64,000 bases of DNA from positions 1 to 64,000 of the forward strand of contig JAFUFW010000009.1 of assembly GCA_017469685.1 (NCBI GenBank), read 5' to 3'. The DNA is from Bacteroidaceae bacterium. GTDB taxonomy: Bacteria; Bacteroidota; Bacteroidia; Bacteroidales; Bacteroidaceae. The position numbers and the translations under genes are program-made. How positions within the stretch are numbered: position 1 is the first letter of the stretch; each line of letters opens with the position of its first letter. Of this stretch, positions 1-64,000 are shown one piece after another. A model generated the notes under the pieces. That model saw only the letters and a program-made list of their open reading frames with translations. It made no database searches and was not told where the DNA came from.

Positions 1-534
1 ATCGATGCCAACGGCATCCTGAAGGTCAGCGCCAAGGACAAGGCCACCGGCAAGGAGCAGGCCATCCGCATCGAAGCCTCCAGCGGCCTCTCGAAGGAAG
101 AGATTGAGCGCATGAAGGCTGAGGCCGAGGCCAACGCCGATGCCGACAAGCGTGAACGCGAGAAGATCGACAAGCTCAACCAGGCCGACAGCATGATCTT
201 CCAGACCGAGAATATGCTCAAGGAGAGTGGCGACAAGCTGCCCGCCGACGTCAAGGCCGAGGTCGAGGCTGCCCTCCAGAAGCTCCGCGACGCCCACAAG
301 GCTCAGGACCTCGCTGCCATCGACGCCGCCACCACCGAGCTCAACAACGCTGCCCAGAAGATGTACGCTGCCGCCCAGCAGGCAGGTGCCGGTGCACAGG
401 GCGCACAAGGCACCCCCTTCAACGGCGCCAACGGTCCCTTCGGTGGCCAGCAGGCAGGCCCTCAGGGCGGTCAGCAGCAAGGTGGTCAGCAGGGCGACAA
501 CATCCAGGACGCCGACTTTGAAGAGGTTAAGTAA
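1..534 (+). CDS. dnaK: Chaperone protein DnaK, C-terminal part (5' truncated by window edge)
   Basis: The frame is open from base 1 and ends at TAA 532-534, so this is the 3' end of a gene that starts outside the window. The first residues ([20 protein letters not shown]) are the highly conserved end of the Hsp70 substrate-binding beta domain. They are followed by the alpha-helical lid and a Gly/Gln-rich tail (GGQQ repeats) ending in EEVK, as in DnaK of other Bacteroidetes. DnaK is the ATP-dependent cytosolic Hsp70 that works with DnaJ and GrpE. The internal ATG at 112 is not the real start. A strong hairpin terminator follows. Confidence 0.97.
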
Positions 535-567
535 GGGACTATCATTAAAGATACACAAAGAGAAAAT

Positions 568-600
568 CTCGCCACGGCAACTGCCATGGCGAGTTTTTTA
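568..600 (+). terminator. Rho-independent terminator after dnaK
   Basis: Inverted repeat CTCGCCACGGCA / TGCCATGGCGAG (568-579 / 582-593, one mismatch) followed by a T-tract. The end of the convergent AlbA_2-type gene (stop 598-600) lies in the T-tract, so the hairpin probably serves both genes. Confidence 0.85.
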
Positions 601-1314
601 TGCCTGTGGGGTAACAATCCACTGCTGGTCGCGGCGAAGGAGCGTGGCGAGACCGAAACGGATGAAGCGGGCGAGGATTGTGATGGCGAACTGGCGGGTG
701 ATGCGCAGCGGGGAGGTGGCTTTCAGAGCTTGGTTGAGCGTGAGGCCCTCGGGGTGCTCATTGAGTGTTGCGAGCAGGGCTCTCTCCTCATCTGTGTCGG
801 CAAAAGCCTCTCCCTGCAGGCGCGCTTCCTGTCGCCAGATGGCGAGGTGCAGGGGTGAGGCTGCGATGTTCTCATCGTCGATGCGGACGTAGGCTGTTCT
901 GCTGCGGTGCTGATGTAGGTGCCCTGCCGCAGTGTTGTCGCAATCTGCGGGCTCTGCCTCGAGGGCAAAGACTGGGCGCGCAGCAGAGGGTGCCACGGTG
1001 CAGATGACCACAGTGCACAGTTTGCCTCCGAAGGGCGCGGTGGGCACGTGGAGGGTCTCGAACTTGATGGTAGGCACAGGCGAGCAGTACTTGCATGCTG
1101 CAGCGTGCATCATGAAGATTTCCTCGTCGGAACGTACGCCATGTATGCTGCCGTCGTCGCGCACGCCTATCAGCAGACGGCCACCGTCGGTATTGGCGAA
1201 GGCTGAGACGGAGCGGGCGAGCTTGCGAGCATCGTCGACCTTGTACTTGAAGTCCTGTTGCTGGTGCTCGCCTTGGGCGATGAGCTCTTGCAGGAGTGCG
1301 GCTTGCGATTTCAT
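598..1314 (-). CDS. AlbA_2 / Schlafen-type putative DNA-binding protein
   Basis: 238 residues. The N-terminal half carries the AlbA_2 (divergent AAA-4) signature: an early E-x-DFK segment, then SVSAFANTDGGRLLIGVRDD at about residues 35-54. This domain is found in putative transcription regulators and stress or defence-associated proteins. The C-terminal 60 residues look like a winged helix (LTLNQALKATSPLRITRQ). Its biological role is unknown. It is convergent with dnaK. A TAnnTTTG box (TAACTTTG on the minus strand, 1319-1326) ends only 4 bases before the ATG, so the mRNA may be leaderless. A four-unit palindrome array lies just upstream. Confidence 0.8.
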   Translation of the reverse strand: MKSQAALLQELIAQGEHQQQDFKYKVDDARKLARSVSAFANTDGGRLLIGVRDDGSIHGVRSDEEIFMMHAAACKYCSPVPTIKFETLHVPTAPFGGKLCTVVICTVAPSAARPVFALEAEPADCDNTAAGHLHQHRSRTAYVRIDDENIAASPLHLAIWRQEARLQGEAFADTDEERALLATLNEHPEGLTLNQALKATSPLRITRQFAITILARFIRFGLATLLRRDQQWIVTPQA

Positions 1315-1318
1315 GGCG

Positions 1319-1326
1319 CAAAGTTA
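1319..1326 (-). promoter_or_regulatory. -7 promoter box of the AlbA_2-type gene
   Basis: TAACTTTG on the minus strand matches TAnnTTTG. The box ends 4 bases before the start codon at 1314, which would place the transcription start at or next to the ATG. Confidence 0.6.
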
Positions 1327-1383
1327 AGCATTTTTGCCGACAACGGTGGCGAGGTTGGGAATAATCTTGGGCTAATGTAAAAA

Positions 1384-1463
1384 ACAGCCCAAGGGTTTCG
1401 GCAAAAACCCTTGAGGGTTTTGACAATAACCCTTAAGGGTTCGGCGGATAACCCTTAAGGGTT
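1384..1463 (-). repeat. Palindrome array A: four 14-bp units at 22-bp period
   Basis: Four copies related to AACCCTTAAGGGTT, centred at 1390.5, 1412.5, 1434.5 and 1456.5, each separated by 8 bp. The two high-coordinate units are perfect; the next has TTGA in the middle; the lowest is degenerate. On the minus strand, the direction of the flanking tRNA-His and AlbA_2-type genes, the array ends in a T6 tract (1379-1384). Adjacent units are self-complementary and can pair as hairpins with 8-nt loops. The same 80-bp design occurs three more times in the window. Confidence 0.9.
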
Positions 1464-1499
1464 TTTTGCGTAGTGGCTGAGGCTATGACAGAGATGGCA

Positions 1500-1540
1500 A
1501 GAAAAAAATGCCTGCACAGACTCGGGAGCGGTGCAGGCAT
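1500..1540 (-). terminator. Terminator of tRNA-His
   Basis: Inverted repeat ATGCCTGCAC (508-517 in the 1000s) / GTGCAGGCAT (531-540), followed on the minus strand by T7. It is placed directly downstream of the tRNA. Confidence 0.85.
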
Positions 1541-1567
1541 TGCCGGTTGAAAAGAGGATTAAGGAGG

Positions 1568-1642
1568 GGTGACTAGTGGGACTCGAACCCACGACATTCA
1601 GAACCACAATCTGACGCTCTAACCAACTGAACTATAGTCACC
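1568..1642 (-). tRNA. tRNA-His (anticodon GTG)
   Basis: Minus-strand cloverleaf: acceptor GTGACTA pairs with TAGTCAC, D-arm TTCAGTTGGTTAGAGC, anticodon loop TTGTGGT with anticodon GTG, T-loop GGGTTCGAGTCCC. The extra G at position -1 (1642) opposite discriminator C73 is the identity mark of tRNA-His. CCA is not encoded. A TACCTTTG -7 box lies upstream and a hairpin terminator downstream. Confidence 0.96.
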
Positions 1643-1684
1643 GTGTTGCAACCCTGTGCTGGGTTGCTTTTGCGTTAGCGGCTG

Positions 1685-1692
1685 CAAAGGTA
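1685..1692 (-). promoter_or_regulatory. -7 promoter box of tRNA-His
   Basis: TACCTTTG on the minus strand, matching TAnnTTTG, 43 bases upstream of the tRNA 5' end. Confidence 0.65.
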
Positions 1693-1759
1693 GGAATAAT
1701 TATCAAAAGGAAAAAGAGAAAAGTAAAAAATTTGCGATGAATTGGCGTTTTTTTTTGCT

Positions 1760-3055
1760 TTAGTTGATGTATTGCCGCTCAAAATCGGCTATTTTGCGGG
1801 TGTAGTAGTCGCGCAAGTCGGCCCAACGGTAGTATGGGAACTGGTCTGTTGGCACGGGCATGGTCTGCTCTCGTTCGTTGAGGAGGGCCTTGACGAGAAT
1901 GTCTCCCTTGCGGCCTTTCTTGGGGCGGTAGAAGATGAGCTGCACGTTGCAGGCCATGGGGAAGATGTTGTAGTTGCGCCAGGTGGCGTCGAGGTGGTCG
2001 AGGTCGTCGACACGCGCGCCGCTGTTGCCAAGTTCGAGAAGGCAGGCGAGTGGCATGACGCACACTTCGTGGCCGAAGCGCAGCACAGCTTGTGTCTGGC
2101 GTGTGGTGTCGGCAACATGGATGATGTCCTTGAGCAGGTCGCGCTGACTGAAAGGCATGACGCCTCCCGTCTGTGGTGCGTGGCCATAGCTTAGGTACCA
2201 GTCTACGTTCTTTATTCTCCAGAGGTCGTAGAGTTCGTCTGTTGTGAAGAGGGAGAGGAGCTCGATGTCTGTGTCGTGGCTCTGCATGTTGTTGGCGATG
2301 TAGAAGAGCTGGCGCATGAACTCATGTGTGCGGATGCTGTCGGCAGCCCACTGCGGGTCGTTGAAGAGTGTGCTGACGAGTCGCTCGGGGTGCGTCCAAC
2401 GTTCGCGGTTGCGGCGCTCTATCTCTGAGCCTTTGCTGTTTTGCTCTCGCAGCACTTGTGGCCAAGGCGCGTTGAGGTAGTACTGGAAAGCCTGGCTTAC
2501 GTCGTTGTGTATGGTGGCCGACGGGTTTGCGGCCGCGAGTTCCTCACATTCAGCTTCCATAGAGAGTATGCAGCGGATGACGACGGTGCTCTTGGCGTCG
2601 ATGTGCACACCTTTCTTCTTGAATATCTCAGGGAAATGCTGCGCCATACGCCTTCCGATGCCATGGTGCTGGCGCTCGCCCACGGTTGTGAGGTCGCCGA
2701 GGCGCTTCAGGGTGGTCGGGTAGAAGCGCTCGAGCTTGTCGAGGGTCTGCAATCCCAATTCGGTGAGCTTGCCTTGCTCCTTGGCTTTGCGCAGGGACCG
2801 TATGCTGTTCATGTACTCTCCGTCGCCCAGCAGCCAGCGAGCGCCGTGGCGTCCGTAGTGGTTCATAAGGTAAGGCTCATAGCCCTTCGGAGCCTTGGTG
2901 AGTTTGGCTGTTGCAGGGTAGTTGTCGTAGTCGAGGTGGTTGCTGCCGCAGAGGAAGGGGTTCGCGGCTATTTCCTCGCGGGCAGTGGGCTGTGCGGCAA
3001 TGCCAGCAGCCATGAAGGCTGTCAATGTGAGGCTGATGAGATGCTTGAGTTTCAT
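1760..3055 (-). CDS. Secreted histidine acid phosphatase (phytase/MINPP-like)
   Basis: 431 residues with a cleavable signal peptide (ends near AGIAAQ, residue 22). The catalytic RHGxR motif is RHGAR at 69-73, whose His is the phospho-acceptor. The second signature is FGHE at about 327-330, which in this branch supplies the proton donor. The length and the His_Phos_2 architecture match Bacteroidetes MINPP-type enzymes that remove phosphate from inositol polyphosphates or other phosphomonoesters in the periplasm or outside the cell. Substrate is inferred, not shown. Monocistronic, with a TATCTTTG -7 box at 3090-3097. Confidence 0.85.
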   Translation of the reverse strand: MKLKHLISLTLTAFMAAGIAAQPTAREEIAANPFLCGSNHLDYDNYPATAKLTKAPKGYEPYLMNHYGRHGARWLLGDGEYMNSIRSLRKAKEQGKLTELGLQTLDKLERFYPTTLKRLGDLTTVGERQHHGIGRRMAQHFPEIFKKKGVHIDAKSTVVIRCILSMEAECEELAAANPSATIHNDVSQAFQYYLNAPWPQVLREQNSKGSEIERRNRERWTHPERLVSTLFNDPQWAADSIRTHEFMRQLFYIANNMQSHDTDIELLSLFTTDELYDLWRIKNVDWYLSYGHAPQTGGVMPFSQRDLLKDIIHVADTTRQTQAVLRFGHEVCVMPLACLLELGNSGARVDDLDHLDATWRNYNIFPMACNVQLIFYRPKKGRKGDILVKALLNEREQTMPVPTDQFPYYRWADLRDYYTRKIADFERQYIN

Positions 3056-3089
3056 AGTGAGAATATAGTGTTATAATGTTTTTGTGCGG

Positions 3090-3097
3090 CAAAGATA
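3090..3097 (-). promoter_or_regulatory. -7 promoter box of the histidine phosphatase gene
   Basis: TATCTTTG on the minus strand (TAnnTTTG), 35 bases before the start codon. Confidence 0.6.
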
Positions 3098-3192
3098 CGA
3101 AATAGATTAAAGAATGGAGATTAAAGAAGGAGAAAAATGCACGCGCGAGTGCAAAAACTCTGATCTCTAATCCCTATTCCCTAATCTTTTAT

Positions 3193-3200
3193 TACCTTTG
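3193..3200 (+). promoter_or_regulatory. -7 promoter box of topB
   Basis: TACCTTTG, 23 bases before the topB ATG. It is preceded by a TAATCCCTA-type satellite that also precedes the argS promoter (33961-33996). Confidence 0.65.
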
Positions 3201-3223
3201 CAAGCGCAAAAACGAAAGAAGCG

Positions 3224-5128
3224 ATGATAGTTTGTATTGCAGAGAAGCCATCCGTGGCACGCGACATTGCACGAGTGCTGGGAGCGGCCACAGAGCGGCC
3301 AGGCTACATGGAAGGCAACGGCTACCAAGTGACGTGGACCTTCGGCCACCTGTGCGAGCTGAAGGCGCCGGCCGACTACACACCCATGTGGCGCACGTGG
3401 AGCCTGGCGCAGCTGCCTATGGTGCCGCCCCGCTTCGGCATCCGGCTGAAGGAGGATCAGGGCGTGGAGCGCCAGTTCAAGATCATCGAATCGCTCATGC
3501 AGGCGGCCGACGGCATCATCAACTGCGGCGATGCCGGGCAGGAGGGCGAACTTATCCAGCGCTGGGTGATGCAGAAAGCCGGCGCCCGCTGCCCCGTGCA
3601 GCGCCTTTGGATAAGCTCGCTCACCGAGGAAGCCATACGCGAAGGATTCCAGCAGCTGAAGGACCAGCGCGAGTACCAGAGCCTCTACGAGGCAGGCCTC
3701 TGCCGCGCCATCGGCGACTGGATGCTCGGCATGAACGCCACGCGCCTTTACACACTCAAGTACGGCTCCAATCGGCAAGTGCTCTCGATAGGGCGCGTGC
3801 AGACGCCCACGCTGGCCCTGATTGTCAACCGCCAGCACGAAATCGACAACTTCAAGCCCGAGACCTACTGGGTGCTCACGACCGTATACCGCGACACGAC
3901 CTTCTCGGCCGTCATGGAAGAGGGCGACCGCGGCTTCAAGACTCAGGAGGAGGGCCAGAAAGCCCTCGACGCCATACGCGAACTGCCCTTCACTGTTACC
4001 TCCGTTGAGAAGAAAGCCGGCAAGGAAGCGCCGCCCCGCCTCTTCGACCTGACCTCGCTGCAGGTGGAGTGCAACAAGAAGTTCGGCTTCTCGGCCGAGC
4101 AGACATTGCAGCTCATCCAAAGCCTCTACGAGAAGAAAGTGGCAACATATCCGCGCGTCGACACCACCTTCCTGCCCGACGACGTCTACCCCAAATGCCC
4201 GCAGATACTGGCGGCCATGACGCCCTACGCAGGCTTCATACAGCCCCTGCTCGAAGGAGGCAAGAAGCTGAAGAAGAGCACAAAGGTGTTCGACAACGCA
4301 AAGGTCACCGACCACCATGCAATCATCCCGACAAACGTGCCTGTTACCTCTGCCGCCCTATCGCAGATGGAGAAGCGCGTCTACGACCTCATTGCCCGCC
4401 GCTTCATCGGGGCTTTCTACCCGGAATGCAAGTTCGAGCAGACGACGGTGCTGGGTGAAGTGCGCTGCGAAGGCCTGCGTGCCAGCACATTTGACGATGT
4501 TGTACCCTTCAAGGCCACTGGAAAGCGCATCGTAGACCCGGCTTGGCACGTGCTGTGGGAAAAGAAGAAAGCGGCACCGAGCCCCGAGAATCAGGGGAAC
4601 CAGGAGAATACCGACAACCAAGAAAGCCCTGATAATCAAGAAAACGAGCAGGAGCGTTCGCTGCCAGCTTTCCGAAAAGGCGAGAGCGGCCCACATGTGC
4701 CCAATCTGGCAGAGAAGCAGACTACGCCGCCCAAGCCCTACACTGAAGCCACGCTGCTCAGGGCCATGGAGACCGCAGGCAAGCTCGTGGACGACGACGA
4801 ACTGCGCGACGCGCTCAAGGAGAACGGCATAGGGCGCCCTTCAACGCGAGCCGCTATCATCGAGACCCTATTCAAGCGCGACTACATACGCCGCGTGCGC
4901 AAGAGCCTGGCACCGACGCCTACTGGCGTGCAGCTCATAGGGCTCATCCACGAGGAACTGCTCAAGAGCGCCGAGCTCACTGGACGCTGGGAGCGAAAGC
5001 TGCGGCAGATAGAGCGCCACGAATATGATGCCAAGCAATTCATAGAGGAGCTGCGGCAGATGGTCACCGACATCGTGCTCGCCGTGATGCAGGACAACAG
5101 CAACCGCCACGTGGCTTCCGGCTGTTGA
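3224..5128 (+). CDS. topB: DNA topoisomerase III (type IA)
   Basis: 634 residues, close to E. coli TopB (653). The N-terminal Toprim domain shows the catalytic Glu in IAEKPS (E8) and the acidic triad in DAGQEGE (103-109). The active-site Tyr is Y309 in TYPRVDTTFLP. The C-terminal part includes GIGRPSTRAAIIE, typical of type IA enzymes. The enzyme relaxes negative supercoils and decatenates DNA. Residues 451-478 form a low-complexity linker with repeated NQE/DNQ units, not expected in the conserved core. No C-terminal zinc ribbon is evident. The downstream PorE-like gene begins 50 bases later. Confidence 0.95.
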   Translation: MIVCIAEKPSVARDIARVLGAATERPGYMEGNGYQVTWTFGHLCELKAPADYTPMWRTWSLAQLPMVPPRFGIRLKEDQGVERQFKIIESLMQAADGIINCGDAGQEGELIQRWVMQKAGARCPVQRLWISSLTEEAIREGFQQLKDQREYQSLYEAGLCRAIGDWMLGMNATRLYTLKYGSNRQVLSIGRVQTPTLALIVNRQHEIDNFKPETYWVLTTVYRDTTFSAVMEEGDRGFKTQEEGQKALDAIRELPFTVTSVEKKAGKEAPPRLFDLTSLQVECNKKFGFSAEQTLQLIQSLYEKKVATYPRVDTTFLPDDVYPKCPQILAAMTPYAGFIQPLLEGGKKLKKSTKVFDNAKVTDHHAIIPTNVPVTSAALSQMEKRVYDLIARRFIGAFYPECKFEQTTVLGEVRCEGLRASTFDDVVPFKATGKRIVDPAWHVLWEKKKAAPSPENQGNQENTDNQESPDNQENEQERSLPAFRKGESGPHVPNLAEKQTTPPKPYTEATLLRAMETAGKLVDDDELRDALKENGIGRPSTRAAIIETLFKRDYIRRVRKSLAPTPTGVQLIGLIHEELLKSAELTGRWERKLRQIERHEYDAKQFIEELRQMVTDIVLAVMQDNSNRHVASGC

Positions 5129-5178
5129 TTTTTAAGGCCTCAACGCAATAATTCTTTCACGCGCGCGTTATATAATTA

Positions 5179-7560
5179 ATGAGAAACGCATTGCATACGA
5201 CGCTCTGGAGCGTGGCCCTCGCGGCTACGCTCGCCATGGCGTTGGCATCATGCAACGCCGAGAGCGCGCTGAAAAAGGGCGATACATACTACGCCCTCGG
5301 CGAATACTTCGACGCCGCAGCCGAGTACAAGACGGCATACGGAAAGACACCTATGCGCCAGCGCGACAAGAGAGGCGAACGCGCACTGAAGATGGCCGAC
5401 TGCTACCGCCGCATCAACTATTCAGCAAAGGCTGTAGGCGCATACCAGAACGGCATACGCTATACCGAGAAAGCAATGGCCGACCGCAAAAAAGCCGCCG
5501 AGGCAAAAGCGCAGGCTGACGCCAGGAAAAGCAACAGCAGCAAGAAGAACAAGAAAAAAAGCAAAGGGAAGGCTGAGGACTACGAGCAACCCGAAGCCCC
5601 CGACCTTACACTCGAGCCGCTCGACTCAGCAGCCGAAGCCACCATCCTCGAAGCCACGCTCCAGCTGGCACGCCTGCAGCATAAGAATGGCGACTACAAG
5701 AATGCAATCAAAAACTACGAACGATACATCGAAGACGCCAGCGTGATGTACACCCTCTACCCCGAAGTGTGCACACCACAGAACGACACCCTGGCCACAA
5801 ACGGCCTCATAGGCGCACGCTCAGCCGCCAACATGAAGAAGCGAGGCTCGCTCTACAGCATCAAGAAGATGCCTGAGCTCAACTCGCGCCGCTCGGACTT
5901 CTCCCCCGCCCTCTTCGGCGACGACTGGGATCAACTCTACTGGACCAGCACGCGGCCGCAGGCAACAGGCGACGACCTGAGCGGAATCACGGGCACAAAG
6001 TACGCCGACATCTTCGTCTCGCGCAAGGACGACAAAGGCAAATGGCAGACTCCCGAACCCGTAGAGGGCGACCTCAACAGCGAGCTGGAAGAAGGCGTAT
6101 GCTGTTTCTCCCCCGATGGTAAGACGATGTACCTCACGCGCTGTACCACAGACCCCGACTATCCCCGCTTCGCACAGATATTCACCTCGAACCGGTCGGA
6201 CGCCAGCTGGTCGAAACCCTCAGAGCTGCGGCTCTCGCGCGACACACTCTCAGCCTACGCCCACCCTGCCGTATCGCCCGACGGCCACTGGCTCTACTTC
6301 GTCAGCGACATGCCTGGCGGCCACGGAGGCAAGGACATCTGGCGCGTAGCGATAGAAGGCAAGACGCTCGGAGGCGTGGAATGCCTGCCGGCACCTATAA
6401 ACACTCCCGGCGACGAGATGTTCCCAACGTTCCGCCCCAACGGAGACCTCTACTTCTCGAGCGACGGACACCCGGGCATGGGAGGCCTCGACCTCTTCTG
6501 CGCCACCCAGGACAGCATAACACACCAATGGAGCATACGCAACCTCGGCTACCCGATGAACACTGCCGGCGACGACTTCGGCATGACATTCGAGGGGCCT
6601 CACAACCGAGGCTTCTTTGCCACCAACAGGGGCGATGCCCGCGGATGGGACCACCTCATGGCGTTCGAATGCCCGGAGATTACGCAGACGGTACGTGGAT
6701 GGGTCTACGAGAAGGACGGCTACGAGCTGCCCGGGGGACTTGTCTACATGATAGGCGACGACGGCACAAACCAGAAGCTGAGCGTGCGCGGCGACGGCTC
6801 GTTCGAGGCCACAGTGCAACCGCGCGTCAACTACATCTTCCTCGGCACCTGCAAAGGCTACCTCAACCACGTGGAGCAGCTCGCCGTCGACACTTCCTCG
6901 GTAAGCCTGGAGCACGTGCTTCAGTTCCCGCTGGCATCAATAACAGCACCCGTTCTCGTGCGTAACGTGTTCTATGAGTTCGACAGTGCAGAACTTACGG
7001 ACGACAGTACGGCCGCCCTCGACAGCCTCACAGCCCTGCTCAACGAGAACCCTAACGTAACCATCGAGCTCAGTGCGCACTGCGACTACCGAGGCAACGA
7101 CCAGTACAACGAGCGCCTCTCGCAGCGACGCGCAGAGAGCGTAGTGCGATACCTCATAGAACACGGCATCGCCGCCGACCGCCTCACGCCAAAAGGCTAT
7201 GGCGAAAGCCGCCCGAAGGTTGTGAAGCGCCGCATTGCCGAGCAGTATGACTTCCTGCACGAAGGCGACACGCTGACAGAAGCCTTCATCCGTGCACTCC
7301 CCGACGACGAGCAGCAGGAAGCATGCAACGCGCTCAACCGTCGCACAGAATTCCGCGTGCTGCGCACCACCTACGGGCTATTCGAGCAAATGAAGAAACG
7401 CACCGACAAAAACTCCGAGGCCGGCAAGGACGGCGAAGAGGCCACAGAGAGCGAAGAAACTGGCCAGGAAAAGCCAGACGACAAGGCCGGGAAGCACACC
7501 GGCGAGGCCACAGACGAAGGCACACCGCCCGACGATGACTGGGACGACTTCATGTATTAG
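5179..7560 (+). CDS. PorE-like OmpA-family lipoprotein (TPR, PD40 propeller, CRD, OmpA domain)
   Basis: 793 residues. A lipoprotein signal ends at LASC (C25). Domains in order: TPR-like helices about 30-200 (repeated A-Y motifs in GEYFDAAAEYKTAY), a PD40/WD40-like propeller about 215-510 with several SPDG-type blade motifs, a carboxypeptidase-regulatory-like beta domain about 515-595, an OmpA peptidoglycan-binding domain about 600-720 (FYEFDSAEL, then RLSQRRAESVVRYL and GYGESRP), and an acidic tail. This order matches PorE of Porphyromonas gingivalis, which ties the type IX secretion machinery to peptidoglycan. The T9SS role is inferred from architecture only. Confidence 0.8.
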   Translation: MRNALHTTLWSVALAATLAMALASCNAESALKKGDTYYALGEYFDAAAEYKTAYGKTPMRQRDKRGERALKMADCYRRINYSAKAVGAYQNGIRYTEKAMADRKKAAEAKAQADARKSNSSKKNKKKSKGKAEDYEQPEAPDLTLEPLDSAAEATILEATLQLARLQHKNGDYKNAIKNYERYIEDASVMYTLYPEVCTPQNDTLATNGLIGARSAANMKKRGSLYSIKKMPELNSRRSDFSPALFGDDWDQLYWTSTRPQATGDDLSGITGTKYADIFVSRKDDKGKWQTPEPVEGDLNSELEEGVCCFSPDGKTMYLTRCTTDPDYPRFAQIFTSNRSDASWSKPSELRLSRDTLSAYAHPAVSPDGHWLYFVSDMPGGHGGKDIWRVAIEGKTLGGVECLPAPINTPGDEMFPTFRPNGDLYFSSDGHPGMGGLDLFCATQDSITHQWSIRNLGYPMNTAGDDFGMTFEGPHNRGFFATNRGDARGWDHLMAFECPEITQTVRGWVYEKDGYELPGGLVYMIGDDGTNQKLSVRGDGSFEATVQPRVNYIFLGTCKGYLNHVEQLAVDTSSVSLEHVLQFPLASITAPVLVRNVFYEFDSAELTDDSTAALDSLTALLNENPNVTIELSAHCDYRGNDQYNERLSQRRAESVVRYLIEHGIAADRLTPKGYGESRPKVVKRRIAEQYDFLHEGDTLTEAFIRALPDDEQQEACNALNRRTEFRVLRTTYGLFEQMKKRTDKNSEAGKDGEEATESEETGQEKPDDKAGKHTGEATDEGTPPDDDWDDFMY

Positions 7561-7606
7561 CAGACCTGCAAGCAACGTTTTTTGCCCACGGTCTGCTATT
7601 TTTTTG
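7560..7606 (+). terminator. Terminator after the PorE-like gene
   Basis: GCAGACC (7560-7566) pairs with GGTCTGC (7590-7596), followed by a T7 tract. Confidence 0.75.
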
Positions 7607-7681
7607 CACCTTTCAGTAACTTTTTTCATCTCTCCCCGCCCTTTTTTTTCATATTCGTTTCTCACTTTTCATTTTTATTCC

Positions 7682-7689
7682 TAACTTTG
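7682..7689 (+). promoter_or_regulatory. -7 promoter box of corA
   Basis: TAACTTTG matches TAnnTTTG. It implies a leader of about 130 nt before the corA start codon. Confidence 0.65.
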
Positions 7690-7718
7690 CGGCCGTTAAA
7701 CCAATCCATACACACGAA

Positions 7719-7754
7719 ATGGACGACTATCATCAACGTAACAACATGAATTAG
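7719..7754 (+). CDS. Possible leader peptide upstream of corA (MDDYHQRNNMN)
   Basis: An 11-codon reading frame from ATG 7719 to TAG 7754, in the leader between the promoter box and corA. Its stop codon overlaps the 5' arm of a long hairpin. The position is reminiscent of leader peptides that control Mg2+ transporter genes in enterobacteria, but no sequence relation is claimed. A chance short ORF cannot be excluded. Confidence 0.35.
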   Translation: MDDYHQRNNMN

Positions 7755-7801
7755 GCTCCCGGAAGCACTTGCATCGCATAGCAGGCTTCAGGCGAGAGCC
7801 T
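7751..7801 (+). promoter_or_regulatory. Structured leader hairpin before corA
   Basis: Two nested arms: AGGCTC (7753-7758) with GAGCCT (7796-7801), and CCGGAAGC (7759-7766) with GCTTCAGG (7785-7792, one mismatch). The loop is 18 nt. It is not followed by a T-run, so it is not a plain terminator. The hairpin starts at the stop codon of the mini-ORF and ends 21 bases before the corA ATG, a placement suited to translational control. Confidence 0.55.
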
Positions 7802-7822
7802 CTAAACCTTTTTATTCCTACT

Positions 7823-8749
7823 ATGCGAACATTCTGGAACACTAATCATGGTCTGCATACGTTGGACCAATGGACTCCTAACTGCTGGGTGCAAGTGACC
7901 TGCCCCACCAAGGACGATGCCCGTTTTCTTCAGGACGAACTCCACATCCCCGACTACTTTCTCGACGACATCGCCGACACGGAAGAGCGTGCCCGCTACG
8001 ACTACGATGATGGCTGGATTCTCATCATCCTACGCATACCCTACGTCAAGGAGATAAAGTCGCGCACCCCCTACACCACCATTCCGCTCGGCATCATCCT
8101 AAAAGGTGATGTCTGCATCACGGTCTGCAACTTCGAGACTAACCTGATGATCGACTTTGTGACCTACCAACAGCGGCGCGGCGTAGGCTTCACCGACTCG
8201 GTGGACATGGTGTTCCGCCTCTTCCTCTCCACAGCCGTGTGGTACCTCAAGCGCCTGAAACAAATCAACGCTCGCATCGAAGCTGCCAAACTGCACCTCG
8301 ACCGCAAGGTGGACAACGTAGACCTCATAGCCCTCTCACGCCTGCAGGACTCGCTGACATACTTCGCCACATCCATCCGAGGCAACGAGACCCTGCTCTC
8401 GAAGCTTAAGTTCAAGCTGCCCGTCGACGAGCTCGACGCTGACCTCATCGAGGACGTAAGCATCGAGATGAACCAGGCACGCGAGATGACTGGCATATAC
8501 TCTAACATCCTTGAATCAACGATGGACACCTATGCCAATATCATCAACAACAACATGTCCACGGTCATGAAAACACTCACACTCGTAAGCATGTTCCTGA
8601 TGGTGCCGACGTTGGTAGCAAGCTTCTTCGGCATGAACCTTATCAACGGCATGGAGCAACACCCGCTCGGCTTCCCTCTGGCCCTCGTAATCTCCCTCGT
8701 CCTCACCGTCTTCTTCTGGTGGTACGCCCGCCGTAAGGCTTGGATTTAA
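7823..8749 (+). CDS. corA: CorA-family divalent cation (Mg2+) transporter
   Basis: 308 residues from ATG 7823. A 5'-extended reading frame exists, but residues before MRTFWNTNHG are not conserved-looking and would overlap the leader hairpin. A large cytosolic alpha/beta and helical domain precedes two C-terminal membrane segments. The signature GMN at the end of TM1 (FFGMNLINGMEQ) identifies the CorA selectivity filter, and the C-terminus is basic (ARRKAWI). CorA forms a pentameric inner-membrane channel for Mg2+ or Co2+. Confidence 0.93.
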   Translation: MRTFWNTNHGLHTLDQWTPNCWVQVTCPTKDDARFLQDELHIPDYFLDDIADTEERARYDYDDGWILIILRIPYVKEIKSRTPYTTIPLGIILKGDVCITVCNFETNLMIDFVTYQQRRGVGFTDSVDMVFRLFLSTAVWYLKRLKQINARIEAAKLHLDRKVDNVDLIALSRLQDSLTYFATSIRGNETLLSKLKFKLPVDELDADLIEDVSIEMNQAREMTGIYSNILESTMDTYANIINNNMSTVMKTLTLVSMFLMVPTLVASFFGMNLINGMEQHPLGFPLALVISLVLTVFFWWYARRKAWI

Positions 8750-8780
8750 GTAGCTAAGAATGAAAAAATAACCACTTTTA

Positions 8781-8812
8781 TTTGGCCATAACAATTATTT
8801 TGCCTTTATTTG
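8781..8812 (+). promoter_or_regulatory. Promoter of the DUF349 gene
   Basis: TTTG (8781-8784), 20 bases, then TTTATTTG (8805-8812), one mismatch from TAnnTTTG. Confidence 0.55.
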
Positions 8813-8865
8813 CAAGCCTTTAGGCGTAAATACCTTATTATTAAGCTTCTTAAAACGTAAGCAAA

Positions 8866-10926
8866 ATGAACGAAAACGAGAAACTGCAGGAAGTGCCCGA
8901 AGTGGAGAACGTCGCTGCAGAAGCTAAAGTGGAGTCTGCGCCTCTGACTGAAACGACGCAGAACGTAGAGATCCAAGAGTCTGCTAACGAAGCCCCAGAG
9001 GCTATTGCAGAACCAGAACAGACAGTAGCTGTGGCAGAACAACCAGCCGCTGACGAACCCATCGCAGACGAGCCCGTGGCTGAAGCGACAGCTCATCCAA
9101 TCTACGAGACAAAAGAAGAGGTGGTTGAACGCCTGCAGCAGATCCAAGAGGAGGGCACAGGCGGCAACAAGAGCGAGCTTGACCTTCTGAAACAAGTCTT
9201 CTACAAACTACACCGCGCTGCACAGACAGCAGCCCTCAACGCCTTTGTTGAAGCAGGCGGCAAGGCCGAAGAATGGCGAGCAGAGCTTGATGGTGCCGAG
9301 GAGAACTTCAAGGCCGCAATGGCTGCCATCCGCCAACGCCGGGCAGAGATAGCCGAGAGCGTTGAGCAGCAGAAAGCAGAAAACCTCTCACAAAAACAAA
9401 CAATTATTGACCGCATAAAGGAGCTCGCCACCTCGCCTGAGGAGGCTAATGCTCACTTCGACGAGTTCAAGCAGCTGCAGACACAGTGGCGCGAGATTGG
9501 CGCCGTGCCGGCAGAGAAAGCGACAGAGATATGGAAGAACTATCAGCTCTACGTAGAGCAGTTCTACGATCTCCTCAAGCTTAACAGCGAAGCTCGCGAA
9601 TATGATTTCAAGAAGAACCTTAGCGCCAAGGAGCACCTCATTGAACTCGCTGAGAAGCTGGCTGACGAAGAGGACGTCATCACAGCTTTCAACAAGCTCC
9701 AGGGGCTGCACGCTGAATACAAAGAGATAGGCCCCGTGGCCAAGGAACTGCGCGATCAGGTGTGGGAGCGCTTTAAGGCTGCGTCCACAGTGATCAACAA
9801 ACGCCACCAGGAACACTTCGAAGGCATCAAGGCACGCGAGGAGGAGAACCTGCAGAAGAAGACCGCTCTATGCGAACGCGTAGAGGAAATTCGTATCGAC
9901 GAGCTCAACTCTTTCAATGCTTGGGAAGAGAAGACGAAGCAAGTGCTTGAGGCTCAAGCCGAATGGAAGACAATAGGTTTCGCCAGCCACAAGCAGAACA
10001 CGGTCATCTTCGACCGCTTCCGCGCCGCCTGCGACCAGTTCTTCACTGCCAAGGCCGAGTACTACCGCACCATCAAGGATGAGCAGAACGACAACCTCGA
10101 GCAGAAGCGCCGCCTCGTGGAAGAAGCCGAAGCCCTGCAGGACAGCACCGAATGGCGCAAGACCACCGACAAGCTCATCGAGCTGCAGAAGCAGTGGAAG
10201 ACCATCGGCGCCGTGCCCCGCAAGTACAGCGAACAGCTGTGGAAGCGCTTCACCGAGGCTTGCGACAAGTTCTTTGCCGCAAAGAACGAGGCAACAGCCG
10301 AGCAGCGCGCCGAGGAAAAGCAGAACCTCGAGGCCAAGAAGGACATCATCTCACAGCTCCGGCAGCTGGCCTCAGACACCGCTTCAGCAACCATCGACCA
10401 CGTCAAGGAGCTGCAAGCCAAGTGGAACGAAGTGGGTCACGTGCCCTTCCGTGACAAGGACAAACTCTACAAAGAGTATCGCGAAGTGGCCGACGAGCTC
10501 TACAAGCAGTTCGGCGCCAGCCAGGCTCGCCGCCGTCTCGAAGGCTTCCAGAAGAGCGTACGCCAGGCCGTAGCCAAGGGCGAGAGCACTCTCTCCCGCG
10601 AGCGTGAACGCCTGCAGCGCATCTTCGAGGCCCGCAAGACCGAGTTCCAGACCTATGAGAACAACCTCAACTTCCTCAACGCCACCTCAAAGAGCGGCAA
10701 CACCCTCGTGGCTGAGATGAACAAGAAGGTTGAGAAGCTGCGCGAAGAACTCGACCTGCTCGCAGGCAAGATCAAGGCCGTAGAGGCTGAGATGCGCGCT
10801 CCCAAGAGCGAAGAGAAGCCCGCGCCGAAGGGTGAAGAAGCCCTTGCAGCCGCTCCTGAGCAGCCCGCTGCCGAGGCTCCCGCAGAGCCTGCCACTGAAG
10901 CTCCTGCCGCTGAAGCTGCAGAGTAA
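8866..10926 (+). CDS. DUF349 domain-containing coiled-coil protein
   Basis: 686 residues. The acidic N-terminus (about 1-80) is rich in Glu, Ala and Pro. It is followed by at least four DUF349 repeats recognisable by W-x-x-I/V-G-x-V/A-P motifs (WREIGAVPAEK, WKTIGAVPRKYSEQLW, WNEVGHVPFRDKDKLY) in a helical coiled-coil body. The C-terminus is an Ala/Glu/Pro-rich tail. There is no signal peptide, so it is cytosolic. The family is universal in Bacteroidetes but its function is not established. A perfect hairpin terminator follows. Confidence 0.85.
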   Translation: MNENEKLQEVPEVENVAAEAKVESAPLTETTQNVEIQESANEAPEAIAEPEQTVAVAEQPAADEPIADEPVAEATAHPIYETKEEVVERLQQIQEEGTGGNKSELDLLKQVFYKLHRAAQTAALNAFVEAGGKAEEWRAELDGAEENFKAAMAAIRQRRAEIAESVEQQKAENLSQKQTIIDRIKELATSPEEANAHFDEFKQLQTQWREIGAVPAEKATEIWKNYQLYVEQFYDLLKLNSEAREYDFKKNLSAKEHLIELAEKLADEEDVITAFNKLQGLHAEYKEIGPVAKELRDQVWERFKAASTVINKRHQEHFEGIKAREEENLQKKTALCERVEEIRIDELNSFNAWEEKTKQVLEAQAEWKTIGFASHKQNTVIFDRFRAACDQFFTAKAEYYRTIKDEQNDNLEQKRRLVEEAEALQDSTEWRKTTDKLIELQKQWKTIGAVPRKYSEQLWKRFTEACDKFFAAKNEATAEQRAEEKQNLEAKKDIISQLRQLASDTASATIDHVKELQAKWNEVGHVPFRDKDKLYKEYREVADELYKQFGASQARRRLEGFQKSVRQAVAKGESTLSRERERLQRIFEARKTEFQTYENNLNFLNATSKSGNTLVAEMNKKVEKLREELDLLAGKIKAVEAEMRAPKSEEKPAPKGEEALAAAPEQPAAEAPAEPATEAPAAEAAE

Positions 10927-10934
10927 TAAAAATA

Positions 10935-10995
10935 CGGCCAACCAAAAAGGCGTGTTCCACTGATGGAACACGCCTTTTTGGTTGGCCGTCTTTTT
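10935..10995 (+). terminator. Bidirectional terminator between the DUF349 gene and the TolC gene
   Basis: A perfect 25-bp inverted repeat (10935-10959 / 10964-10988) with a CTGA loop and T5 on the plus side; an A-rich flank gives T-runs on the minus side too. It serves both convergent transcription units. Confidence 0.95.
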
Positions 10996-11016
10996 ATATA
11001 CACCTGGCTGTGTTTA

Positions 11017-12378
11017 TTATTGTGCCGTAGCCTGTCGGTATGCGAGGCGGGCATTTTGGAGGGCTATGAAGGCATCTGTGTGCTGGTCGCGCGCCTGCTG
11101 CTCGAGGAGTTGGGCTTGCAGGAGGTCAGACATCGTTGATGTGCCGGCACGATAAGTGTCGCGCTGAATGCGGAGGTTCTCGGCAGCCTGCTCGATACTT
11201 TGCTGTGCTAAGGCCAACTGACTCTGTGCTTCCACGACGTCGTTCCACGCCTTCTGCATACGAATCTTCAGCATCTCAGCATTATCCTCCAGCTGCTCGC
11301 GCGCCTCCTGCTCAGCAATCTTCTTCCGACGAATAGCGTGGCTACCCCCCCACCAGTCGGTGATGGGCACCGAAACGGTAGCGAAGACCATCCCAAAATG
11401 GCGGTCATTGTCGAGAAGGTTATGGTAGTTGTAGCCCGCACCGACGGCGACCGAGGGCAGGTTCTTGCCCACTTCCATCTTCCTCTGCAAAGTCGTGGCA
11501 TCTACATTCTTCTGCAATAGCTGATACTCTGGCAGGGCAGGCAGGCGGGTGGCTTCGTCTTCGTGTGCAACAAGCGCAGCCTCAGCATCAGCCATATCGG
11601 GAATCGCCACGCTGAAGGCGCTGGCTTCAGTACCTTTGAGCCCGCAGAACTGCACGAGAAGCATCTTAACCAACTCGCGCCCGTTGTTGAGTTTCAAGCG
11701 CTGGCTTGCAATCTCATTCTGCCTCAGCTGCACTTGAAGCAGGTCGTTGCGCAGGGCCACTCCGGCCTTCACGGCAGCACTGGCGTCGCCCGCGAGGCTC
11801 GTGAGCATCGCGTCGACAGCGTCCAGAGTGCGTGCTTTCTGCTCCATAGAGACGAGTTGCCAATAGTATTGTTCCACCTGCGCCTCAACATCATTCTCGG
11901 AGAGTTGCAGCTGCAGCAGGCTTGCCTCCTCGCCAATTTTGGCCAACTTGTTGCCCATGACGATTTGTCCGCCCGCAAAGATCGGCTGCAAGGCTGTGAC
12001 GCCTGCGATAGTTCCATTCTTCATCATGGTCATCGACATAGGCGACTGCAGCGCCATCAATGCTTCCATCGGGAGTGTCTGAGCGAGCGCCTGCCCCAGT
12101 TCGGGCGTGATAAATTCCGAAGGATCCATGTCCATTTTGGCCATTCCTCGGTTCGCACGGAAGTGTACGCCCGTAGCGCTGACGCTGGGGAAGTAGTTAG
12201 TGAAAGCCTCCTTGCGCTGCTCTGCCGAGGCTTCAATCTCGTGGCGTGCCTTGCGCAGCTGGATATTATTTTGAAGGGCAGAGTCCTTGAGCTGTATTAA
12301 TGAAAAGGATGTTTGAGCTGCAATAATATTGCAGCACACAGAACAGAATATGATGGGAATTATCTTTTTCATTATCAT
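11017..12378 (-). CDS. TolC-family outer-membrane efflux protein
   Basis: 453 residues with a signal peptide (cleavage near IIAAQ). The duplicated outer-membrane efflux (OEP) architecture is helix-rich, with heptad segments and the terminal YRQATAQ helix. The ATG overlaps the stop codon of the RND pump gene (ATGA, 12375-12378), indicating translational coupling. It would form the outer-membrane duct of a tripartite pump with the two upstream gene products. A second ATG lies two codons downstream. Confidence 0.92.
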   Translation of the reverse strand: MIMKKIIPIIFCSVCCNIIAAQTSFSLIQLKDSALQNNIQLRKARHEIEASAEQRKEAFTNYFPSVSATGVHFRANRGMAKMDMDPSEFITPELGQALAQTLPMEALMALQSPMSMTMMKNGTIAGVTALQPIFAGGQIVMGNKLAKIGEEASLLQLQLSENDVEAQVEQYYWQLVSMEQKARTLDAVDAMLTSLAGDASAAVKAGVALRNDLLQVQLRQNEIASQRLKLNNGRELVKMLLVQFCGLKGTEASAFSVAIPDMADAEAALVAHEDEATRLPALPEYQLLQKNVDATTLQRKMEVGKNLPSVAVGAGYNYHNLLDNDRHFGMVFATVSVPITDWWGGSHAIRRKKIAEQEAREQLEDNAEMLKIRMQKAWNDVVEAQSQLALAQQSIEQAAENLRIQRDTYRAGTSTMSDLLQAQLLEQQARDQHTDAFIALQNARLAYRQATAQ

Positions 12379-15300
12379 TTCTTCTTACTTAATTTCCAAT
12401 AAACCACTGGCAGGACGGTCACAACGAGGATCAAGGTGCCTATGCCTCCTGCAAAGATAGTGACGCCCACTGGCATCCAGAAAGACGTGCCGGCAATAAT
12501 CATCGGTATGACGCCCACAGCCGTAGTGGCTGTAGTAAGGAAGATAGGCACCATGCGGCGATGTCCGGCATCGTAGGCAGCCTCCTCTATAGCGTAATTG
12601 AAGCGCTGACGATAAGCCGTGCGTTCCTCTTTAGTAGGATGTGTTGGCGCGGGATGCTCTTCGTGGAACTTCTTCATAAGGTCGTCGGCGTGCTCGAAGA
12701 TGAGGATTTCGTTGCGCATGATAATACCCATAAGCGTGATAAGTCCGAAGATAGACGTCAGGCCAAGCATACGATTCATCAATCCAAGGCCAATGAGAGC
12801 GCCCGGGAGCATAAGGCCTAAGGCAGCCATACATAGTGTTGTTATGCCGAAACGCTTGAAGTTGAACAGTATGAAGAAGAATATAATCACCATTGCGATA
12901 AGTATTCCGTAGTAGATCTGCGGCATGTTTTCGCGATTGTATTCAAGCTCTCCACCTACTTCGGTACGCACGCCATCGGGCACGTCGAGCTCTTCGAGCA
13001 TCTTTGCCAGGCGGGCTTCTACGGGAGCCCCGTAGGTTCCGTTGGCAAACTCAGCCGTGACGGTGAGGCAGCGTTCGCCAGCCCGGTGCATTATGCGGCT
13101 CTCCGTCCACTTTGGCTCTACTTTAGCCACCTGACGGAGCGCAATGCCACCGCTGGAGCCCAGCTGAGGGGCTACGGCAGAAATGCTGTTTGCGAGCGTC
13201 GTGGCTGCCGACAACAGGGGACTGTCCTCGACGTCGGCAATAGTCAGTTCGCGGTCGTCCCTGACCACGACGGGCAGCTCATAGTCACCCTCCCAGATAC
13301 TCCCGACGCGCAGGTCGCCCGTAGAGGCTGCCAGCGTCAAGGCTGCCGTGGTGCGGTTCACTCCAAGCTGTGCCGCAGCTACGGGATCAAGAGTCACATT
13401 AATGAGCGGATATGGCTGGAGGAACGTGTTGTGTACCCATTCCAGTTCGGGCATAGGCCTCATCTGTTCCATCAGACGTTCGGCAGCCACATGGAGTGAG
13501 TCGAGGTCGTCGCCATAGAAGCGGAACTCAAGTTCGGGCACTTCCAAGAGGTCGAGCCGCTTGAATTTGACGTAGGCCTCGGGGAACGCCTCTGAGAGGC
13601 GCGGCTGATAGTCAGCCAGCAGTTCGAGTGTAGCCTCCTGCGACGTGGTATTCACGATGAATTGGGCGAAATTGCGGCCTGCCGCCTGCGGGGCATAGCA
13701 GGTCTGGAAGCGAGGCGAGGAGCAGCCGATGAATGATGTTATGCCCGTAATGCGTTCGTCGTCCTGCATAGCAAGGCGTACGGAGTCGGCTATAGCCCGG
13801 GTGTCCTCGAGGCCCTTACCATCGGGCAGGAATATCTCCACGGCAAACTGGTCGCGGTCGGCAAAGGGGAAGAGGCGCACCTTCAGCGTCGGGACAATCA
13901 GCAATGAGGCTACGACAGAGCCCACACCCAAGCCAACGGTCAAGGCCGGATGACGGAACGTCCAGGCGAGTACGCGGTCGTAGAATTCCTGAACATAGTC
14001 GGTCAGTCGTTTGCCCTCCTTCTGCTTGGGCACTCCGATAATCTTCACACAAAGGAAGGGAATAACGGCGATGGCCAGCACCAGCGAGATCATCAGGCTG
14101 ATGGTGATAGACCATGGGAAGTCCTCAAGGGCATCGAGGAACGCGCCCTTGAACGTAATCAGGAAGGGAAAGAAGATTGCGCAGATGCAGAGCGTGGCGA
14201 GCATCATGGGCATGAAATACTGGCGCACAGAGTGAAGCGCTGCATCATTCGGCGCCTCGCCCTTGCCCACATACTCCAAATAGCCGTCGATGACAACGAT
14301 GGAATTGTCGACAATCATTCCGAGCACCACAATCAAGCCCGCCAGCGTCACCATGTTCAGCGGTATGCCCGCCATGTACATTATGCCGACACTGATGAAC
14401 GTGCTCAGCGGAATGGTGATGGCTGCCACAATGGCCGAGCGCAAGGGGAAGAGCACCATCATGACCAGAATGATGACTGCCATTGAGAGAAGCAGGTCGC
14501 GAAGGAAGTCGCGTATGCTGTCGCCTACGACCTTCGGCTGGTCGGCGATGCGCGTGAGCGTCACGTCGTCAGGCAGTTCCTCATCGCGAAACTCGTCAAG
14601 CACACGATCGACGTCGTCGCCGTAGGCCATGATGTTATTGCCCCCGAGCATCTCCAGCGAGAGCAGCACGCAGGGGTGGCCGTTCTGTTCGATAAAGCTC
14701 TCCGATAAATCGTACTCGCGGCGCACTTCGGCGATGTCGCGGATGCGGACAGTCTTGCCCGAGGCGGGGTCGTTGTAGATAATCTGGTCCGCAATCTCTT
14801 GCTCGCTATTCTGGGTCGGTTCGATGTGGATGAGCGTCTGTTGGTGGGCATTGGTTATAGAGCCCGCCATAGTAGTCAGGCCCTGAGCCTGCAAGGCCCC
14901 CATCAGAGTGAGCTGCCCGATGCCGTAGGCTTCGAGGCGCTGGCGGTCAACATAGAGACTTATCTGTTCCTTGTGCTCGCCATACTGCCGGACATTAGCC
15001 ACGGAAGGTATCTTTCGCAGGCGGTCGCCGAGGCGATCGCAGTAGTCTTGCAACTCGCGATAGCTGCGTTCTGAGCTCTCAACAGCGATGAGCAGTGCCG
15101 ACGTATTGCCAAAGTCATCGTTGGCCACGAGTGCGAGCACTCCGCTGGGAAGGCTCTGCTTATAGAGTGTCAAACCATGTTTTATCTTGCTCCAGACCTC
15201 ATCCTTATTATCTACTTCGTCGTTGAGGTAGACGAGCACCATGCACATACCGTTCTGCGAGGTCGAGGTCGTCTTGGCACGCTTCACCTCAGGGTAGGTG

Positions 15301-15530
15301 AACAGGAAGCGTTCAAGCGGACGAGCCACCTGCTGCTCCACCTCTTCGCTTGTGGCACCCGGGTACACGGCCACCACTACGCCCTGCCGTATGGTGAACG
15401 GCGGAAACTCATCCTTCGGCATCACCCACATGGCAAAGATGCCAAGGACAAACAAGAGGCCTACGATGAGCAGCGAGATACGGTAGTTCTTCAAGGGCCA
15501 GGCGTACCAGTCATTATTATTCTTTTCCAT
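12375..15530 (-). CDS. RND-family efflux pump, inner-membrane transporter (AcrB/HAE1-like)
   Basis: 1051 residues, the usual length of RND pumps. TM1 is at about 17-36. Two large periplasmic loops follow TM1 and TM7. The TM4 region has GMIVDNSIVVIDG, where the buried Asp of proton-relay motifs is seen, and the N-terminal porter has the PGATSEEVEQQVARPLE signature. It exports substrates by proton antiport, together with the adaptor and TolC genes of the same operon. The substrate cannot be read from sequence; a drug/solvent type is more likely than a metal type, as no CusA-like Met clusters were noticed. Confidence 0.92.
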   Translation of the reverse strand: MEKNNNDWYAWPLKNYRISLLIVGLLFVLGIFAMWVMPKDEFPPFTIRQGVVVAVYPGATSEEVEQQVARPLERFLFTYPEVKRAKTTSTSQNGMCMVLVYLNDEVDNKDEVWSKIKHGLTLYKQSLPSGVLALVANDDFGNTSALLIAVESSERSYRELQDYCDRLGDRLRKIPSVANVRQYGEHKEQISLYVDRQRLEAYGIGQLTLMGALQAQGLTTMAGSITNAHQQTLIHIEPTQNSEQEIADQIIYNDPASGKTVRIRDIAEVRREYDLSESFIEQNGHPCVLLSLEMLGGNNIMAYGDDVDRVLDEFRDEELPDDVTLTRIADQPKVVGDSIRDFLRDLLLSMAVIILVMMVLFPLRSAIVAAITIPLSTFISVGIMYMAGIPLNMVTLAGLIVVLGMIVDNSIVVIDGYLEYVGKGEAPNDAALHSVRQYFMPMMLATLCICAIFFPFLITFKGAFLDALEDFPWSITISLMISLVLAIAVIPFLCVKIIGVPKQKEGKRLTDYVQEFYDRVLAWTFRHPALTVGLGVGSVVASLLIVPTLKVRLFPFADRDQFAVEIFLPDGKGLEDTRAIADSVRLAMQDDERITGITSFIGCSSPRFQTCYAPQAAGRNFAQFIVNTTSQEATLELLADYQPRLSEAFPEAYVKFKRLDLLEVPELEFRFYGDDLDSLHVAAERLMEQMRPMPELEWVHNTFLQPYPLINVTLDPVAAAQLGVNRTTAALTLAASTGDLRVGSIWEGDYELPVVVRDDRELTIADVEDSPLLSAATTLANSISAVAPQLGSSGGIALRQVAKVEPKWTESRIMHRAGERCLTVTAEFANGTYGAPVEARLAKMLEELDVPDGVRTEVGGELEYNRENMPQIYYGILIAMVIIFFFILFNFKRFGITTLCMAALGLMLPGALIGLGLMNRMLGLTSIFGLITLMGIIMRNEILIFEHADDLMKKFHEEHPAPTHPTKEERTAYRQRFNYAIEEAAYDAGHRRMVPIFLTTATTAVGVIPMIIAGTSFWMPVGVTIFAGGIGTLILVVTVLPVVYWKLSKKK

Positions 15531-15560
15531 CTTTATTCCGATGTATCAACTTTCAACGCT

Positions 15561-16607
15561 TCAATAGACCACCTTCGTCCCTTCACTAAGTTTCTGATAG
15601 CCTTCAACTACTACGCGCATCCCTTCGCTAAGGCCGGAGGAAATGCTTACGCTATTGCCTTCGCCCTCACCGATTGTCAGTGCAGTGCGATGGGCGGTGT
15701 TATCCTGGCCAACCGTCCACACGAAGAGCGACCCATCGGCCCGACGCTGCACTGCGTTCAGCGGCAGGGTCAATGCGCCTGTGCAATTCTGTCCGTTGGC
15801 CACGTCTCCCGTGCTCACACCTTGGACTGTCACCGAAGCTACCATGCCTGGAAGGAGTTTGCGGTCCTTATTATTTACGCGCACGCGACAGTCGTAAGTG
15901 TGGGTGAGCGGGTCGGCCTGCACGCTTTTCTCGATAGTTCCGCCCGCACATTCGCAGCCGATAGCGTCGACGGCGATGAGTGTAGGAGTGGTTGGAACTA
16001 TGGCTGCCACCTCGGCTTCGGGCACTGAAAACTTAACTTTCACTGAACTGATGTCTACGATGGTCACCACAGCCTGCGAAGGCATTGCCGTCTCGCCGGC
16101 GCTGATGTTCTTGCGACCTATGACGCCACTCACGGGCGCTACAAGACGGCAGTCTGCGAGGTTCTTGCGCGCAATAGCCAGCTGCGAGCGTGCCTGCTCC
16201 ACCTTACTCTGGATTTCCACCCACTGCGCGTCGGTCATCGAGCCTTGTTCGTGGAGCTGACTGTAGCGTGCGAGTGCGTCTTCGGCCTGTCGGTTCTGCG
16301 CTTCGGCGGCGGCAAGCATGTTGCGAGCCTGCGTGTCGTCCATCTCAGCTATGAGCTGTCCGCGGCCTACGGCCTGCCCCTCGCTGACAGCTACTCTACG
16401 TACTGTTCCCATTCCCGTGAAGCTTACAGCCGTGGCAGCCGTCTCCTCCACTACGCCCACGTACGTCCGATTTCCAGCAATTGCTGCCGGCGCAACCAGT
16501 TCGGTCTTCACCCTGATGGGCGCTTTCTCTTTCTGTTCGGTCTTGTTGCTGCAGCTGGCAAGGAATGTGGCTGCAACCAAAGAGCCTGCGATGATATAAT
16601 TCTTCAT
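15561..16607 (-). CDS. RND efflux periplasmic adaptor (membrane fusion protein)
   Basis: 348 residues from ATG 16607. An upstream in-frame ATG at 16661 lies upstream of the promoter and is rejected. Lipoprotein signal with LASC (C19). A split biotinyl-lipoyl domain and a coiled-coil hairpin lie in the middle (AEAQNRQAEDALARYSQL...KVEQARSQLAIARKNLADC), followed by beta-barrel domains. It is the first gene of the operon adaptor-pump-TolC and is followed by the pump after 30 bases. Confidence 0.93.
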   Translation of the reverse strand: MKNYIIAGSLVAATFLASCSNKTEQKEKAPIRVKTELVAPAAIAGNRTYVGVVEETAATAVSFTGMGTVRRVAVSEGQAVGRGQLIAEMDDTQARNMLAAAEAQNRQAEDALARYSQLHEQGSMTDAQWVEIQSKVEQARSQLAIARKNLADCRLVAPVSGVIGRKNISAGETAMPSQAVVTIVDISSVKVKFSVPEAEVAAIVPTTPTLIAVDAIGCECAGGTIEKSVQADPLTHTYDCRVRVNNKDRKLLPGMVASVTVQGVSTGDVANGQNCTGALTLPLNAVQRRADGSLFVWTVGQDNTAHRTALTIGEGEGNSVSISSGLSEGMRVVVEGYQKLSEGTKVVY

Positions 16608-16643
16608 ATTATCTTGATATTCTATTTTGCACGAAAACGGGCA

Positions 16644-16675
16644 CAAAAGTAGCAAATGCATTTAAAAATAACAAA
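16644..16675 (-). promoter_or_regulatory. Promoter of the RND efflux operon
   Basis: On the minus strand TTTG (16672-16675), 20 bases, then TACTTTTG (16644-16651): a near-ideal Bacteroidetes promoter, 37 bases before the adaptor start codon. Confidence 0.75.
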
Positions 16676-16730
16676 GAGGAATGAATTAAAAGGACAAAAA
16701 GGACAAAAGTAACGACTTGTGAGAATGGCA

Positions 16731-16770
16731 AAGCCGCCTCGAAAGGATTCGGTTTCTTTCGAGGCGGCTT
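16731..16770 (-). terminator. Terminator of thyA-folA
   Basis: A perfect 15-bp inverted repeat (16731-16745 / 16756-16770) with a 10-nt loop, 14 bases after the folA stop codon. Confidence 0.8.
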
Positions 16771-16784
16771 TTGTCGTCAAAAGG

Positions 16785-17339
16785 CTAACGCCGTTCCAAA
16801 TCTATGAAGCGGTAGGCAAAGCGGTGGCGCTCGTCAGCTTCGTGCGCCTTGTCGGCAACTACTTTCCAGTCGGCAGGATTGAGCCAAGGGAAGAAAGCAT
16901 CGGCTTGTTCGGGGGTATCATCTACGAGCGTGAGGCAGAGGCGGGAGGCCAAAGGGAGTGCTTCGCGATAAACGCTGGCACCACCGAGAATAAAAACTTC
17001 ACCGGAATTCACCGATTCGGCGTTAACAGAAGTTAAACAAGCCTCCAAAGCACCCTCAAGAGAAGGAAAGATTTCGGCATTTGGAGCGATGAAATGGGCG
17101 TTTTTTGTCAAAACGATGTTCCTGCGGTTGGGCAGCGCACCCTTAGGCAGCGACTCAAAAGTACGCCGCCCCATCACTATGGTGTGCCCCGTCGTGAGCG
17201 CCTTGAAGCGCTTCAGGTCGTTTGGCAACCAATAAAGCAATTTGTTCTCAAAGCCGATGGCACCATTATTCGCCACGGCAGCAATGAGACTCACACCTGG
17301 GCTCTTCCTCGTGGCAGAGGGGCTGGAGATGTCCTGCAT
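16785..17339 (-). CDS. folA: Dihydrofolate reductase
   Basis: The core runs from LIAAVANNGAIG through LLYWLPNDLKRFK and GRRTFESLPKGALPNRRN to the C-terminal beta strands, the standard DHFR fold that reduces dihydrofolate with NADPH. The start is uncertain: the frame is open back into thyA. ATG 17339 (184 residues) leaves a short extension before the conserved core; ATG 17387 is an alternative. It follows thyA, whose product makes dihydrofolate, so the pair regenerates tetrahydrofolate. The extra upstream codons look like repeat-derived sequence rather than enzyme. Confidence 0.93.
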   Translation of the reverse strand: MQDISSPSATRKSPGVSLIAAVANNGAIGFENKLLYWLPNDLKRFKALTTGHTIVMGRRTFESLPKGALPNRRNIVLTKNAHFIAPNAEIFPSLEGALEACLTSVNAESVNSGEVFILGGASVYREALPLASRLCLTLVDDTPEQADAFFPWLNPADWKVVADKAHEADERHRFAYRFIDLERR

Positions 17340-17425
17340 ATCACTTTCTTTCTGCATCAGCTCGTACTTATAATTATTAATGTACATACCCTCATCTCTC
17401 AGGAGAGAGGAGACTTGGGTGGGTC

Positions 17426-18220
17426 CTATACGGCCACCTCCGCCTTGATGTGCGGCCAAGGGTCGTAGCCATCAAGCTGGAAATCCTCATAGCGGAAGGC
17501 GAAGATATCCTTTACGCTGGGATTCAATGTCATGCGCGGCAGGGGGCGCGGCTCGCGCGTCAGTTGCAGCTTGGCCTGCTCGATATGGTTGAGGTAGAGG
17601 TGAGTGTCGCCTGTAGTGTGCACGAAATCGCCCGCTTCGAGCCCTGTCACCTGCGCCATCATCTGCAGCAGCAGGGCATAGGAGGCTATGTTGAAAGGCA
17701 CTCCGAGGAAGGTGTCGGCCGAGCGCTGGTAGAGTTGCAGGCTGAGACGGCCATCAGCCACATAGAATTGGAACAGTGTGTGGCATGGAGGCAAGGCCAT
17801 CCGCTCCACCTCGGCCACATTCCATGCCGAGACAATCATTCGCCGCGAATCGGGCGAGCGCTTGATGAGGTCGACAACGTTGGCTATCTGGTCGATCGTG
17901 CCGCCGTCGTAGTCGGGCCACGAGCGCCACTGATGGCCGTAGACGGGGCCGAGGTCGCCGTTCTCGTCGGCCCATTCGTCCCAAATAGTCACGCGGTTGT
18001 CGTGCAGGTACTTGATGTTAGTGTCGCCTTGTAAGAACCACAGCAGCTCATGAATGATGCTGCGCAAGTGCAACTTCTTGGTAGTGAGCAATGGGAAGCC
18101 GTCCTGCAAGTGGAACCGCATCTGATGTCCGAACACGCTCTTCGTGCCCGTTCCCGTGCGGTCTGTCTTCACAGCGCCCTCGTCGAGAATGCGCTGAAGT
18201 AGGTCAAGATATTGTCGCAT
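17426..18220 (-). CDS. thyA: Thymidylate synthase
   Basis: 264 residues from ATG 18220, the same length as E. coli ThyA; an ATG six codons upstream lies too close to the promoter box. Motifs: [11 protein letters not shown] (folate/dUMP region), the catalytic Cys in [30 protein letters not shown] and [13 protein letters not shown]. It methylates dUMP to dTMP using methylene-tetrahydrofolate. It is followed by folA. Confidence 0.97.
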
Positions 18221-18235
18221 GATAATAAATTTGTG

Positions 18236-18243
18236 CAAAAGTA
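18236..18243 (-). promoter_or_regulatory. -7 promoter box of thyA-folA
   Basis: TACTTTTG on the minus strand, 16 bases before the thyA start codon. It is divergent from the AspT-family gene's box. Confidence 0.65.
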
Positions 18244-18286
18244 TAAATTAAAAGTTGAAATGCTACATAAAGTGAGCGAAAAAATG

Positions 18287-18294
18287 TACTTTTG
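18287..18294 (+). promoter_or_regulatory. -7 promoter box of the AspT-family transporter gene
   Basis: TACTTTTG, 61 bases before ATG 18355. Confidence 0.6.
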
Positions 18295-18354
18295 CGCCGA
18301 AAAACAGTATTTCCCAGATTCTCATCATTCAACTATCAACTTCCAATTCTCGTA

Positions 18355-20067
18355 ATGGACTGGCTCATTAATCTCTTAACCAACACTGATTCCATTGCCC
18401 ACATTGTGGTGCTCTACTCCCTGGTCATCGCCGTAGGCATTGCGCTCGGGCGCTTTAAAGTCTTCGGCATCTCGCTGGGCGTCACCTTCGTGTTGTTCGC
18501 CGGCATCGTGGCCGGGCACATCGGCTTCACCGGCACTCCGGCCGTGTTGAACTATGTCCAGGACTTCGGCCTCATCCTCTTCGTCTACTGCATCGGCTTG
18601 CAGGTTGGTCCTGGCTTCTTCGAAAGTTTCGCCAAGGGCGGCATCACGGCCAACGCCTTGGCTATGGGCATCGTGGGCCTGAACGTGGTGACGATGCTCG
18701 CGCTTTATTTCATTCTTTTCTACGACCCCGCTATCAAGGGGGGCGAGAACGTGTGGAACCTGTCGATGATGACGGGTGTGCTCTGCGGAGCCATCACCAA
18801 CACCCCCGGCCTCGGCGCAGCATCCGAGGCCGTGAGCTCAATCTACAAGGGCGCCTCGGAGATGCCTCAGATAGCTTCCGGCTATGCCTGCGCCTATCCG
18901 CTCGGCGTTGTAGGCATCATATTGGCCATGATAGCCATCCGCTATATCTGCGGCATCAGCCTCAAGAAAGAGACCGAGCAGATAGAGCAGGAGCTCAACG
19001 AGAATCCCCACGCCAAGCCCCACCGCATGACGCTCCGCGCTGAAAACAAAGCGCTGAACGGCCGCACCATACTGCAAGTGCGCAACTTCCTGGGACGAAA
19101 CTTTGTCTGCTCGCGCTTCCTGCACGACGGCCACGTATCCATTCCTAACCGCGACACCGTCGTCAACGAGGGCGACAGGATGTACATCACCTGCGCCGAG
19201 GACGATTGGGAAGCCATCTCGGCCTTCATCGGGCCTGTGGACCATGTCGAATGGGAGGAGCAGGACGTGCCTATGGTCTCGAAGAACATCCTCGTCACCC
19301 AGCCCAGCGTCAACGGCAAGACCTTCGGCCAGCTGCATTTCAGCTCGGTCTACGGCGTCAACGTCACGCGCGTGCGCCGCAACGGCATGAATCTCTTTGC
19401 CGACCAGAGCCTGCGCATACAGATTGGCGACAAGCTCGTCTGCGTTGGTCCCGAGGACGCCATTGAGCGCGTGACCAACGTCTTGGGCAACGAGGTGAAG
19501 CGCCTCGACCATCCGAATCTGGCCGCACTGTTCACAGGCATCGTCGTGGGTATCGTCTTCGGCATGATGCCCATCGCCCTGCCCGGCGTGCCTACGCCCG
19601 TGAAGTTGGGCCTGGCCGGCGGTCCGCTCATCATAGCCATCCTCATAGGCCGCTTCGGCTATAAGGCACACTTGGTCTCCTACACCACCACGTCGGCCAA
19701 CCTGATGCTTCGGGAGTTCGGTCTCGTGCTCTTCCTCGCGTCGGTGGGCATCAAGGCCGGGGCCACGTTCTGGCAGACCGTCACCGAGGGCGACGGCCTC
19801 ACCTACGTCTGGGCAGGCTTCCTCATCACCGTCATTCCTATTCTTATCATAGGTGTGCTCGCGCGTCTGCGCTATAAGATGAACTACTACACGCTCATGG
19901 GCCTCATCGCTGGCTCCACCACCGACCCGCCTGCCCTGGCCTACGCCAACCAGACGGCCGGCAACGATGCCCCCGCCGTAGGCTACTCTACGGTCTACCC
20001 CCTGTGTATGTTCCTGCGCATACTCACCGCCCAGCTCATCATTCTGCTTCTCTACAGCTTAGTATGA
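18355..20067 (+). CDS. AspT/YidE/YbjL-family transporter with TrkA-C domains
   Basis: 570 residues from ATG 18355 (MDWLINLL); an upstream in-frame ATG lies inside the promoter. Two membrane blocks (about 1-200 and 385-570) with the AspT-family duplication flank a cytosolic region with two TrkA-C-type domains (the second around [17 protein letters not shown]...[16 protein letters not shown]). Family motifs include [12 protein letters not shown] and its counterpart [14 protein letters not shown]. The family includes aspartate:alanine exchangers, but the substrate here is unknown. Confidence 0.88.
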
Positions 20068-20105
20068 TGGTTATAGGCTGAAACAAGGAACAGAGACTTG
20101 GGATT

Positions 20106-21419
20106 ATGACCCTTCCTGAAGGTTTTGAAAGCTATTTCCGTCAGTCCTGGACGACGGAAGCCGTCGACGATCTCGTCAGCGGCCTCAGCGAGGAGGTGCC
20201 GGTGAGCATACGCATAAACCCGGCGCGCATGCCTGCCGACGCTTGGCCCGAAGGCGGCGAGGCACGTGTGCCGTGGTGCCACGAAGGCATCTACCTCAGC
20301 GAGCGCCCTCAGTTTACGGCCGACCCCCTCCTGCACGCAGGAGCCTACTACGTTCAGGAAGCAAGCTCAATGTTCATCGCTCATATAGTGCGATGCCTCG
20401 TCCGCCAATCTTCATCCTTAGTCAGCAATGCCCTCACCACCCTCGACCTCTGCGCCGCACCGGGAGGAAAGTCCACGCTTCTGCGCTCGCTACTGCCGCC
20501 AGGCTGCTCACTGGTAAGCAACGAACCCATGCGTCAGCGCGCCCAGGTGCTTGCCGAGAACCTTGCCAAATGGGGGGCTGTGAACACCGTTGTTACGCAG
20601 GCTTACGCCGACGACCTCGCACGCCTTGCCGCCAAGGACAAAGCATTCGAGGGTTTCGACCTCATCCTGGCCGACGTGCCCTGCTCTGGCGAAGGCATGA
20701 TGCGCAAGGAGGAGGCTGCCGTGAGCCAGTGGTCGCCGGAGTTCGTCAGCAACTGCGCAGCCCTGCAACGCTCCATCGTCGCCGACATCTGGTCAGCCTT
20801 GCGTCCCGGAGGCTTTATGATATACTCCACCTGCACCTTCAACCCCGAAGAGGATGAGCAGAACGTTGAGTGGATAGCCCGCGAGCTCGGGGCCGACATC
20901 ATCCCCATCCCCGCAGACCCCGCATGGGGAATCCTCGGCGACCCGCGCAAAGGTGCCGGCGCATCCACATCAGCCATTCCCAATTCATCATCATTCTCCC
21001 TTACCCCTTCCCCCCACCCTCTCCACCTCCCCTTCTGCCATTTCCTGCCAGGCCGCGTGCGAGGCGAAGGGTTCTTCTGCTCGTTGCTCCGGAAGCACGG
21101 CGAGACGGCAGGAACCTCAAAAAACGCCCATTTGATCGATTCGATAAGACGCCAGCCCTACGCCATGCCTACTGACCAGCTCGACGGCGAGGCCGCCCCA
21201 CGCATCGACCTCTCGCTCGACGATGCTTTTCGCTATCTGCAGCGCGAAGCCCTTACGCTCCCGCCCGACACACCCCGCGGCATAGTACAAGCAGGCTACC
21301 ATGGACAGCGCCTCGGGCTCATGAAGAACATCGGCTCAAGAGCCAACAACCTATACCCGAAAGAATGGCGCATACGCAGCGGATTTCTAAAGCCTCACTC
21401 GCTATTCTACGATGATTGA
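20106..21419 (+). CDS. RsmF/RsmB-type RNA (cytosine-C5) methyltransferase
   Basis: 437 residues. The SAM-binding motif is LDLCAAPGGKSTLL. The catalytic motif IV is ADVPCSGEGMMRK and the second Cys lies in YSTCTFNPEEDEQN. A C-terminal PUA-like region ends in SGFLKPHSLFYDD. It methylates cytosine in rRNA or tRNA; the exact target is not determined. Residues about 279-310 (20945-21035) are a Ser/Pro/His-rich insert placed just before the conserved HFLPGRVRGEGFF strand, unlike the rest of the protein. The gene begins 38 bases after the AspT-family gene. Confidence 0.9.
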   Translation: MTLPEGFESYFRQSWTTEAVDDLVSGLSEEVPVSIRINPARMPADAWPEGGEARVPWCHEGIYLSERPQFTADPLLHAGAYYVQEASSMFIAHIVRCLVRQSSSLVSNALTTLDLCAAPGGKSTLLRSLLPPGCSLVSNEPMRQRAQVLAENLAKWGAVNTVVTQAYADDLARLAAKDKAFEGFDLILADVPCSGEGMMRKEEAAVSQWSPEFVSNCAALQRSIVADIWSALRPGGFMIYSTCTFNPEEDEQNVEWIARELGADIIPIPADPAWGILGDPRKGAGASTSAIPNSSSFSLTPSPHPLHLPFCHFLPGRVRGEGFFCSLLRKHGETAGTSKNAHLIDSIRRQPYAMPTDQLDGEAAPRIDLSLDDAFRYLQREALTLPPDTPRGIVQAGYHGQRLGLMKNIGSRANNLYPKEWRIRSGFLKPHSLFYDD

Positions 21420-21447
21420 CGACTGCCCGCAAAGGCATGCCACAAAA

Positions 21448-21527
21448 AACCCTTAAGGGTTATGCCCAAAACCCTTAACCCTTTTTGCGAAAACCCTTAA
21501 GGGTTCTGCCGATAACCCTTAAGGTTT
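21448..21527 (+). repeat. Palindrome array B: four 14-bp units at 22-bp period
   Basis: Units centred at 21454.5, 21476.5, 21498.5 and 21520.5. Units 1 and 3 are perfect AACCCTTAAGGGTT, unit 2 is AACCCTTAACCCTT and unit 4 is AACCCTTAAGGTTT, running into a T7 tract on the plus strand. Here the flanking genes (methyltransferase and RNase R) are on the plus strand, so the T-tract again marks the downstream end. It lies 28 bases after the methyltransferase stop. Confidence 0.9.
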
Positions 21528-21642
21528 TTTTACGTGGCCTATGAGCTGTCCCTGAGAAGCCATCTGCTCACCCGAGGAAAGTTTCTTATAGCGCGGGCGA
21601 AATATTTTCGGCTTTTTCGCTTGCGCAACCATTATTTTCCGT

Positions 21643-21650
21643 AACTTTGC
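21643..21650 (+). promoter_or_regulatory. -7 promoter box of the RNase R gene
   Basis: TAACTTTG, 31 bases before the ATG. Confidence 0.65.
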
Positions 21651-21681
21651 CGACAAACACAATAAAAAAGCCACAACACAA

Positions 21682-24030
21682 ATGAGCAAATCGCACAAGC
21701 AGAATTCACCGCGCCTTAACAAGGCACGCCTGACAGAGGACATCGTAGCTTACTTCCAGGCTCACGCCGGAGAGCTCATCGACATCAAGACCATTTTCCG
21801 CGAACTGCACATGAAGACGCACCCAGCCAAGCTGCTGTGCATGGATGTGCTTGACGATCTGCTGATGGACGACTTCATCATCGAGCAGGCGCAGATGCGC
21901 TATCGCCTGGCCGACAAGACATCGGTCATGGAAGGTACGTTCCAGCGTAAGCACAACGGCAAGAACGCCTTCCTGCCCGACGATGGCGGCGAGCCCGTCC
22001 TTGTGGCCGAGCGCAACTCTATGCACGCCATGGACGGCGACCGCGTGCGCATACAGATGATGGCACGCCGGCGAGGCCATGTGCGCGAGGCGCAGGTGAC
22101 TGCCATCCTACAGCGTGCCGACAGGCAGTTTGTGGGCAAGCTTAGCGTCAGCCGCGACTTTGCGTTCGTGCTTACAGAGGACCGCACGCTCTCCAACGAC
22201 ATCTTCATACCGAAGGGGCAGCTCAAGGGCGGAAAGTCGGGCGACAAGGTCATAGCCAAGATTATAGAGTGGCCCGAAGGTTCCAAGAACCCGATAGGAA
22301 AGATTGTTGACGTGCTTGGAAAGTCGGGCGAGAACGAGACTGAAATGCATGCCATACTGGCGGAGTTCGGCCTGCCCTACACCTACCCCAAGGCCGCAGA
22401 GGAGGCCGCACGCCACATCGACGCCGCCATCACCGAAGCTGACATTGCCGGGCGCGAGGACTTGCGCGACCGCACCACCTTCACCATCGACCCACGCGAT
22501 GCCAAGGACTTCGACGACGCACTGAGCTTCAAGATATTAGCCCCCTGTAATCCCCCGGCGGGGGATATTAATAGTGGCACCCTACAATCGCCCCCCGCCG
22601 GGGGGCCACGGGGGGCCAACCTACGTGGAGCCCTGTATGAGATCGGTGTCCACATCGCCGACGTCTCGCACTACGTCACTGAAGGCTCCGTCATTGACAA
22701 GGAAGCCTTGAAACGCGGCACGTCGGTCTACCTCGTCGACCGCACGATACCGATGCTGCCCGAGCGCCTCTGCAACGAAATATGCTCGCTGCGCCCCGAC
22801 GAGGACAAACTCACCTACAGCGTTATCTTCGAGATGAACGAGCGGGCAGAAGTCAAGAGCTGGCATTTGGCACACACCATTACGCGCAGCCAACGACGCT
22901 TCACCTACGAAGAGGTGCAGGCGCTACTGGAAGCCCGCGGCGAAGCCAGCCCCGAGGACTACCACGCCCCCGGCGACCACGCGCCTCTGCCCGGCGCCGA
23001 GTTCGACGGCGATAAGGCTAAGGGGCTGCGCCCTACTGAGGACTTTGCCACCGAGCTAATCACACTCAACCGCTTAGCCAAGATACTGCGCGAGCGCCGC
23101 TTCGCCGCCGGAGCCGTTGACTTCGACCGTCCCGAGGTGCGATTCGACATCGACGAAAAAGGCCACCCCGTAGGAACGTACTACAAGGTGGCCAAAGATG
23201 CCAACAAGCTCATCGAGGAGTTTATGCTGCTGGCCAACCGCATGGTGGCCGAGAGCATCGGGAAAGTGAAAAATGAAAAAGGGAAAGTGAAAAATGCCGT
23301 CGCGAAGCCCAAAGTGCTGCCCTACCGCATTCACGAGCAGCCCGACCCCGACAAGCTGCTCAACCTGTCGCAGTTCGTGGCTAAGTTCGGGCGCAAGCTC
23401 AAGACGACGGGCACACGCCAGGAGGTCTGCCGTAACATCAACCGCCTGCTGCACGAGGTGCATGGGCAGAAGGAGCAGAACGTCGTGGAGATGGTGGCGC
23501 TGAGAGCAATGATGAAGGCCAAGTATTCTACAGTGAACATAGGCCATTACGGCCTCGCCTTCGACTACTACACCCATTTCACATCACCCATACGCCGCTA
23601 CCCAGACCTAATGGTTCACCGCCTTCTCTCGCGCTATGCCGAAGGCGGACGCTCGGCCAACCAGGAGAAGTACGAGGCGCTGTGCGAGCAATGCTCCGAT
23701 ATGGAGCAGACGGCAGCCCTGGCCGAACGGGCCAGCATAAAATACAAGCAGGTGGAGTTTATGGCCGACAAGATAGGCCAGGAGTTCGACGGCATAATAT
23801 CAGGCATCAACGAGTTCGGGCTCTACGTTGAACTCAACGACTCGAAATGCGAAGGCATGGTGCCCCTGCGCGACCTCGACGACGACTACTACGACTTCGA
23901 CGAGCGCAACTACCAGCTACTCGGACGTCGCCGGCATCGCCGCTACACCTTGGGCGACCCTATCCGCATCCGCGTGGCTCGTGCCAACCTCGACAAGAAA
24001 CAGCTCGACTTCGCGCTGGCCGAAGACTGA
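21682..24030 (+). CDS. rnr: Ribonuclease R
   Basis: 782 residues. An N-terminal winged helix (about 10-78) and cold-shock OB folds precede the RNB catalytic domain (DPRDAKDFDDALSF at 270-283 gives the metal-binding Asp residues; then IGVHIADVSHYV and HFTSPIRRYPDLMVHRLL). A C-terminal S1 domain follows. It degrades structured RNA 3' to 5'. Two in-frame segments interrupt the catalytic domain: about 285-315 (22534-22625), which encodes two GC palindromes, and a GKVKNEKGKVKN segment (about 23261-23300). Both leave the frame open, so the enzyme may be functional. Confidence 0.95.
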   Translation: MSKSHKQNSPRLNKARLTEDIVAYFQAHAGELIDIKTIFRELHMKTHPAKLLCMDVLDDLLMDDFIIEQAQMRYRLADKTSVMEGTFQRKHNGKNAFLPDDGGEPVLVAERNSMHAMDGDRVRIQMMARRRGHVREAQVTAILQRADRQFVGKLSVSRDFAFVLTEDRTLSNDIFIPKGQLKGGKSGDKVIAKIIEWPEGSKNPIGKIVDVLGKSGENETEMHAILAEFGLPYTYPKAAEEAARHIDAAITEADIAGREDLRDRTTFTIDPRDAKDFDDALSFKILAPCNPPAGDINSGTLQSPPAGGPRGANLRGALYEIGVHIADVSHYVTEGSVIDKEALKRGTSVYLVDRTIPMLPERLCNEICSLRPDEDKLTYSVIFEMNERAEVKSWHLAHTITRSQRRFTYEEVQALLEARGEASPEDYHAPGDHAPLPGAEFDGDKAKGLRPTEDFATELITLNRLAKILRERRFAAGAVDFDRPEVRFDIDEKGHPVGTYYKVAKDANKLIEEFMLLANRMVAESIGKVKNEKGKVKNAVAKPKVLPYRIHEQPDPDKLLNLSQFVAKFGRKLKTTGTRQEVCRNINRLLHEVHGQKEQNVVEMVALRAMMKAKYSTVNIGHYGLAFDYYTHFTSPIRRYPDLMVHRLLSRYAEGGRSANQEKYEALCEQCSDMEQTAALAERASIKYKQVEFMADKIGQEFDGIISGINEFGLYVELNDSKCEGMVPLRDLDDDYYDFDERNYQLLGRRRHRRYTLGDPIRIRVARANLDKKQLDFALAED
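22541..22620 (+). repeat. GC-palindrome (REP-like) segment inside the RNase R gene
   Basis: ATCCCCC GGC GGGGGAT (22550-22566) and CCCCCC GCC GGGGGG (22591-22605) lie inside the RNB domain coding sequence. The base composition is unlike the flanking codons, and the segment lies exactly between two motifs that are normally close together. Confidence 0.7.
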
Positions 24031-24052
24031 GATCATTGTCGTGATTATGATT

Positions 24053-24112
24053 CTACGGACTTTCAGGACTGTGGGGGTTGTGTTTTCTCCCTCGAGTCCC
24101 AAAAGTCCGTAG
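24053..24112 (+). terminator. Hairpin after the RNase R gene
   Basis: CTACGGACTTT (24053-24063) pairs with AAAGTCCGTAG (24102-24112), with an inner GGACT/AGTCC pair. It lies between two convergent genes and probably ends both. No clear T-tract. Confidence 0.55.
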
Positions 24113-24135
24113 ACCATTATATCAATTGTGAATCG

Positions 24136-24552
24136 CTACGGCTTATGCACCTTGTAGCTCCGGCGACCATCCTTGACGACGTAGGTGCCAGGCCGGAGGC
24201 CGGAGAGGTCGATGGTGGCAGCGCCGCCATTGATGGGCGTGTGGCGCAGGAGCTTACCGGCGAGGTCGTATATGTAGATGCCATCAGTGTGCTCGCGCAC
24301 AGTGATGGTCTCCACGCCTGTAGTCTGGTCAGAGAAGTCCAGTTTTACGACTTCGGCATAGGGGAACTCCACGGTCATCGTCTCGCTGGTGACCCTCAGC
24401 ACCTCTGATTCGGCAAAAGTCACCTTAGGCTCCGATGAAAAAGCGAAGCTGACGATGCCCCTCGTGGTGGTGTGAATGTTCAGCGTCTGCTGTGCCTCAG
24501 CAGCCAGAACACTACAGAAGAGGAATGCGGTTGTCAGGAGTTGTCTTACCAT
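24136..24552 (-). CDS. Small secreted protein with a C-terminal sorting-like domain
   Basis: 138 residues with a signal peptide (cleavage near LAAEAQ, residue 21). A short beta segment (IHTTTRGIVSFAFSSEPKVTF) resembles the start of the mature calpain-like protein encoded just upstream. The C-terminal 70 residues resemble a T9SS type-A sorting domain (IYIYDLAGKLL...LSGLRPGTYVVKDGRRSYKV). Its ATG overlaps the end of the protease gene by 7 bases, so the two are translationally coupled. It could be an inhibitor, chaperone or surface anchor of the protease; nothing in the sequence decides this. Confidence 0.7.
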   Translation of the reverse strand: MVRQLLTTAFLFCSVLAAEAQQTLNIHTTTRGIVSFAFSSEPKVTFAESEVLRVTSETMTVEFPYAEVVKLDFSDQTTGVETITVREHTDGIYIYDLAGKLLRHTPINGGAATIDLSGLRPGTYVVKDGRRSYKVHKP

Positions 24553-26027
24553 AGTTCTGTGGAGTTAGGATGAGTGATGGCACGACGCAGCAGACGCTCT
24601 GAGACGCCGAGGTCGGTGCTCTTGCGGATGAAGTGAGGCGGAGTATAGGGTTGCAGGTCGGAGCGCAGGTAAGGAGCCGCTGCGCCAGGGCTTACGATGC
24701 GGGCATCGATGGTCTGAACAGTGGTACGCAGGTCGGGAACAAAGAGCTTGCCGTCGACATCCTCGATGCCCCAGGGGTTACGCATGACGAAGATCGAAGA
24801 CTCGTCGTCGGCCAGCATGAAGGTGAAGGCGTGGCCCGTGACTGTCTTGAGCTGGCCGCAAGGCAGGTCTGCGACGTTGAATCCGCCTACGCAAATCATG
24901 CCTTCGCCCAGACAGTGCTCGATTGCAAGTCTCAGCTCAGACGTGTAGAGCGAATTGGGTGCGAACGCGAAGCTCTCGCCGTTGCCCGTGAAGAGCGGTG
25001 CGGTATGCTCCGTGGCTATGCCCTCCACGCCGACGCATTTGTATATAGTCTCCCATTTCATCAGGGCTTTCTCCATGATTGTAGCCCAGGTCACGACATT
25101 GTTCTTGCCCGTAACCTGCCCGATATTGCCGCTTGCGTCGCAAAGAATCTTGTTTGAGACGCACACATCTACGGGCTGCCCTTGCGGATCGTACATCTTT
25201 ACGGTGTATGTGCGGTTGCCGTTGTTCGTGATGATGGCCTTGATGAAGTCGGGATAGAGGTATGCCAGCGAGGCGAAGACAGCCATGGCACTGCAGTTGC
25301 CGATAGCGTGCTGGTTGACGTCGGCCGGCACGGGGGCGGTGTAGGGGTAGAGGTTCACGCTCTTGGCCACCCATCGCGTCAGGTCGGCCACCATGTCTGG
25401 TTCGTTGGCCGGATCGAGAAGCCAGGCGCGGTCAGCGTCGGTAGTGACGTGGCCGTTCTCGAAGTGCTTGCCCATGGGTGTAAGGGTGGACTTCGTCTTG
25501 CTCGTAGCGTAGCTGAGGATACGGCTGATGTTGTCCGTCTCAGTGTGGGCGGGCGGATCGAGTTCCATCTGGGCATTCCCGGCCTCCTCCTTGGTGCGGT
25601 AGAAATAGCGGTAGACGGTTCCGTCGCGCAGCACCAGCAGCTTCGGCGTCTGCTGCGTAACGTACCAGCGCAGCGTCTCGCTCTTAGAACGATGGCGGGC
25701 GATAAACGACTTCGCGCGAGCATTGTACACCACGTCGTAGACATCGTCAGCACCGCCCTTGCCGCCCCAGATAAGGGTGCTGCCTGCAAAAGTCATAAAC
25801 TCTGTGCCGTCGAAGGGAATTACGTTCGAGCCGTTCTTCCAGAAGCCCAAGTGCCAGGTCCCGATGATGTAGGCATCCTCCTCAGAGACCAGCGTGATAG
25901 AGTCTACCTCTGCCGCCGACATGCTCACCAGAGAGCCATCGCTCTTGTGAATGACGAAACCCTGAGCTCCGGCCGTGAGCCAGCTAGACATCAACAGCAG
26001 TGACAGCAGTAATCCTTTTGTTTTCAT
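24546..26027 (-). CDS. Secreted calpain-like cysteine protease (peptidase family C2)
   Basis: 493 residues from ATG 26027, chosen because it begins directly with the signal peptide MKTKGLLLSLLL; an upstream ATG adds 8 residues. The catalytic triad of calpains is visible: Cys in QHAIGNCSAMAVFASLAYLY (C245), His in TGHAFTFML (H399) and Asn in FVMRNPWG (N417). The TYTVKMYDPQGQPVDVCV strand segment is also calpain-like. The N-terminal 200 residues are a separate beta-rich region. P. gingivalis Tpr is a known periodontal calpain-family protease. The protein has no sorting tail of its own. Confidence 0.82.
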   Translation of the reverse strand: MKTKGLLLSLLLMSSWLTAGAQGFVIHKSDGSLVSMSAAEVDSITLVSEEDAYIIGTWHLGFWKNGSNVIPFDGTEFMTFAGSTLIWGGKGGADDVYDVVYNARAKSFIARHRSKSETLRWYVTQQTPKLLVLRDGTVYRYFYRTKEEAGNAQMELDPPAHTETDNISRILSYATSKTKSTLTPMGKHFENGHVTTDADRAWLLDPANEPDMVADLTRWVAKSVNLYPYTAPVPADVNQHAIGNCSAMAVFASLAYLYPDFIKAIITNNGNRTYTVKMYDPQGQPVDVCVSNKILCDASGNIGQVTGKNNVVTWATIMEKALMKWETIYKCVGVEGIATEHTAPLFTGNGESFAFAPNSLYTSELRLAIEHCLGEGMICVGGFNVADLPCGQLKTVTGHAFTFMLADDESSIFVMRNPWGIEDVDGKLFVPDLRTTVQTIDARIVSPGAAAPYLRSDLQPYTPPHFIRKSTDLGVSERLLRRAITHPNSTELW

Positions 26028-26180
26028 TATTATATTATTTAATGTCTTCAACTTTGCAAAATAAGGAAGAAAAGATCACATAAAAGAGAAAAAGCAGAGC
26101 AAAAAACAAAAAAGTCTCTGAAAAAGTCGGCACACTTCACAGCAAACTCTATGTGACATCGTTATTTATATGATGAATTC

Positions 26181-26212
26181 TTTGGCTAATACGGGTTTAG
26201 TCCTTACCTTTG
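26181..26212 (+). promoter_or_regulatory. Promoter of the DUF1294 gene
   Basis: TTTG (26181-26184), 20 bases, then TACCTTTG (26205-26212): an ideal Bacteroidetes promoter. It shows that ATG 26242, not ATG 26170, is the real start. Confidence 0.75.
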
Positions 26213-26241
26213 CAAATGAAAACTTAAAACACAATCACAAG

Positions 26242-26520
26242 ATGAAACTAATTGAGAACGGCATGATCATCTACCTCATAATCATTAACGTTGTCACCTT
26301 CCTCGTCTACGGCCTTGACAAATGGAAAGCACAACATGACCGGTGGCGCATCTCTGAGAGCTCGCTTCTTACTCTGGCTGCCATTGGCGGCAGCATAGGT
26401 GCATGGACAGGAATGAAAGTGTGGCACCACAAAACGCTCCACAGGAAGTTCACCATCGGTGTTCCTGCTATTTTGCTACTACAGATTATTATTTGGCTGT
26501 TGCTTTACCCGGCTGATTAA
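26242..26520 (+). CDS. DUF1294 family small membrane protein
   Basis: 92 residues from ATG 26242, downstream of the promoter. Three hydrophobic segments; the family pattern is VYGLDKWKAQHDRWRISE, then LAAIGGSIGAWTGMKVWHHKT and KFTIGVPAIL. DUF1294 proteins are inner-membrane proteins of unknown function. It is monocistronic with its own terminator. Confidence 0.85.
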   Translation: MKLIENGMIIYLIIINVVTFLVYGLDKWKAQHDRWRISESSLLTLAAIGGSIGAWTGMKVWHHKTLHRKFTIGVPAILLLQIIIWLLLYPAD

Positions 26521-26616
26521 GCCGCCCGTTTGCCTGTGCGCTTCTTTGCCCGCATGAGGGCTCTGATGCAGCAGTAGCCGGCGTAGCTGATCAATCTTAG
26601 TGAAGCTTGAGTAATA

Positions 26617-26659
26617 AAATGGCCCCCAAAAGTCAGGCGAAGACTTTTGGGGGCCATTT
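26617..26659 (+). terminator. Bidirectional terminator between the DUF1294 gene and the modular secreted protein
   Basis: A perfect 18-bp inverted repeat (26617-26634 / 26642-26659) with a 7-nt loop. Confidence 0.9.
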
Positions 26660-26715
26660 CATATAGGAGACGTTATTGTCTCATCACAGAATCTGACAAT
26701 GCAGATTCGTGGGCC

Positions 26716-29700
26716 TTACTTAACGAGCACCTTCTGGGCCTTACCATCGCGAACGATGATGTTCAGGCCCTTCTGGGCTGCGCTGACTCGCATACCAGCG
26801 AGGTTGTAGACGGCAGCGGGAGCGTCGGTGGTGACGGCAATGCCTTCAACAGCGGTGGGCTCCTCCTGGCCGATGTAGCTCAACTGGAAGTTGTCAGCAG
26901 CAACCCATGAGGCGTTGGTGTCCTTCACGAGCAGACCGATGGTGACAGGGTGCTGGCCGTCGGAGAAGAAGTCGCAGACGAAGTGCTGGGGCTTGCCGCT
27001 GGTGACATCGATGCCCACCGGGGTGCTGGCGATAACAGTGCTGCCATAGGCTGCATAGAGGTCTACGCCCTGGATGCCTCCGTCGGGGATAGCCTGCTGG
27101 TGAGTAGCGTAGCCGTCCATCTCGAGGCGGTAGTAGCCTGCGGGCAGCGCGCCGATGAGTGTCTGACTGATGGTGCCGTTGTTGAGATAGTTCTCAGAAT
27201 TATCGGTCGTCGGACGCCAAGCCTCGATGAAACGGCTGATAATGATGCCGTCGTCGGAATTGGTGTATTCTGCGCCTTGGTAGCCCTGGTTCTGACCTAC
27301 CTTTCCGTCCTCTGAGCCCTCGTCGGCAGTGATTGTCCAGTTGCTAGCATTGCCGATTTCGAAGTCGTTGTTCAGGATGACAGCCGAAAGGTCAACGGGA
27401 TCATCCTCAGTGCCGTCATTGAAGTCGTCGCGGGCCACTACATAGTTGAAGAAGGCGATAGGCAGGCGATTGATGAGCTGCTCAATCTCTTCGTTGCTTT
27501 CAAACTGCTCTTCGGAGCGATCCTCTACGATTTGGATGAGTTCGGTGTCGGTCGAGGTGAATTCGAAGTTGGTGATGAGGTCGCCATAGGCCACCACGAG
27601 TTGGTCGAACTGGTTGATGAGTTCGTTGGAACGGACGGTAGTGGCCAGGGCTTCGTTGAGGAGCGTGATGGCGCTTTGCATTCCATCGATGTCGGCATTG
27701 TCGAGGGCGGCCTGGCCGTCGCCAATGGCTGTTTCGAGGGCTTCGCCTGTGGCTATTACGCGCTCGGCCTCGTAGGAGCCGTAGGCCTCCTCGGCCTCAT
27801 CAATCAGCGCAGCCAGTTCCTCACTGAGTACGTTGCTGTCGAGGGCGTTGTAAGCAATCTCGAAGGTGTACCAGATTACCCAGCTGTTGGACTCCAGCTC
27901 ATCGGCAGTAACACCAAAGGTGAGGTCGCCTTGGGCGGCAAGGGCTGTCTGTGCAGACACTATCACGCGGTCGGCGTAGTCGGCGTTCTCGAAGACGTCG
28001 TGGGCAGCCTGCTGGCTGTTGGGCACATAAAGGCCGTCGCCCACGTCGCTCTTGCTTACGAACTCAGCCTCGTCGGCCGAAGCCAGCTCGGCGACGTTAG
28101 TGATCTTCGTCTTGTTGTGACCGGCGAAGACGTAAGCCTGAGGCAGCTCTTCACCACTGATGTAGCGGTCGTAGTTAGAGGCCTGGTCGGCAACGCGGTA
28201 GAATGCCTTGGTGGTGATGGTATATGTACCTGCGGGCATGTCGGCAAGCGTCTGGCTGATGGTGAAGGGGCTCTGGCTCCACACCTCAGCAGTGCCGTAC
28301 TGTGTCTTGAAGTTGGATGCGCTGCCGAAGCTCCACTGCTTGTCGGGTACGTTGGAGCCTGATTGAGCAGTGGCGCTGTAGGTGTAGCCGAGTGTGTCGA
28401 AGAGCGCGCTGATGTCGAGAGGCTCATCGAGTTTCTCGCCCGAGGCCACGGCCTCGTCCCATGCTTTCTGCACGGCAGGCTTGATGATGCCAGGCAGCGA
28501 AGCAACCACTTCGTTGATCTTAGCGGTGTCCCAGTTGCGGTCTGAGAGAGCTGTAGACACTTCATCGTCGAGGTCGCTGAGCTCGTCGATATAGTTGTAC
28601 TTCTGCTGAGCCTTGTTGAGGTCGACGTTGTAGAAGTCCTCAAGGCGCTTGTAGGCGTCGATGCTGGCCTGCACATCCTGCAGCATGGCGATAATCTTAT
28701 CCTGAGCAGCCTTATTGGCATCGGCGTCAGAACTCTGGGTGCTGATGAGCGAGCGAGCGGCGCTGATGGCAGCGTCTAACTCGTCCTGCAGGTCGGCATT
28801 GAAGACCTCACCTCCGTAGTTCTCGGCATCAGCCACGGTTGCTCTGAGGGCGAAGAGCGAGGGGTCGAACTGCAGCTCGCCCTCGTAGAACAGCGAGATA
28901 CCGTCGAGGAAGAAGTGAGGCATTTCGTTCGAACTCACATTGGGGGATTTATAGCCAAGGCTGAACTTACCTTCAGTCTCCTCGTCGAGAGTGAAGGTGA
29001 TGATTTCCTTACCCCATTTGCCTACGGGGAAGCTCATTGTTGTGCCAAGGTACTCTGTGCCATCGTCGGCAATGAAGCCAATAAGGTTCTTGTCAACAGC
29101 GCCAGCACCTCCAGAGTTGTAGTAAGAGATCTCAAGAGTATAAGAGCCTGCAGGCAGAGTGACGTGCTGGGTGTACTGTATGGCACCCGTCCAACATGTC
29201 ACAAAACCGAGGACCTTACCTGCACTGCCGTCAGACATTGCCGTAGGTGGCAGGAAGGCCTTGCCGCCGAGGAAAGCATCGCTTCCTGTAGCATATACGC
29301 CACTGGCATACTGATCCTTATTAGGATTGTTGGCTACCCAGCTCTTAACACCCAACATACCAAAATTCTCAACGCCATTGCTAGACATATCCTTAGCATA
29401 GGTGCAGATACCACCTACCACGGGCTCATCTTCAGAGAAGTGAGCGTTGGAAAGGAAGAAGGGTGAGAGGTCTGTGACGGCATCGGCGTTCAACGTCTTC
29501 TGCTTCTCAATTGCTGCCTCAACCTGAGCTACGGTAGCATTGGGATTGTTGTAGACGGCTTCAGCCTCGCTGGTGTCGGCGCCAAGGCGCTTACCTTCGG
29601 CGATAAGGTCGTTAAGCTCAACCTTCAAGATGTCAGCCTCATTAATTCTGAGCAGCTTCACGCAATCCACAAAGAGGTGAGGTGCGCTGCCTGAGCCGGC

Positions 29701-30390
29701 CCCGAAAGAGTAACCGAGGACGACGCTGCCCTCTGTGGTTGCCTTCAGACGGACGACGACTGTGTCCTCGACCCAGATGTCTGAGCCTTGGCCTGCAAGC
29801 TCTTCGGAGGTAGCGAAGGTGTTCGTAGATGAGCGGAAGTAGGTCTCGTCATCTACCTTGAAGCCGAAGTTGTTGTTCACTGAGCCCGTGCCTGCGACGT
29901 TGCAAAGGCGGGCAATGAGCAGATAGGCCCCGGCGGGGAGCTCGATGCTTTGGCTGTACTGAAGGTTGTGCCCCCACACAGACACCATACCGAGGCCCTG
30001 AGTGTCGCCGCCTTCAACACGGGGGAAGTAGTCGCCGCCCAGACCTGTGTCTGAGTCAAGGTCAAAGGCGAATATGCCTGCAGCGCAAGCATTGGCACCG
30101 TCCGCGCGGGCGGGATCCTTATCGCTGCTCAGCTGCTTGGTGTTGTCTGAGGGGAAATTAGCAGTCCAACCAGTAACAGCCTGCTGGCCGAAGAGGCAAA
30201 AATCGCCTATGGCTACATCACCGTGGTTGTAGTCATAGGTAGTGACGGTTCCCGTCACAGGCGAATCGGCCTTGAAGTCGGCATTCTGAATCTTGGATGT
30301 CACGTCCTCCAAGACCGTGTACTGCACTTGAGCCTGTGCGCCCAGTGCAAGCATCCCTGCTATGAGGGAAAAGAAGTAGCGTTTCTTCAT
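26716..30390 (-). CDS. Large modular secreted protein with C-terminal sorting-like tail
   Basis: 1224 residues from ATG 30390; the signal peptide ends near LALGAQAQ. Several beta-sandwich modules resemble carbohydrate-binding or galactose-binding-like folds and share the pattern of L-P-A-G-x-Y-x-L (SIELPAGAYLLIARL, VTLPAGSYTLEISYY, LADMPAGTYTITTKA, IGALPAGYYRLEMDG). They are separated by helical FIVAR-like linkers (LNDLIAEGKRLGADTSEAEAV; EEAYGSYEAERVIATGEALE). The tail ends in VYNLAGMRVS...GKAQKVLVK, like a type-A sorting signal. No enzyme motif was recognised. It is probably a cell-surface glycan binder. Confidence 0.75.
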   Translation of the reverse strand: MKKRYFFSLIAGMLALGAQAQVQYTVLEDVTSKIQNADFKADSPVTGTVTTYDYNHGDVAIGDFCLFGQQAVTGWTANFPSDNTKQLSSDKDPARADGANACAAGIFAFDLDSDTGLGGDYFPRVEGGDTQGLGMVSVWGHNLQYSQSIELPAGAYLLIARLCNVAGTGSVNNNFGFKVDDETYFRSSTNTFATSEELAGQGSDIWVEDTVVVRLKATTEGSVVLGYSFGAGSGSAPHLFVDCVKLLRINEADILKVELNDLIAEGKRLGADTSEAEAVYNNPNATVAQVEAAIEKQKTLNADAVTDLSPFFLSNAHFSEDEPVVGGICTYAKDMSSNGVENFGMLGVKSWVANNPNKDQYASGVYATGSDAFLGGKAFLPPTAMSDGSAGKVLGFVTCWTGAIQYTQHVTLPAGSYTLEISYYNSGGAGAVDKNLIGFIADDGTEYLGTTMSFPVGKWGKEIITFTLDEETEGKFSLGYKSPNVSSNEMPHFFLDGISLFYEGELQFDPSLFALRATVADAENYGGEVFNADLQDELDAAISAARSLISTQSSDADANKAAQDKIIAMLQDVQASIDAYKRLEDFYNVDLNKAQQKYNYIDELSDLDDEVSTALSDRNWDTAKINEVVASLPGIIKPAVQKAWDEAVASGEKLDEPLDISALFDTLGYTYSATAQSGSNVPDKQWSFGSASNFKTQYGTAEVWSQSPFTISQTLADMPAGTYTITTKAFYRVADQASNYDRYISGEELPQAYVFAGHNKTKITNVAELASADEAEFVSKSDVGDGLYVPNSQQAAHDVFENADYADRVIVSAQTALAAQGDLTFGVTADELESNSWVIWYTFEIAYNALDSNVLSEELAALIDEAEEAYGSYEAERVIATGEALETAIGDGQAALDNADIDGMQSAITLLNEALATTVRSNELINQFDQLVVAYGDLITNFEFTSTDTELIQIVEDRSEEQFESNEEIEQLINRLPIAFFNYVVARDDFNDGTEDDPVDLSAVILNNDFEIGNASNWTITADEGSEDGKVGQNQGYQGAEYTNSDDGIIISRFIEAWRPTTDNSENYLNNGTISQTLIGALPAGYYRLEMDGYATHQQAIPDGGIQGVDLYAAYGSTVIASTPVGIDVTSGKPQHFVCDFFSDGQHPVTIGLLVKDTNASWVAADNFQLSYIGQEEPTAVEGIAVTTDAPAAVYNLAGMRVSAAQKGLNIIVRDGKAQKVLVK

Positions 30391-30474
30391 ACGATTGTTT
30401 GATAAATGATTATTAGTTAGTATTGCTTCTCGGATTAGTTGTCTTTCCAGATGGCTCGCAAGCAGCGAGCGGCG

Positions 30475-30505
30475 CAAAAATAGACAAAAAAAGAACGTCT
30501 TCAAA
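30475..30505 (-). promoter_or_regulatory. Promoter of the modular secreted protein gene
   Basis: On the minus strand TTTG (30502-30505), 19 bases, then TATTTTTG (30475-30482). It lies within the terminator hairpin region of the upstream pnuC-type gene. Confidence 0.7.
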
Positions 30506-30518
30506 CGAAAACGTTCTT
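30484..30518 (-). terminator. Terminator of the thiamine uptake operon
   Basis: AAGAACGT (30491-30498) pairs with ACGTTCTT (30511-30518), followed on the minus strand by T7. It overlaps the next gene's promoter. Confidence 0.75.
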
Positions 30519-30570
30519 AAAAAAGCTGTAAGGGACACATTTAACGCCTTTTCTGCCATTAAATCTGAAA

Positions 30571-31176
30571 TTAAACGGCTTCAGGGGAGTTCATCTGCTG
30601 ACGCCAACGGCGGAAACCAGCCACGGCAATGATGACGTACAAGGCGTAAAGCGAAGCCTTGAAAGGTATGTCTTTCTGGAAATAGAGCCAGCACGTGACC
30701 ACGTCCACGGCTATCCACACCAACCATTGTTCCAGATACTTATGCGCCAGTGCCCAGATGCCTACAAGCGAGAGGGCCGTGGTGAAGGCGTCGGCCACGG
30801 GAACGGTGGAATCGGTGAAATGGGCCAGAATGTACCAAATGGCTGCCCACAAGGCTAAGGCAAGACCTGCCCATAGGAATGCGAGGCGGACGGGTATGTG
30901 GGTAATGGGAAGCCCTGCTCCATCTCCCCCGTCAGATGGTGAGGCCTCATTGCTGAGAGCTTGCCTCCATCGCCAGGCGCCGTAGGCCGTCATGGCCAGG
31001 TAGTAGAACTCCATGCCGCAGTCGGCATAGAGTCCTTTCTGGTAGTAAAGCACGATGCCGAGCAGCTGCATGACGGCCCCCACCGCCCACATCCACGCCG
31101 AAGCACGGTACTCGAGCAGGATATAGGCAAGGCCGAGGGCGGCAGTTGTAAGGTCTAAGACATTCACTTCGTTCAT
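30571..31176 (-). CDS. PnuC-family transporter, probably thiamine (PnuT-type)
   Basis: 201 residues with about seven membrane helices. PnuC family features: EYRASAWMWAVG near the N-terminus, YYQKGLYADCGMEFYYLAMTAYGAWRW and the C-terminal WLVWIAVDVVTCWLYFQKD. Family members move nicotinamide riboside, thiamine or riboflavin by facilitated diffusion. The gene starts one base after the TonB receptor under a TPP riboswitch, so thiamine is the inferred substrate. Residues about 74-95 are a cytosolic loop containing Gly/Asp-rich, element-like sequence. Confidence 0.88.
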   Translation of the reverse strand: MNEVNVLDLTTAALGLAYILLEYRASAWMWAVGAVMQLLGIVLYYQKGLYADCGMEFYYLAMTAYGAWRWRQALSNEASPSDGGDGAGLPITHIPVRLAFLWAGLALALWAAIWYILAHFTDSTVPVADAFTTALSLVGIWALAHKYLEQWLVWIAVDVVTCWLYFQKDIPFKASLYALYVIIAVAGFRRWRQQMNSPEAV

Positions 31177-31177
31177 G

Positions 31178-33601
31178 TCAAAAGCGGAGCGTAACGCTGC
31201 CCATGGCCGTGAAGCCGGCCGCAGGGATGAAGCCTATCTGGTAGTAGCGGTTGTCGGCGGGGTGCCCGTAGCTCTCGCAGATGGCTGAATAGACCCAACC
31301 GCTCGAGGCATAGCGGGCGTTGAAGATGTTCGAGAAGTTAGCCCCGAGGACTATCTCCTTCATCCCGAGCAGGCGCTGGCGGCTACTGCGCACGGTTGCA
31401 GGGCTAATGGTGTACTGCAGGTTGATGTCGGACGCCGTGAAGGCGGGCAGCGAGCGGTCCGTGTTGGCGGTGTTGTCGAGGTACTGCCGCGAGGCATAAT
31501 TAGTGTGCCACACGACCTGCAATCCACGCCAATGAAAGTCCACGAAACCGTTCAGGATAGCTGATGGAGAGAAGGCCAGCGTGGAATGGTCGTAGTGGAT
31601 GGTGCGTGTGTTCAGGTCCCAGTCCTCAGCCACCTCGTCGAAGTCGAGAATGCGGTTTTGCGAAAGGGCAGCGTTGCCCTCGACGGTCAGCCAGGGCGTG
31701 ATGTCCCATGCCGCCGTGAGCTCAGCGCCGAGGCGGTAGCTGGTGGGGATGTTTGTGGTGAGGTTCTCGCCGATGTCGCTCTGGGCACCTGTCTGCACGA
31801 ACTGATTGGTGTAGTACATAAAATATAAGTTCGCGCCCGCGCGTAGACGGCGGCCGGCATAGTTGTAGCCACCCTCGTAGTCGAACACCCATTCAGCCCG
31901 CGGAGCTGGGTAGTTGCCATTGTCGGTGAAGTTGTTGCGCTCGGGCTCGCGATGGCTTATGGCCTCTGAGAAATACGCGGTGTGGCCGTCGCGGTGCCAG
32001 GTGATGCCTGCCTTGGGGTTGAAGAAGTGGTAGTGGCGGTCGATATCAAGATAGTGCTTAGCCAGCGTGCCGTCGGCCTGCTCAATGAATTTATCGTTGT
32101 AGCCGTCGGTGCGATAGCCGACGTAACGATATTGTGCATCGCCGAAAAGGGTCCACTCGTCGTCCACCTTGTAGGAAGCTTTCAGGAAAAAGTTGCCGTC
32201 GTCCTTGGTGGCATCGCTGTCATAGTAGGTGTAGCGCCCCCCAGCGAGCAGCGATGCAGCGAGCTCAGGATGACTGGCATAGGTGAGGTAGCCGAAGTGG
32301 TTGCCCTGGAAACGCTGCAGGGCCAGGCCACCAATGACGTCCCAGCGAGCGTCGCGGTAGTTGGTGTTCCACACGAGGCCGTAGGTGTGCTGCTCCAAGC
32401 CCTTCTGGCGGATGAAATCGCTCTTCTTGACCGTGCTGCCGTCGCTTGCCGCGAAATTGGGCAGGCCAAACTTCTTCAGTTTGTTCTGCGGGCGAAACTC
32501 CTCGTAGTAGCCATAGCCGTATGTGTAGTGCAGCGTGGCTGTGGTGGTCCAGCGGTCGTTTATGTCCCACACGGCCGACAGGAGGTTATGGTCCTGCGTG
32601 AAGTTGTCGGTAGTGCGGCGCCAGGGCGTGCCGTCGGCCAGGGTGTAGCGCTCGGTGAGATAGTTGCCGTGGGCATCGCGGGCGAAGTTGCCCTCGGCGT
32701 CATAAGCCAAAGTCTCATAGAGCGAGTTGTATCTGCCGAGGCCGCGGTCGTAGAGGTCCTTGTAGGTGCGGATGCCCGTCTGCGCGCCGTATGTCCCGTC
32801 CATGAGGCTGAGGTCGTTGTCGCCCGCGGTGACGCCGTTCCATGCCTGCCCGGTGTGCTCGTAGTTACCAATGTTCTTATAGCGGACAACGAAATTGTCC
32901 GATGCCAGCCACGTGAGGCCGCCATAGTAGGAACCCGAGCGGCCGTCGGTGCCGTGGATGTAGCCGTCGGTCTGCGTCTGGTGCCAGGCTCCATCCAGGA
33001 TTATACGATCCCAGAGCAAGCCCGTAGACACCTTGGCACCGTAGTTCATGGTGTTGTATGACCCATAGCTGTAGTTTACCTCAGCGCTCGGCGTGTAGGT
33101 AGGAGCCGCGGTCGTCAGGGCTATCGTGCCGCCGAAAGCGCCGTCGCCGTTGGTGCTCGTGCCTACGCCACGCTGCACCTGAACCGAACCCAGCAGGGAG
33201 GCATAGGAGTTCATGTTGGCCCAGAACACCGTCTGATCCTCGGGGGAGTTGAGGGCGACGCCGTCCAGGGTGACGTTCACACGCGAACCTGCAGCACCGC
33301 GGATACGCATGTAGGTAGTACCCGTGCCAAGGCCATTCTCGCCCCAGGCTATGATGCCCGGCGTGCGCGCCAGCAGCATAGGCAGCTCGCGCCCCGTCGT
33401 GGAGTGCTGCTGCAGTTCAGCCTTCTTGATGTTGGCCACGGCGAAGGGGGCGTCCTTCTGCACGCGCACGCCGCTGACCACGATTTCCTGCATGTGCTCC
33501 AGGCGCAGCGAGTCAGCGCTCGCGTCCTGAGCCTGGGCAGCAGCCACTAAAGCCACGAGGCCTACAAGGCCTGCGATGCCCATCTTGATGTCTCTGTTCA
33601 T
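31178..33601 (-). CDS. TonB-dependent outer-membrane receptor, probably thiamine uptake
   Basis: 807 residues with a signal peptide (ends near AAAQAQ). The plug domain has IVVSGVRVQKDAPFAVANI and MRIRGAAGSRVNVTLDGVAL. A long beta-barrel rich in Tyr and Trp ends in a terminal aromatic residue (MGSVTLRF). The leader carries a TPP riboswitch and the next gene is PnuC-like, so it would import thiamine or a precursor across the outer membrane. The TonB-ExbBD partners are not in the window. Confidence 0.93.
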   Translation of the reverse strand: MNRDIKMGIAGLVGLVALVAAAQAQDASADSLRLEHMQEIVVSGVRVQKDAPFAVANIKKAELQQHSTTGRELPMLLARTPGIIAWGENGLGTGTTYMRIRGAAGSRVNVTLDGVALNSPEDQTVFWANMNSYASLLGSVQVQRGVGTSTNGDGAFGGTIALTTAAPTYTPSAEVNYSYGSYNTMNYGAKVSTGLLWDRIILDGAWHQTQTDGYIHGTDGRSGSYYGGLTWLASDNFVVRYKNIGNYEHTGQAWNGVTAGDNDLSLMDGTYGAQTGIRTYKDLYDRGLGRYNSLYETLAYDAEGNFARDAHGNYLTERYTLADGTPWRRTTDNFTQDHNLLSAVWDINDRWTTTATLHYTYGYGYYEEFRPQNKLKKFGLPNFAASDGSTVKKSDFIRQKGLEQHTYGLVWNTNYRDARWDVIGGLALQRFQGNHFGYLTYASHPELAASLLAGGRYTYYDSDATKDDGNFFLKASYKVDDEWTLFGDAQYRYVGYRTDGYNDKFIEQADGTLAKHYLDIDRHYHFFNPKAGITWHRDGHTAYFSEAISHREPERNNFTDNGNYPAPRAEWVFDYEGGYNYAGRRLRAGANLYFMYYTNQFVQTGAQSDIGENLTTNIPTSYRLGAELTAAWDITPWLTVEGNAALSQNRILDFDEVAEDWDLNTRTIHYDHSTLAFSPSAILNGFVDFHWRGLQVVWHTNYASRQYLDNTANTDRSLPAFTASDINLQYTISPATVRSSRQRLLGMKEIVLGANFSNIFNARYASSGWVYSAICESYGHPADNRYYQIGFIPAAGFTAMGSVTLRF

Positions 33602-33675
33602 AATGGTTGTCCTTTATTGTTTTGGTTCAACAATAAGGGGGCGCAGGCCGGGCCTGCTCTGAAACAATCTCGCTT

Positions 33676-33755
33676 ATCATCCCTACGGCGGCATTGCCCG
33701 CATCAGGTCTGAAGGGTCTGTTCTCAGCCCGCCACGCGGCGGACACCCCTTGATA
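33676..33755 (-). promoter_or_regulatory. TPP (THI-element) riboswitch
   Basis: On the minus strand the conserved blocks occur in order: AGGGGTG, CTGAGA, ACCCTT, CCTGAT, GGGCAATGCC and GTAGGGA. These are the hallmark boxes of the thiamine pyrophosphate riboswitch. It represses the downstream TonB receptor and PnuC-type transporter when TPP is abundant. Confidence 0.95.
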
Positions 33756-33764
33756 AATCGGTGG

Positions 33765-33772
33765 CAAAGGTA
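33765..33772 (-). promoter_or_regulatory. -7 promoter box of the thiamine uptake operon
   Basis: TACCTTTG on the minus strand, 16 bases before the first conserved block of the TPP riboswitch. Confidence 0.7.
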
Positions 33773-33988
33773 CGAAGAAATGACGAATGAAGAATGAAGA
33801 ATGAAGAATTATTTTCCTCTGCAACGCTAAAAAGGCATGCCAGAGTGCTGAAAACGCAATTGATGAAAAGACGAAGCGATATTTATGTTACGATTCTCTT
33901 TTTCCCTTGCAGCCTTGGCGAGGCTTAAAAAAGCTGTCAGGAAGAAGTTTTTTCGTTAATCTCTCATCCCTAATCCCTAATCTTTTAT

Positions 33989-33996
33989 TACCTTTG
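33989..33996 (+). promoter_or_regulatory. -7 promoter box of argS
   Basis: TACCTTTG, 31 bases before the argS ATG. It shares about 25 upstream bases with the topB promoter. The stretch 33773-33960 between the two divergent promoters holds only an AATGAAGA-type satellite (about 33787-33810) and no gene. Confidence 0.65.
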
Positions 33997-34027
33997 CGGC
34001 CGTAAACCAAAAGATTAAGGAAAAACT

Positions 34028-35878
34028 ATGCAGATAGAAAAGCAGCTGACGGCCGGCATTGTGGCGGCAGTGAAAGCATTGTATGGGGCCGACGTGCCCG
34101 AGAAGATGGTGCAGCTCAGCGCCACAAAAAAGGAATTCGAGGGACATCTGACGCTCGTCGTCTTCCCCTTCCTGAAGATGAGCCGCAAGGCACCTGAAGC
34201 TACGGCACAGGAGATCGGCCAGCACCTGGTGGAGAATATGCCCGAGGTGGCGGCTCGCTTCAACGTCATCAAAGGGTTCCTCAACATGGTCATTGCTGAC
34301 GAGTGCTGGATAAGTCTCCTCGCAGAGATTCAGAATGACGGCCATTTCGGGTTGAAACCCGTGACAGAGGAGTCGCAGCTGGTGATGATTGAATATTCGT
34401 CGCCCAATACGAACAAGCCCCTCCACCTTGGTCACGTACGCAACAACCTCCTCGGCTGGGCCCTGGCGAAAGTGATGGAAGCCAACGGCTACAAGGTCGT
34501 GAAGACCAACATCGTCAACGACCGTGGCATACACATTTGCAAGTCTATGCTGGCTTGGCTTAAATGGGGAAACGGAGAGACACCCGAGTCAACGGGAAAG
34601 AAGGGCGACCACCTCATCGGCGACTACTACGTGGCTTTCGACAAGCACTACCGTGCCGAGCTGAAAGAACTTACAGACAAGTTCATGGCCGAAGGCATGG
34701 ACGAGGAGGCAGCCAAGGAGCGAGCCGAACAAGAGAGCACGCTGATGCAGGAGGCCCGTGCCATGCTCGTCAAATGGGAACAGAACGACACCGAGGTGCG
34801 AGCTCTCTGGAAGCGAATGAACGATTGGGTCTATGCCGGTTTCGACGAGACCTACCGCGCCCTTGGCGTAGGCTTCGATAAGATTTACTACGAGAGTCAG
34901 ACGTACCTCGAAGGCAAGAGCAAAGTGGTGGAAGGTTTGGAAAAAGGAATCTTCTATCGCCGAGAGGACGGCAGCGTATGGGCCGACCTCACAAAAGAGG
35001 GGCTCGACGAGAAGCTGCTCCTGCGCTCCGACGGCACCAGCGTCTATATGACTCAGGACATCGGCACGGCCAAGCTGCGCTACGAGGACTACCCTATCGA
35101 CCGTATGATCTACGTCGTAGGCAACGAACAGAACTACCACTTCCAGGTGCTCTCCATACTCCTCGACAAACTCGGCTTCAAGTGGGGCAAGGATCTCGTG
35201 CACTTCTCCTACGGAATGGTGGAGCTGCCTAACGGAAAGATGAAGTCGCGCGAGGGAACAGTCGTGGACGCCGACGACCTCATCGAGAAGATGATAACGG
35301 ACGCACGCGAGATGAGTCAGGACAAGGTCAACAAGCTCGAGGGTATCAGCGAGGAAGAGGAGACCGACATTGCCCGCATCGTAGGCCTCGGAGCCCTGAA
35401 GTACTTCATCCTCAAAGTGGATGCCCGCAAGAATATGCTGTTCAACCCCGAGGAATCTATTGACTTCAACGGCAACACGGGGCCGTTCATCCAGTATACC
35501 TATGCAAGAATCAGGAGTATTCTGAGAAAAGCCCTCTTGAATACACCTGCAGAGGATAAGCAGGAAAGCGCCCAACTAATGCTCCCCACAAGTGGACTGT
35601 CGGGGAGCCTCTCTCCCAAGGAAATAGTCCTCATCCAGCGTCTGGCTGCTTTTGGTGATTCCGTGCAGCAGGCCGGCTCCGACTACAATGTAAGCGTCAT
35701 CGCCAACTACTGCTACGACCTGGCCAAGGAATTCAACGGTTTCTACCACGACTTCCAAATCCTGAAAGAGCCCGACGAGCAGAAGCGTGCCGTTCGCCTC
35801 GCCCTCTGCGAGGCCGTAGCCAAAGTCATCAAGACTGGCATGGGGCTGCTGGGCATCGAGGTGCCGGAAAGAATGTAA
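34028..35878 (+). CDS. argS: Arginine--tRNA ligase
   Basis: 616 residues. An N-terminal additional domain precedes the class I signature HLGHVRNN (HIGH box, about residue 135). The KMSKS-type loop is GKMKSREGTVV (about 404). A C-terminal anticodon-binding helical domain ends in MGLLGIEVPERM, as in other Bacteroidetes ArgRS. The enzyme charges tRNA-Arg. A short segment (about 506-527) before the anticodon-binding helices is longer than expected and encodes a CTCCCC...GGGGAG inverted repeat. Confidence 0.97.
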   Translation: MQIEKQLTAGIVAAVKALYGADVPEKMVQLSATKKEFEGHLTLVVFPFLKMSRKAPEATAQEIGQHLVENMPEVAARFNVIKGFLNMVIADECWISLLAEIQNDGHFGLKPVTEESQLVMIEYSSPNTNKPLHLGHVRNNLLGWALAKVMEANGYKVVKTNIVNDRGIHICKSMLAWLKWGNGETPESTGKKGDHLIGDYYVAFDKHYRAELKELTDKFMAEGMDEEAAKERAEQESTLMQEARAMLVKWEQNDTEVRALWKRMNDWVYAGFDETYRALGVGFDKIYYESQTYLEGKSKVVEGLEKGIFYRREDGSVWADLTKEGLDEKLLLRSDGTSVYMTQDIGTAKLRYEDYPIDRMIYVVGNEQNYHFQVLSILLDKLGFKWGKDLVHFSYGMVELPNGKMKSREGTVVDADDLIEKMITDAREMSQDKVNKLEGISEEEETDIARIVGLGALKYFILKVDARKNMLFNPEESIDFNGNTGPFIQYTYARIRSILRKALLNTPAEDKQESAQLMLPTSGLSGSLSPKEIVLIQRLAAFGDSVQQAGSDYNVSVIANYCYDLAKEFNGFYHDFQILKEPDEQKRAVRLALCEAVAKVIKTGMGLLGIEVPERM

Positions 35879-35905
35879 AGACAAATTCATCATTCAAACT
35901 CATCA

Positions 35906-36370
35906 TTGAGCACATTAGTAAATCCTCCTGACTACCGTCACGACACGGTGTTGCCGCTGCCTCTGGAAGTGCCGGCAGATGCCATCGCCGTGGATGCTGC
36001 CTGCTCAGGCAATCCTGGACCTATGGAGTACCGCGGCATTTACTTGAAGACGGGGCAGGAAATCTTCCACTTCGGACCTGTACACGGGACTAACAATATA
36101 GGCGAATTCCTCGCAATAGTCCACGCCATGGCGCTCCTCAAGCAGAAAGGACTCTCCATGCCCGTGTACTCTGACAGCCGCACAGCCATCATCTGGGCCA
36201 ACAAGCGCAAGGCTAAGACCACACTTGCACCGACGCCCGAAAACCAGCCCCTGCTCAACCTTGTGGCTCGAGCTGAGGCATGGCTTCGTCAGAACGGGTT
36301 GCCTTTCCCACTCATCAAATGGGAAACAGAGCAATGGGGCGAAGTGCCGGCCGATTTCGGACGGAAGTGA
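35906..36370 (+). CDS. RNase H-like protein
   Basis: 154 residues. RNase H-fold residues are present: D30 in AIAVDAACSGNPGPMEYRG, E67 in NNIGEF, D90 in VYSDSRTA and a late Asp in PADFGRK (D151). The start is a TTG (35906), as no ATG precedes the conserved first strand. The family removes RNA from RNA:DNA hybrids. It begins 27 bases after argS and is probably co-transcribed. Confidence 0.85.
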   Translation: MSTLVNPPDYRHDTVLPLPLEVPADAIAVDAACSGNPGPMEYRGIYLKTGQEIFHFGPVHGTNNIGEFLAIVHAMALLKQKGLSMPVYSDSRTAIIWANKRKAKTTLAPTPENQPLLNLVARAEAWLRQNGLPFPLIKWETEQWGEVPADFGRK

Positions 36371-36426
36371 TGTAGGATATTGTCAGTAATTATGGGTTAG
36401 ATATATCGGGCTAAAGAAGAAAGTCA

Positions 36427-38259
36427 ATGAAAGAGTTCTTGAAAGTACTGCGCCGTTTCGCGCTGCCTTACAAAGGGTATATGATAGGAGCTGTCGTAGC
36501 TAACATGCTGTCGGCCGTGCTCAACGTGTTCTCATTCATGAGCGTGATGCCCATGCTGCATATGCTCTTCGGCATGGACACCTCATCCTACAGCTTTCAG
36601 CCTTGGCAGCTCGACGGCATCAAGGACATCGCAATAAACAATATGTACTATTACACCAGCGAGTTGATAGGACATTACGGCCATCAGACCACGCTGCTCC
36701 TGATAGGCATCTTCCTCTGCGTCACCACTTTCTTCAAGACTGCATCCTATTTTCTCGCATCTGCCGTCATGGTGCCCTTGCGCACCGGCGTCGTTCGCGA
36801 CATACGAGTTCTTGTCTACGACAAGGTGCTGCATTTGCCACTCGCCTTCGTAAGCGACGAGCGGCGGGGCGACATCATCGCTCGAATGAGCGGCGATGTA
36901 GCAGAAGTAGAGACGAGCATCACCTCGTCGCTCAACATGCTCATCAAAGACCCCATTCTCATCATCTTCTACTTCTGCACTCTCGTTTTCGTCTCGTGGC
37001 AGCTGACGCTGTTCACCGTCCTCGTCATCCCGGGTCTCGTCTGGATCATGGGCACCATTGGCCGCAAGCTAAAGGCCAAGAGCCTCTTTGCACAGTCGAA
37101 GTGGAGCGAGACGATGAGCCAGCTCGACGAGATGCTCGGAGGGCTTCGCATCATCAAGGCTTTCATTGCCGAGGACAAGATGCTCAACCGCTTCCGGAAC
37201 GTCAACGACGAATACCGCGACGCCAGCAACCGCGTGGCCATTCGCCAGGCTCTCGCACACCCCGTGAGCGAGTTCCTCGGCACGTGCATCATCGTGCTTG
37301 TGCTCTGGTTCGGCGGCACCTTAATCTTCAGCGAGAACTCGCCCATCGATGCTCCTACGTTCATCTTCTACATGGTAATCCTCTACAGCGTCATTAATCC
37401 GCTGAAAGATCTGTCCAAGACAAGCTACCAAATCCCTAAAGGTTTAGCTTCGATGGAGCGTATCGACAAGATTATCAACACGGAGAACCCCATTAAGGAG
37501 ACTGAGCATCCTACAGAAATAGCCTCCTTCGACAAGGGCATAGAGTTCCGTGGCGTGCATTTCTCCTACGCCAACAATCCGCTTGAGGTCATCCACGGCG
37601 TGGACCTCACCGTGCCCAAAGGCAAGACGATTGCGCTCGTGGGGCAGTCCGGTTCAGGCAAGTCGACACTCGTCGACCTTATTCCGCGCTACCACGACGT
37701 CAGCAGCGGCGAGATTCTCATCGACGGCACAGACATCAAGACGCTGCGCATCCACGACCTACGCTCGCTCATCGGCAACGTCAACCAAGAGGCTATACTT
37801 TTCAACGACTCTTTCTTCAACAACATAGCCTTCGGCGTTGAGAATGCCACGATGGAGCAAGTCATCGAGGCCGCAAAGATTGCCAATGCCCACGAGTTCA
37901 TCATGCAGAGCGAACAGGGTTACGACACTTTCGTCGGCGACCGCGGCTGTCGCCTCAGCGGCGGGCAGCGTCAGCGCATCTCCATTGCCCGTGCCATACT
38001 GAAGAATCCACCTATTCTCATCCTGGACGAAGCTACCAGTGCCCTCGACACTGAGAGCGAGCGGCTCGTGCAGGAGGCTCTGGAGCGACTCATGCGTAGC
38101 CGCACGACCATTGCCATCGCCCATAGGCTGTCAACGATTAAGAATTCCGACGAAATCTTCGTGATGCATGAGGGCCGCATCGTTGAGCACGGCACCCACG
38201 AGCAGCTCATAGAGCTTGGGGGCTACTACAAACATCTCAACGACATGCAGCAGCTGTAA
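36427..38259 (+). CDS. MsbA-like ABC exporter (fused permease and ATPase)
   Basis: 610 residues. The six-helix ABC membrane domain is at about 1-330. The nucleotide-binding domain carries Walker A VGQSGSGKST (about 403-412), signature LSGGQRQRI, Walker B LILDEATSALD and the switch His in IAIAHRLS. Single-polypeptide half-transporters of this type in Gram-negatives usually flip lipid A core or related lipids (MsbA); a drug exporter is the alternative. It follows the RNase H-like gene by 56 bases. Confidence 0.9.
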   Translation: MKEFLKVLRRFALPYKGYMIGAVVANMLSAVLNVFSFMSVMPMLHMLFGMDTSSYSFQPWQLDGIKDIAINNMYYYTSELIGHYGHQTTLLLIGIFLCVTTFFKTASYFLASAVMVPLRTGVVRDIRVLVYDKVLHLPLAFVSDERRGDIIARMSGDVAEVETSITSSLNMLIKDPILIIFYFCTLVFVSWQLTLFTVLVIPGLVWIMGTIGRKLKAKSLFAQSKWSETMSQLDEMLGGLRIIKAFIAEDKMLNRFRNVNDEYRDASNRVAIRQALAHPVSEFLGTCIIVLVLWFGGTLIFSENSPIDAPTFIFYMVILYSVINPLKDLSKTSYQIPKGLASMERIDKIINTENPIKETEHPTEIASFDKGIEFRGVHFSYANNPLEVIHGVDLTVPKGKTIALVGQSGSGKSTLVDLIPRYHDVSSGEILIDGTDIKTLRIHDLRSLIGNVNQEAILFNDSFFNNIAFGVENATMEQVIEAAKIANAHEFIMQSEQGYDTFVGDRGCRLSGGQRQRISIARAILKNPPILILDEATSALDTESERLVQEALERLMRSRTTIAIAHRLSTIKNSDEIFVMHEGRIVEHGTHEQLIELGGYYKHLNDMQQL

Positions 38260-38260
38260 T

Positions 38261-38344
38261 GCCAGGGGTGGGCAAGAGCACACATTAAACTTCTGCTGAG
38301 CGCAAGGATGGGCCAGGGTGTGAAAGAGCACACATCAAGCTTCT
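38261..38344. repeat. Imperfect tandem direct repeat at the 3' end of the TatD-family gene
   Basis: Copies at 38261-38294 and 38312-38344 share about 28 of 33 bases. The lower copy holds the stop codon of the minus-strand TatD-family gene. Confidence 0.75.
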
Positions 38345-38899
38345 CAGATTCTCCCATTGCTTCCCGAGCAATTCCTCGACCGATATATTCCGACGACGCG
38401 CCACAGCCTCGTACAAAGGTACTATAGGTTGTGGCGCGTCGTCTGTTTCAAGGAAGAAGCGGTCGGCAGGGCAAAGGCTCACGCTCTCCTCGTTGTGGCG
38501 GAAGCCGAAGCTGACCGAGATGCCGTGGGCGAGCAGCTGCTGCATCTGTTGTGGCTTGCCGCGGAAGCCATGGAACACCCACGTCTGCTTCGTGCCACCC
38601 TTAAAGCGCAGCACATCATCCACGGCTCTGACGCAATGTAGTATGAGCGGTCGTCCGTAGCGCTCGCTCAAGGCCACCTGAGCCTCAAAGGCCTCGAGCT
38701 GGCGGGCATAGGGCGTGGAGCAGAGGCGGTCAAGCCCACATTCGCCCACGAACGAGTTGGTGGCTGCCAGCTTCTCCTCAATCAGCACCAGCTGAGAGCG
38801 CCATTCGTCGGTGAGATGCCATGGATGGAGGCCAAAGGAAGGCACTGTGGCCTCGCCTTCTCGGAGCTGGTAATGGGTGTGGATATTAAGAAAATCCAT
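38285..38899 (-). CDS. TatD-family metal-dependent hydrolase
   Basis: 204 residues, the short form common in Bacteroidetes (E. coli TatD has 260). Metal ligands: HxH in NIHTHY (H7, H9), GECGLD, ILHCVR, FHGFRG and ETDDAP. The family has DNase or deaminase-like phosphoesterase activity. The last codons fall in a direct repeat that appears to have moved the stop codon. Confidence 0.85.
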   Translation of the reverse strand: MDFLNIHTHYQLREGEATVPSFGLHPWHLTDEWRSQLVLIEEKLAATNSFVGECGLDRLCSTPYARQLEAFEAQVALSERYGRPLILHCVRAVDDVLRFKGGTKQTWVFHGFRGKPQQMQQLLAHGISVSFGFRHNEESVSLCPADRFFLETDDAPQPIVPLYEAVARRRNISVEELLGKQWENLRSLMCALSHPGPSLRSAEV

Positions 38900-38950
38900 C
38901 GATGAAATGGGCGTTTTTTGAAGCAGAACGGCGATTATCGAGGGCCGGAC

Positions 38951-39178
38951 TCAAAAGTGAAAGGTCTCGGGCACGGGATCGTAGCCATGTCCGCCCCAGG
39001 GGTGGCAGCGCAGTATGCGGCGCACGGCCAGGTAAAGCCCTTTCAACGCCCCGTGTTTCTCAATGGCTTCGATGGCATACTGAGAGCACGTCGGTGTGAA
39101 GCGGCATGAGGGAGGCGTCAGCGGGCTGATGCAGCGCTGATAGAAGCGTATGGGCAGTATCAGGATACGTCGGAGCAT
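38951..39178 (-). CDS. yidD: Membrane protein insertion efficiency factor YidD
   Basis: 75 residues. The family pattern is complete: [14 protein letters not shown], then [15 protein letters not shown] and [17 protein letters not shown]. YidD is a small inner-membrane-associated protein that helps YidC insertion. Its ATG overlaps the end of rnpA by 19 bases. Confidence 0.95.
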
Positions 39179-39636
39179 AGGTTTTCCTTAATCCGGTGTA
39201 GCAGGTTTTTCATCTTGCGCTGCACGAGCTCGGAGCTCTGCGGCTCGTCGGCAAGCCAAAGGAAAGCTATGTGCAGGCTCTGAGCCTTGTGGCACGAGAG
39301 GCCTGTAGCCTCCTGGCCTTTGAGGCTGGTGCCATCGGTGATGATGTAGCGGTTAAGTCGCCAGGCTTCTCGCAGCTGTCGCTTCGCACGGTTGCGGTCG
39401 ACGGCATGTTTGAAGTGGCGCTTCGAAACTGAAATCAGGATTTTTGCCGGAACAGTCTCCAGCCCCGCAGGGACTGTGGCGGTCTCGTCACTGACTATCC
39501 TAAAAACAACACGGAGCGGAAAGGCCGTGCACGACCGGTTTCCGCCCGCGAAAAGAGCCTCGATAGCCTTGCGGCTGCATAGGCGCTCGCTCTTGGTGAA
39601 ATTATTTTTTCTTGTTGACCTCGCTGATGTAGGCAT
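39160..39636 (-). CDS. rnpA: Ribonuclease P protein component
   Basis: 158 residues. The basic RNP motif is [19 protein letters not shown] (about residues 89-107), the hallmark of RnpA, followed by QLREAWR. It assists the RNase P RNA in trimming tRNA 5' ends. It overlaps hemD by 35 bases and yidD by 19 bases. The N-terminus is the first ATG in frame, inside hemD. Confidence 0.93.
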
Positions 39637-40351
39637 TAAGTGCTGCTGTGATGCTCGGGTACTGTGGCGTGGGGGCTTCGAGGTCGAGGCGAAGGCCTGC
39701 GTCCTTTACGGCCTTAGCCGTTGCCGGCCCAAAGGTTGCTATTGCTATCTTTCCCTGTTTGAAGTCGGGGAAGTTGGTCAGTAGGCTCTGCACTCCGCTG
39801 GGGCTGAAAAATACGAGCAGGTCGTAGTCGAAGGGCTCGTTCTTGTCGATGTCGTTGGCTACAGTCCGGTACATTACGCCTTCGGCATGTTGCAGTTTCT
39901 TCGACTCGAGCATATCGTGCAGCTCGTTGTTGTGGACATCGCTCTGCGGGACGAAGTATCGCTCGTTCTTATGCTTGATGATGGTAGGCAAAAGGTCGGC
40001 AATCTTCCCTGTTGTGCCGAAGAACACTTTGCGCTTACGGTACTGTACATACTTCTGTATGTAGAGTGCCACCTGCTCGGTGATGCAGAAGTACTTCATC
40101 GTCTCGGGGACGTTGAAGCGGAGCTCCTTAGCCAGAGAGAAGAAATGGTCGATGGCGTGGCGTGATGTGAAGATTACGGCGGTGAAGTCGGAGAGCGATA
40201 TACGCTGCTCGCGGAACTCTTTGGCCGTGACGCTCTCAACCTTAATGAATGGGTGAAAGACGATTTCCACGTCGTGGCGTGAAACTATGTCGTAGTATGG
40301 CGACTTGTCTGAAGAGGGCTTTGGCTGTGACACCAGTATCTTCTTTATCAT
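39602..40351 (-). CDS. hemD: Uroporphyrinogen-III synthase
   Basis: 249 residues. It begins KKILVSQPKP as in other Bacteroidetes HemD, with two alternating alpha/beta lobes and motifs AVIFTSRHAIDHFF and LLVFFSPSGVQSLL, then IATFGPATAKAV. It cyclises hydroxymethylbilane in tetrapyrrole synthesis. Family sequences are weakly conserved, but its neighbours DUF4271 and rnpA support the call. Confidence 0.9.
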   Translation of the reverse strand: MIKKILVSQPKPSSDKSPYYDIVSRHDVEIVFHPFIKVESVTAKEFREQRISLSDFTAVIFTSRHAIDHFFSLAKELRFNVPETMKYFCITEQVALYIQKYVQYRKRKVFFGTTGKIADLLPTIIKHKNERYFVPQSDVHNNELHDMLESKKLQHAEGVMYRTVANDIDKNEPFDYDLLVFFSPSGVQSLLTNFPDFKQGKIAIATFGPATAKAVKDAGLRLDLEAPTPQYPSITAALNAYISEVNKKK

Positions 40352-40420
40352 CGTTTTTCTTGTCTTTTGTCCTGGCTGAGCGGTATGTGTTCGTGACTGA
40401 AGTTACGGGCTCTGAGGAAG

Positions 40421-41464
40421 TCAGAAAATGGTTATAAACAATCGGGTTAGCTCTGTGAGTGCGCCCCCCGTGAAAAGCAGGGGCAGCAATTCGAGCGCAC
40501 AAAAGTACAAAATTAAATGCAAACAGCCTTTTAATTTGCCGAAAAACACACTAAAGCACTTGAAAAAGAGCAAAATTTTGACAAAAAGTAACACTGCGGC
40601 AAGGATTATTGACACTTTTTCAAGGCCTAAATCGAAGTAAACGGAGAGCAGTGCGAGGGGGAAAAGCACGAGGCTCTCGAAGATAAAAAGGAGTGAGAAC
40701 GACTCGTACCAGCGGCGGCGCTCTGACTCAGTGAAGAATGTGGCGTGGACAAAGTGGTAGAGACGCTGTTTGGCAATAAGCATGAGCATGAAAACGGCAG
40801 CGTAGATGCCCACCAGAGCCAGAGGGGGCAGGTTGATGAGGCTTGCCGAGAGGCGCTCGACGGCAAAGGAGTAGAAGAGCAGCGAGGCTATGAGGCTGAG
40901 CTGAAGGCCCAGAAGCAGGTGTACCCACTCATAGGTTTCGGCTTCGGCTGCCGAGGCTGACGCTGTGGCGGGCTTAGGCCTGAAGAAGTTGTAGAGTCGC
41001 TCTCTGAGGTTGCGCCGCGAGCCTGCCAGATAGAGCAGTGTGAGGATGAAGCAGCTCAGGAGCGCTATGCTGACGCCGTCGTTGCGGAAGAGTGCCGGAG
41101 GCAGCGCCTGCGCAGTCATTCCTACCCCATGCCCAGGGGCGACACGGCTGCTACTGAAGAGGAGGCTGTCGCGGGCCAGAAGACTGTCGAGGCTCTGGTC
41201 GCCGCGGTAGAGGAGCGGCAGACTGACAGCGGGCAGGGCGGCTGTGTCGGCTGGCTCTGCGATGCTGTCGGGCAGGGCAATGAGGCTGTCGGGCTGTTCG
41301 GCCTCGCGCTGGGTCACGACGGTCGTTGCCACGGTGGCCGAGTCGGCTGCGGGCTCTGCGCCGATGGCGACCTCCCGGGCCTCTGGTCCGTGGCTTACGT
41401 GTGGCTGCATAACGGTGTCTGCTGCCACATGGGCATTGTTGACGACTATCGTGTCCTGAATCAT
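40421..41464 (-). CDS. DUF4271 domain-containing membrane protein
   Basis: 347 residues. The N-terminal 120 residues are low-complexity, rich in Ala, Asp and Val. They are followed by about seven membrane helices with the family segments WVHLLLGLQLSLIASLLFYSF and FHATFF-type loops. Function unknown. Its position upstream of hemD is conserved in the phylum. It begins 10 bases after the LOG gene. Confidence 0.82.
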   Translation of the reverse strand: MIQDTIVVNNAHVAADTVMQPHVSHGPEAREVAIGAEPAADSATVATTVVTQREAEQPDSLIALPDSIAEPADTAALPAVSLPLLYRGDQSLDSLLARDSLLFSSSRVAPGHGVGMTAQALPPALFRNDGVSIALLSCFILTLLYLAGSRRNLRERLYNFFRPKPATASASAAEAETYEWVHLLLGLQLSLIASLLFYSFAVERLSASLINLPPLALVGIYAAVFMLMLIAKQRLYHFVHATFFTESERRRWYESFSLLFIFESLVLFPLALLSVYFDLGLEKVSIILAAVLLFVKILLFFKCFSVFFGKLKGCLHLILYFCALELLPLLFTGGALTELTRLFITIF

Positions 41465-41474
41465 CTGTGCGATT

Positions 41475-42050
41475 TCAAATGGCTGCGAATTTGCGCACGC
41501 TGGCGTCCCAGAGCGGAGTCGTCAGCACGAGTTCGATGGCTTGCTCGGGTGTCTGCGCCACGCGCCAGATGTCGGCATGGCGCGGCCCCATGAAGTGCTC
41601 GTCGATGCCCCGCTGCAGTTGCTCGAGCAATGGGGCATAGTAGTCGCGCGTGTTAAGGATAACGATGGGTTTCAGGTAGAGCCCGAGTTGCTTCCAGGTG
41701 ATCACTTCCATGAGTTCCTCCAGTGTGCCGCAGCCTCCTGGCAGCGCAATGCAGCCGTCGGAGAGTCGGGCAATGGTCTGTTTGCGCTCATGCATATCGC
41801 GTGTCTCTATGAGGTGTGTGAGGCCGCGGTGGTGCCAGTCCTGCTCAATCATGAAGGATGGTATGACGCCCGTCACTTCGCCGCCTGCGGCGAGGCAGGC
41901 GTCGGCCGAGGCCGCCATGAGCCCCATGTTCCCGGCGCCGTTGACGAGTCCTATACCCCGACTACCCAGCCCGTGGCCTACGGCTGTTGCAGCGGCAAAG
42001 AAATCCTCGTGTATTTTGGTGCTTGAGGCGCAGTAAACAGCTATGTTCAT
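41475..42050 (-). CDS. LOG family protein (nucleotide 5'-monophosphate phosphoribohydrolase)
   Basis: 191 residues. The lysine-decarboxylase-like/LOG signature is PGGCGTLEELMEV (104-116), preceded by GLVNGAGNMGLM. Family members cleave the N-glycosidic bond of nucleoside monophosphates, as in cytokinin activation; in bacteria the role is usually nucleotide salvage. It lies 10 bases upstream of the DUF4271 gene, so they are likely co-transcribed. Confidence 0.9.
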   Translation of the reverse strand: MNIAVYCASSTKIHEDFFAAATAVGHGLGSRGIGLVNGAGNMGLMAASADACLAAGGEVTGVIPSFMIEQDWHHRGLTHLIETRDMHERKQTIARLSDGCIALPGGCGTLEELMEVITWKQLGLYLKPIVILNTRDYYAPLLEQLQRGIDEHFMGPRHADIWRVAQTPEQAIELVLTTPLWDASVRKFAAI

Positions 42051-42065
42051 AAACGTATGTTTTAT

Positions 42066-42125
42066 CGCCCCCTCACCCTGTCGGAGAAAAGCCTTGGGCT
42101 TATTTTTCGATGGGGTGTGGGGGCG
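42066..42125. repeat. Long imperfect palindrome between metK and the LOG gene
   Basis: CGCCCCCTCACCC (42066-42078) pairs with GGGTGTGGGGGCG (42113-42125, one mismatch), with an inner AAGCC/GGCTT hairpin. No T-tract follows on the minus strand, so it resembles a REP-like element more than a terminator. Confidence 0.5.
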
Positions 42126-42138
42126 TTATTGTTGAGGC

Positions 42139-43419
42139 TTAGAAGAATGCTTCGCGGATGCGGTCGACGTAGTCGAGCTTCTCCCACGTGAATAGTTCCA
42201 CTTCGAGGCTTAAGTCCTTGCCATAATGGTTGTGGAAGGTCTTGACGACGCGCTTAGGTTGCCGGCCCATGTGGCCGTAGGCGGCGGTCTCCTCGTAGAT
42301 GGGTGCCCTGAGCTTTAGCCGGTCCTCGATGGCTCGCGGGCGGAGGTCAAAGATTCGCCCTATCTGGCGGGCTATCTCGCCGTCGCTCAGGCTGACGTGG
42401 CTCTTGCCGTAGGTGTCGACGAAGATGCTCACGGGCTCGGCCACGCCGATGGCATAGGAGAGCTGAACCAGCATCTCGTCGGCCACGCCGGCGGCTACCA
42501 TGTTCTTGGCTATGTGGCGGGCAGCGTAGGCAGCCGAACGGTCGACCTTCGAGGGGTCCTTGCCAGAGAAGGCTCCGCCGCCGTGTGCGCCCTTGCCGCC
42601 GTAGGTGTCGACGATGATCTTACGACCTGTAAGGCCAGTGTCGCCGTGCGGTCCGCCGATGACGAACTTGCCTGTGGGGTTGACGTGGTAGATGACATGC
42701 TCGTCGAAGAGGGCGCGGACGCCGGCATTATGTATGCCTGCCACGACACGCGGCATGAGGATTTGCTTCACGTCGCGGCGTATCTGGTCGAGCATGCGCT
42801 GGTCTGCAAGCTCTTGGCTGCCGTCGATGGGCTGGATGAAATCGTCGTGCTGGGTTGAGACTACGATGGTGTCGACGCGTAGCGGGCGCCCGTCGTCGCC
42901 ATATTCGATGGTCACCTGGCTCTTGGCGTCAGGGCGCAGGTAGGTCATCTCTGTGCCTTCGCGGCGTATGTCGGCCAACGTGGTGAGAATTCGGTGAGCG
43001 AGGTCAAGAGCCAGAGGCATGAAGTTCTCTGTCTCGTTGGTGGCGTAGCCGAACATCATGCCCTGGTCGCCGGCGCCCTGGCTCATAGGGTCGGTGCGCT
43101 CTACGCCGCGATTGATGTCGGGGCTCTGCTCGTGGATGGCGGAGAAGACTCCGCAAGAGTTGGCCTCGAACATATACTCTCCCTTCGTGTAGCCTATACG
43201 CCGAATGGTTGCGCGTGCTATCTCGGGCAGGTCAACGTAGGCTTCGCTTTTCACCTCGCCGGCAAGCACGACCTGACCTGTCGTGACGAGCGTCTCGCAG
43301 GCCACTTTCGACTGTGGGTCGTAGGCCAGCAGATTGTCGAGCACGGCATCGCTGATTTGGTCGGCAACCTTGTCGGGGTGGCCTTCTGAAACGGATTCGG
43401 ATGTAAATAAATAACCCAT
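42139..43419 (-). CDS. metK: S-adenosylmethionine synthase
   Basis: 426 residues. MetK motifs: [13 protein letters not shown] at the N-terminus, [16 protein letters not shown] and [19 protein letters not shown]. It makes SAM from methionine and ATP in the cytosol. The length is slightly longer than E. coli (384), as usual in this phylum. Its leader holds a candidate SAM-II riboswitch, consistent with feedback control by the product. Confidence 0.97.
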
Positions 43420-43464
43420 TGCAATTAATGATTAAGAGATTAATAAGAACTAATTGAATGGGAT

Positions 43465-43550
43465 GTCATTGGGTACAATGCATCAACCTTATGGTTGTTA
43501 TTTTAGCATTTTTTTCTGTGGTTGCAAGCAGCCCAAATCTATCCACATTA
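43465..43550 (-). promoter_or_regulatory. Candidate SAM-II riboswitch before metK
   Basis: On the minus strand: TGTGG (P1 5' arm, 43543-43547), then GATTTGGG, a CTTGCAA block, CCACA (P1 3' arm), an A-rich stretch and GCTAAAA. The order and sequence match the SAM-II core (GAUUU...UUGCAA...GCUAAA). A CAACC-ATAA-GGTTG hairpin (43484-43497) and a CCCAA block (43469-43473) that could pair with the loop TTGGG follow. Confidence 0.7.
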
Positions 43551-43561
43551 TAAACTGGGCG

Positions 43562-43569
43562 CAAAGGTA
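43562..43569 (-). promoter_or_regulatory. -7 promoter box of metK
   Basis: TACCTTTG on the minus strand, 15 bases before the P1 stem of the candidate riboswitch, giving a leader of about 135 nt. Confidence 0.7.
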
Positions 43570-43628
43570 CGAATAAAAGTGGAAATGCGCCGCTCTTTTC
43601 AGGAAAAAAGTGAGGCGGCAGCCGTTTT

Positions 43629-44330
43629 TTAGAAGAAAAAGATGCCCACGAAGGCGCAGACAGCACCCACGAGCGTGCCGGCCAAGACCTGCCACAAGTC
43701 GTGCTGACGGAGCAACATACGGCTGGAGCCTACAAGGCCTGCGAGCAAGATGCTGATGCTGAGCCACAGGAGAGGATTGAAATAAAAGATGAAGCTGTAG
43801 GCTATCAGAGCCCCCACTACGCCACCGGCACCTGCGGCGTGCATAGAGATCTTCCACTTCGTGTTGATGAGCAGGCAAGAACCCTGGATGAGCATCGAAG
43901 CGACGAGGATGCCCGACATATAGTGCGGCAGATGGAAACGATCGAGCACGTGGAGCGTGAAGACGTAGAAGAGCAAGTAGATGAGATAGGGCATGAAGCG
44001 GTTCTGACGCATGCGCAGCAGATGGCGCTCCCAGCCGCGGGCCTGGCGCCAGTAGCGCACGGTGAGCCGCGGAAGGAGTATGGTGCCCAGCATGACCAGT
44101 AGCAGAATCAGGCCTTTCAGGCTCCATGGCAGCAGACTCAGGTAGGTGAACACGAACAAGACCACGAAGCCCAGCAATGGAAAGAACTCCGGGCGGAACA
44201 CGCTCGAGAGCCAGCGCGCTGCCAGAAGCAGTTGTCGTGTGCCGGAGCGTTTGCCGAAGCTGTCCGAGAGTTTCTTCGCGCGAGTGGTTATGGAGGTGCT
44301 GTCTGTCATTTGTTTCTCATCATTTGTCAT
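43629..44330 (-). CDS. PAP2-like membrane protein
   Basis: 233 residues with about six membrane helices. The third PAP2 motif is intact (SSRMLLRQHDLWQVLAG, the SRxxxxxHxxxQVxxG pattern). The PSGH box is replaced by KISMHAAGAGG and no KxxxxxxRP box is seen, so phosphatase activity is doubtful; a lipid-related or non-catalytic role is possible. The first ATG overlaps the end of rpoN by 11 bases; an ATG 7 codons later is an alternative. Confidence 0.7.
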   Translation of the reverse strand: MTNDEKQMTDSTSITTRAKKLSDSFGKRSGTRQLLLAARWLSSVFRPEFFPLLGFVVLFVFTYLSLLPWSLKGLILLLVMLGTILLPRLTVRYWRQARGWERHLLRMRQNRFMPYLIYLLFYVFTLHVLDRFHLPHYMSGILVASMLIQGSCLLINTKWKISMHAAGAGGVVGALIAYSFIFYFNPLLWLSISILLAGLVGSSRMLLRQHDLWQVLAGTLVGAVCAFVGIFFF

Positions 44331-45801
44331 ATTTCCTCAGGCGTGCCACGGGTATGCCGAGGGTCGTTCGGTACTTGGCCACTGTGCGGCGCGCCACCTC
44401 AAAGCCGCGTCGTTGCAGCTCAGCGGCCAGCTCGTCGTCGGTGACGGGCAGCCGACGGTCCTCATTGTCGATGATTTCCTTCAGCGCAGCCTTGATGCTG
44501 CGTATGCTCACGGTGTCGCCGTCGAGCTTGGCTGCCGAGGTGAAGAACCAGCGCAGCGGGTAGATGCCGTAAGGCGTCTGCACCCATTTCGAGTTGCTTA
44601 CGCGTGAGATTGTCGAGAGGTGGAGGCCCGTCTGCTGCGCCACGTCCTCGAGTGTCATCGGGTGCAGAACGGTCTCGTCGCCGCTCTCGAAGAAGGGACG
44701 TTGCATCTTAATGACGGTCTGCATCGTGCGCAGGAGGTTGTCCTGCCGCTGACGAATAGCCTCAATGAAACCCTGCGCCTTATCCACCCTCTCGCGCAAA
44801 TAGGTGATGCCCTCACGCTGGCTGCGTGTGAGCGTTCTGGTGTCGACGCCTTGGTAGGAGTTGAGGAAGTCGAGGTCGTCCTGGCTGACGCGCAACGGGG
44901 GCACACGGCCGTTATTAAGGCTTAGCGAGAGATGACCATAGGGGTCGGTATCCACGATGAAATCGGGCGTTATCTGCTGAAGGTTGCGGCCGAGGGCCTC
45001 GCCCATAGAGCTGCCGGGGCGTGGATTGAGGCGGCGCACTTCATGCTGCAGGCGTGTCACGTCGGAATCATTGAGTTTCAGAGCCCGTGCGATGCGGTCC
45101 CAACGGTTGAGCATCAGGTTGTCGAACTGCTTGGTGAGCAGGCGCAACAGCTTTTGCTTCAAGGGCGAACTGCTGTCCGGTGCATTTTTCACCTGCAGCA
45201 AGAGGCACTCCTGAAGCGAACGGGCGCCAACGCCTGAAGGCTCGAAATGCTGTAGCAGGTCCAACAGTTTTTCCAGTTCGGCTTGTGAGGTGCCGACGTT
45301 GTGGTACACCTCGAGCTCGTCCTGTATCTGCTGCAACGGCACGCGCAGCAGGCCGTCGTCGTCGAGCGACCCTATGATGTAGCGCAGCACCTCTTCTTCG
45401 TGCTCGCTCAAATGGAAGAATCCTATCTGCTCTTCGAGTTGGTCGTAGAACGAAAGGGTCTCGCCCACGACAGCCTCCATAGCGTCGCGCCGGCCTGCGG
45501 GTGCAATATTGTCGGGCACATCGTCGGGCGAGCTGTAGTCGGCAGCGCTGTCGTAGTCCGAGGCAGAGGCGGCGTCGGCGGCAAAATCGTCGGCTGTGCC
45601 GCCCTCGCCGTCGTAGTTGTCGGGGTCGTCAGTGTCGCGTTCGAGCGCTATGTTCTCGTTCAGCTCTTTATCTACACGCTCGTAGAGAGCCTCGACAGGG
45701 AGCTCTGTCAGCTGCCTCACCAGCAGCTGTTGCGGCGAGAGCGTCTGCGTCTGGGTCTGCACCTGCGCCTGGGTTCCGGTCTGTGAGAGCTTGCCTTGCA
45801 T
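44320..45801 (-). CDS. rpoN: RNA polymerase sigma-54 factor
   Basis: 493 residues. Region I is Gln-rich (QTQTLSPQQLLVRQL). An acidic region II follows, then the core-binding domain and the C-terminal RpoN box ARRTVAKYR (470-478), which contacts the -24 element. It directs transcription that needs AAA+ activators. It overlaps the PAP2-like gene downstream. Confidence 0.96.
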   Translation of the reverse strand: MQGKLSQTGTQAQVQTQTQTLSPQQLLVRQLTELPVEALYERVDKELNENIALERDTDDPDNYDGEGGTADDFAADAASASDYDSAADYSSPDDVPDNIAPAGRRDAMEAVVGETLSFYDQLEEQIGFFHLSEHEEEVLRYIIGSLDDDGLLRVPLQQIQDELEVYHNVGTSQAELEKLLDLLQHFEPSGVGARSLQECLLLQVKNAPDSSSPLKQKLLRLLTKQFDNLMLNRWDRIARALKLNDSDVTRLQHEVRRLNPRPGSSMGEALGRNLQQITPDFIVDTDPYGHLSLSLNNGRVPPLRVSQDDLDFLNSYQGVDTRTLTRSQREGITYLRERVDKAQGFIEAIRQRQDNLLRTMQTVIKMQRPFFESGDETVLHPMTLEDVAQQTGLHLSTISRVSNSKWVQTPYGIYPLRWFFTSAAKLDGDTVSIRSIKAALKEIIDNEDRRLPVTDDELAAELQRRGFEVARRTVAKYRTTLGIPVARLRKYDK

Positions 45802-45892
45802 GGCTGTCGATGTATTACGTGTTAATGTGCAAAGGATTAAGTGCGAACCTTACAATTCGCCATTCTTGTCAATGAGCCAACGTGTCTACTCG

Positions 45893-46954
45893 TCAGAAAC
45901 GCCAATAGAGCTGCAGATCGAAGGTGCTGAAGCGTTTTGTGACTGTAGTCGCTTTTGCCATCGGCAAACTATGATACTGGGGTTGCTCAAGCGCCCTGAC
46001 GGCGTTGAGCCCATAGTTGGCCTGCAGCATTACGTTGGGGTGTGGCATGTGCTGTGCCGAGAGGCCATAGATGGCCCGCGAGCCGTCCTTGCTCTTGCCT
46101 TCACGGTAGAGGTCGTAGTGCAGGAAGAGGCGCGAGCGGTGCCAGGATGGTGTGCCTACGAGGGCGTAGAAGGCGTCGGCTCCGCCGGCAGCATTGTCGA
46201 CGGCGAACTCGCTGCGTGCGGTCCACGCCCCGTTGTAGTTGACTCCGACGTTGTAGCGGCGGCGCTCAATGGTTGCATCGCCGGCGCCGACACGGTTGCC
46301 CGTCCAGCCGAAGACACCTATCTGCAACTCCTTCAAGGGCGCTATCCAGAGGCCTCCGATAAAGTCTTTGCGGGTGTCCTTGTCGGCGAAGTTGATGCCT
46401 TGGCCGGTGAACACGCCGCCCTGATAGTGGAGGAAGCTGTGACCATCGCTGCCTATGGGGAAGAGGTCGCCCTGCAGCTGAATGCCTATGTCGCGCCCGT
46501 TGGAGGCGTGCTCGCCAGTACGGTCGTTGAAGCCTGCCAGCCTGAGCGTGAGCTGTGAATAGTTGCCTTTGCCGATGAGCCAGGGATGCATGGGGTTCTC
46601 GAAGGTGAAGGGCCGCTTGAACTGCCCTGCCTTCACGCGGAACTGCCGCCAGCGTTGCCACTCGGCCCAGGCGTCGACGATGCGGGGACCGTTGACTCCG
46701 CTGGTGTTGCCATTGGCCTGCACCTGCAGTTTCATTGCGAAATCGCCTATCTTGCTGTCGACATAGAGGCGCACGAGGCGGATGCCGAAGTCGGCTTTCG
46801 CCGTAGCATCGTCGCTCGTGGTAGCCTCAGCCTTGCTGATGACGTAGCCCCCGAAGGTGGTGTTCTGCCGGACGTCCTCCTTGGCTGTCTGAGCCAGGAG
46901 AGTGGCGGAAGCGGCCATAAGGGCTATTGCCATCAGGAGTACTTTATTATTCAC
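45893..46954 (-). CDS. Outer-membrane porin (phosphate-selective porin O/P-like)
   Basis: 353 residues with a signal peptide (cleavage near ATLLAQ). A beta-barrel with alternating strands, including FGIRLVRLYVDSKIGDFAMKLQVQ and the typical AWAEWQRWRQFRVKAGQFKRPF region of the OprP/OprO-type family. The barrel ends in an aromatic C-terminal residue (LQLYWRF). Anion selectivity is not proven. No TAnnTTTG box was recognised close upstream. Confidence 0.85.
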   Translation of the reverse strand: MNNKVLLMAIALMAASATLLAQTAKEDVRQNTTFGGYVISKAEATTSDDATAKADFGIRLVRLYVDSKIGDFAMKLQVQANGNTSGVNGPRIVDAWAEWQRWRQFRVKAGQFKRPFTFENPMHPWLIGKGNYSQLTLRLAGFNDRTGEHASNGRDIGIQLQGDLFPIGSDGHSFLHYQGGVFTGQGINFADKDTRKDFIGGLWIAPLKELQIGVFGWTGNRVGAGDATIERRRYNVGVNYNGAWTARSEFAVDNAAGGADAFYALVGTPSWHRSRLFLHYDLYREGKSKDGSRAIYGLSAQHMPHPNVMLQANYGLNAVRALEQPQYHSLPMAKATTVTKRFSTFDLQLYWRF

Positions 46955-47010
46955 TTTTCACTCTTTGTATTATTATCCATCAGTTCCTGCCGTTCTCTGT
47001 CCTCACATTC

Positions 47011-47844
47011 TTATTCTCCACTCTTCAGCGCTCCTCTCCAGACGAAGTATGCGCCAAGCAGGATGAAGGGAACGGAGAGCAGCTGGCCCATGTTGAAGAG
47101 CATTCCGTTCTCGAACGAGACCTGCACCTCCTTGGTGTACTCGATGAAGAAGCGGAAGGTGAAGATGAGCAGGATGCAGAGGCCGAAGAAGAAGCCTGTG
47201 CCCACGCGCTCGGGGCGGAGGCGATAGAACCACCAGCCTACGAAGAAGAAGAGGAAATAGGCCAGGGCTTCGTAGAGCTGCCCCGGATGGCGCGGCAGCT
47301 GGTCCACCTGCTCGAAAATGAATGCCCACGGCAGGTCGGTGGGTTTGCCGATTATCTCGGAGTTCATCAGGTTGCCCAGACGTATGGCAGAGGCACATAC
47401 GGGCGTGACGATAGCTATGTTGTCGAGGGCCGTCAGGAAGGGCACCTTGGTGTGGCGGCTGTAGAGCCAGAGGGCGAAGATGAACATCAGCGTGCCTCCG
47501 TGCGAGGCCAGCCCGGTGTAGCCTGTGAAGTGCCACGAGCCGTCGGCTCCCATCTTTGCCGGGATAATCATCTCCAACATGTGTGTAGGCGACGAGAGGA
47601 AGTACTCTGGCTCATAGAAGAGGCAGTGGCCGAGGCGGGCTCCGACGAGTATGCCGAGGAAGGAATAGATGAACAGGGGCTCGAACTTCTCGTCGGGTAT
47701 CTTCTGCTCCTTGAACAGTTTTGCCTCGAGCAGATATGTCAGAAGCAGGCCGATGGCCCAGCAGAGCGAATACCATCGCACGCCGAAGGAGCCTATTGTG
47801 AAGGCCACGACGTCGGGGTTCCAATGTATGATCAGGGGAATCAT
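47011..47844 (-). CDS. lgt: Prolipoprotein diacylglyceryl transferase
   Basis: 277 residues with seven membrane helices. Lgt motifs: GARLGHCLFYEPEYF, HGGTLMFIFALWLYS and the catalytic-site region RLGNLMNSEIIGKPT. It transfers diacylglycerol to the lipobox Cys of prolipoproteins, several of which are encoded in this window. It starts 46 bases after the ychF stop. Confidence 0.95.
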   Translation of the reverse strand: MIPLIIHWNPDVVAFTIGSFGVRWYSLCWAIGLLLTYLLEAKLFKEQKIPDEKFEPLFIYSFLGILVGARLGHCLFYEPEYFLSSPTHMLEMIIPAKMGADGSWHFTGYTGLASHGGTLMFIFALWLYSRHTKVPFLTALDNIAIVTPVCASAIRLGNLMNSEIIGKPTDLPWAFIFEQVDQLPRHPGQLYEALAYFLFFFVGWWFYRLRPERVGTGFFFGLCILLIFTFRFFIEYTKEVQVSFENGMLFNMGQLLSVPFILLGAYFVWRGALKSGE

Positions 47845-47890
47845 TGGGTTTGGGATTTGGGATTAGAGATTTGTGGTTAGGGATTCAACG

Positions 47891-48994
47891 TCACACATTG
47901 AATCTGAAATGCATGATGTCGCCGTCCTGCACGACATAGTCCTTGCCTTCGACGCCCATGCGCCCGGCCTCGCGCACGGCAGCTTCGGAACCGTAGCGGA
48001 TGTAGTCGTCGTATTTTATGACCTCGGCACGGATGAATCCCTTCTCAAAGTCGGTGTGAATGACGCCGGCACACTGGGGCGCTTTCCATCCGCGGCGGAA
48101 GGTCCAGGCTTTTACCTCCATCTCGCCGGCGGTGATGAACGTCTGCAGGCCGAGCAGGGAGTAGATGGCTTTTATCAAACGGTCGCAGCCGCTCTCCGTG
48201 AGGCCCATGTCCTCGAGGAACATGCGCTTCTCCTCATAGCTCTCGAGCTCGGCAATGTCGGCCTCGGTCTGCGCGCTGATGATGAGCAGTGCGGCCTGCT
48301 CGTCCTTGGTGGCTTCGCGCACGGCATCGACGTATGTGTTGCCCTTTGCGGCAGATGCGTCGTCGACGTTGCAGACGTAGAGCACAGGCTTCGTCGTCAG
48401 CAGGAAGAGGTTCTTGGCGGCAGCCACTTCGTCTTCGGTCTCAAATTCCACGGTGCGGGCGCTGCGGCCCTCTACGAGGGCTGCCTTATAAGCCTGGAGC
48501 ACGCCCAGCTCCACCTTGGCCTGCTTGTCGCCGCCCACGCGTGCTTGCTTCTCGACGCGCTGTATGCGGCTCTCCACGGTCTCGAGGTCCTTGAGCTGGA
48601 GCTCAGTGTCGATGATTTCCTTGTCGCGCACGGGGTCTACAGAGCCGTCGACGTGTACGATGTTAGGGTCGTCGAAGCAGCGCAGCACGTGGATGATTGC
48701 GTCGCACTCGCGTATGTTGCCCAGGAACTGGTTGCCGAGCCCCTCGCCTTTTGAGGCTCCCTTCACGAGGCCTGCTATGTCTACGATTTCGCACGTGGCG
48801 GGAACTATACGGCCTGGGTTTACCAGCTCTGCGAGACGGTTGAGCCGCTCGTCGGGCACGGTGATCTGGCCCATCTGTGCGTCGATGGTGCAGAAGGGGA
48901 AGTTAGCCGCTTGAGCCTTAGCGCTCGAGAGGCAGTTAAAGAGAGTGGATTTGCCGACGTTGGGCAGCCCCACGATTCCAGCTTTCAATGCCAT
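47891..48994 (-). CDS. ychF: Redox-regulated ATPase YchF
   Basis: 367 residues (usual length about 363). P-loop GLPNVGKST at the N-terminus, then NFPFCTID and the DIAGLVKGASKGEGLGN switch region. YchF lacks the NKxD G4 motif and prefers ATP. The C-terminal TGS domain includes FRRGWKAPQCAGVIHTDFEKGFIRAEV. Its promoter box is at 49070-49077. Confidence 0.96.
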   Translation of the reverse strand: MALKAGIVGLPNVGKSTLFNCLSSAKAQAANFPFCTIDAQMGQITVPDERLNRLAELVNPGRIVPATCEIVDIAGLVKGASKGEGLGNQFLGNIRECDAIIHVLRCFDDPNIVHVDGSVDPVRDKEIIDTELQLKDLETVESRIQRVEKQARVGGDKQAKVELGVLQAYKAALVEGRSARTVEFETEDEVAAAKNLFLLTTKPVLYVCNVDDASAAKGNTYVDAVREATKDEQAALLIISAQTEADIAELESYEEKRMFLEDMGLTESGCDRLIKAIYSLLGLQTFITAGEMEVKAWTFRRGWKAPQCAGVIHTDFEKGFIRAEVIKYDDYIRYGSEAAVREAGRMGVEGKDYVVQDGDIMHFRFNV

Positions 48995-49069
48995 TTGTCT
49001 GTGTATGTATTGAGATTAATGCCCTCTTGGCGGCGCCGGAGCGCGGCGAGGGTGTATAATATGCGGGTG

Positions 49070-49077
49070 CAAAGTTA
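49070..49077 (-). promoter_or_regulatory. -7 promoter box of ychF
   Basis: TAACTTTG on the minus strand, 76 bases before the start codon. The stretch 49078-49304 between it and array C holds GC-rich sequence without a supported gene. Confidence 0.6.
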
Positions 49078-49304
49078 CGAATTATATTCTAACTTATGCG
49101 CTTTTTCGCCTTAACTTTCGCGCTTTTTAAGCTGTTTTCACTCTTGAGGGAATGTGCGAGCCCCACCTTAGGGTCTGCGGCCACAACGAAAAAGCCCCGC
49201 GGCCATGGCGGCTGTGGGGCGTGCGGTTTTTAGTCTGCTTCACCGGCCCTCCGGGGGCGATGCCTACGGGCTTGCGGACGAAGGGGCGGAGGGGGGGGGC
49301 AAAA

Positions 49305-49384
49305 AAGGGTCAAGGGTTTCGCGGAAAACCCTTAAGGGTTATTGGCAAAACCCTTAAGGGTTCAGCGCATAACCCTTAAGGGTT
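49305..49384 (-). repeat. Palindrome array C: four 14-bp units at 22-bp period
   Basis: Units centred at 49311.5, 49333.5, 49355.5 and 49377.5. The three high-coordinate units are perfect AACCCTTAAGGGTT and the lowest is degenerate. On the minus strand the array ends in T6 (49301-49306). The TTAA of the highest unit supplies the stop codon of the propeller lipoprotein gene. Confidence 0.9.
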
Positions 49385-50911
49385 CTGGATGGCCTCTACG
49401 GCGACCTTTCCTTTGTAGGTCGCGAGCTCGGCATCGGTGAAGCGGACGACGTGGTTCATCTGCTCTTGGCTCAAGGGTATGGCATTACGCGAGAGTTCGG
49501 GGACGTTGAAGCTCTTCAGCAGCAACAGGTTGTACTCCGGATCGCGCTGCGGAAGCAGGAAGGCACGGTGCCCCTGGCCTGCGCTGTCGACGTAGGCGAT
49601 GTAGGTGCGGGTGTAGTCGTTGTCGTCGCGGCGTGTACTGAAGGCTATCCACCGACTGTTGGACGCCCACGAGGTGTAGCTCTCGCCGGCTCCGGAATTT
49701 GTCTCGCCGAGGGAATGCTGCTCGCCGGTTGCAAGGTCCTTCACCCACAGGTCGGCATCTTTATGGTAGAGATGGAACTGTCCGCAGCGGGCGAGCGAGT
49801 AGAGCAGGAAGCGACCGTCGGGGCTGGCAATGGGTTCGCTGGCGCTGAGGCCCATGGCGCTGGCTTCCACCTCGAGGCGCGGTGGGCCGAAGGCGTAGGT
49901 GAGGGTGTCGAAAGGCATGGACCAGATGTCGTAGAAGAGGCTGTCGTAGTGCAGGACAACGTCGGCCTCGAAGTTCTCGGCATCGAGTTTGGGCACACGC
50001 GCGTCGCAGTAGAAAAGGCGTGTGCCGTCGGCTGACCAGCAGGGGAAGGTCTCGAAGTGGTCGGGCGTGTGGAGGATGTGCTGCACCACATTGTGCTCGA
50101 CATCGTAGAACAGGAGGTCCGAGCCTGCGTCGTAGACTTCTATCTTCTCGCTGAAGTTGAAATGGAACGCCTGTGCAGTGAGGTTTGTGCTGTAGGCTAT
50201 GACGGGGTGCCGCGGGTTCCAGTTGCCATAGGCTCCGGAGGCGAGGATGCTGTCGTGGCGGATGATTATCTTATGCGCCTCGGTGCCGTCGGTGATTACC
50301 GTGCCCTTGTCGTTCTCACGGACGTGGAGGTACATCCGTTCGGCATTGTTAGCCTGGAACTTATGGCAGTTTATGCAGTGGGTTCCCTCGGCGCGGTGGT
50401 CGCGATAGTTCTCGTAGATGGTGCGGACATCGAAGTTCGTAAGGTCGCGCTGATAGATGCCCAGCTGCTGATAGAGCTCGTAGCCTGGCTCTATGAGGCG
50501 GTAGGTGACGAAGGGGTCGATATCCTCACGAGCCACATAGAGCTTGAACGCGGGATGGCGCACCCAGCCTTCAGGCCTGTGGGCGTAGACGCTGACCTCG
50601 ACATCGGCTCCCCGGGCTTCCGACAACACCCGGTGCCACTCGGCGCTATCAATGTCGAACTTGCCGTCTGCGGCTGCCCCGCAGACGATGCCCCCCACGA
50701 CTGCCACGAACTCCGAGGCTGTCGTGTCCGTGACCATGAAGTTGAGCGGAGCGATATTGGGCGGAATCGTAGCTCCGGCATAGTCGGGGTAGATGGCTGC
50801 CGAATCAGCCACGTCGGTGAAGGCCGCAGGCACCTTGGCCTGTCTGTTGCCGCAGCTTGCCAGCCAGGTTCCGACAAAAAGAAGTAATGTGTATAGAACT
50901 GTTTTCTGCAT
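49376..50911 (-). CDS. Lipoprotein with CxxCH heme motif and PD40 propeller (cassette copy 1)
   Basis: 511 residues. Lipobox LASC (C20). N-terminal domain 30-170 with YPDYAGATIPPNIAPLNF and LIEPGYELYQQLGIYQRDLTNF. A single c-type heme motif CINCH (179-183) follows. About 215-480 is a TolB/PD40-like beta-propeller with SADGTRLFY and SPDGRFLLYS blades. Heme attachment is inferred from the motif and export. The stop codon is provided by repeat array C. It is a paralogue of the gene at 52574-54094. Function unknown. Confidence 0.75.
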   Translation of the reverse strand: MQKTVLYTLLLFVGTWLASCGNRQAKVPAAFTDVADSAAIYPDYAGATIPPNIAPLNFMVTDTTASEFVAVVGGIVCGAAADGKFDIDSAEWHRVLSEARGADVEVSVYAHRPEGWVRHPAFKLYVAREDIDPFVTYRLIEPGYELYQQLGIYQRDLTNFDVRTIYENYRDHRAEGTHCINCHKFQANNAERMYLHVRENDKGTVITDGTEAHKIIIRHDSILASGAYGNWNPRHPVIAYSTNLTAQAFHFNFSEKIEVYDAGSDLLFYDVEHNVVQHILHTPDHFETFPCWSADGTRLFYCDARVPKLDAENFEADVVLHYDSLFYDIWSMPFDTLTYAFGPPRLEVEASAMGLSASEPIASPDGRFLLYSLARCGQFHLYHKDADLWVKDLATGEQHSLGETNSGAGESYTSWASNSRWIAFSTRRDDNDYTRTYIAYVDSAGQGHRAFLLPQRDPEYNLLLLKSFNVPELSRNAIPLSQEQMNHVVRFTDAELATYKGKVAVEAIQNP

Positions 50912-50989
50912 AATCCCTAATCACTCGCCCCAGCGCTTGCTACGTTTCCTGGCGCGAAGCGAGTCTGAAGAATACATAATCTCAATAAC

Positions 50990-52558
50990 CTAATTAACTC
51001 CAGCGTTGTTCTGCCGCTGCTCATCGTCGCCGGGCTTGCGCGCATTGCGGATATTCCCGAAGAAATAATAGTAGGGGTAGTAGCCTTTATACCTCTCAAA
51101 GAGCACGTCGGCGCCAGCCTCACGATCCTGCATGTAGGGCTGAGAGTCGCGGACAAAGCCGTCTAAGAAGTCCATCTGCATCTCCAGCTGGGGGAAGGCT
51201 TTCAGCACCCCGGGCTCTTTCACCGCTGCTATGGCAAGCCCCTCGGCAATGGAGCGCGGGAGCGACGAGCCTATGAGCTGGCCGCAGCGCTGAAGGAAGT
51301 CGGGCATACGCTTGGCGTAGAGGCAGGCCATAGTGCTCCAGATGAGGGCTTCCTTCGTCTTGAAAACTTTCAGATTAGCATAATAGCCTAAGAACGCAGG
51401 CTTGAGGTGGAACTGCTCGAAAGTGTGGAGAGGGGGCGCCATCCCGAGGACGGCAGCGAGCTCCGGGTCGGCCTGCACGAGCTCTGGGTGCCCGGCCATA
51501 GGTTCAAAGCGCCGCAGGAACGGGCCCTCGAAGGGAGCCTTGCGGATGATGTGGAAGTACTTGCGGGCCAACACCCAGTCGCCGTCGAGCAAGGCAATCT
51601 TGGCCAAATATTTCAGCGAGAAGAGCGACGGGCCGGCCATCGTCATGTCCTCCATGACGTAGTGGCGGGCCGCGCGGTAGAGGCCGGCATGGTAGTCGCA
51701 GTCGACGACGTGATAGTTGAGGCACTGAGAGCTCCATCCATGGTAATCGCGGGCACTGATGGTGTCGAAATCGAGCCTGATGTCGAACAGGCGGTCGGCC
51801 AGCTGCCCAGTGCGGGCAAGGGCTATTGCGTAGTAGCCAGCCACGTGGCGATTGCAGAGGTCGGCATTCTCGTGGGCCGTAGCCGACATGCCTGCGAAGT
51901 CATCATGGAGCAGCTGAACCTGCATGCGGGTCAGGGGGCGCAAATAAGGATGGCGAGCCTGCTGATGCCAGACGCAGAGGCCGAAGCACAGCACAACAAA
52001 CAAAGCCTCGCCCACAGCCCAGCGCCAAGAGGCGGCTGGCCGGGAGTGAGGCTTGCCGGTGAAGAGTCGTAAGGCAAAAGCCAGCAGCGCGAGGGCTGCG
52101 ACATAAAGAGCCGGAACGCCCAGAATGCGACCGGGCTCAGCCATATAATACAGGTTCAGCCCCACGTGGGACGTCCACATGAGCCACCCCGTGGCAGGCA
52201 CATAGCGCAGCCACAACAGGCAGCCTGACAGGCGCAGGCAGCGGCCTGTAAGCCACGACGCGGCCGTGAGCAGCAGAGCCACCAGCAAACCGCCAGCCAG
52301 CGGCCAGCGCCAGAGCGTCAGCAGTGCGCGCCCGGCCACCAACATCCAGCCCATCTGCTTCTGAACAAGCCAGTGCATGAGCGTGGCGTCGGGGGCAAAG
52401 AAAGAACGCTCGTAGGCCACACGGAAAACATCGCCCATCCACCACGAGGCCCACAGCCAGGCGAGAAGGAAAAAAAAGAGGAGCGTCACGCCGCCGAAGC
52501 TTCCGACCTTGGAAGTGTGAGGCCGGCGTGCGGCTTCTTTGTGTTGCTTCTTATTCAT
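50990..52558 (-). CDS. DUF6057-like polytopic membrane protein (cassette copy 1)
   Basis: 522 residues. About six membrane helices in the first 200 residues (LLFFFLLAWLWASWWMGD is the first). A soluble C-terminal half follows, rich in helix pairs with TPR-like periodicity (AGYYAIALARTGQLADRLFD; LLDGDWVLARKYFHII). It ends with YKGYYPYYYFFGNIRNARK. It is a paralogue of the gene at 54149-55702; function unknown. It begins 15 bases after the copy 2 propeller gene stop, in one transcription direction. Confidence 0.72.
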   Translation of the reverse strand: MNKKQHKEAARRPHTSKVGSFGGVTLLFFFLLAWLWASWWMGDVFRVAYERSFFAPDATLMHWLVQKQMGWMLVAGRALLTLWRWPLAGGLLVALLLTAASWLTGRCLRLSGCLLWLRYVPATGWLMWTSHVGLNLYYMAEPGRILGVPALYVAALALLAFALRLFTGKPHSRPAASWRWAVGEALFVVLCFGLCVWHQQARHPYLRPLTRMQVQLLHDDFAGMSATAHENADLCNRHVAGYYAIALARTGQLADRLFDIRLDFDTISARDYHGWSSQCLNYHVVDCDYHAGLYRAARHYVMEDMTMAGPSLFSLKYLAKIALLDGDWVLARKYFHIIRKAPFEGPFLRRFEPMAGHPELVQADPELAAVLGMAPPLHTFEQFHLKPAFLGYYANLKVFKTKEALIWSTMACLYAKRMPDFLQRCGQLIGSSLPRSIAEGLAIAAVKEPGVLKAFPQLEMQMDFLDGFVRDSQPYMQDREAGADVLFERYKGYYPYYYFFGNIRNARKPGDDEQRQNNAGVN

Positions 52559-52573
52559 GAAAAAACTCAGACT

Positions 52574-54094
52574 TTATTCCGTATAGCTTGCCCTCTCGGC
52601 CTCGGTGTGGTAGACGACGTGGTTCAGGCGCTCCACTGAAATCCGCACTGCGCTCTTCGTCAGCTCGGGCACATTATAGCTCTTGAGCAACAGGGTGTTG
52701 TGGTCGGGGTCGCGCTGCGGCAGCAGGAAAGGCTTGTGGGCGCGGCCATCGCGGTCGAAGTAGGCAATAAAGACGCGCGAGTAGGCGGCATCCAGGCGCC
52801 GGCTTACGAAGGCTATCCAGCGCCCATTCGAGGACCACGAGTGGTAGCTCTCGGCCTTATCGCTGTTGGCGGCAGCAAGGGGGAAGCATTCCTCCGTGCC
52901 CTCATCGCCAATCTTCTTAGCCCACAGGTCGGCGCTGTTGTGCCAGATGTGAAACTGGCCGTAGTTGCCCAGCGTGTAGAGCAGGTAGCGGCCGTCGGGA
53001 CTCACGCGCGGCACGCTGGTGCTGCGCCCCTGGCTGCTGGCATCCACCTCGAGGCGCGGCTCGCCGAAGCTGCGTGTGTCGGGGTCGAAGGGTATGGAGT
53101 AGATGTCGTAGAGCAAGCTGTCGTAGTGGATAGCCATCTGCATGGGCATGTTTTCAGGCAGGTCGTCGACGGGGCGCACCGCGCGGCAGTAGAACAGCCG
53201 ACGGCCGTCGGGAGCCCAGCAGGGGAAGGTCTCGAGGTATTTATCCGAGCGTAGGATATGCCGGACGCTGTTGTTCTCAACGTCATAGAGCAACAGGTCG
53301 GACGCCACGTCGAGGACTTCGATTTTCTCTTTGTGGTACATGTGGAACACCTGGCCCGTATTGTTCGTCGAGAAAGCTACGAGGGGAAGTGTCGGATGCC
53401 ACGACGGATAGACGCCTGCGGCCAGGATGCTGTCGTGCTTGATAGCTATCTTGTGGGCCTCATTGCCGTCCACGACGACCGTTCCGCCGTGGGCTGCACG
53501 CACGTGGAAGAGCATGTGCTCGGTGTCGTAGTTCTGAAAGTTGTGGCAGTTTACGCAGTGGTTGTCGTCGTCGCTGAAGTCGCGGTTGTTCTCGTAGATG
53601 ACGGCCTCGTTGAAATTGGTGAGGTTGCGCTGGTAGAGCCCCAGCTGGCGGTAGAGCTCATAGCCAGGCTCGATGAGGCGGTAGCTGAGGTAGCCGTCGA
53701 TGTCCTCAGCAGCCACATGGATTGTAAAGGGGACGAAGCGCACCCAGCCGCCGGGGCGATGGGCGTAGACGCGCACGGCGATGTCCTTGCCGCGGTTCTG
53801 CCCCAGCAGCTGACGCCAAGCCGTAGTGTCGATATCCGTCTTTCCATCCTTGGCAGCACCCGCAATCAAGTCGCCCATTTCGACTACATATTCCGTTGCC
53901 GAGGCATCGCTGACCTTGACGTTCAGCGGGGCGATGTTTGGCGGAATAGTCACGTCGCTATAGTCGGGGAATATGGCGGCGCTGTCTGCAAGCTCTGTGA
54001 AGGTCGTTGGCACCGACGAAGGTTTCCTGCTGCAACAGGCCATCGCCATGGTTGCAACAATCAGTGCCATACGTATGAATATTGCTTTACGCAT
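52574..54094 (-). CDS. Lipoprotein with CxxCH heme motif and PD40 propeller (cassette copy 2)
   Basis: 506 residues. Lipobox MAMAC (C20). It has the same layout as copy 1: TIPPNIAPLN, LIEPGYELYRQLGLYQRNLTNF, the heme motif CVNCH (180-184), then propeller blades (SPDGRYLLYTLG). The two copies align along their whole length with clear divergence, so the duplication is not recent. Confidence 0.75.
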   Translation of the reverse strand: MRKAIFIRMALIVATMAMACCSRKPSSVPTTFTELADSAAIFPDYSDVTIPPNIAPLNVKVSDASATEYVVEMGDLIAGAAKDGKTDIDTTAWRQLLGQNRGKDIAVRVYAHRPGGWVRFVPFTIHVAAEDIDGYLSYRLIEPGYELYRQLGLYQRNLTNFNEAVIYENNRDFSDDDNHCVNCHNFQNYDTEHMLFHVRAAHGGTVVVDGNEAHKIAIKHDSILAAGVYPSWHPTLPLVAFSTNNTGQVFHMYHKEKIEVLDVASDLLLYDVENNSVRHILRSDKYLETFPCWAPDGRRLFYCRAVRPVDDLPENMPMQMAIHYDSLLYDIYSIPFDPDTRSFGEPRLEVDASSQGRSTSVPRVSPDGRYLLYTLGNYGQFHIWHNSADLWAKKIGDEGTEECFPLAAANSDKAESYHSWSSNGRWIAFVSRRLDAAYSRVFIAYFDRDGRAHKPFLLPQRDPDHNTLLLKSYNVPELTKSAVRISVERLNHVVYHTEAERASYTE

Positions 54095-54148
54095 AGATTT
54101 AATGTCTTTTAATCCCTAATCTATAGTCCCTAATATCTGGTCTATGGC

Positions 54149-55702
54149 CTAATTAACTCCCACATTCGAGCTGGCGTGTTCTTTCGCTCCGCTCTGGCGT
54201 GTGGCCTTGAGGTTGCCGAAGAAATAGTAGTAGGGGTAGTAGCCTCGGTTGCTGTCGAAGAGCTCACGGGCATATTTTGGCCGCTCCTTCAGCCGGGGAC
54301 CCATGGTCTGGAGGAAGTTTCTGTACACCTGTGCCGTCATCTGCAGCTGTGGGAAAGCTTGCAGGATGACCGGGTTTTTGTTGGCTTGCGTCACGAGGCC
54401 TTCGGCGATACTCCTGGGCGGAGTGGAGCCCACGAGCGGCTGGCAACGCTCGAGGAAGGCAGGCATGCGCTTCGAATAGAGGTTGGCCATGAGGCTATGG
54501 GTCAGGGCCGTTGGCGTGCGCCTTGCTATCAGAGCGCAGTTGTAGCCGAGGAACACTGGCGGTTCGAAGAAACTTTCGAAGTTGTCCTGCACGGGTTCTG
54601 TCTGCCTGAGGAGGGCGAACTCGGGGTCGGCATCTACGCTTTCGCGGCTGCCGAGCATGGCTGAATAGCGCTCTACGAAGGCGCTTTCGAAGGGATGGAG
54701 CTTGAGGATGGTGAGGTATTTGCGGGCGAGATCCCAGTTGTAGTCAAGCAGCGCCAGCCGCGTGAGGTGTTTCAGCGAAAAGAGCGACGGGCCTTCCATG
54801 GTCATACGCTCAATGGCTTTGTGCTCCGTGGCACGGAAGAGGCCTGCGGCATAGTTGCAGTCGATGGTGTAGTAGCCGGAGCCTATGTCAGGGAAGCCCG
54901 AGTAGTTTACCACGTGCAGCGAGTCGAAGTCCAGGCGGATGTCAAACATATCGTCGGCGAGGCGGCCCGTGTGGATGAGCGCGATGGCGTAGTAGGCTGC
55001 CAGAGGCCGGTAGGACAGCGTGGCGTTGTCGCGTGCGGTGCAGCTCATGCCTTCCCAATCCTCACTAAGCATCTGCACCTGCATGCGAGCAAGGGGGCGT
55101 GCATAAGGGTGACGGAGCTTGGTCGTGAGCATGGGCAGGCCGAAGCATAGCGCGAGGGCACAGAGCGTACAGGCGATTGTGGCCGGTTGGGGCGGAGCCG
55201 CTTCCTGCTGCGGGTGCTGACGATGGCGGCTCTTGAACGTCCAGATGACAAAGGCATCGACTGCGCAGACGAGCACGCCGAGGACGAGCACGCCAAGCGT
55301 GCGCCCGGGTTCACTCATGTAGTAGAGGTTAAGACCCGTCCACGCCGTCCAGAGCATCCAGGCACCCACGGGCAACAGGCCAAGCCATCGCCAGCCGGGG
55401 CGGAGACGCAGGCAGTAGCCTACAAGCCACGTAGCGGCAGTGAGCAGGCATGCTACTGCGAGGCCGCCAAGGATGGGCCAGCGATAGAGCAGGAGCAGGG
55501 CGCGCCCTGCTATCCACAGCGAGCCGAAGGACTGCTGCCAGAGGAAGTGCATGAGCGTGGAGTCGGCTGTCAGGAAAGAGTTTTCGTAGGCTATGCGAAA
55601 GAGGTCGCCCATCCACCATGAGGCCCACAGCCACGCCATTGCAAAGAGCAGAGCATAGGCTAAGGAGCGATAGTGCGAGTTAATAAAAGGTTTTTGTATC
55701 AT
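54149..55702 (-). CDS. DUF6057-like polytopic membrane protein (cassette copy 2)
   Basis: 517 residues. N-terminal helix LLFAMAWLWASWWMGDLFRIAY matches copy 1. Membrane block to about 205, then the soluble half with GPSLFSLKHLTRLALLDYNW and a YYPYYYFFGNLKATR end. It is the first gene of the four-gene run and sits directly behind a strong promoter (55722-55752). Confidence 0.72.
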   Translation of the reverse strand: MIQKPFINSHYRSLAYALLFAMAWLWASWWMGDLFRIAYENSFLTADSTLMHFLWQQSFGSLWIAGRALLLLYRWPILGGLAVACLLTAATWLVGYCLRLRPGWRWLGLLPVGAWMLWTAWTGLNLYYMSEPGRTLGVLVLGVLVCAVDAFVIWTFKSRHRQHPQQEAAPPQPATIACTLCALALCFGLPMLTTKLRHPYARPLARMQVQMLSEDWEGMSCTARDNATLSYRPLAAYYAIALIHTGRLADDMFDIRLDFDSLHVVNYSGFPDIGSGYYTIDCNYAAGLFRATEHKAIERMTMEGPSLFSLKHLTRLALLDYNWDLARKYLTILKLHPFESAFVERYSAMLGSRESVDADPEFALLRQTEPVQDNFESFFEPPVFLGYNCALIARRTPTALTHSLMANLYSKRMPAFLERCQPLVGSTPPRSIAEGLVTQANKNPVILQAFPQLQMTAQVYRNFLQTMGPRLKERPKYARELFDSNRGYYPYYYFFGNLKATRQSGAKEHASSNVGVN

Positions 55703-55721
55703 ATTCTTTCGCTTTTGACTG

Positions 55722-55752
55722 CAAAAATAATAGAACTTGAGTTAAGGACAAA
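55722..55752 (-). promoter_or_regulatory. Promoter of the duplicated cassette
   Basis: On the minus strand TTTG (55749-55752), 19 bases, then TATTTTTG (55722-55729), 20 bases before the start of the first gene. All four cassette genes are closely spaced behind it. Confidence 0.72.
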
Positions 55753-55792
55753 AGATTAAAGGGAAAAAATAAGTAATTAAATAAATTAAGTT

Positions 55793-55843
55793 CCAAAAAA
55801 TATGCCTATGCCGCAGTCATCGTCGGATGTCTGCGGCATAGGC
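55793..55843 (-). terminator. Terminator of the secreted protein gene at 55881-58823
   Basis: GCCTATGCCGCAG (55804-55816) pairs with CTGCGGCATAGGC (55831-55843), a perfect 13-bp stem, followed on the minus strand by T6. Confidence 0.88.
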
Positions 55844-55880
55844 GTAGATTTGCGGGCCAAGAATATGCCCGCCGGGCTGA

Positions 55881-58823
55881 TTATTTCACCAGCACTTTCG
55901 TTCTGTTCAAGATGTAGATTCCTTTGCGTAGGCTACTGCCATCGAGACTCCGGCCGCTGAGGTCGAAGCAGGCAGAGGTCTTGGCCTGGGCGCTGCTATC
56001 GGCTATGCCGTCGATGAGGTGGTTGGGGTCTGAGAGTAGTATGCGCAACTCGCAATCGTTGGGATCGATTGTGGGCAGGGTGTAATCTCCAACAGCGATG
56101 TAGCCAGACAGAGCCTCAATTCTGATGCCTTCGGCCACCTCCCACTGTGGCTCGCCGTCGCGGTTCATGCTGAGGGTGATGTTTGGTTCTTCAACGGTGA
56201 CGCGGCTGAGGAATGTACCTGTGAGGTTGCAGTCGGAGGTGCCAGCCTTGGTGGCTACGGATGTACCAGCATAGAACGTCTCGGGTATGAGAGAGCCTTG
56301 TTCGTAGTCGCCGTCAGCGATGTAGACGAAGGGCTCACCAGCTTCCACGCCTTCGTAAGTTTCGTTGAGTCCGATGTATGTTGAGCCGGCCTCTATGAAT
56401 TGTCCGGCCACTTTATACATAGTTCCTTGTTCGACACGCGTGACATTGAACGGCCAGGTCATCACTTGTGCTGCTCCGGGCGTGACGTCAATGATGACAG
56501 GCAGATCTTCGCCGCCGTTGTCCAAAACGGCTTCAACGCGGAAAGCAGAGTTGGTCTCTATGCCTTCGGAATCCCAGCCTACGAGTTTGGCACCAGACTT
56601 CTGGGCATGGATGAGGTCGCAGCTCTCGCCTGTCATGAGGTTGTAGCCTTTCAGCAGCACCTTGCCTGCACCTTTACCAATGATAGTGAACAGCGTAGGC
56701 GTGGTGCTGACGGTGGCTCCGTAACCTTTGCCTCGAGTGTTGATGAAGAGTCCAGTGCCGCGGTTCTGCAAGGCATAGGTGCCTTCGCCTACGGGCAGGA
56801 ATCTGAAGTCGCTCATCTCGGGTGCTCCGAGTCCTCCTTCGCTAAAGTACAGTCCTGCTCCTGTCCTCACTTCGGAGGGTAATAGTGGTGTTGTGGCATT
56901 CTCGGCTATGGAGAGGGTCGTGCCGAAGAGCCCTTCGCCTTGTGTCTGTTCCCATCCGTAAGTATAGTACTCGTCTAAGGTGGCAAAATTAATATGATAC
57001 CACTTGGAGGGGTCTGGCGTGCTGTTGACCGCGCTTTGGAGCTCGTTGATGGCATCCCTGAGCAGCGCTATCTGCTCCGATACTTGGTGGGTTGTAAAGT
57101 CACCCGAGCTGATGATTTCTTCGGCCTGTTCTACGAGGTCGAGCAGATGGTTCTCTGTGCCTTCGGGGTAGAATCCCAGTCCATCGCCTATAGCGAAGGC
57201 GTTGGAAATTTCTTCGGCCTCGTCGATCGTATCCCATAGCTTATCGGCAATATTATATTCGCCCATGAAGGCGTCGTATGCTTCTTGCAACTCGGTGATA
57301 TGCTCCTCTGTGGTGGTGCCGCTCTCCACTTCCTTCGATGCCTCGATGGCTTGAGCGAAGCGGTTGACGATGGTCTGGTCGAGCGATGCCATGAAGTCGG
57401 GGTCTGCTTCGTCGTAAATGACCTCTACCTCTTCGAGCAAATTGCGGAGCCGGCAGTCGAGTGCCATCTGTAGCAGATCGTCAATTTCTTCTTCGGGCAC
57501 GGCTTCGAAGTAGTAGGTTGCACCGCCGCCCTCTTCGTTGCCATTCCAGTAGTAGTAGAGCATATTGTAGTTGACGTAGGGGATGAGGTAGTAGGTGTAG
57601 GTGCTGTAGCCTTCGTCGAGGTATGGACAGAATGATCCGTTGTTCTTAGGATACATCCAAATGCTTTCGAGGTTGTCGTTTCCGAGAATCTTCCACTGGT
57701 AGTTGTAGGAGGTGCCTTTGCAGACGTACTGGTTTGTGTAGATGCTGCGCATGCGGTAGTACGAGGAGCCTTCTTGTGCGGGCGTGAACTCCCAAATGAG
57801 TTTAGTCTTGCCTTCATCCGTGAGCATAAAGTTGGCATCATCTACAATGTAGATACAGCTGTTATACGCCTGCAGGGCCTTGCCGCTGTGGCGCCCGCCA
57901 TATTCTGCCAGGCCGGGTCGGACATAGTAGTATCCTGGCGTGAAGGGCACGCGTGTGAGCATCGATACTGCGGCCACGGCTTCATTGAGCCGGTTGTAGG
58001 CTTCTTCATACTCTTCCTCGGTGTGGCCCGTCTCCTCCACGGTGAGAGGTGAGGCCTGGTCCATGGCTTCGTAGAACTCTTCCACCACGTCTTCGTCCTG
58101 CAAGCATCCGGGGTCGTTGCCCAGGGTGTAGACATCATTGAGGTGTGCATTGTAGAGGTCCACCAGTAGTGGCAGGTATGACTCTATTTCTTTTTCCACA
58201 GCTTCGGTGAAGGTGAACCAGCAGCTTCCGCCGCCCCAGAATCCGCCTTTGACGGTGACGGCGTAGGAATCGTCGTAGTAGGCATTCAGGCAGTATGGTT
58301 TGCCGTCGGATGACTCGCAAACGATGTAGAAGTCGTCGGAGGAGGCGCCCGAGGTCGCTGCTCCTACCAGGCCTTCGTCAGCGAGCACGGGCACTAGTGC
58401 CACGGGCGTGGCGTTTGCCAGCCCGGACCAGTAGCAGCTGATCCATCCTTGCGCAGAGCTGGTATTCTCTACGCCGTATGCGCTGAAGTAGCAGTCGCGC
58501 TTCTCGAAGAAGATGTAGTATCCGGGGTAGCCCAGCACTTCCTGCCCAGCATCGATGAGTTGTATGGCGTAGTCCTCGTTGGGCTCTCTTTCGAGCGCCG
58601 TCCATTCTGGTTGTGCGTAGGTGCTGCCTTCGTAGGTGTAGATGCCGTAGGATAGGTACTTGGGAGCTTGAGTGCTTCCATTGTAGGTGTACTGCGAGCT
58701 GATGAATACTCGGTCGCCGTCGGCGAAGCTCGTCTTGATGTCGCCCGGGAATGTGTAGGCGAGAGCTGTTGCAGGCCAGATGGCGGCCAGCGTAAGCATG
58801 AGGTTAAAGATACGGTTCTTCAT
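55881..58823 (-). CDS. Large secreted protein with C-terminal sorting-like tail
   Basis: 980 residues from ATG 58823, which begins the signal peptide MKNRIFNLMLTLAAIWP; an upstream ATG adds 35 unlikely residues. Tyr- and Gly-rich beta domains are separated by helical FIVAR-like stretches (EEYEEAYNRLNEAVAAVSML; HITELQEAYDAFMGEY). The module WYHINFATLDEYYTYGW and the strand GEPFVYIADGDYEQG are shared with the protein at 62571-64000. The tail is CFDLSGRSLDGSSLRKGIYILNRTKVLVK-like (type A sorting). No catalytic motif was recognised. Confidence 0.72.
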   Translation of the reverse strand: MKNRIFNLMLTLAAIWPATALAYTFPGDIKTSFADGDRVFISSQYTYNGSTQAPKYLSYGIYTYEGSTYAQPEWTALEREPNEDYAIQLIDAGQEVLGYPGYYIFFEKRDCYFSAYGVENTSSAQGWISCYWSGLANATPVALVPVLADEGLVGAATSGASSDDFYIVCESSDGKPYCLNAYYDDSYAVTVKGGFWGGGSCWFTFTEAVEKEIESYLPLLVDLYNAHLNDVYTLGNDPGCLQDEDVVEEFYEAMDQASPLTVEETGHTEEEYEEAYNRLNEAVAAVSMLTRVPFTPGYYYVRPGLAEYGGRHSGKALQAYNSCIYIVDDANFMLTDEGKTKLIWEFTPAQEGSSYYRMRSIYTNQYVCKGTSYNYQWKILGNDNLESIWMYPKNNGSFCPYLDEGYSTYTYYLIPYVNYNMLYYYWNGNEEGGGATYYFEAVPEEEIDDLLQMALDCRLRNLLEEVEVIYDEADPDFMASLDQTIVNRFAQAIEASKEVESGTTTEEHITELQEAYDAFMGEYNIADKLWDTIDEAEEISNAFAIGDGLGFYPEGTENHLLDLVEQAEEIISSGDFTTHQVSEQIALLRDAINELQSAVNSTPDPSKWYHINFATLDEYYTYGWEQTQGEGLFGTTLSIAENATTPLLPSEVRTGAGLYFSEGGLGAPEMSDFRFLPVGEGTYALQNRGTGLFINTRGKGYGATVSTTPTLFTIIGKGAGKVLLKGYNLMTGESCDLIHAQKSGAKLVGWDSEGIETNSAFRVEAVLDNGGEDLPVIIDVTPGAAQVMTWPFNVTRVEQGTMYKVAGQFIEAGSTYIGLNETYEGVEAGEPFVYIADGDYEQGSLIPETFYAGTSVATKAGTSDCNLTGTFLSRVTVEEPNITLSMNRDGEPQWEVAEGIRIEALSGYIAVGDYTLPTIDPNDCELRILLSDPNHLIDGIADSSAQAKTSACFDLSGRSLDGSSLRKGIYILNRTKVLVK

Positions 58824-58888
58824 AATTGATCGAGTTTTATATGAATGTTGTGTGAGGGGAATTGTTGGAAGGTGTGAGGGTAATAATT

Positions 58889-58924
58889 GGAAAGGGCTCA
58901 GCAAGGCTGTGCTGAACCCTTTCC
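58889..58924 (-). terminator. Terminator of the M60 peptidase gene
   Basis: GGAAAGGGCTCAGCA (58889-58903) pairs with TGCTGAACCCTTTCC (58910-58924) with one mismatch, 8 bases after the stop codon. Confidence 0.75.
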
Positions 58925-58932
58925 GCATGTGG

Positions 58933-61900
58933 TTATTTCACAACGACCTTCTTGCCGTTGACGATGTACATGCCGCGCGAGACGTGGCCGACGCGCCGGC
59001 CTGCGATGTCGAACACCTCCTGCTTTCCGACAGCGTCGCCTGATTGTAGGCCATTGACTGCATCGGGTTCGGGTTTGGTGTCGGTGCAGAGGGTGTCGCT
59101 CATGTCGTAGTTGGCGGTCATGATGACGACATTGTCGAGTCCGAGCTTAGTGACAACTTCGGGCAGCGCTATGGAGCGCTTGTTGGTGGCCCAGATGAGG
59201 TTGCCGTCCTTATCGTAGAACTTGTGGCCGGCGTAGTTCTTCTCGCCTTGGAAGGTGATGGTCTTGCCGTTGGCCGACAGCTTGTACCAGTCGTCAGTCA
59301 CAGGCTTAGCGTCGTCGGTGTAGGACTCGTAGTCGCCTCCGACGTATGCCGACGTCGATGCAGCCATGAGATAGGGGTATTCATCGTTAGCGCGTTTGTA
59401 GCCGTCGCTGGCAGCTACACACCCGAAGATATTGTCTGCATTGGCCTTTTTCTTGATAATGCGGTCGTCGATGAACATGATGTTGCCGAGCTTCTTCTCG
59501 TACTTCTGCATATATTTCTTGGCAGCGTCGATGTGTGCCTGCGTGGTGGTGACGGTGTAGTTGCTGTAGTCGCTCACGGCGTACATATTCACGGGGATGA
59601 ACATGCCGTGGGCTTCGAAGAATTCTGAAAGGTCGGCCTGTGCCACATCGCAGATCATCTTGGCCAGGTGGAGGTAGTCGTCCTTACCGTAGGAGGTGGG
59701 GCCTGAACCGCCTGAGCCGCTCCATTTATTGATTGGCTTCTTTCTCATTTGGCGGAAGAGGTTGGGATAGAAGTCGGGATCGTGGCCTTGTACGTGGAAA
59801 TAGAGGTAGAGCTGGAAGAACATGCCCGTCGTTGACCAGATGTTACGCCCGAGCCATGGCACTTTGTTTGCGATGTAATCCGGCGCAGCCTTCGCTTCGC
59901 CCGAGTTGCCATACGGATAGAGTGGATAGAAGCGGCGAGAGTTGAGGATGCCCGACTCGAAGGTGTTGATGTTCGAGAACAGGTTGTTTGAACTTTCGGT
60001 AGTGCCGATGACGTTGATGCTTCCCTGGTGGTTGTGCCCTATCTCGTGGCTTGGTCCCCAGAGATTGCCGCCGCCTGTACGCATCTTGTTGTAGTTCATC
60101 ACGGTTGGTATTGTCGACTCGGTGTACCAGGTGCCGCGCGTTGTGGAGTGCATGTATGAGCTTGCTCCGGAGAAGGCGTTCCAGATGTTGTTGTAGCGTC
60201 CTTCAAAATCCTCGACGCCCATGAACCGGTCCTCGTTGGCGCAGATGGTGTTCCAGATGTGCATGAGGCCTTCCATCTCGTTAGGCTCGGCGGCAACGAC
60301 GAGGTCGCGGTCCATCTGGAAGACGAGGCGCTCGGTCTTGAGGTTGACGAAGGGGCTGGCCTTGAGCAGTTGCTGTTGCAGCAGTTTCCAGTCGGCATTG
60401 GTCATGCCGCGGGTAGCGTCCCAGTAGCCGTTGAGCTGTCCGCCTTCGATATGGACGGTGATGTCGTCGTGGCGAGAGAGCTGGCGATAGGTGGCGGTAG
60501 CGCCGCTCTTGATGCGATAAAGCACATAGAGCATCTTCTGCTCAGTAAACTGGAAGAGATTCAGGCCAGCTTTCAGCTGTGAAAGGGCACCGGTGGGGTG
60601 GTTGCCCGAGACTCCGTCGGTGCCTACGGCCTCGAGGTAGAGTTCAGCCTGCGTGCGTGGGTTGGCGCTGACGTAGATGTAGATGACGTCGCCCTTGTTG
60701 GCCACGATGCCTGTGGGACCTGAGAGGCGTCCGAAGGGGTTCGACATGGTGAAGTTGCTGGCGTTGGCCATCTCCTCGTCGTGGCTGTAGACGTGGTAGT
60801 CGGCTATGCGGAAGAACTTCTCGTAGCCAGCGGTGTAGCCAGTGGAGGTGTTGGTGAACTGCTGCCAGGTTTCGTTCTTAATCTTCAAGACCATAGCCTT
60901 CATCTCGTCAGTGAGTTGAGCGAAGTCGGCGTTAGCGGCCAGATCGTCGTCGCTGAGGGCTGCGATGTCAGCCTTGAGGGTGGTGCACGCCTTATCCTCG
61001 AAGAGGTTGTTGAGGGCAGTCTGCAGGACTGTCTTCTGCTTCTCTAATTCCTTGAAGGCGCCAATGGTGGATTCGTATTCAGCTTGTCGTTCGCGTGCGG
61101 CATCAATGGCTTCCTGTGAGACCTCGACCTGCTGAATGGTCCAGACGCTGGCGTCGGCCGACGTGCTCCAGAGCACTACGTTGTGGTTCTGAGTGCTGGC
61201 ATCGTGCAGGCCCTGGCTATCGCCTGGGAAAGCTATTGTCCAGAGCGACTCCCACTTGCTGCTGAGAGCAGTGAACTTGAAGCCAACATTGAGGTTGAAC
61301 TGGTCGATATTAGCCTGCGTCGTGCTGCGGTAGGGTGCGCTCGTAGTAGTTTGGCGCTGAAGGAAGCGCTGAGTTTGCACATTCTGTATTCGCCAGTTGC
61401 TGCCATCCTTGATGAGAGTCCAGTACTGGGTTATGTTGTCGGCATCGATAGGTTGCGTGCTGATGTCGTCGCCGAGGGCCTCGGCGTCAGTCATGGCACG
61501 GCCGTAGTATGAGACAAGGCGGTAGTAGACGCCCTCTTGCAGCTCGCTAACGTAGCCGGTCTTAGCTGCGATGTTCTGAAGGACGGTCTCCTCGTCAACG
61601 TCGGTAGCAGCCTCGATGGCCCAGTCGCTGCCCGAGTCGCCCGAGTAGCTCCAAGAGGTTATGCCGGTGCCTGAATTGGTCTTGTTGAGGCAGTTAGAGC
61701 CGCTGAAGTCAGACACCGATGAGATGTTGTAGTATCCGTTGGCATTGGGGCTCTTCTGGATGTACACGGTAGTGCTGCCCGAAGCGGGTGTAGCCCACCC
61801 GGAGTTCAGGTATTCGCCTGTGTTGGCACTGCGAACGATGTAGCCGTTGCCTTTGGTGTCGATGACCCATATCTGTGTGAGGCCGCTCGACACCTTATTA

Positions 61901-62052
61901 GTGGCAATGGCTGTACCGGCGCTGTTGGCGGTCAGGTAGGCGGTGGCAGTGCGACGGTTCTTGATGCGCACGAGGCCGGTCGGGATGTCCTGCGCCACGA
62001 TGCTGCTTACAGCTGTGAGGCAAGCGAGGAGGAAGAAGTAGAATCGCTTCAT
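58933..62052 (-). CDS. Secreted M60 (enhancin-like) metallopeptidase with sorting-like tail
   Basis: 1039 residues with a signal peptide (ends near SIVAQ). Two N-terminal ricin-like/beta-trefoil-like regions (RIKNRRTATAYLTANSAG; YYRLVSYYGRAMTD) and a helical linker precede the Peptidase_M60 domain. The zinc site is HEIGH (669-673) in WGPSHEIGHNHQGS. M60 enzymes from gut bacteria act on mucin-type O-glycoproteins. The tail VFDIAGRRVGHVSRGMYIVNGKKVVVK-like end is a type-A sorting motif. Mucin as substrate is inferred from the family. Confidence 0.88.
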   Translation of the reverse strand: MKRFYFFLLACLTAVSSIVAQDIPTGLVRIKNRRTATAYLTANSAGTAIATNKVSSGLTQIWVIDTKGNGYIVRSANTGEYLNSGWATPASGSTTVYIQKSPNANGYYNISSVSDFSGSNCLNKTNSGTGITSWSYSGDSGSDWAIEAATDVDEETVLQNIAAKTGYVSELQEGVYYRLVSYYGRAMTDAEALGDDISTQPIDADNITQYWTLIKDGSNWRIQNVQTQRFLQRQTTTSAPYRSTTQANIDQFNLNVGFKFTALSSKWESLWTIAFPGDSQGLHDASTQNHNVVLWSTSADASVWTIQQVEVSQEAIDAARERQAEYESTIGAFKELEKQKTVLQTALNNLFEDKACTTLKADIAALSDDDLAANADFAQLTDEMKAMVLKIKNETWQQFTNTSTGYTAGYEKFFRIADYHVYSHDEEMANASNFTMSNPFGRLSGPTGIVANKGDVIYIYVSANPRTQAELYLEAVGTDGVSGNHPTGALSQLKAGLNLFQFTEQKMLYVLYRIKSGATATYRQLSRHDDITVHIEGGQLNGYWDATRGMTNADWKLLQQQLLKASPFVNLKTERLVFQMDRDLVVAAEPNEMEGLMHIWNTICANEDRFMGVEDFEGRYNNIWNAFSGASSYMHSTTRGTWYTESTIPTVMNYNKMRTGGGNLWGPSHEIGHNHQGSINVIGTTESSNNLFSNINTFESGILNSRRFYPLYPYGNSGEAKAAPDYIANKVPWLGRNIWSTTGMFFQLYLYFHVQGHDPDFYPNLFRQMRKKPINKWSGSGGSGPTSYGKDDYLHLAKMICDVAQADLSEFFEAHGMFIPVNMYAVSDYSNYTVTTTQAHIDAAKKYMQKYEKKLGNIMFIDDRIIKKKANADNIFGCVAASDGYKRANDEYPYLMAASTSAYVGGDYESYTDDAKPVTDDWYKLSANGKTITFQGEKNYAGHKFYDKDGNLIWATNKRSIALPEVVTKLGLDNVVIMTANYDMSDTLCTDTKPEPDAVNGLQSGDAVGKQEVFDIAGRRVGHVSRGMYIVNGKKVVVK

Positions 62053-62108
62053 GAGTATTCGTATTTAGTTAGTTCGATAATAAAGTAGTCTGACATTAGT
62101 TTGTGGCA

Positions 62109-62116
62109 CAAAGATA
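62109..62116 (-). promoter_or_regulatory. -7 promoter box of the M60 peptidase gene
   Basis: TATCTTTG on the minus strand, 57 bases before the start codon. Confidence 0.6.
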
Positions 62117-62260
62117 CAAGGAATTTTCAACACGGCAAGTATTTTGCCTTAAAAATAGTTGAAAAGCACGTTTTTTCAGCCTTTTACGACATTGCCTGCC
62201 GACCCTTGCGACAAAAAATGGCTCACGTGGCAGGACTACAGACACTAACCTCATGGAGAA

Positions 62261-62340
62261 AAGGCTCAAGGGCTTCGCAGAAAACCCTTAAGGGTTCAGG
62301 GCATAACCCTTAAGGGTTTTGTCCGAAACCCTTGGCCTCA
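62261..62340 (-). repeat. Palindrome array D: four 14-bp units at 22-bp period
   Basis: Units centred at 62267.5, 62289.5, 62311.5 and 62333.5. The two inner units are perfect and the outer two are degenerate. On the minus strand the array ends in a short T-rich tract (T4). It lies between the terminator of the gene at 62571 and the promoter of the M60 gene. The rest of the gap 62053-62570 holds no supported gene. Confidence 0.88.
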
Positions 62341-62493
62341 TTTTTCACGACGCCCGACATTAGTTTCTGACTGGGCCATATCCATACGCATACGGGCATG
62401 AGATGCGGCACCGATTTGCTGAACCGCACAACCCTTACAACACGCAGCTGAAAAGAGAGGGGGCTGCGATTCATGCCATTGGCGGCCAGAAAC

Positions 62494-62536
62494 AGCAAAG
62501 GGGACTGTGCCTATGTCTGGCACAGCCCCCTTTGCT
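62494..62536 (-). terminator. Terminator of the secreted protein gene at 62571
   Basis: An 18-bp inverted repeat (62494-62511 / 62519-62536) with one mismatch and a 7-nt loop, 34 bases after the stop codon. Confidence 0.8.
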
Positions 62537-62570
62537 ATTGTCGGCGCTTGCGCGCTAATGAGCAGGCTGG

Positions 62571-64000
62571 TTATTTCACCACGACCTTCGTGCCGCCGAG
62601 GATATAGACGCCACGGCCGAACTTCTTGAGGTCATTGAGGTTGGCGCTGCGGCTGAGCAGACGACCATCGACGGTGTAGAGTTCGCTGCGCTTAGCCACA
62701 TGGCTGAGCGTTGCGGCGATGCCGTCCTCGAGCTCGGTGATCTCGAAGGTGTAGTCGTCGCGCAGTTCAAACTCCTCGCAGCCCTGCACGTAAGCAGTGT
62801 AGGCAGGAACGGGAATCATGGACATCGTAGCGCTCTTGCTCACCACGAAGGTGTTGCCCTGAGCTGCGAGTGCCCCCTTGGGCAGCGAAGCGATGGTGCT
62901 GTAGGTGCCCTTGAGGAGTGATGCCTCAATAGCGTCGTGGGTGAAGTCGTAGCCATGGCGGAAGGCCACGGGCTCAGCAGCGTTCTCCTCGTTGTAGTAC
63001 TCGGTTTCGCCGTTGATGTAGACGAACGGGCGGCCTGGGGCTACCTCATCCTTTATCTCAGCGAGCTTGACAACGTTGTCCTCAACAGCTGCCACATCGT
63101 ACACAGCCACGTCACCGACAAGGATGTTCACAGGGAAGCAGAAGGTGCTGACAGTTCCGGGCACGAGGTTGATCTGGAATTCTGTGCCGTCGTAGTCAGA
63201 GGCTACATCCTCGACTTCCTCGATGTAGAGACCGCTGCGGCTGCCGGCCGTATTCTCGCACCCAGTGACGAGGCGGTTCTGTACGCGCTGTGCGTGGAGG
63301 TTGTTCTGGCTGGCGCCAGAGATGAGGTTCTGGGCAGCAATGAGGTTCTGGCCGTAGCCGAGAGGAGTGACGTTGAAGACAGAGGGAATGACGTCGAGCG
63401 TAGTGTTCTCACCGCGCACGAACAGGCCCGTAGCCTTGTTCTGGAGCACGTAGGCGCTGTCGCCGACGTTGATGAAGCGGAAGAGCGAGAGGTCGCGACG
63501 GCTGATGTCGGCGTCGTCGTCGAAGAAGAGGCGGATGCCGCGCACGAGGTCTTCGTCGTACTCAAGCGGGAGGACGTTGTTGATGGTGACGGTAACTTCC
63601 TCACCCTCGTCGTCGGTTGTCGTCTCGGTGACTTGGTCGAGATAAGCAGCTGTGAGGTACTTGTCCCACAGTGCCTCGTTGGTCTGGATGCCATTGCTCT
63701 CGGTGGGCTCGTTGGTGGCTACATCCCAGCCATTGGCCTCGAATACCTCCTTCGAGCCGAAGTGGATGCGATACCACTTGCCCTCCTGAATCTTGTTGGC
63801 TGCCTCAATCATGCCATCGAGCTGGGCGGTGAGCCTGTCGATGAAGTCCTGACTGGTCGACAGCTTGTAGACCTTGGCATCGTCGTAAGCCTTAGCCTCT
63901 TCCACGGTCTGCTTGAGCTGAGCAGCCAGGCTGCCGTCGGTCCAAGCACCAGGATCAGAGCTGATGACCACGCCATTGGCTATGCCCTCGGCCTTAGCGA
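62571..64000 (-). CDS. Large secreted protein with sorting-like tail (N-terminus outside window)
   Basis: The frame is open to the window edge, so the start is missing; a GTG at 63971 is internal. At least 476 residues are present. Features: helical stretch (AAQLKQTVEEAKAYDDAKVY), module WYRIHFGSKEVFEANGWDV, strands SAYVLQNKATGLFVRG and GRPFVYINGETEYY, and tail LYTVDGRLL...GRGVYILGGTKVVVK. These match the protein at 55881-58823, so the two are paralogues flanking the M60 gene. Function unknown; export by T9SS is inferred. Confidence 0.75.
   Translation of the reverse strand, partial: AKAEGIANGVVISSDPGAWTDGSLAAQLKQTVEEAKAYDDAKVYKLSTSQDFIDRLTAQLDGMIEAANKIQEGKWYRIHFGSKEVFEANGWDVATNEPTESNGIQTNEALWDKYLTAAYLDQVTETTTDDEGEEVTVTINNVLPLEYDEDLVRGIRLFFDDDADISRRDLSLFRFINVGDSAYVLQNKATGLFVRGENTTLDVIPSVFNVTPLGYGQNLIAAQNLISGASQNNLHAQRVQNRLVTGCENTAGSRSGLYIEEVEDVASDYDGTEFQINLVPGTVSTFCFPVNILVGDVAVYDVAAVEDNVVKLAEIKDEVAPGRPFVYINGETEYYNEENAAEPVAFRHGYDFTHDAIEASLLKGTYSTIASLPKGALAAQGNTFVVSKSATMSMIPVPAYTAYVQGCEEFELRDDYTFEITELEDGIAATLSHVAKRSELYTVDGRLLSRSANLNDLKKFGRGVYILGGTKVVVK

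Follow-up and report, generated by a model that had tools for sequence, protein, structure and literature searches.

The first array in this stretch of DNA (the window, 64 kb in full) raises the question of what a row of short palindromes, set at one fixed step, is doing between genes. The original prediction placed four such arrays here, with palindrome centres 22 bp apart and 8-bp spacers, and this is what we read in the sequence. The four arrays are built of 14-bp near-palindromes of the form AACCCTTAAGGGTT, as follows.

Array A, 1384..1463: units 1384-1397 (outer half degenerate), 1406-1419, 1428-1441 and 1450-1463
Array B, 21448..21527: units starting at 21448, 21470, 21492 and 21514
Array C, 49305..49384: units at 49305 (outer half degenerate), 49327, 49349 and 49371
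Array D, 62261..62340: units at 62261 and 62327 (outer halves degenerate), 62283 and 62305

The outer half of the first unit is thus degenerate in A, C and D, and the array B unit at 21470 has its right half flipped (AACCCTTAACCCTT). Array B starts 28 bp beyond the stop codon of an RsmF-like gene (20106-21419), and the final unit of array C overlaps the stop codon of the minus-strand gene 49376-50911. At up to three mismatches the window holds 14 matches to AACCCTTAAGGGTT, where 1.29 are expected and none of 100 shuffles reached 14. An Rfam 15 scan of the window gave three matches above the gathering score, none of them on an array. TPP and SAM-II riboswitches lie on the minus strand at 33663-33760 and 43493-43552. 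A second type of recurring palindrome (GTGTTCCAC...GTGGAACAC and GTGTCCCACCATGGTGGGACAC), forming terminator-like hairpins, is found at 10938-10985 of the window and at loci L128 and L138.

Number, step and spacers of the arrays

The draft genome, 87% complete, totals 2.83 Mb over 94 contigs. It contains 210 of the palindromes at one mismatch or fewer; the same pattern written backwards, our control, gave none. A model of arrays A-D built from sequence only, together with a pattern listing, yielded 82 places, four of them inside the window, and the 78 others were retrieved with up to 1.5 kb of flank per side. Two more listings (one of which drew on 100 of the 116 A-class matches) added five places, for a total of at least 87. 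The 82 places take in 197 of the 210 palindromes and the five added places at least seven more, so that about six palindromes were not located.

The 82 places contain 175 intervals between neighbouring palindromes; 169 of them measure 22 bp, and the others 44 bp (three), 23, 67 and 104 bp. The number of units varies from two to seven: under a lax rule 42 of the 82 arrays have four, 29 five, six have six, one has seven, two have three and two have two, while a strict rule (10 of 14 bases) gives 41 arrays with four, 27 with three, nine with five, one with six and four with fewer than three. The original prediction had given every array four units and 80 bp, and had held that variable unit number and spacing, or random positions inside genes, would speak against one functional element. 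Since unit number varies, one fixed 80-bp element is too strict a description; spacing is constant, however, and none of the arrays lies inside a convincing gene, although five share sequence with ORFs of 72-116 aa or with one left open by the start of a contig (genes were called by ORF length).

The palindromes are strongly conserved, whereas 257 of 345 spacers are distinct, a count that takes in the degenerate outer units. Spacers tend to be AT-rich at their edges and GC-rich in their middle part. Read as G/C versus A/T, the repeat is CCC TTAA GGG TTTT (GC-rich four) AAAA, with two dyads, at the palindrome centre and at the spacer centre, 11 bp apart; half-units that are flipped (AACCCTTAACCCTT, AAGGGTTAAGGGTT) or mixed (AAGGCTT) still fit this pattern. 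Because spacer sequence is free and spacer length is fixed, a row of sites at the DNA level is favoured over RNA hairpins, and the linker spacers, which are left over in any pairing scheme, are equally rigid, which also counts for DNA-level rows. The protein array suggested by the original prediction, with its predicted binding, fits such a rigid step with freely changing spacers. The accompanying idea that all palindromes lie on one face of the DNA holds only approximately: at a helical repeat of 10.5 bp two turns take about 21 bp, so that a row with a 22-bp step would wind slowly, drifting by about 34 degrees per step.

We saw no leader, tail or terminal repeat that is constant among the arrays, and A/T runs are all that their flanks have in common. 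An end variant, GCCC, is present at array ends. We rejected the idea that arrays have a strand polarity marked by a fixed GCCC end, since end types and T runs are independent of the direction of transcription. Our preferred reading, which we hold tentatively, is that the arrays are phased DNA docking rows, bound by a predicted protein and serving as chromosome landmarks.

Terminator-like features and base pairing

The main rival to landmark rows sees the arrays as intrinsic terminators working in both directions, or as hairpins at mRNA 3' ends, in which neighbouring units pair over the 8-nt spacer and a flanking T run stops transcription of either strand. We regard this as possible but on the whole unlikely. 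Terminator-like scores are obtained for arrays A, B and D on either strand and for C on the minus strand, and all four show the hairpin followed by a T run on the transcribed strand that defines an intrinsic terminator; selection on base pairing, which would also be expected, was not found, with partial exceptions in the pairing of neighbours at 13 of 14 positions and in five-unit arrays (below). T runs average 4.07 at the ends of arrays vs 2.66 within them, and A runs 3.70 vs 2.71, which counts for terminators; the T runs show no agreement with the direction of transcription. At the 84 gene ends that face an array, the array itself scores as a terminator in 41 cases.

Gene arrangement can be counted for terminators as well as for landmark rows. 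Genes flank 73 of the 82 arrays on both sides, as co-directional (42), convergent (21) or divergent (10) pairs; the baseline, taken from one 64-kb window only, is 41 gene pairs with five convergent and five divergent. Convergent pairs are thus in excess at arrays (21 of 73 vs 5 of 41, P about 1e-4). Among the co-directional pairs the upstream stop is the nearer one in 26 of 42 (P 0.08), a weak trend.

Three of the four arrays in the window have a separate terminator close by, which argues against the terminator reading.

1507..1541, minus strand: separate terminator-like hairpin and T run between tRNA-His (1566-1641) and array A
49189..49220, minus strand: GC-rich hairpin and T run beyond array C, seen by eye and not flagged by the terminator scans
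62495..62535, minus strand: separate terminator-like hairpin between the minus-strand gene 62571-63971 and array D, from the terminator scan

Separate terminators were found at 20 of the 84 array-facing gene ends and at 6 of the 19 array-free ends in the window, with a scan that misses bulged stems; these counts are not decisive on whether arrays replace terminators. Totals of terminator-like sites in the window do not exceed those of shuffles (27 vs 20.1, 14 vs 17.8 and 14 vs 15.6), and the terminator reading leaves unexplained both the fixed linker lengths and the 8-kb exclusion between arrays described below.

If the arrays worked through pairing, changes in one arm should be matched in the other. 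The original prediction saw a hint of such selection, on RNA or cruciform pairing, in array A. The compensated pair there is readable in the sequence, but the genome-wide pattern is absent: at unit centres, compensated pairs of neighbours number 8 (shuffles 10.0) and C-A mismatches 67 (shuffles 64.5). When units were permuted between loci, the resulting arrays folded more stably than the real ones in all 60 permutations, whichever strand was folded. The complementarity of units 1-2 and 3-4 is not above shuffles in the 42 four-unit arrays of this genome (z 1.1 and -0.5) or in 15 four-unit arrays of congeners (z 1.0 and 0.7), and arrays with no complementary units at all exist (L135, L177, G503). 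All of this weighs against terminators. In their favour are the complementarity of units 1-2 in five-unit arrays (z 2.6), the pairing at 13 or more of 14 positions of neighbours that are both variants (14 vs 8.7 in shuffles, with a maximum of 16 in 500), and the matching arm changes seen by eye upstream of susG in G436 and G405. On permutation folding, unit complementarity and centre compensation, we rejected RNA covariation as the main signal and as a general rule. Taken together, the results do not support base pairing as what selection keeps, although individual loci and a few of the sub-tests point that way.

A related proposal is cruciform extrusion by the palindromes, or a transcript acting through self-pairing units. 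The canonical unit is indeed a perfect 14-bp palindrome, and array A has its one compensated pair; however, compensated pairs do not exceed shuffles, as above, and units with flipped halves, which cannot form a cruciform, stay in phase. We consider this proposal very improbable.

With intrinsic terminators, then, the arrays share hairpin-capable repeats followed by T runs, often 3' of genes; they differ in their sequence-specific units, their rigid linkers, the overall absence of pairing selection, and the separate terminators at A, C and D.

Spacing along the chromosome and known dispersed elements

Regular spacing, in a post hoc test, is the strongest ground for leaving a purely RNA reading, and it strengthens the protein-array idea. 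The 87 places give 38 intervals within contigs, of 8.3-44.6 kb (mean 20.7 kb, CV 0.40). With the same number of arrays per contig placed at random, about 13 intervals shorter than 8 kb would be expected, and the observed minimum and CV were each unmatched in 20,000 simulations (the assembly is a draft, and the test post hoc). Those contigs whose exact palindromes are fully listed contribute 11 intervals, and there P is 0.0004 (minimum) and 0.0016 (CV). A set in which 13 hypothetical arrays, placed at random, join the 82 would have a mean of 7.1 short intervals, vs 17.1 for a wholly random set. For seven of the 82 arrays the contig ends no more than 300 bp away, where 1.6 such arrays are expected; some assembly breaks thus fall at arrays, and there is no obvious route from there to the 8-kb void.

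What has to be explained is a fixed 22-bp step, free spacers, intergenic position, an excess between convergent genes, regular spacing, and the retention of some positions in relatives. A step that tolerates substitution but not a change of length, conserved sites, independence from pairing on the whole, and mutual exclusion together lead us to protein-bound landmark rows. The predicted protein would occupy the 14-bp palindromes in phase along a row, perhaps cooperatively, and the rows, separated by 8.3 kb or more on the contigs studied, could then act as landmarks that organise the chromosome. They may play a part in DNA topology or in the structure of the nucleoid, for instance by recruiting a nucleoid protein or gyrase, by analogy with BIMEs in E. 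coli. Against landmark rows stand the half-sites that can be flipped or altered, unlike those of a strict dimer site, the terminator-like character of A-D, the T runs that are longest at array ends, and the sub-tests that lean towards pairing.

Dispersed bacterial palindromes are usually viewed as mobile REP elements or terminators. If landmark rows are the right reading, the fixed step, free spacers and exclusion of at least 8 kb would amount to a sequence-defined set of chromosome landmarks, and chromosome folding and insulation would become directly testable; to our knowledge few such chromosome sites are known in this bacterial group.

REP elements and BIMEs resemble the arrays in being short extragenic palindromes, present in dozens to hundreds per genome and in small groups (PMC3733652, PMC6379681, PMC2817692). 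The definition of REP/REPIN (PMC3733652) includes a GTAG or CGTC tag at one palindrome end. The consensus unit AACCCTTAAGGGTT has no such tag. A RAYT-driven REP family is not supported, as this genome (87% complete) has no match to the Y1 (RAYT) transposase PF01797; one match occurs in the congener G465. The hallmark of BIMEs is binding of DNA gyrase or IHF, and the arrays differ from REP/BIME elements in their fixed 22-bp tandem step and regular chromosomal spacing.

Another comparison comes from Porphyromonas gingivalis, which we take to belong to the same order as this bacterium. Its 23-nt minisatellite MITE, BrickBuilt, is likewise intergenic, of similar period and dispersed in many copies, and its description (PMC4596501) gives 19 elements of 1 to 22.8 repeats of 23 nt, without spacers, whose leader and tail carry inverted ends. 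The present arrays differ in occupying at least 87 places, mostly with three to five palindromic units, variable 8-bp spacers and a 22-bp step. The best reading of these comparisons is that the arrays may work like BIMEs yet fall outside both REP/RAYT and BrickBuilt.

The families parS, matS and DNA uptake sequences are dispersed short sites, single or paired, with known readers. The arrays are like them in being dispersed short sites read by a DNA-binding protein (here a predicted one), and unlike them in forming rows of about four. A phage origin was rejected, viral contigs having no exact match to the two-unit pattern. The original prediction knew of no described element with this design, and our literature search, with most subscription journals outside its reach, likewise found no published description.

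Arrays in relatives and in another phylum

A search of the genome and its relatives had been proposed with the original prediction. It extended the four arrays to the at least 87 places above, and the exact two-unit pattern was found in only one of 399 family genomes sampled, that of this bacterium itself. The G/C-A/T version of the pattern occurs in 15 of 139 genomes of the genus, this one included (controls zero), with 122 copies here and 1 to 14 in the other positive congeners.

Some array positions are kept. In 5 of 15 cases array pieces of G465 lie beside genes that flank arrays in this genome; array D is among these shared places, adjoining the same genes in that congener (L222). Orthologous arrays agree at 211 of 280 unit bases and 54 of 120 spacer bases, and their flanks at about 31%, in a register chosen on the units. 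A MITE would be recognised by terminal inverted repeats, a target-site duplication or a clean empty site; at locus C the array is absent from G110, where the intergenic DNA is too diverged to align. A hairpin similar to that at 49189..49220 follows the same gene there (by eye). Upstream of a susG-like amylase gene (L322-L335), 22-bp arrays of differing sequence occupy the same place in at least 9 of 23 species pieces, this one included (by eye; the G412 and G445 pieces are mis-registered in this comparison).

Since the SusG pieces were chosen for having an array, we left them out of the test of a genus-wide habit, for which only the RsmF pieces are fair. Around RsmF, 29 congener pieces (about 4 kb) have lag-22 tandem repeats at 77% identity or more 11 times, lag 16 three times, and each other lag tested from 17 to 32 once or not at all; at a looser threshold of 68% the counts are 15 for lag 22, 14 for lag 16 and 10 for lag 17. 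RsmF pieces from other Bacteroidales have 22-bp tandem repeats twice in 29. Several congener units are unrelated to AACCCTTAAGGGTT (L351, L205, L198, L200, L342, L197) and often have a short palindromic core, such as ACTAGT, CGGCCG, ACCGGT or CCATGG. Longer arrays, with as many as about 12 nearly identical 22-bp units that change gradually from one to the next, occur in G445/G491 (L237, L241, L256).

In the loci retrieved from this genome, with arrays masked (229 kb), there is no other 22-bp tandem repeat at 72% identity, so that a single unit appears dominant in this species and seems to have taken over. Weaker two-copy 22-bp repeats of other sequence lie in the window at 58847-58897 (inside the frame 55881-58928) and at 49089-49134 (between genes), and the susG piece of this genome has one more.

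These arrays of relatives bear on a further explanation, a mobile or selfish satellite whose 22-bp units spread and expand by duplication, close neighbours being barred by target immunity or lost by recombination. The many unrelated units in 22-bp tandem arrays of congeners would suit it, as would the drifting near-identical units of G445, the lack of an array at locus C in G110, and the variants shared within an array as direct copies (9 vs 2.2). Almost all spacers differ, however, so that the copies are not recent; some arrays have retained both place and unit variants across species; and neither a Y1/RAYT gene match (in this genome, 87% complete) nor a leader, tail or terminal repeat was seen. 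We consider a satellite improbable.

A scan of named-species genomes gave at least 69 stretches; among the matches listed, 62 are from Candidatus Spyradenecus faecavium (Lentisphaerota) and the other seven from MAGs labelled Bacteroidaceae or Prevotellaceae. The Spyradenecus arrays, all drawn by pattern, have the 22-bp step too; of 63, 40 consist of four units and 20 of three. Gene context in Spyradenecus was left aside as unreliable at its G+C content. The exclusion is not general, because two of the Spyradenecus arrays (L032) are 4 kb apart on one contig.

Landmark rows could be extended to a genus-wide chromosome-spacing system, with about four 22-bp-phased sites per row, a fast-evolving predicted DNA-binding protein, units particular to each species, topological or nucleoid anchors every 8-45 kb, and recurrence of the design in another phylum (Candidatus Spyradenecus); this wider proposal is speculative, and we think it rather unlikely in full. 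A 22-bp step common to unrelated units across the genus allows a concrete search for the predicted protein that would read it.

In the Spyradenecus loci L023-L091 the arrays, built of the same 14-mer, are followed by an in-phase conserved module that ends in ACTTAT.
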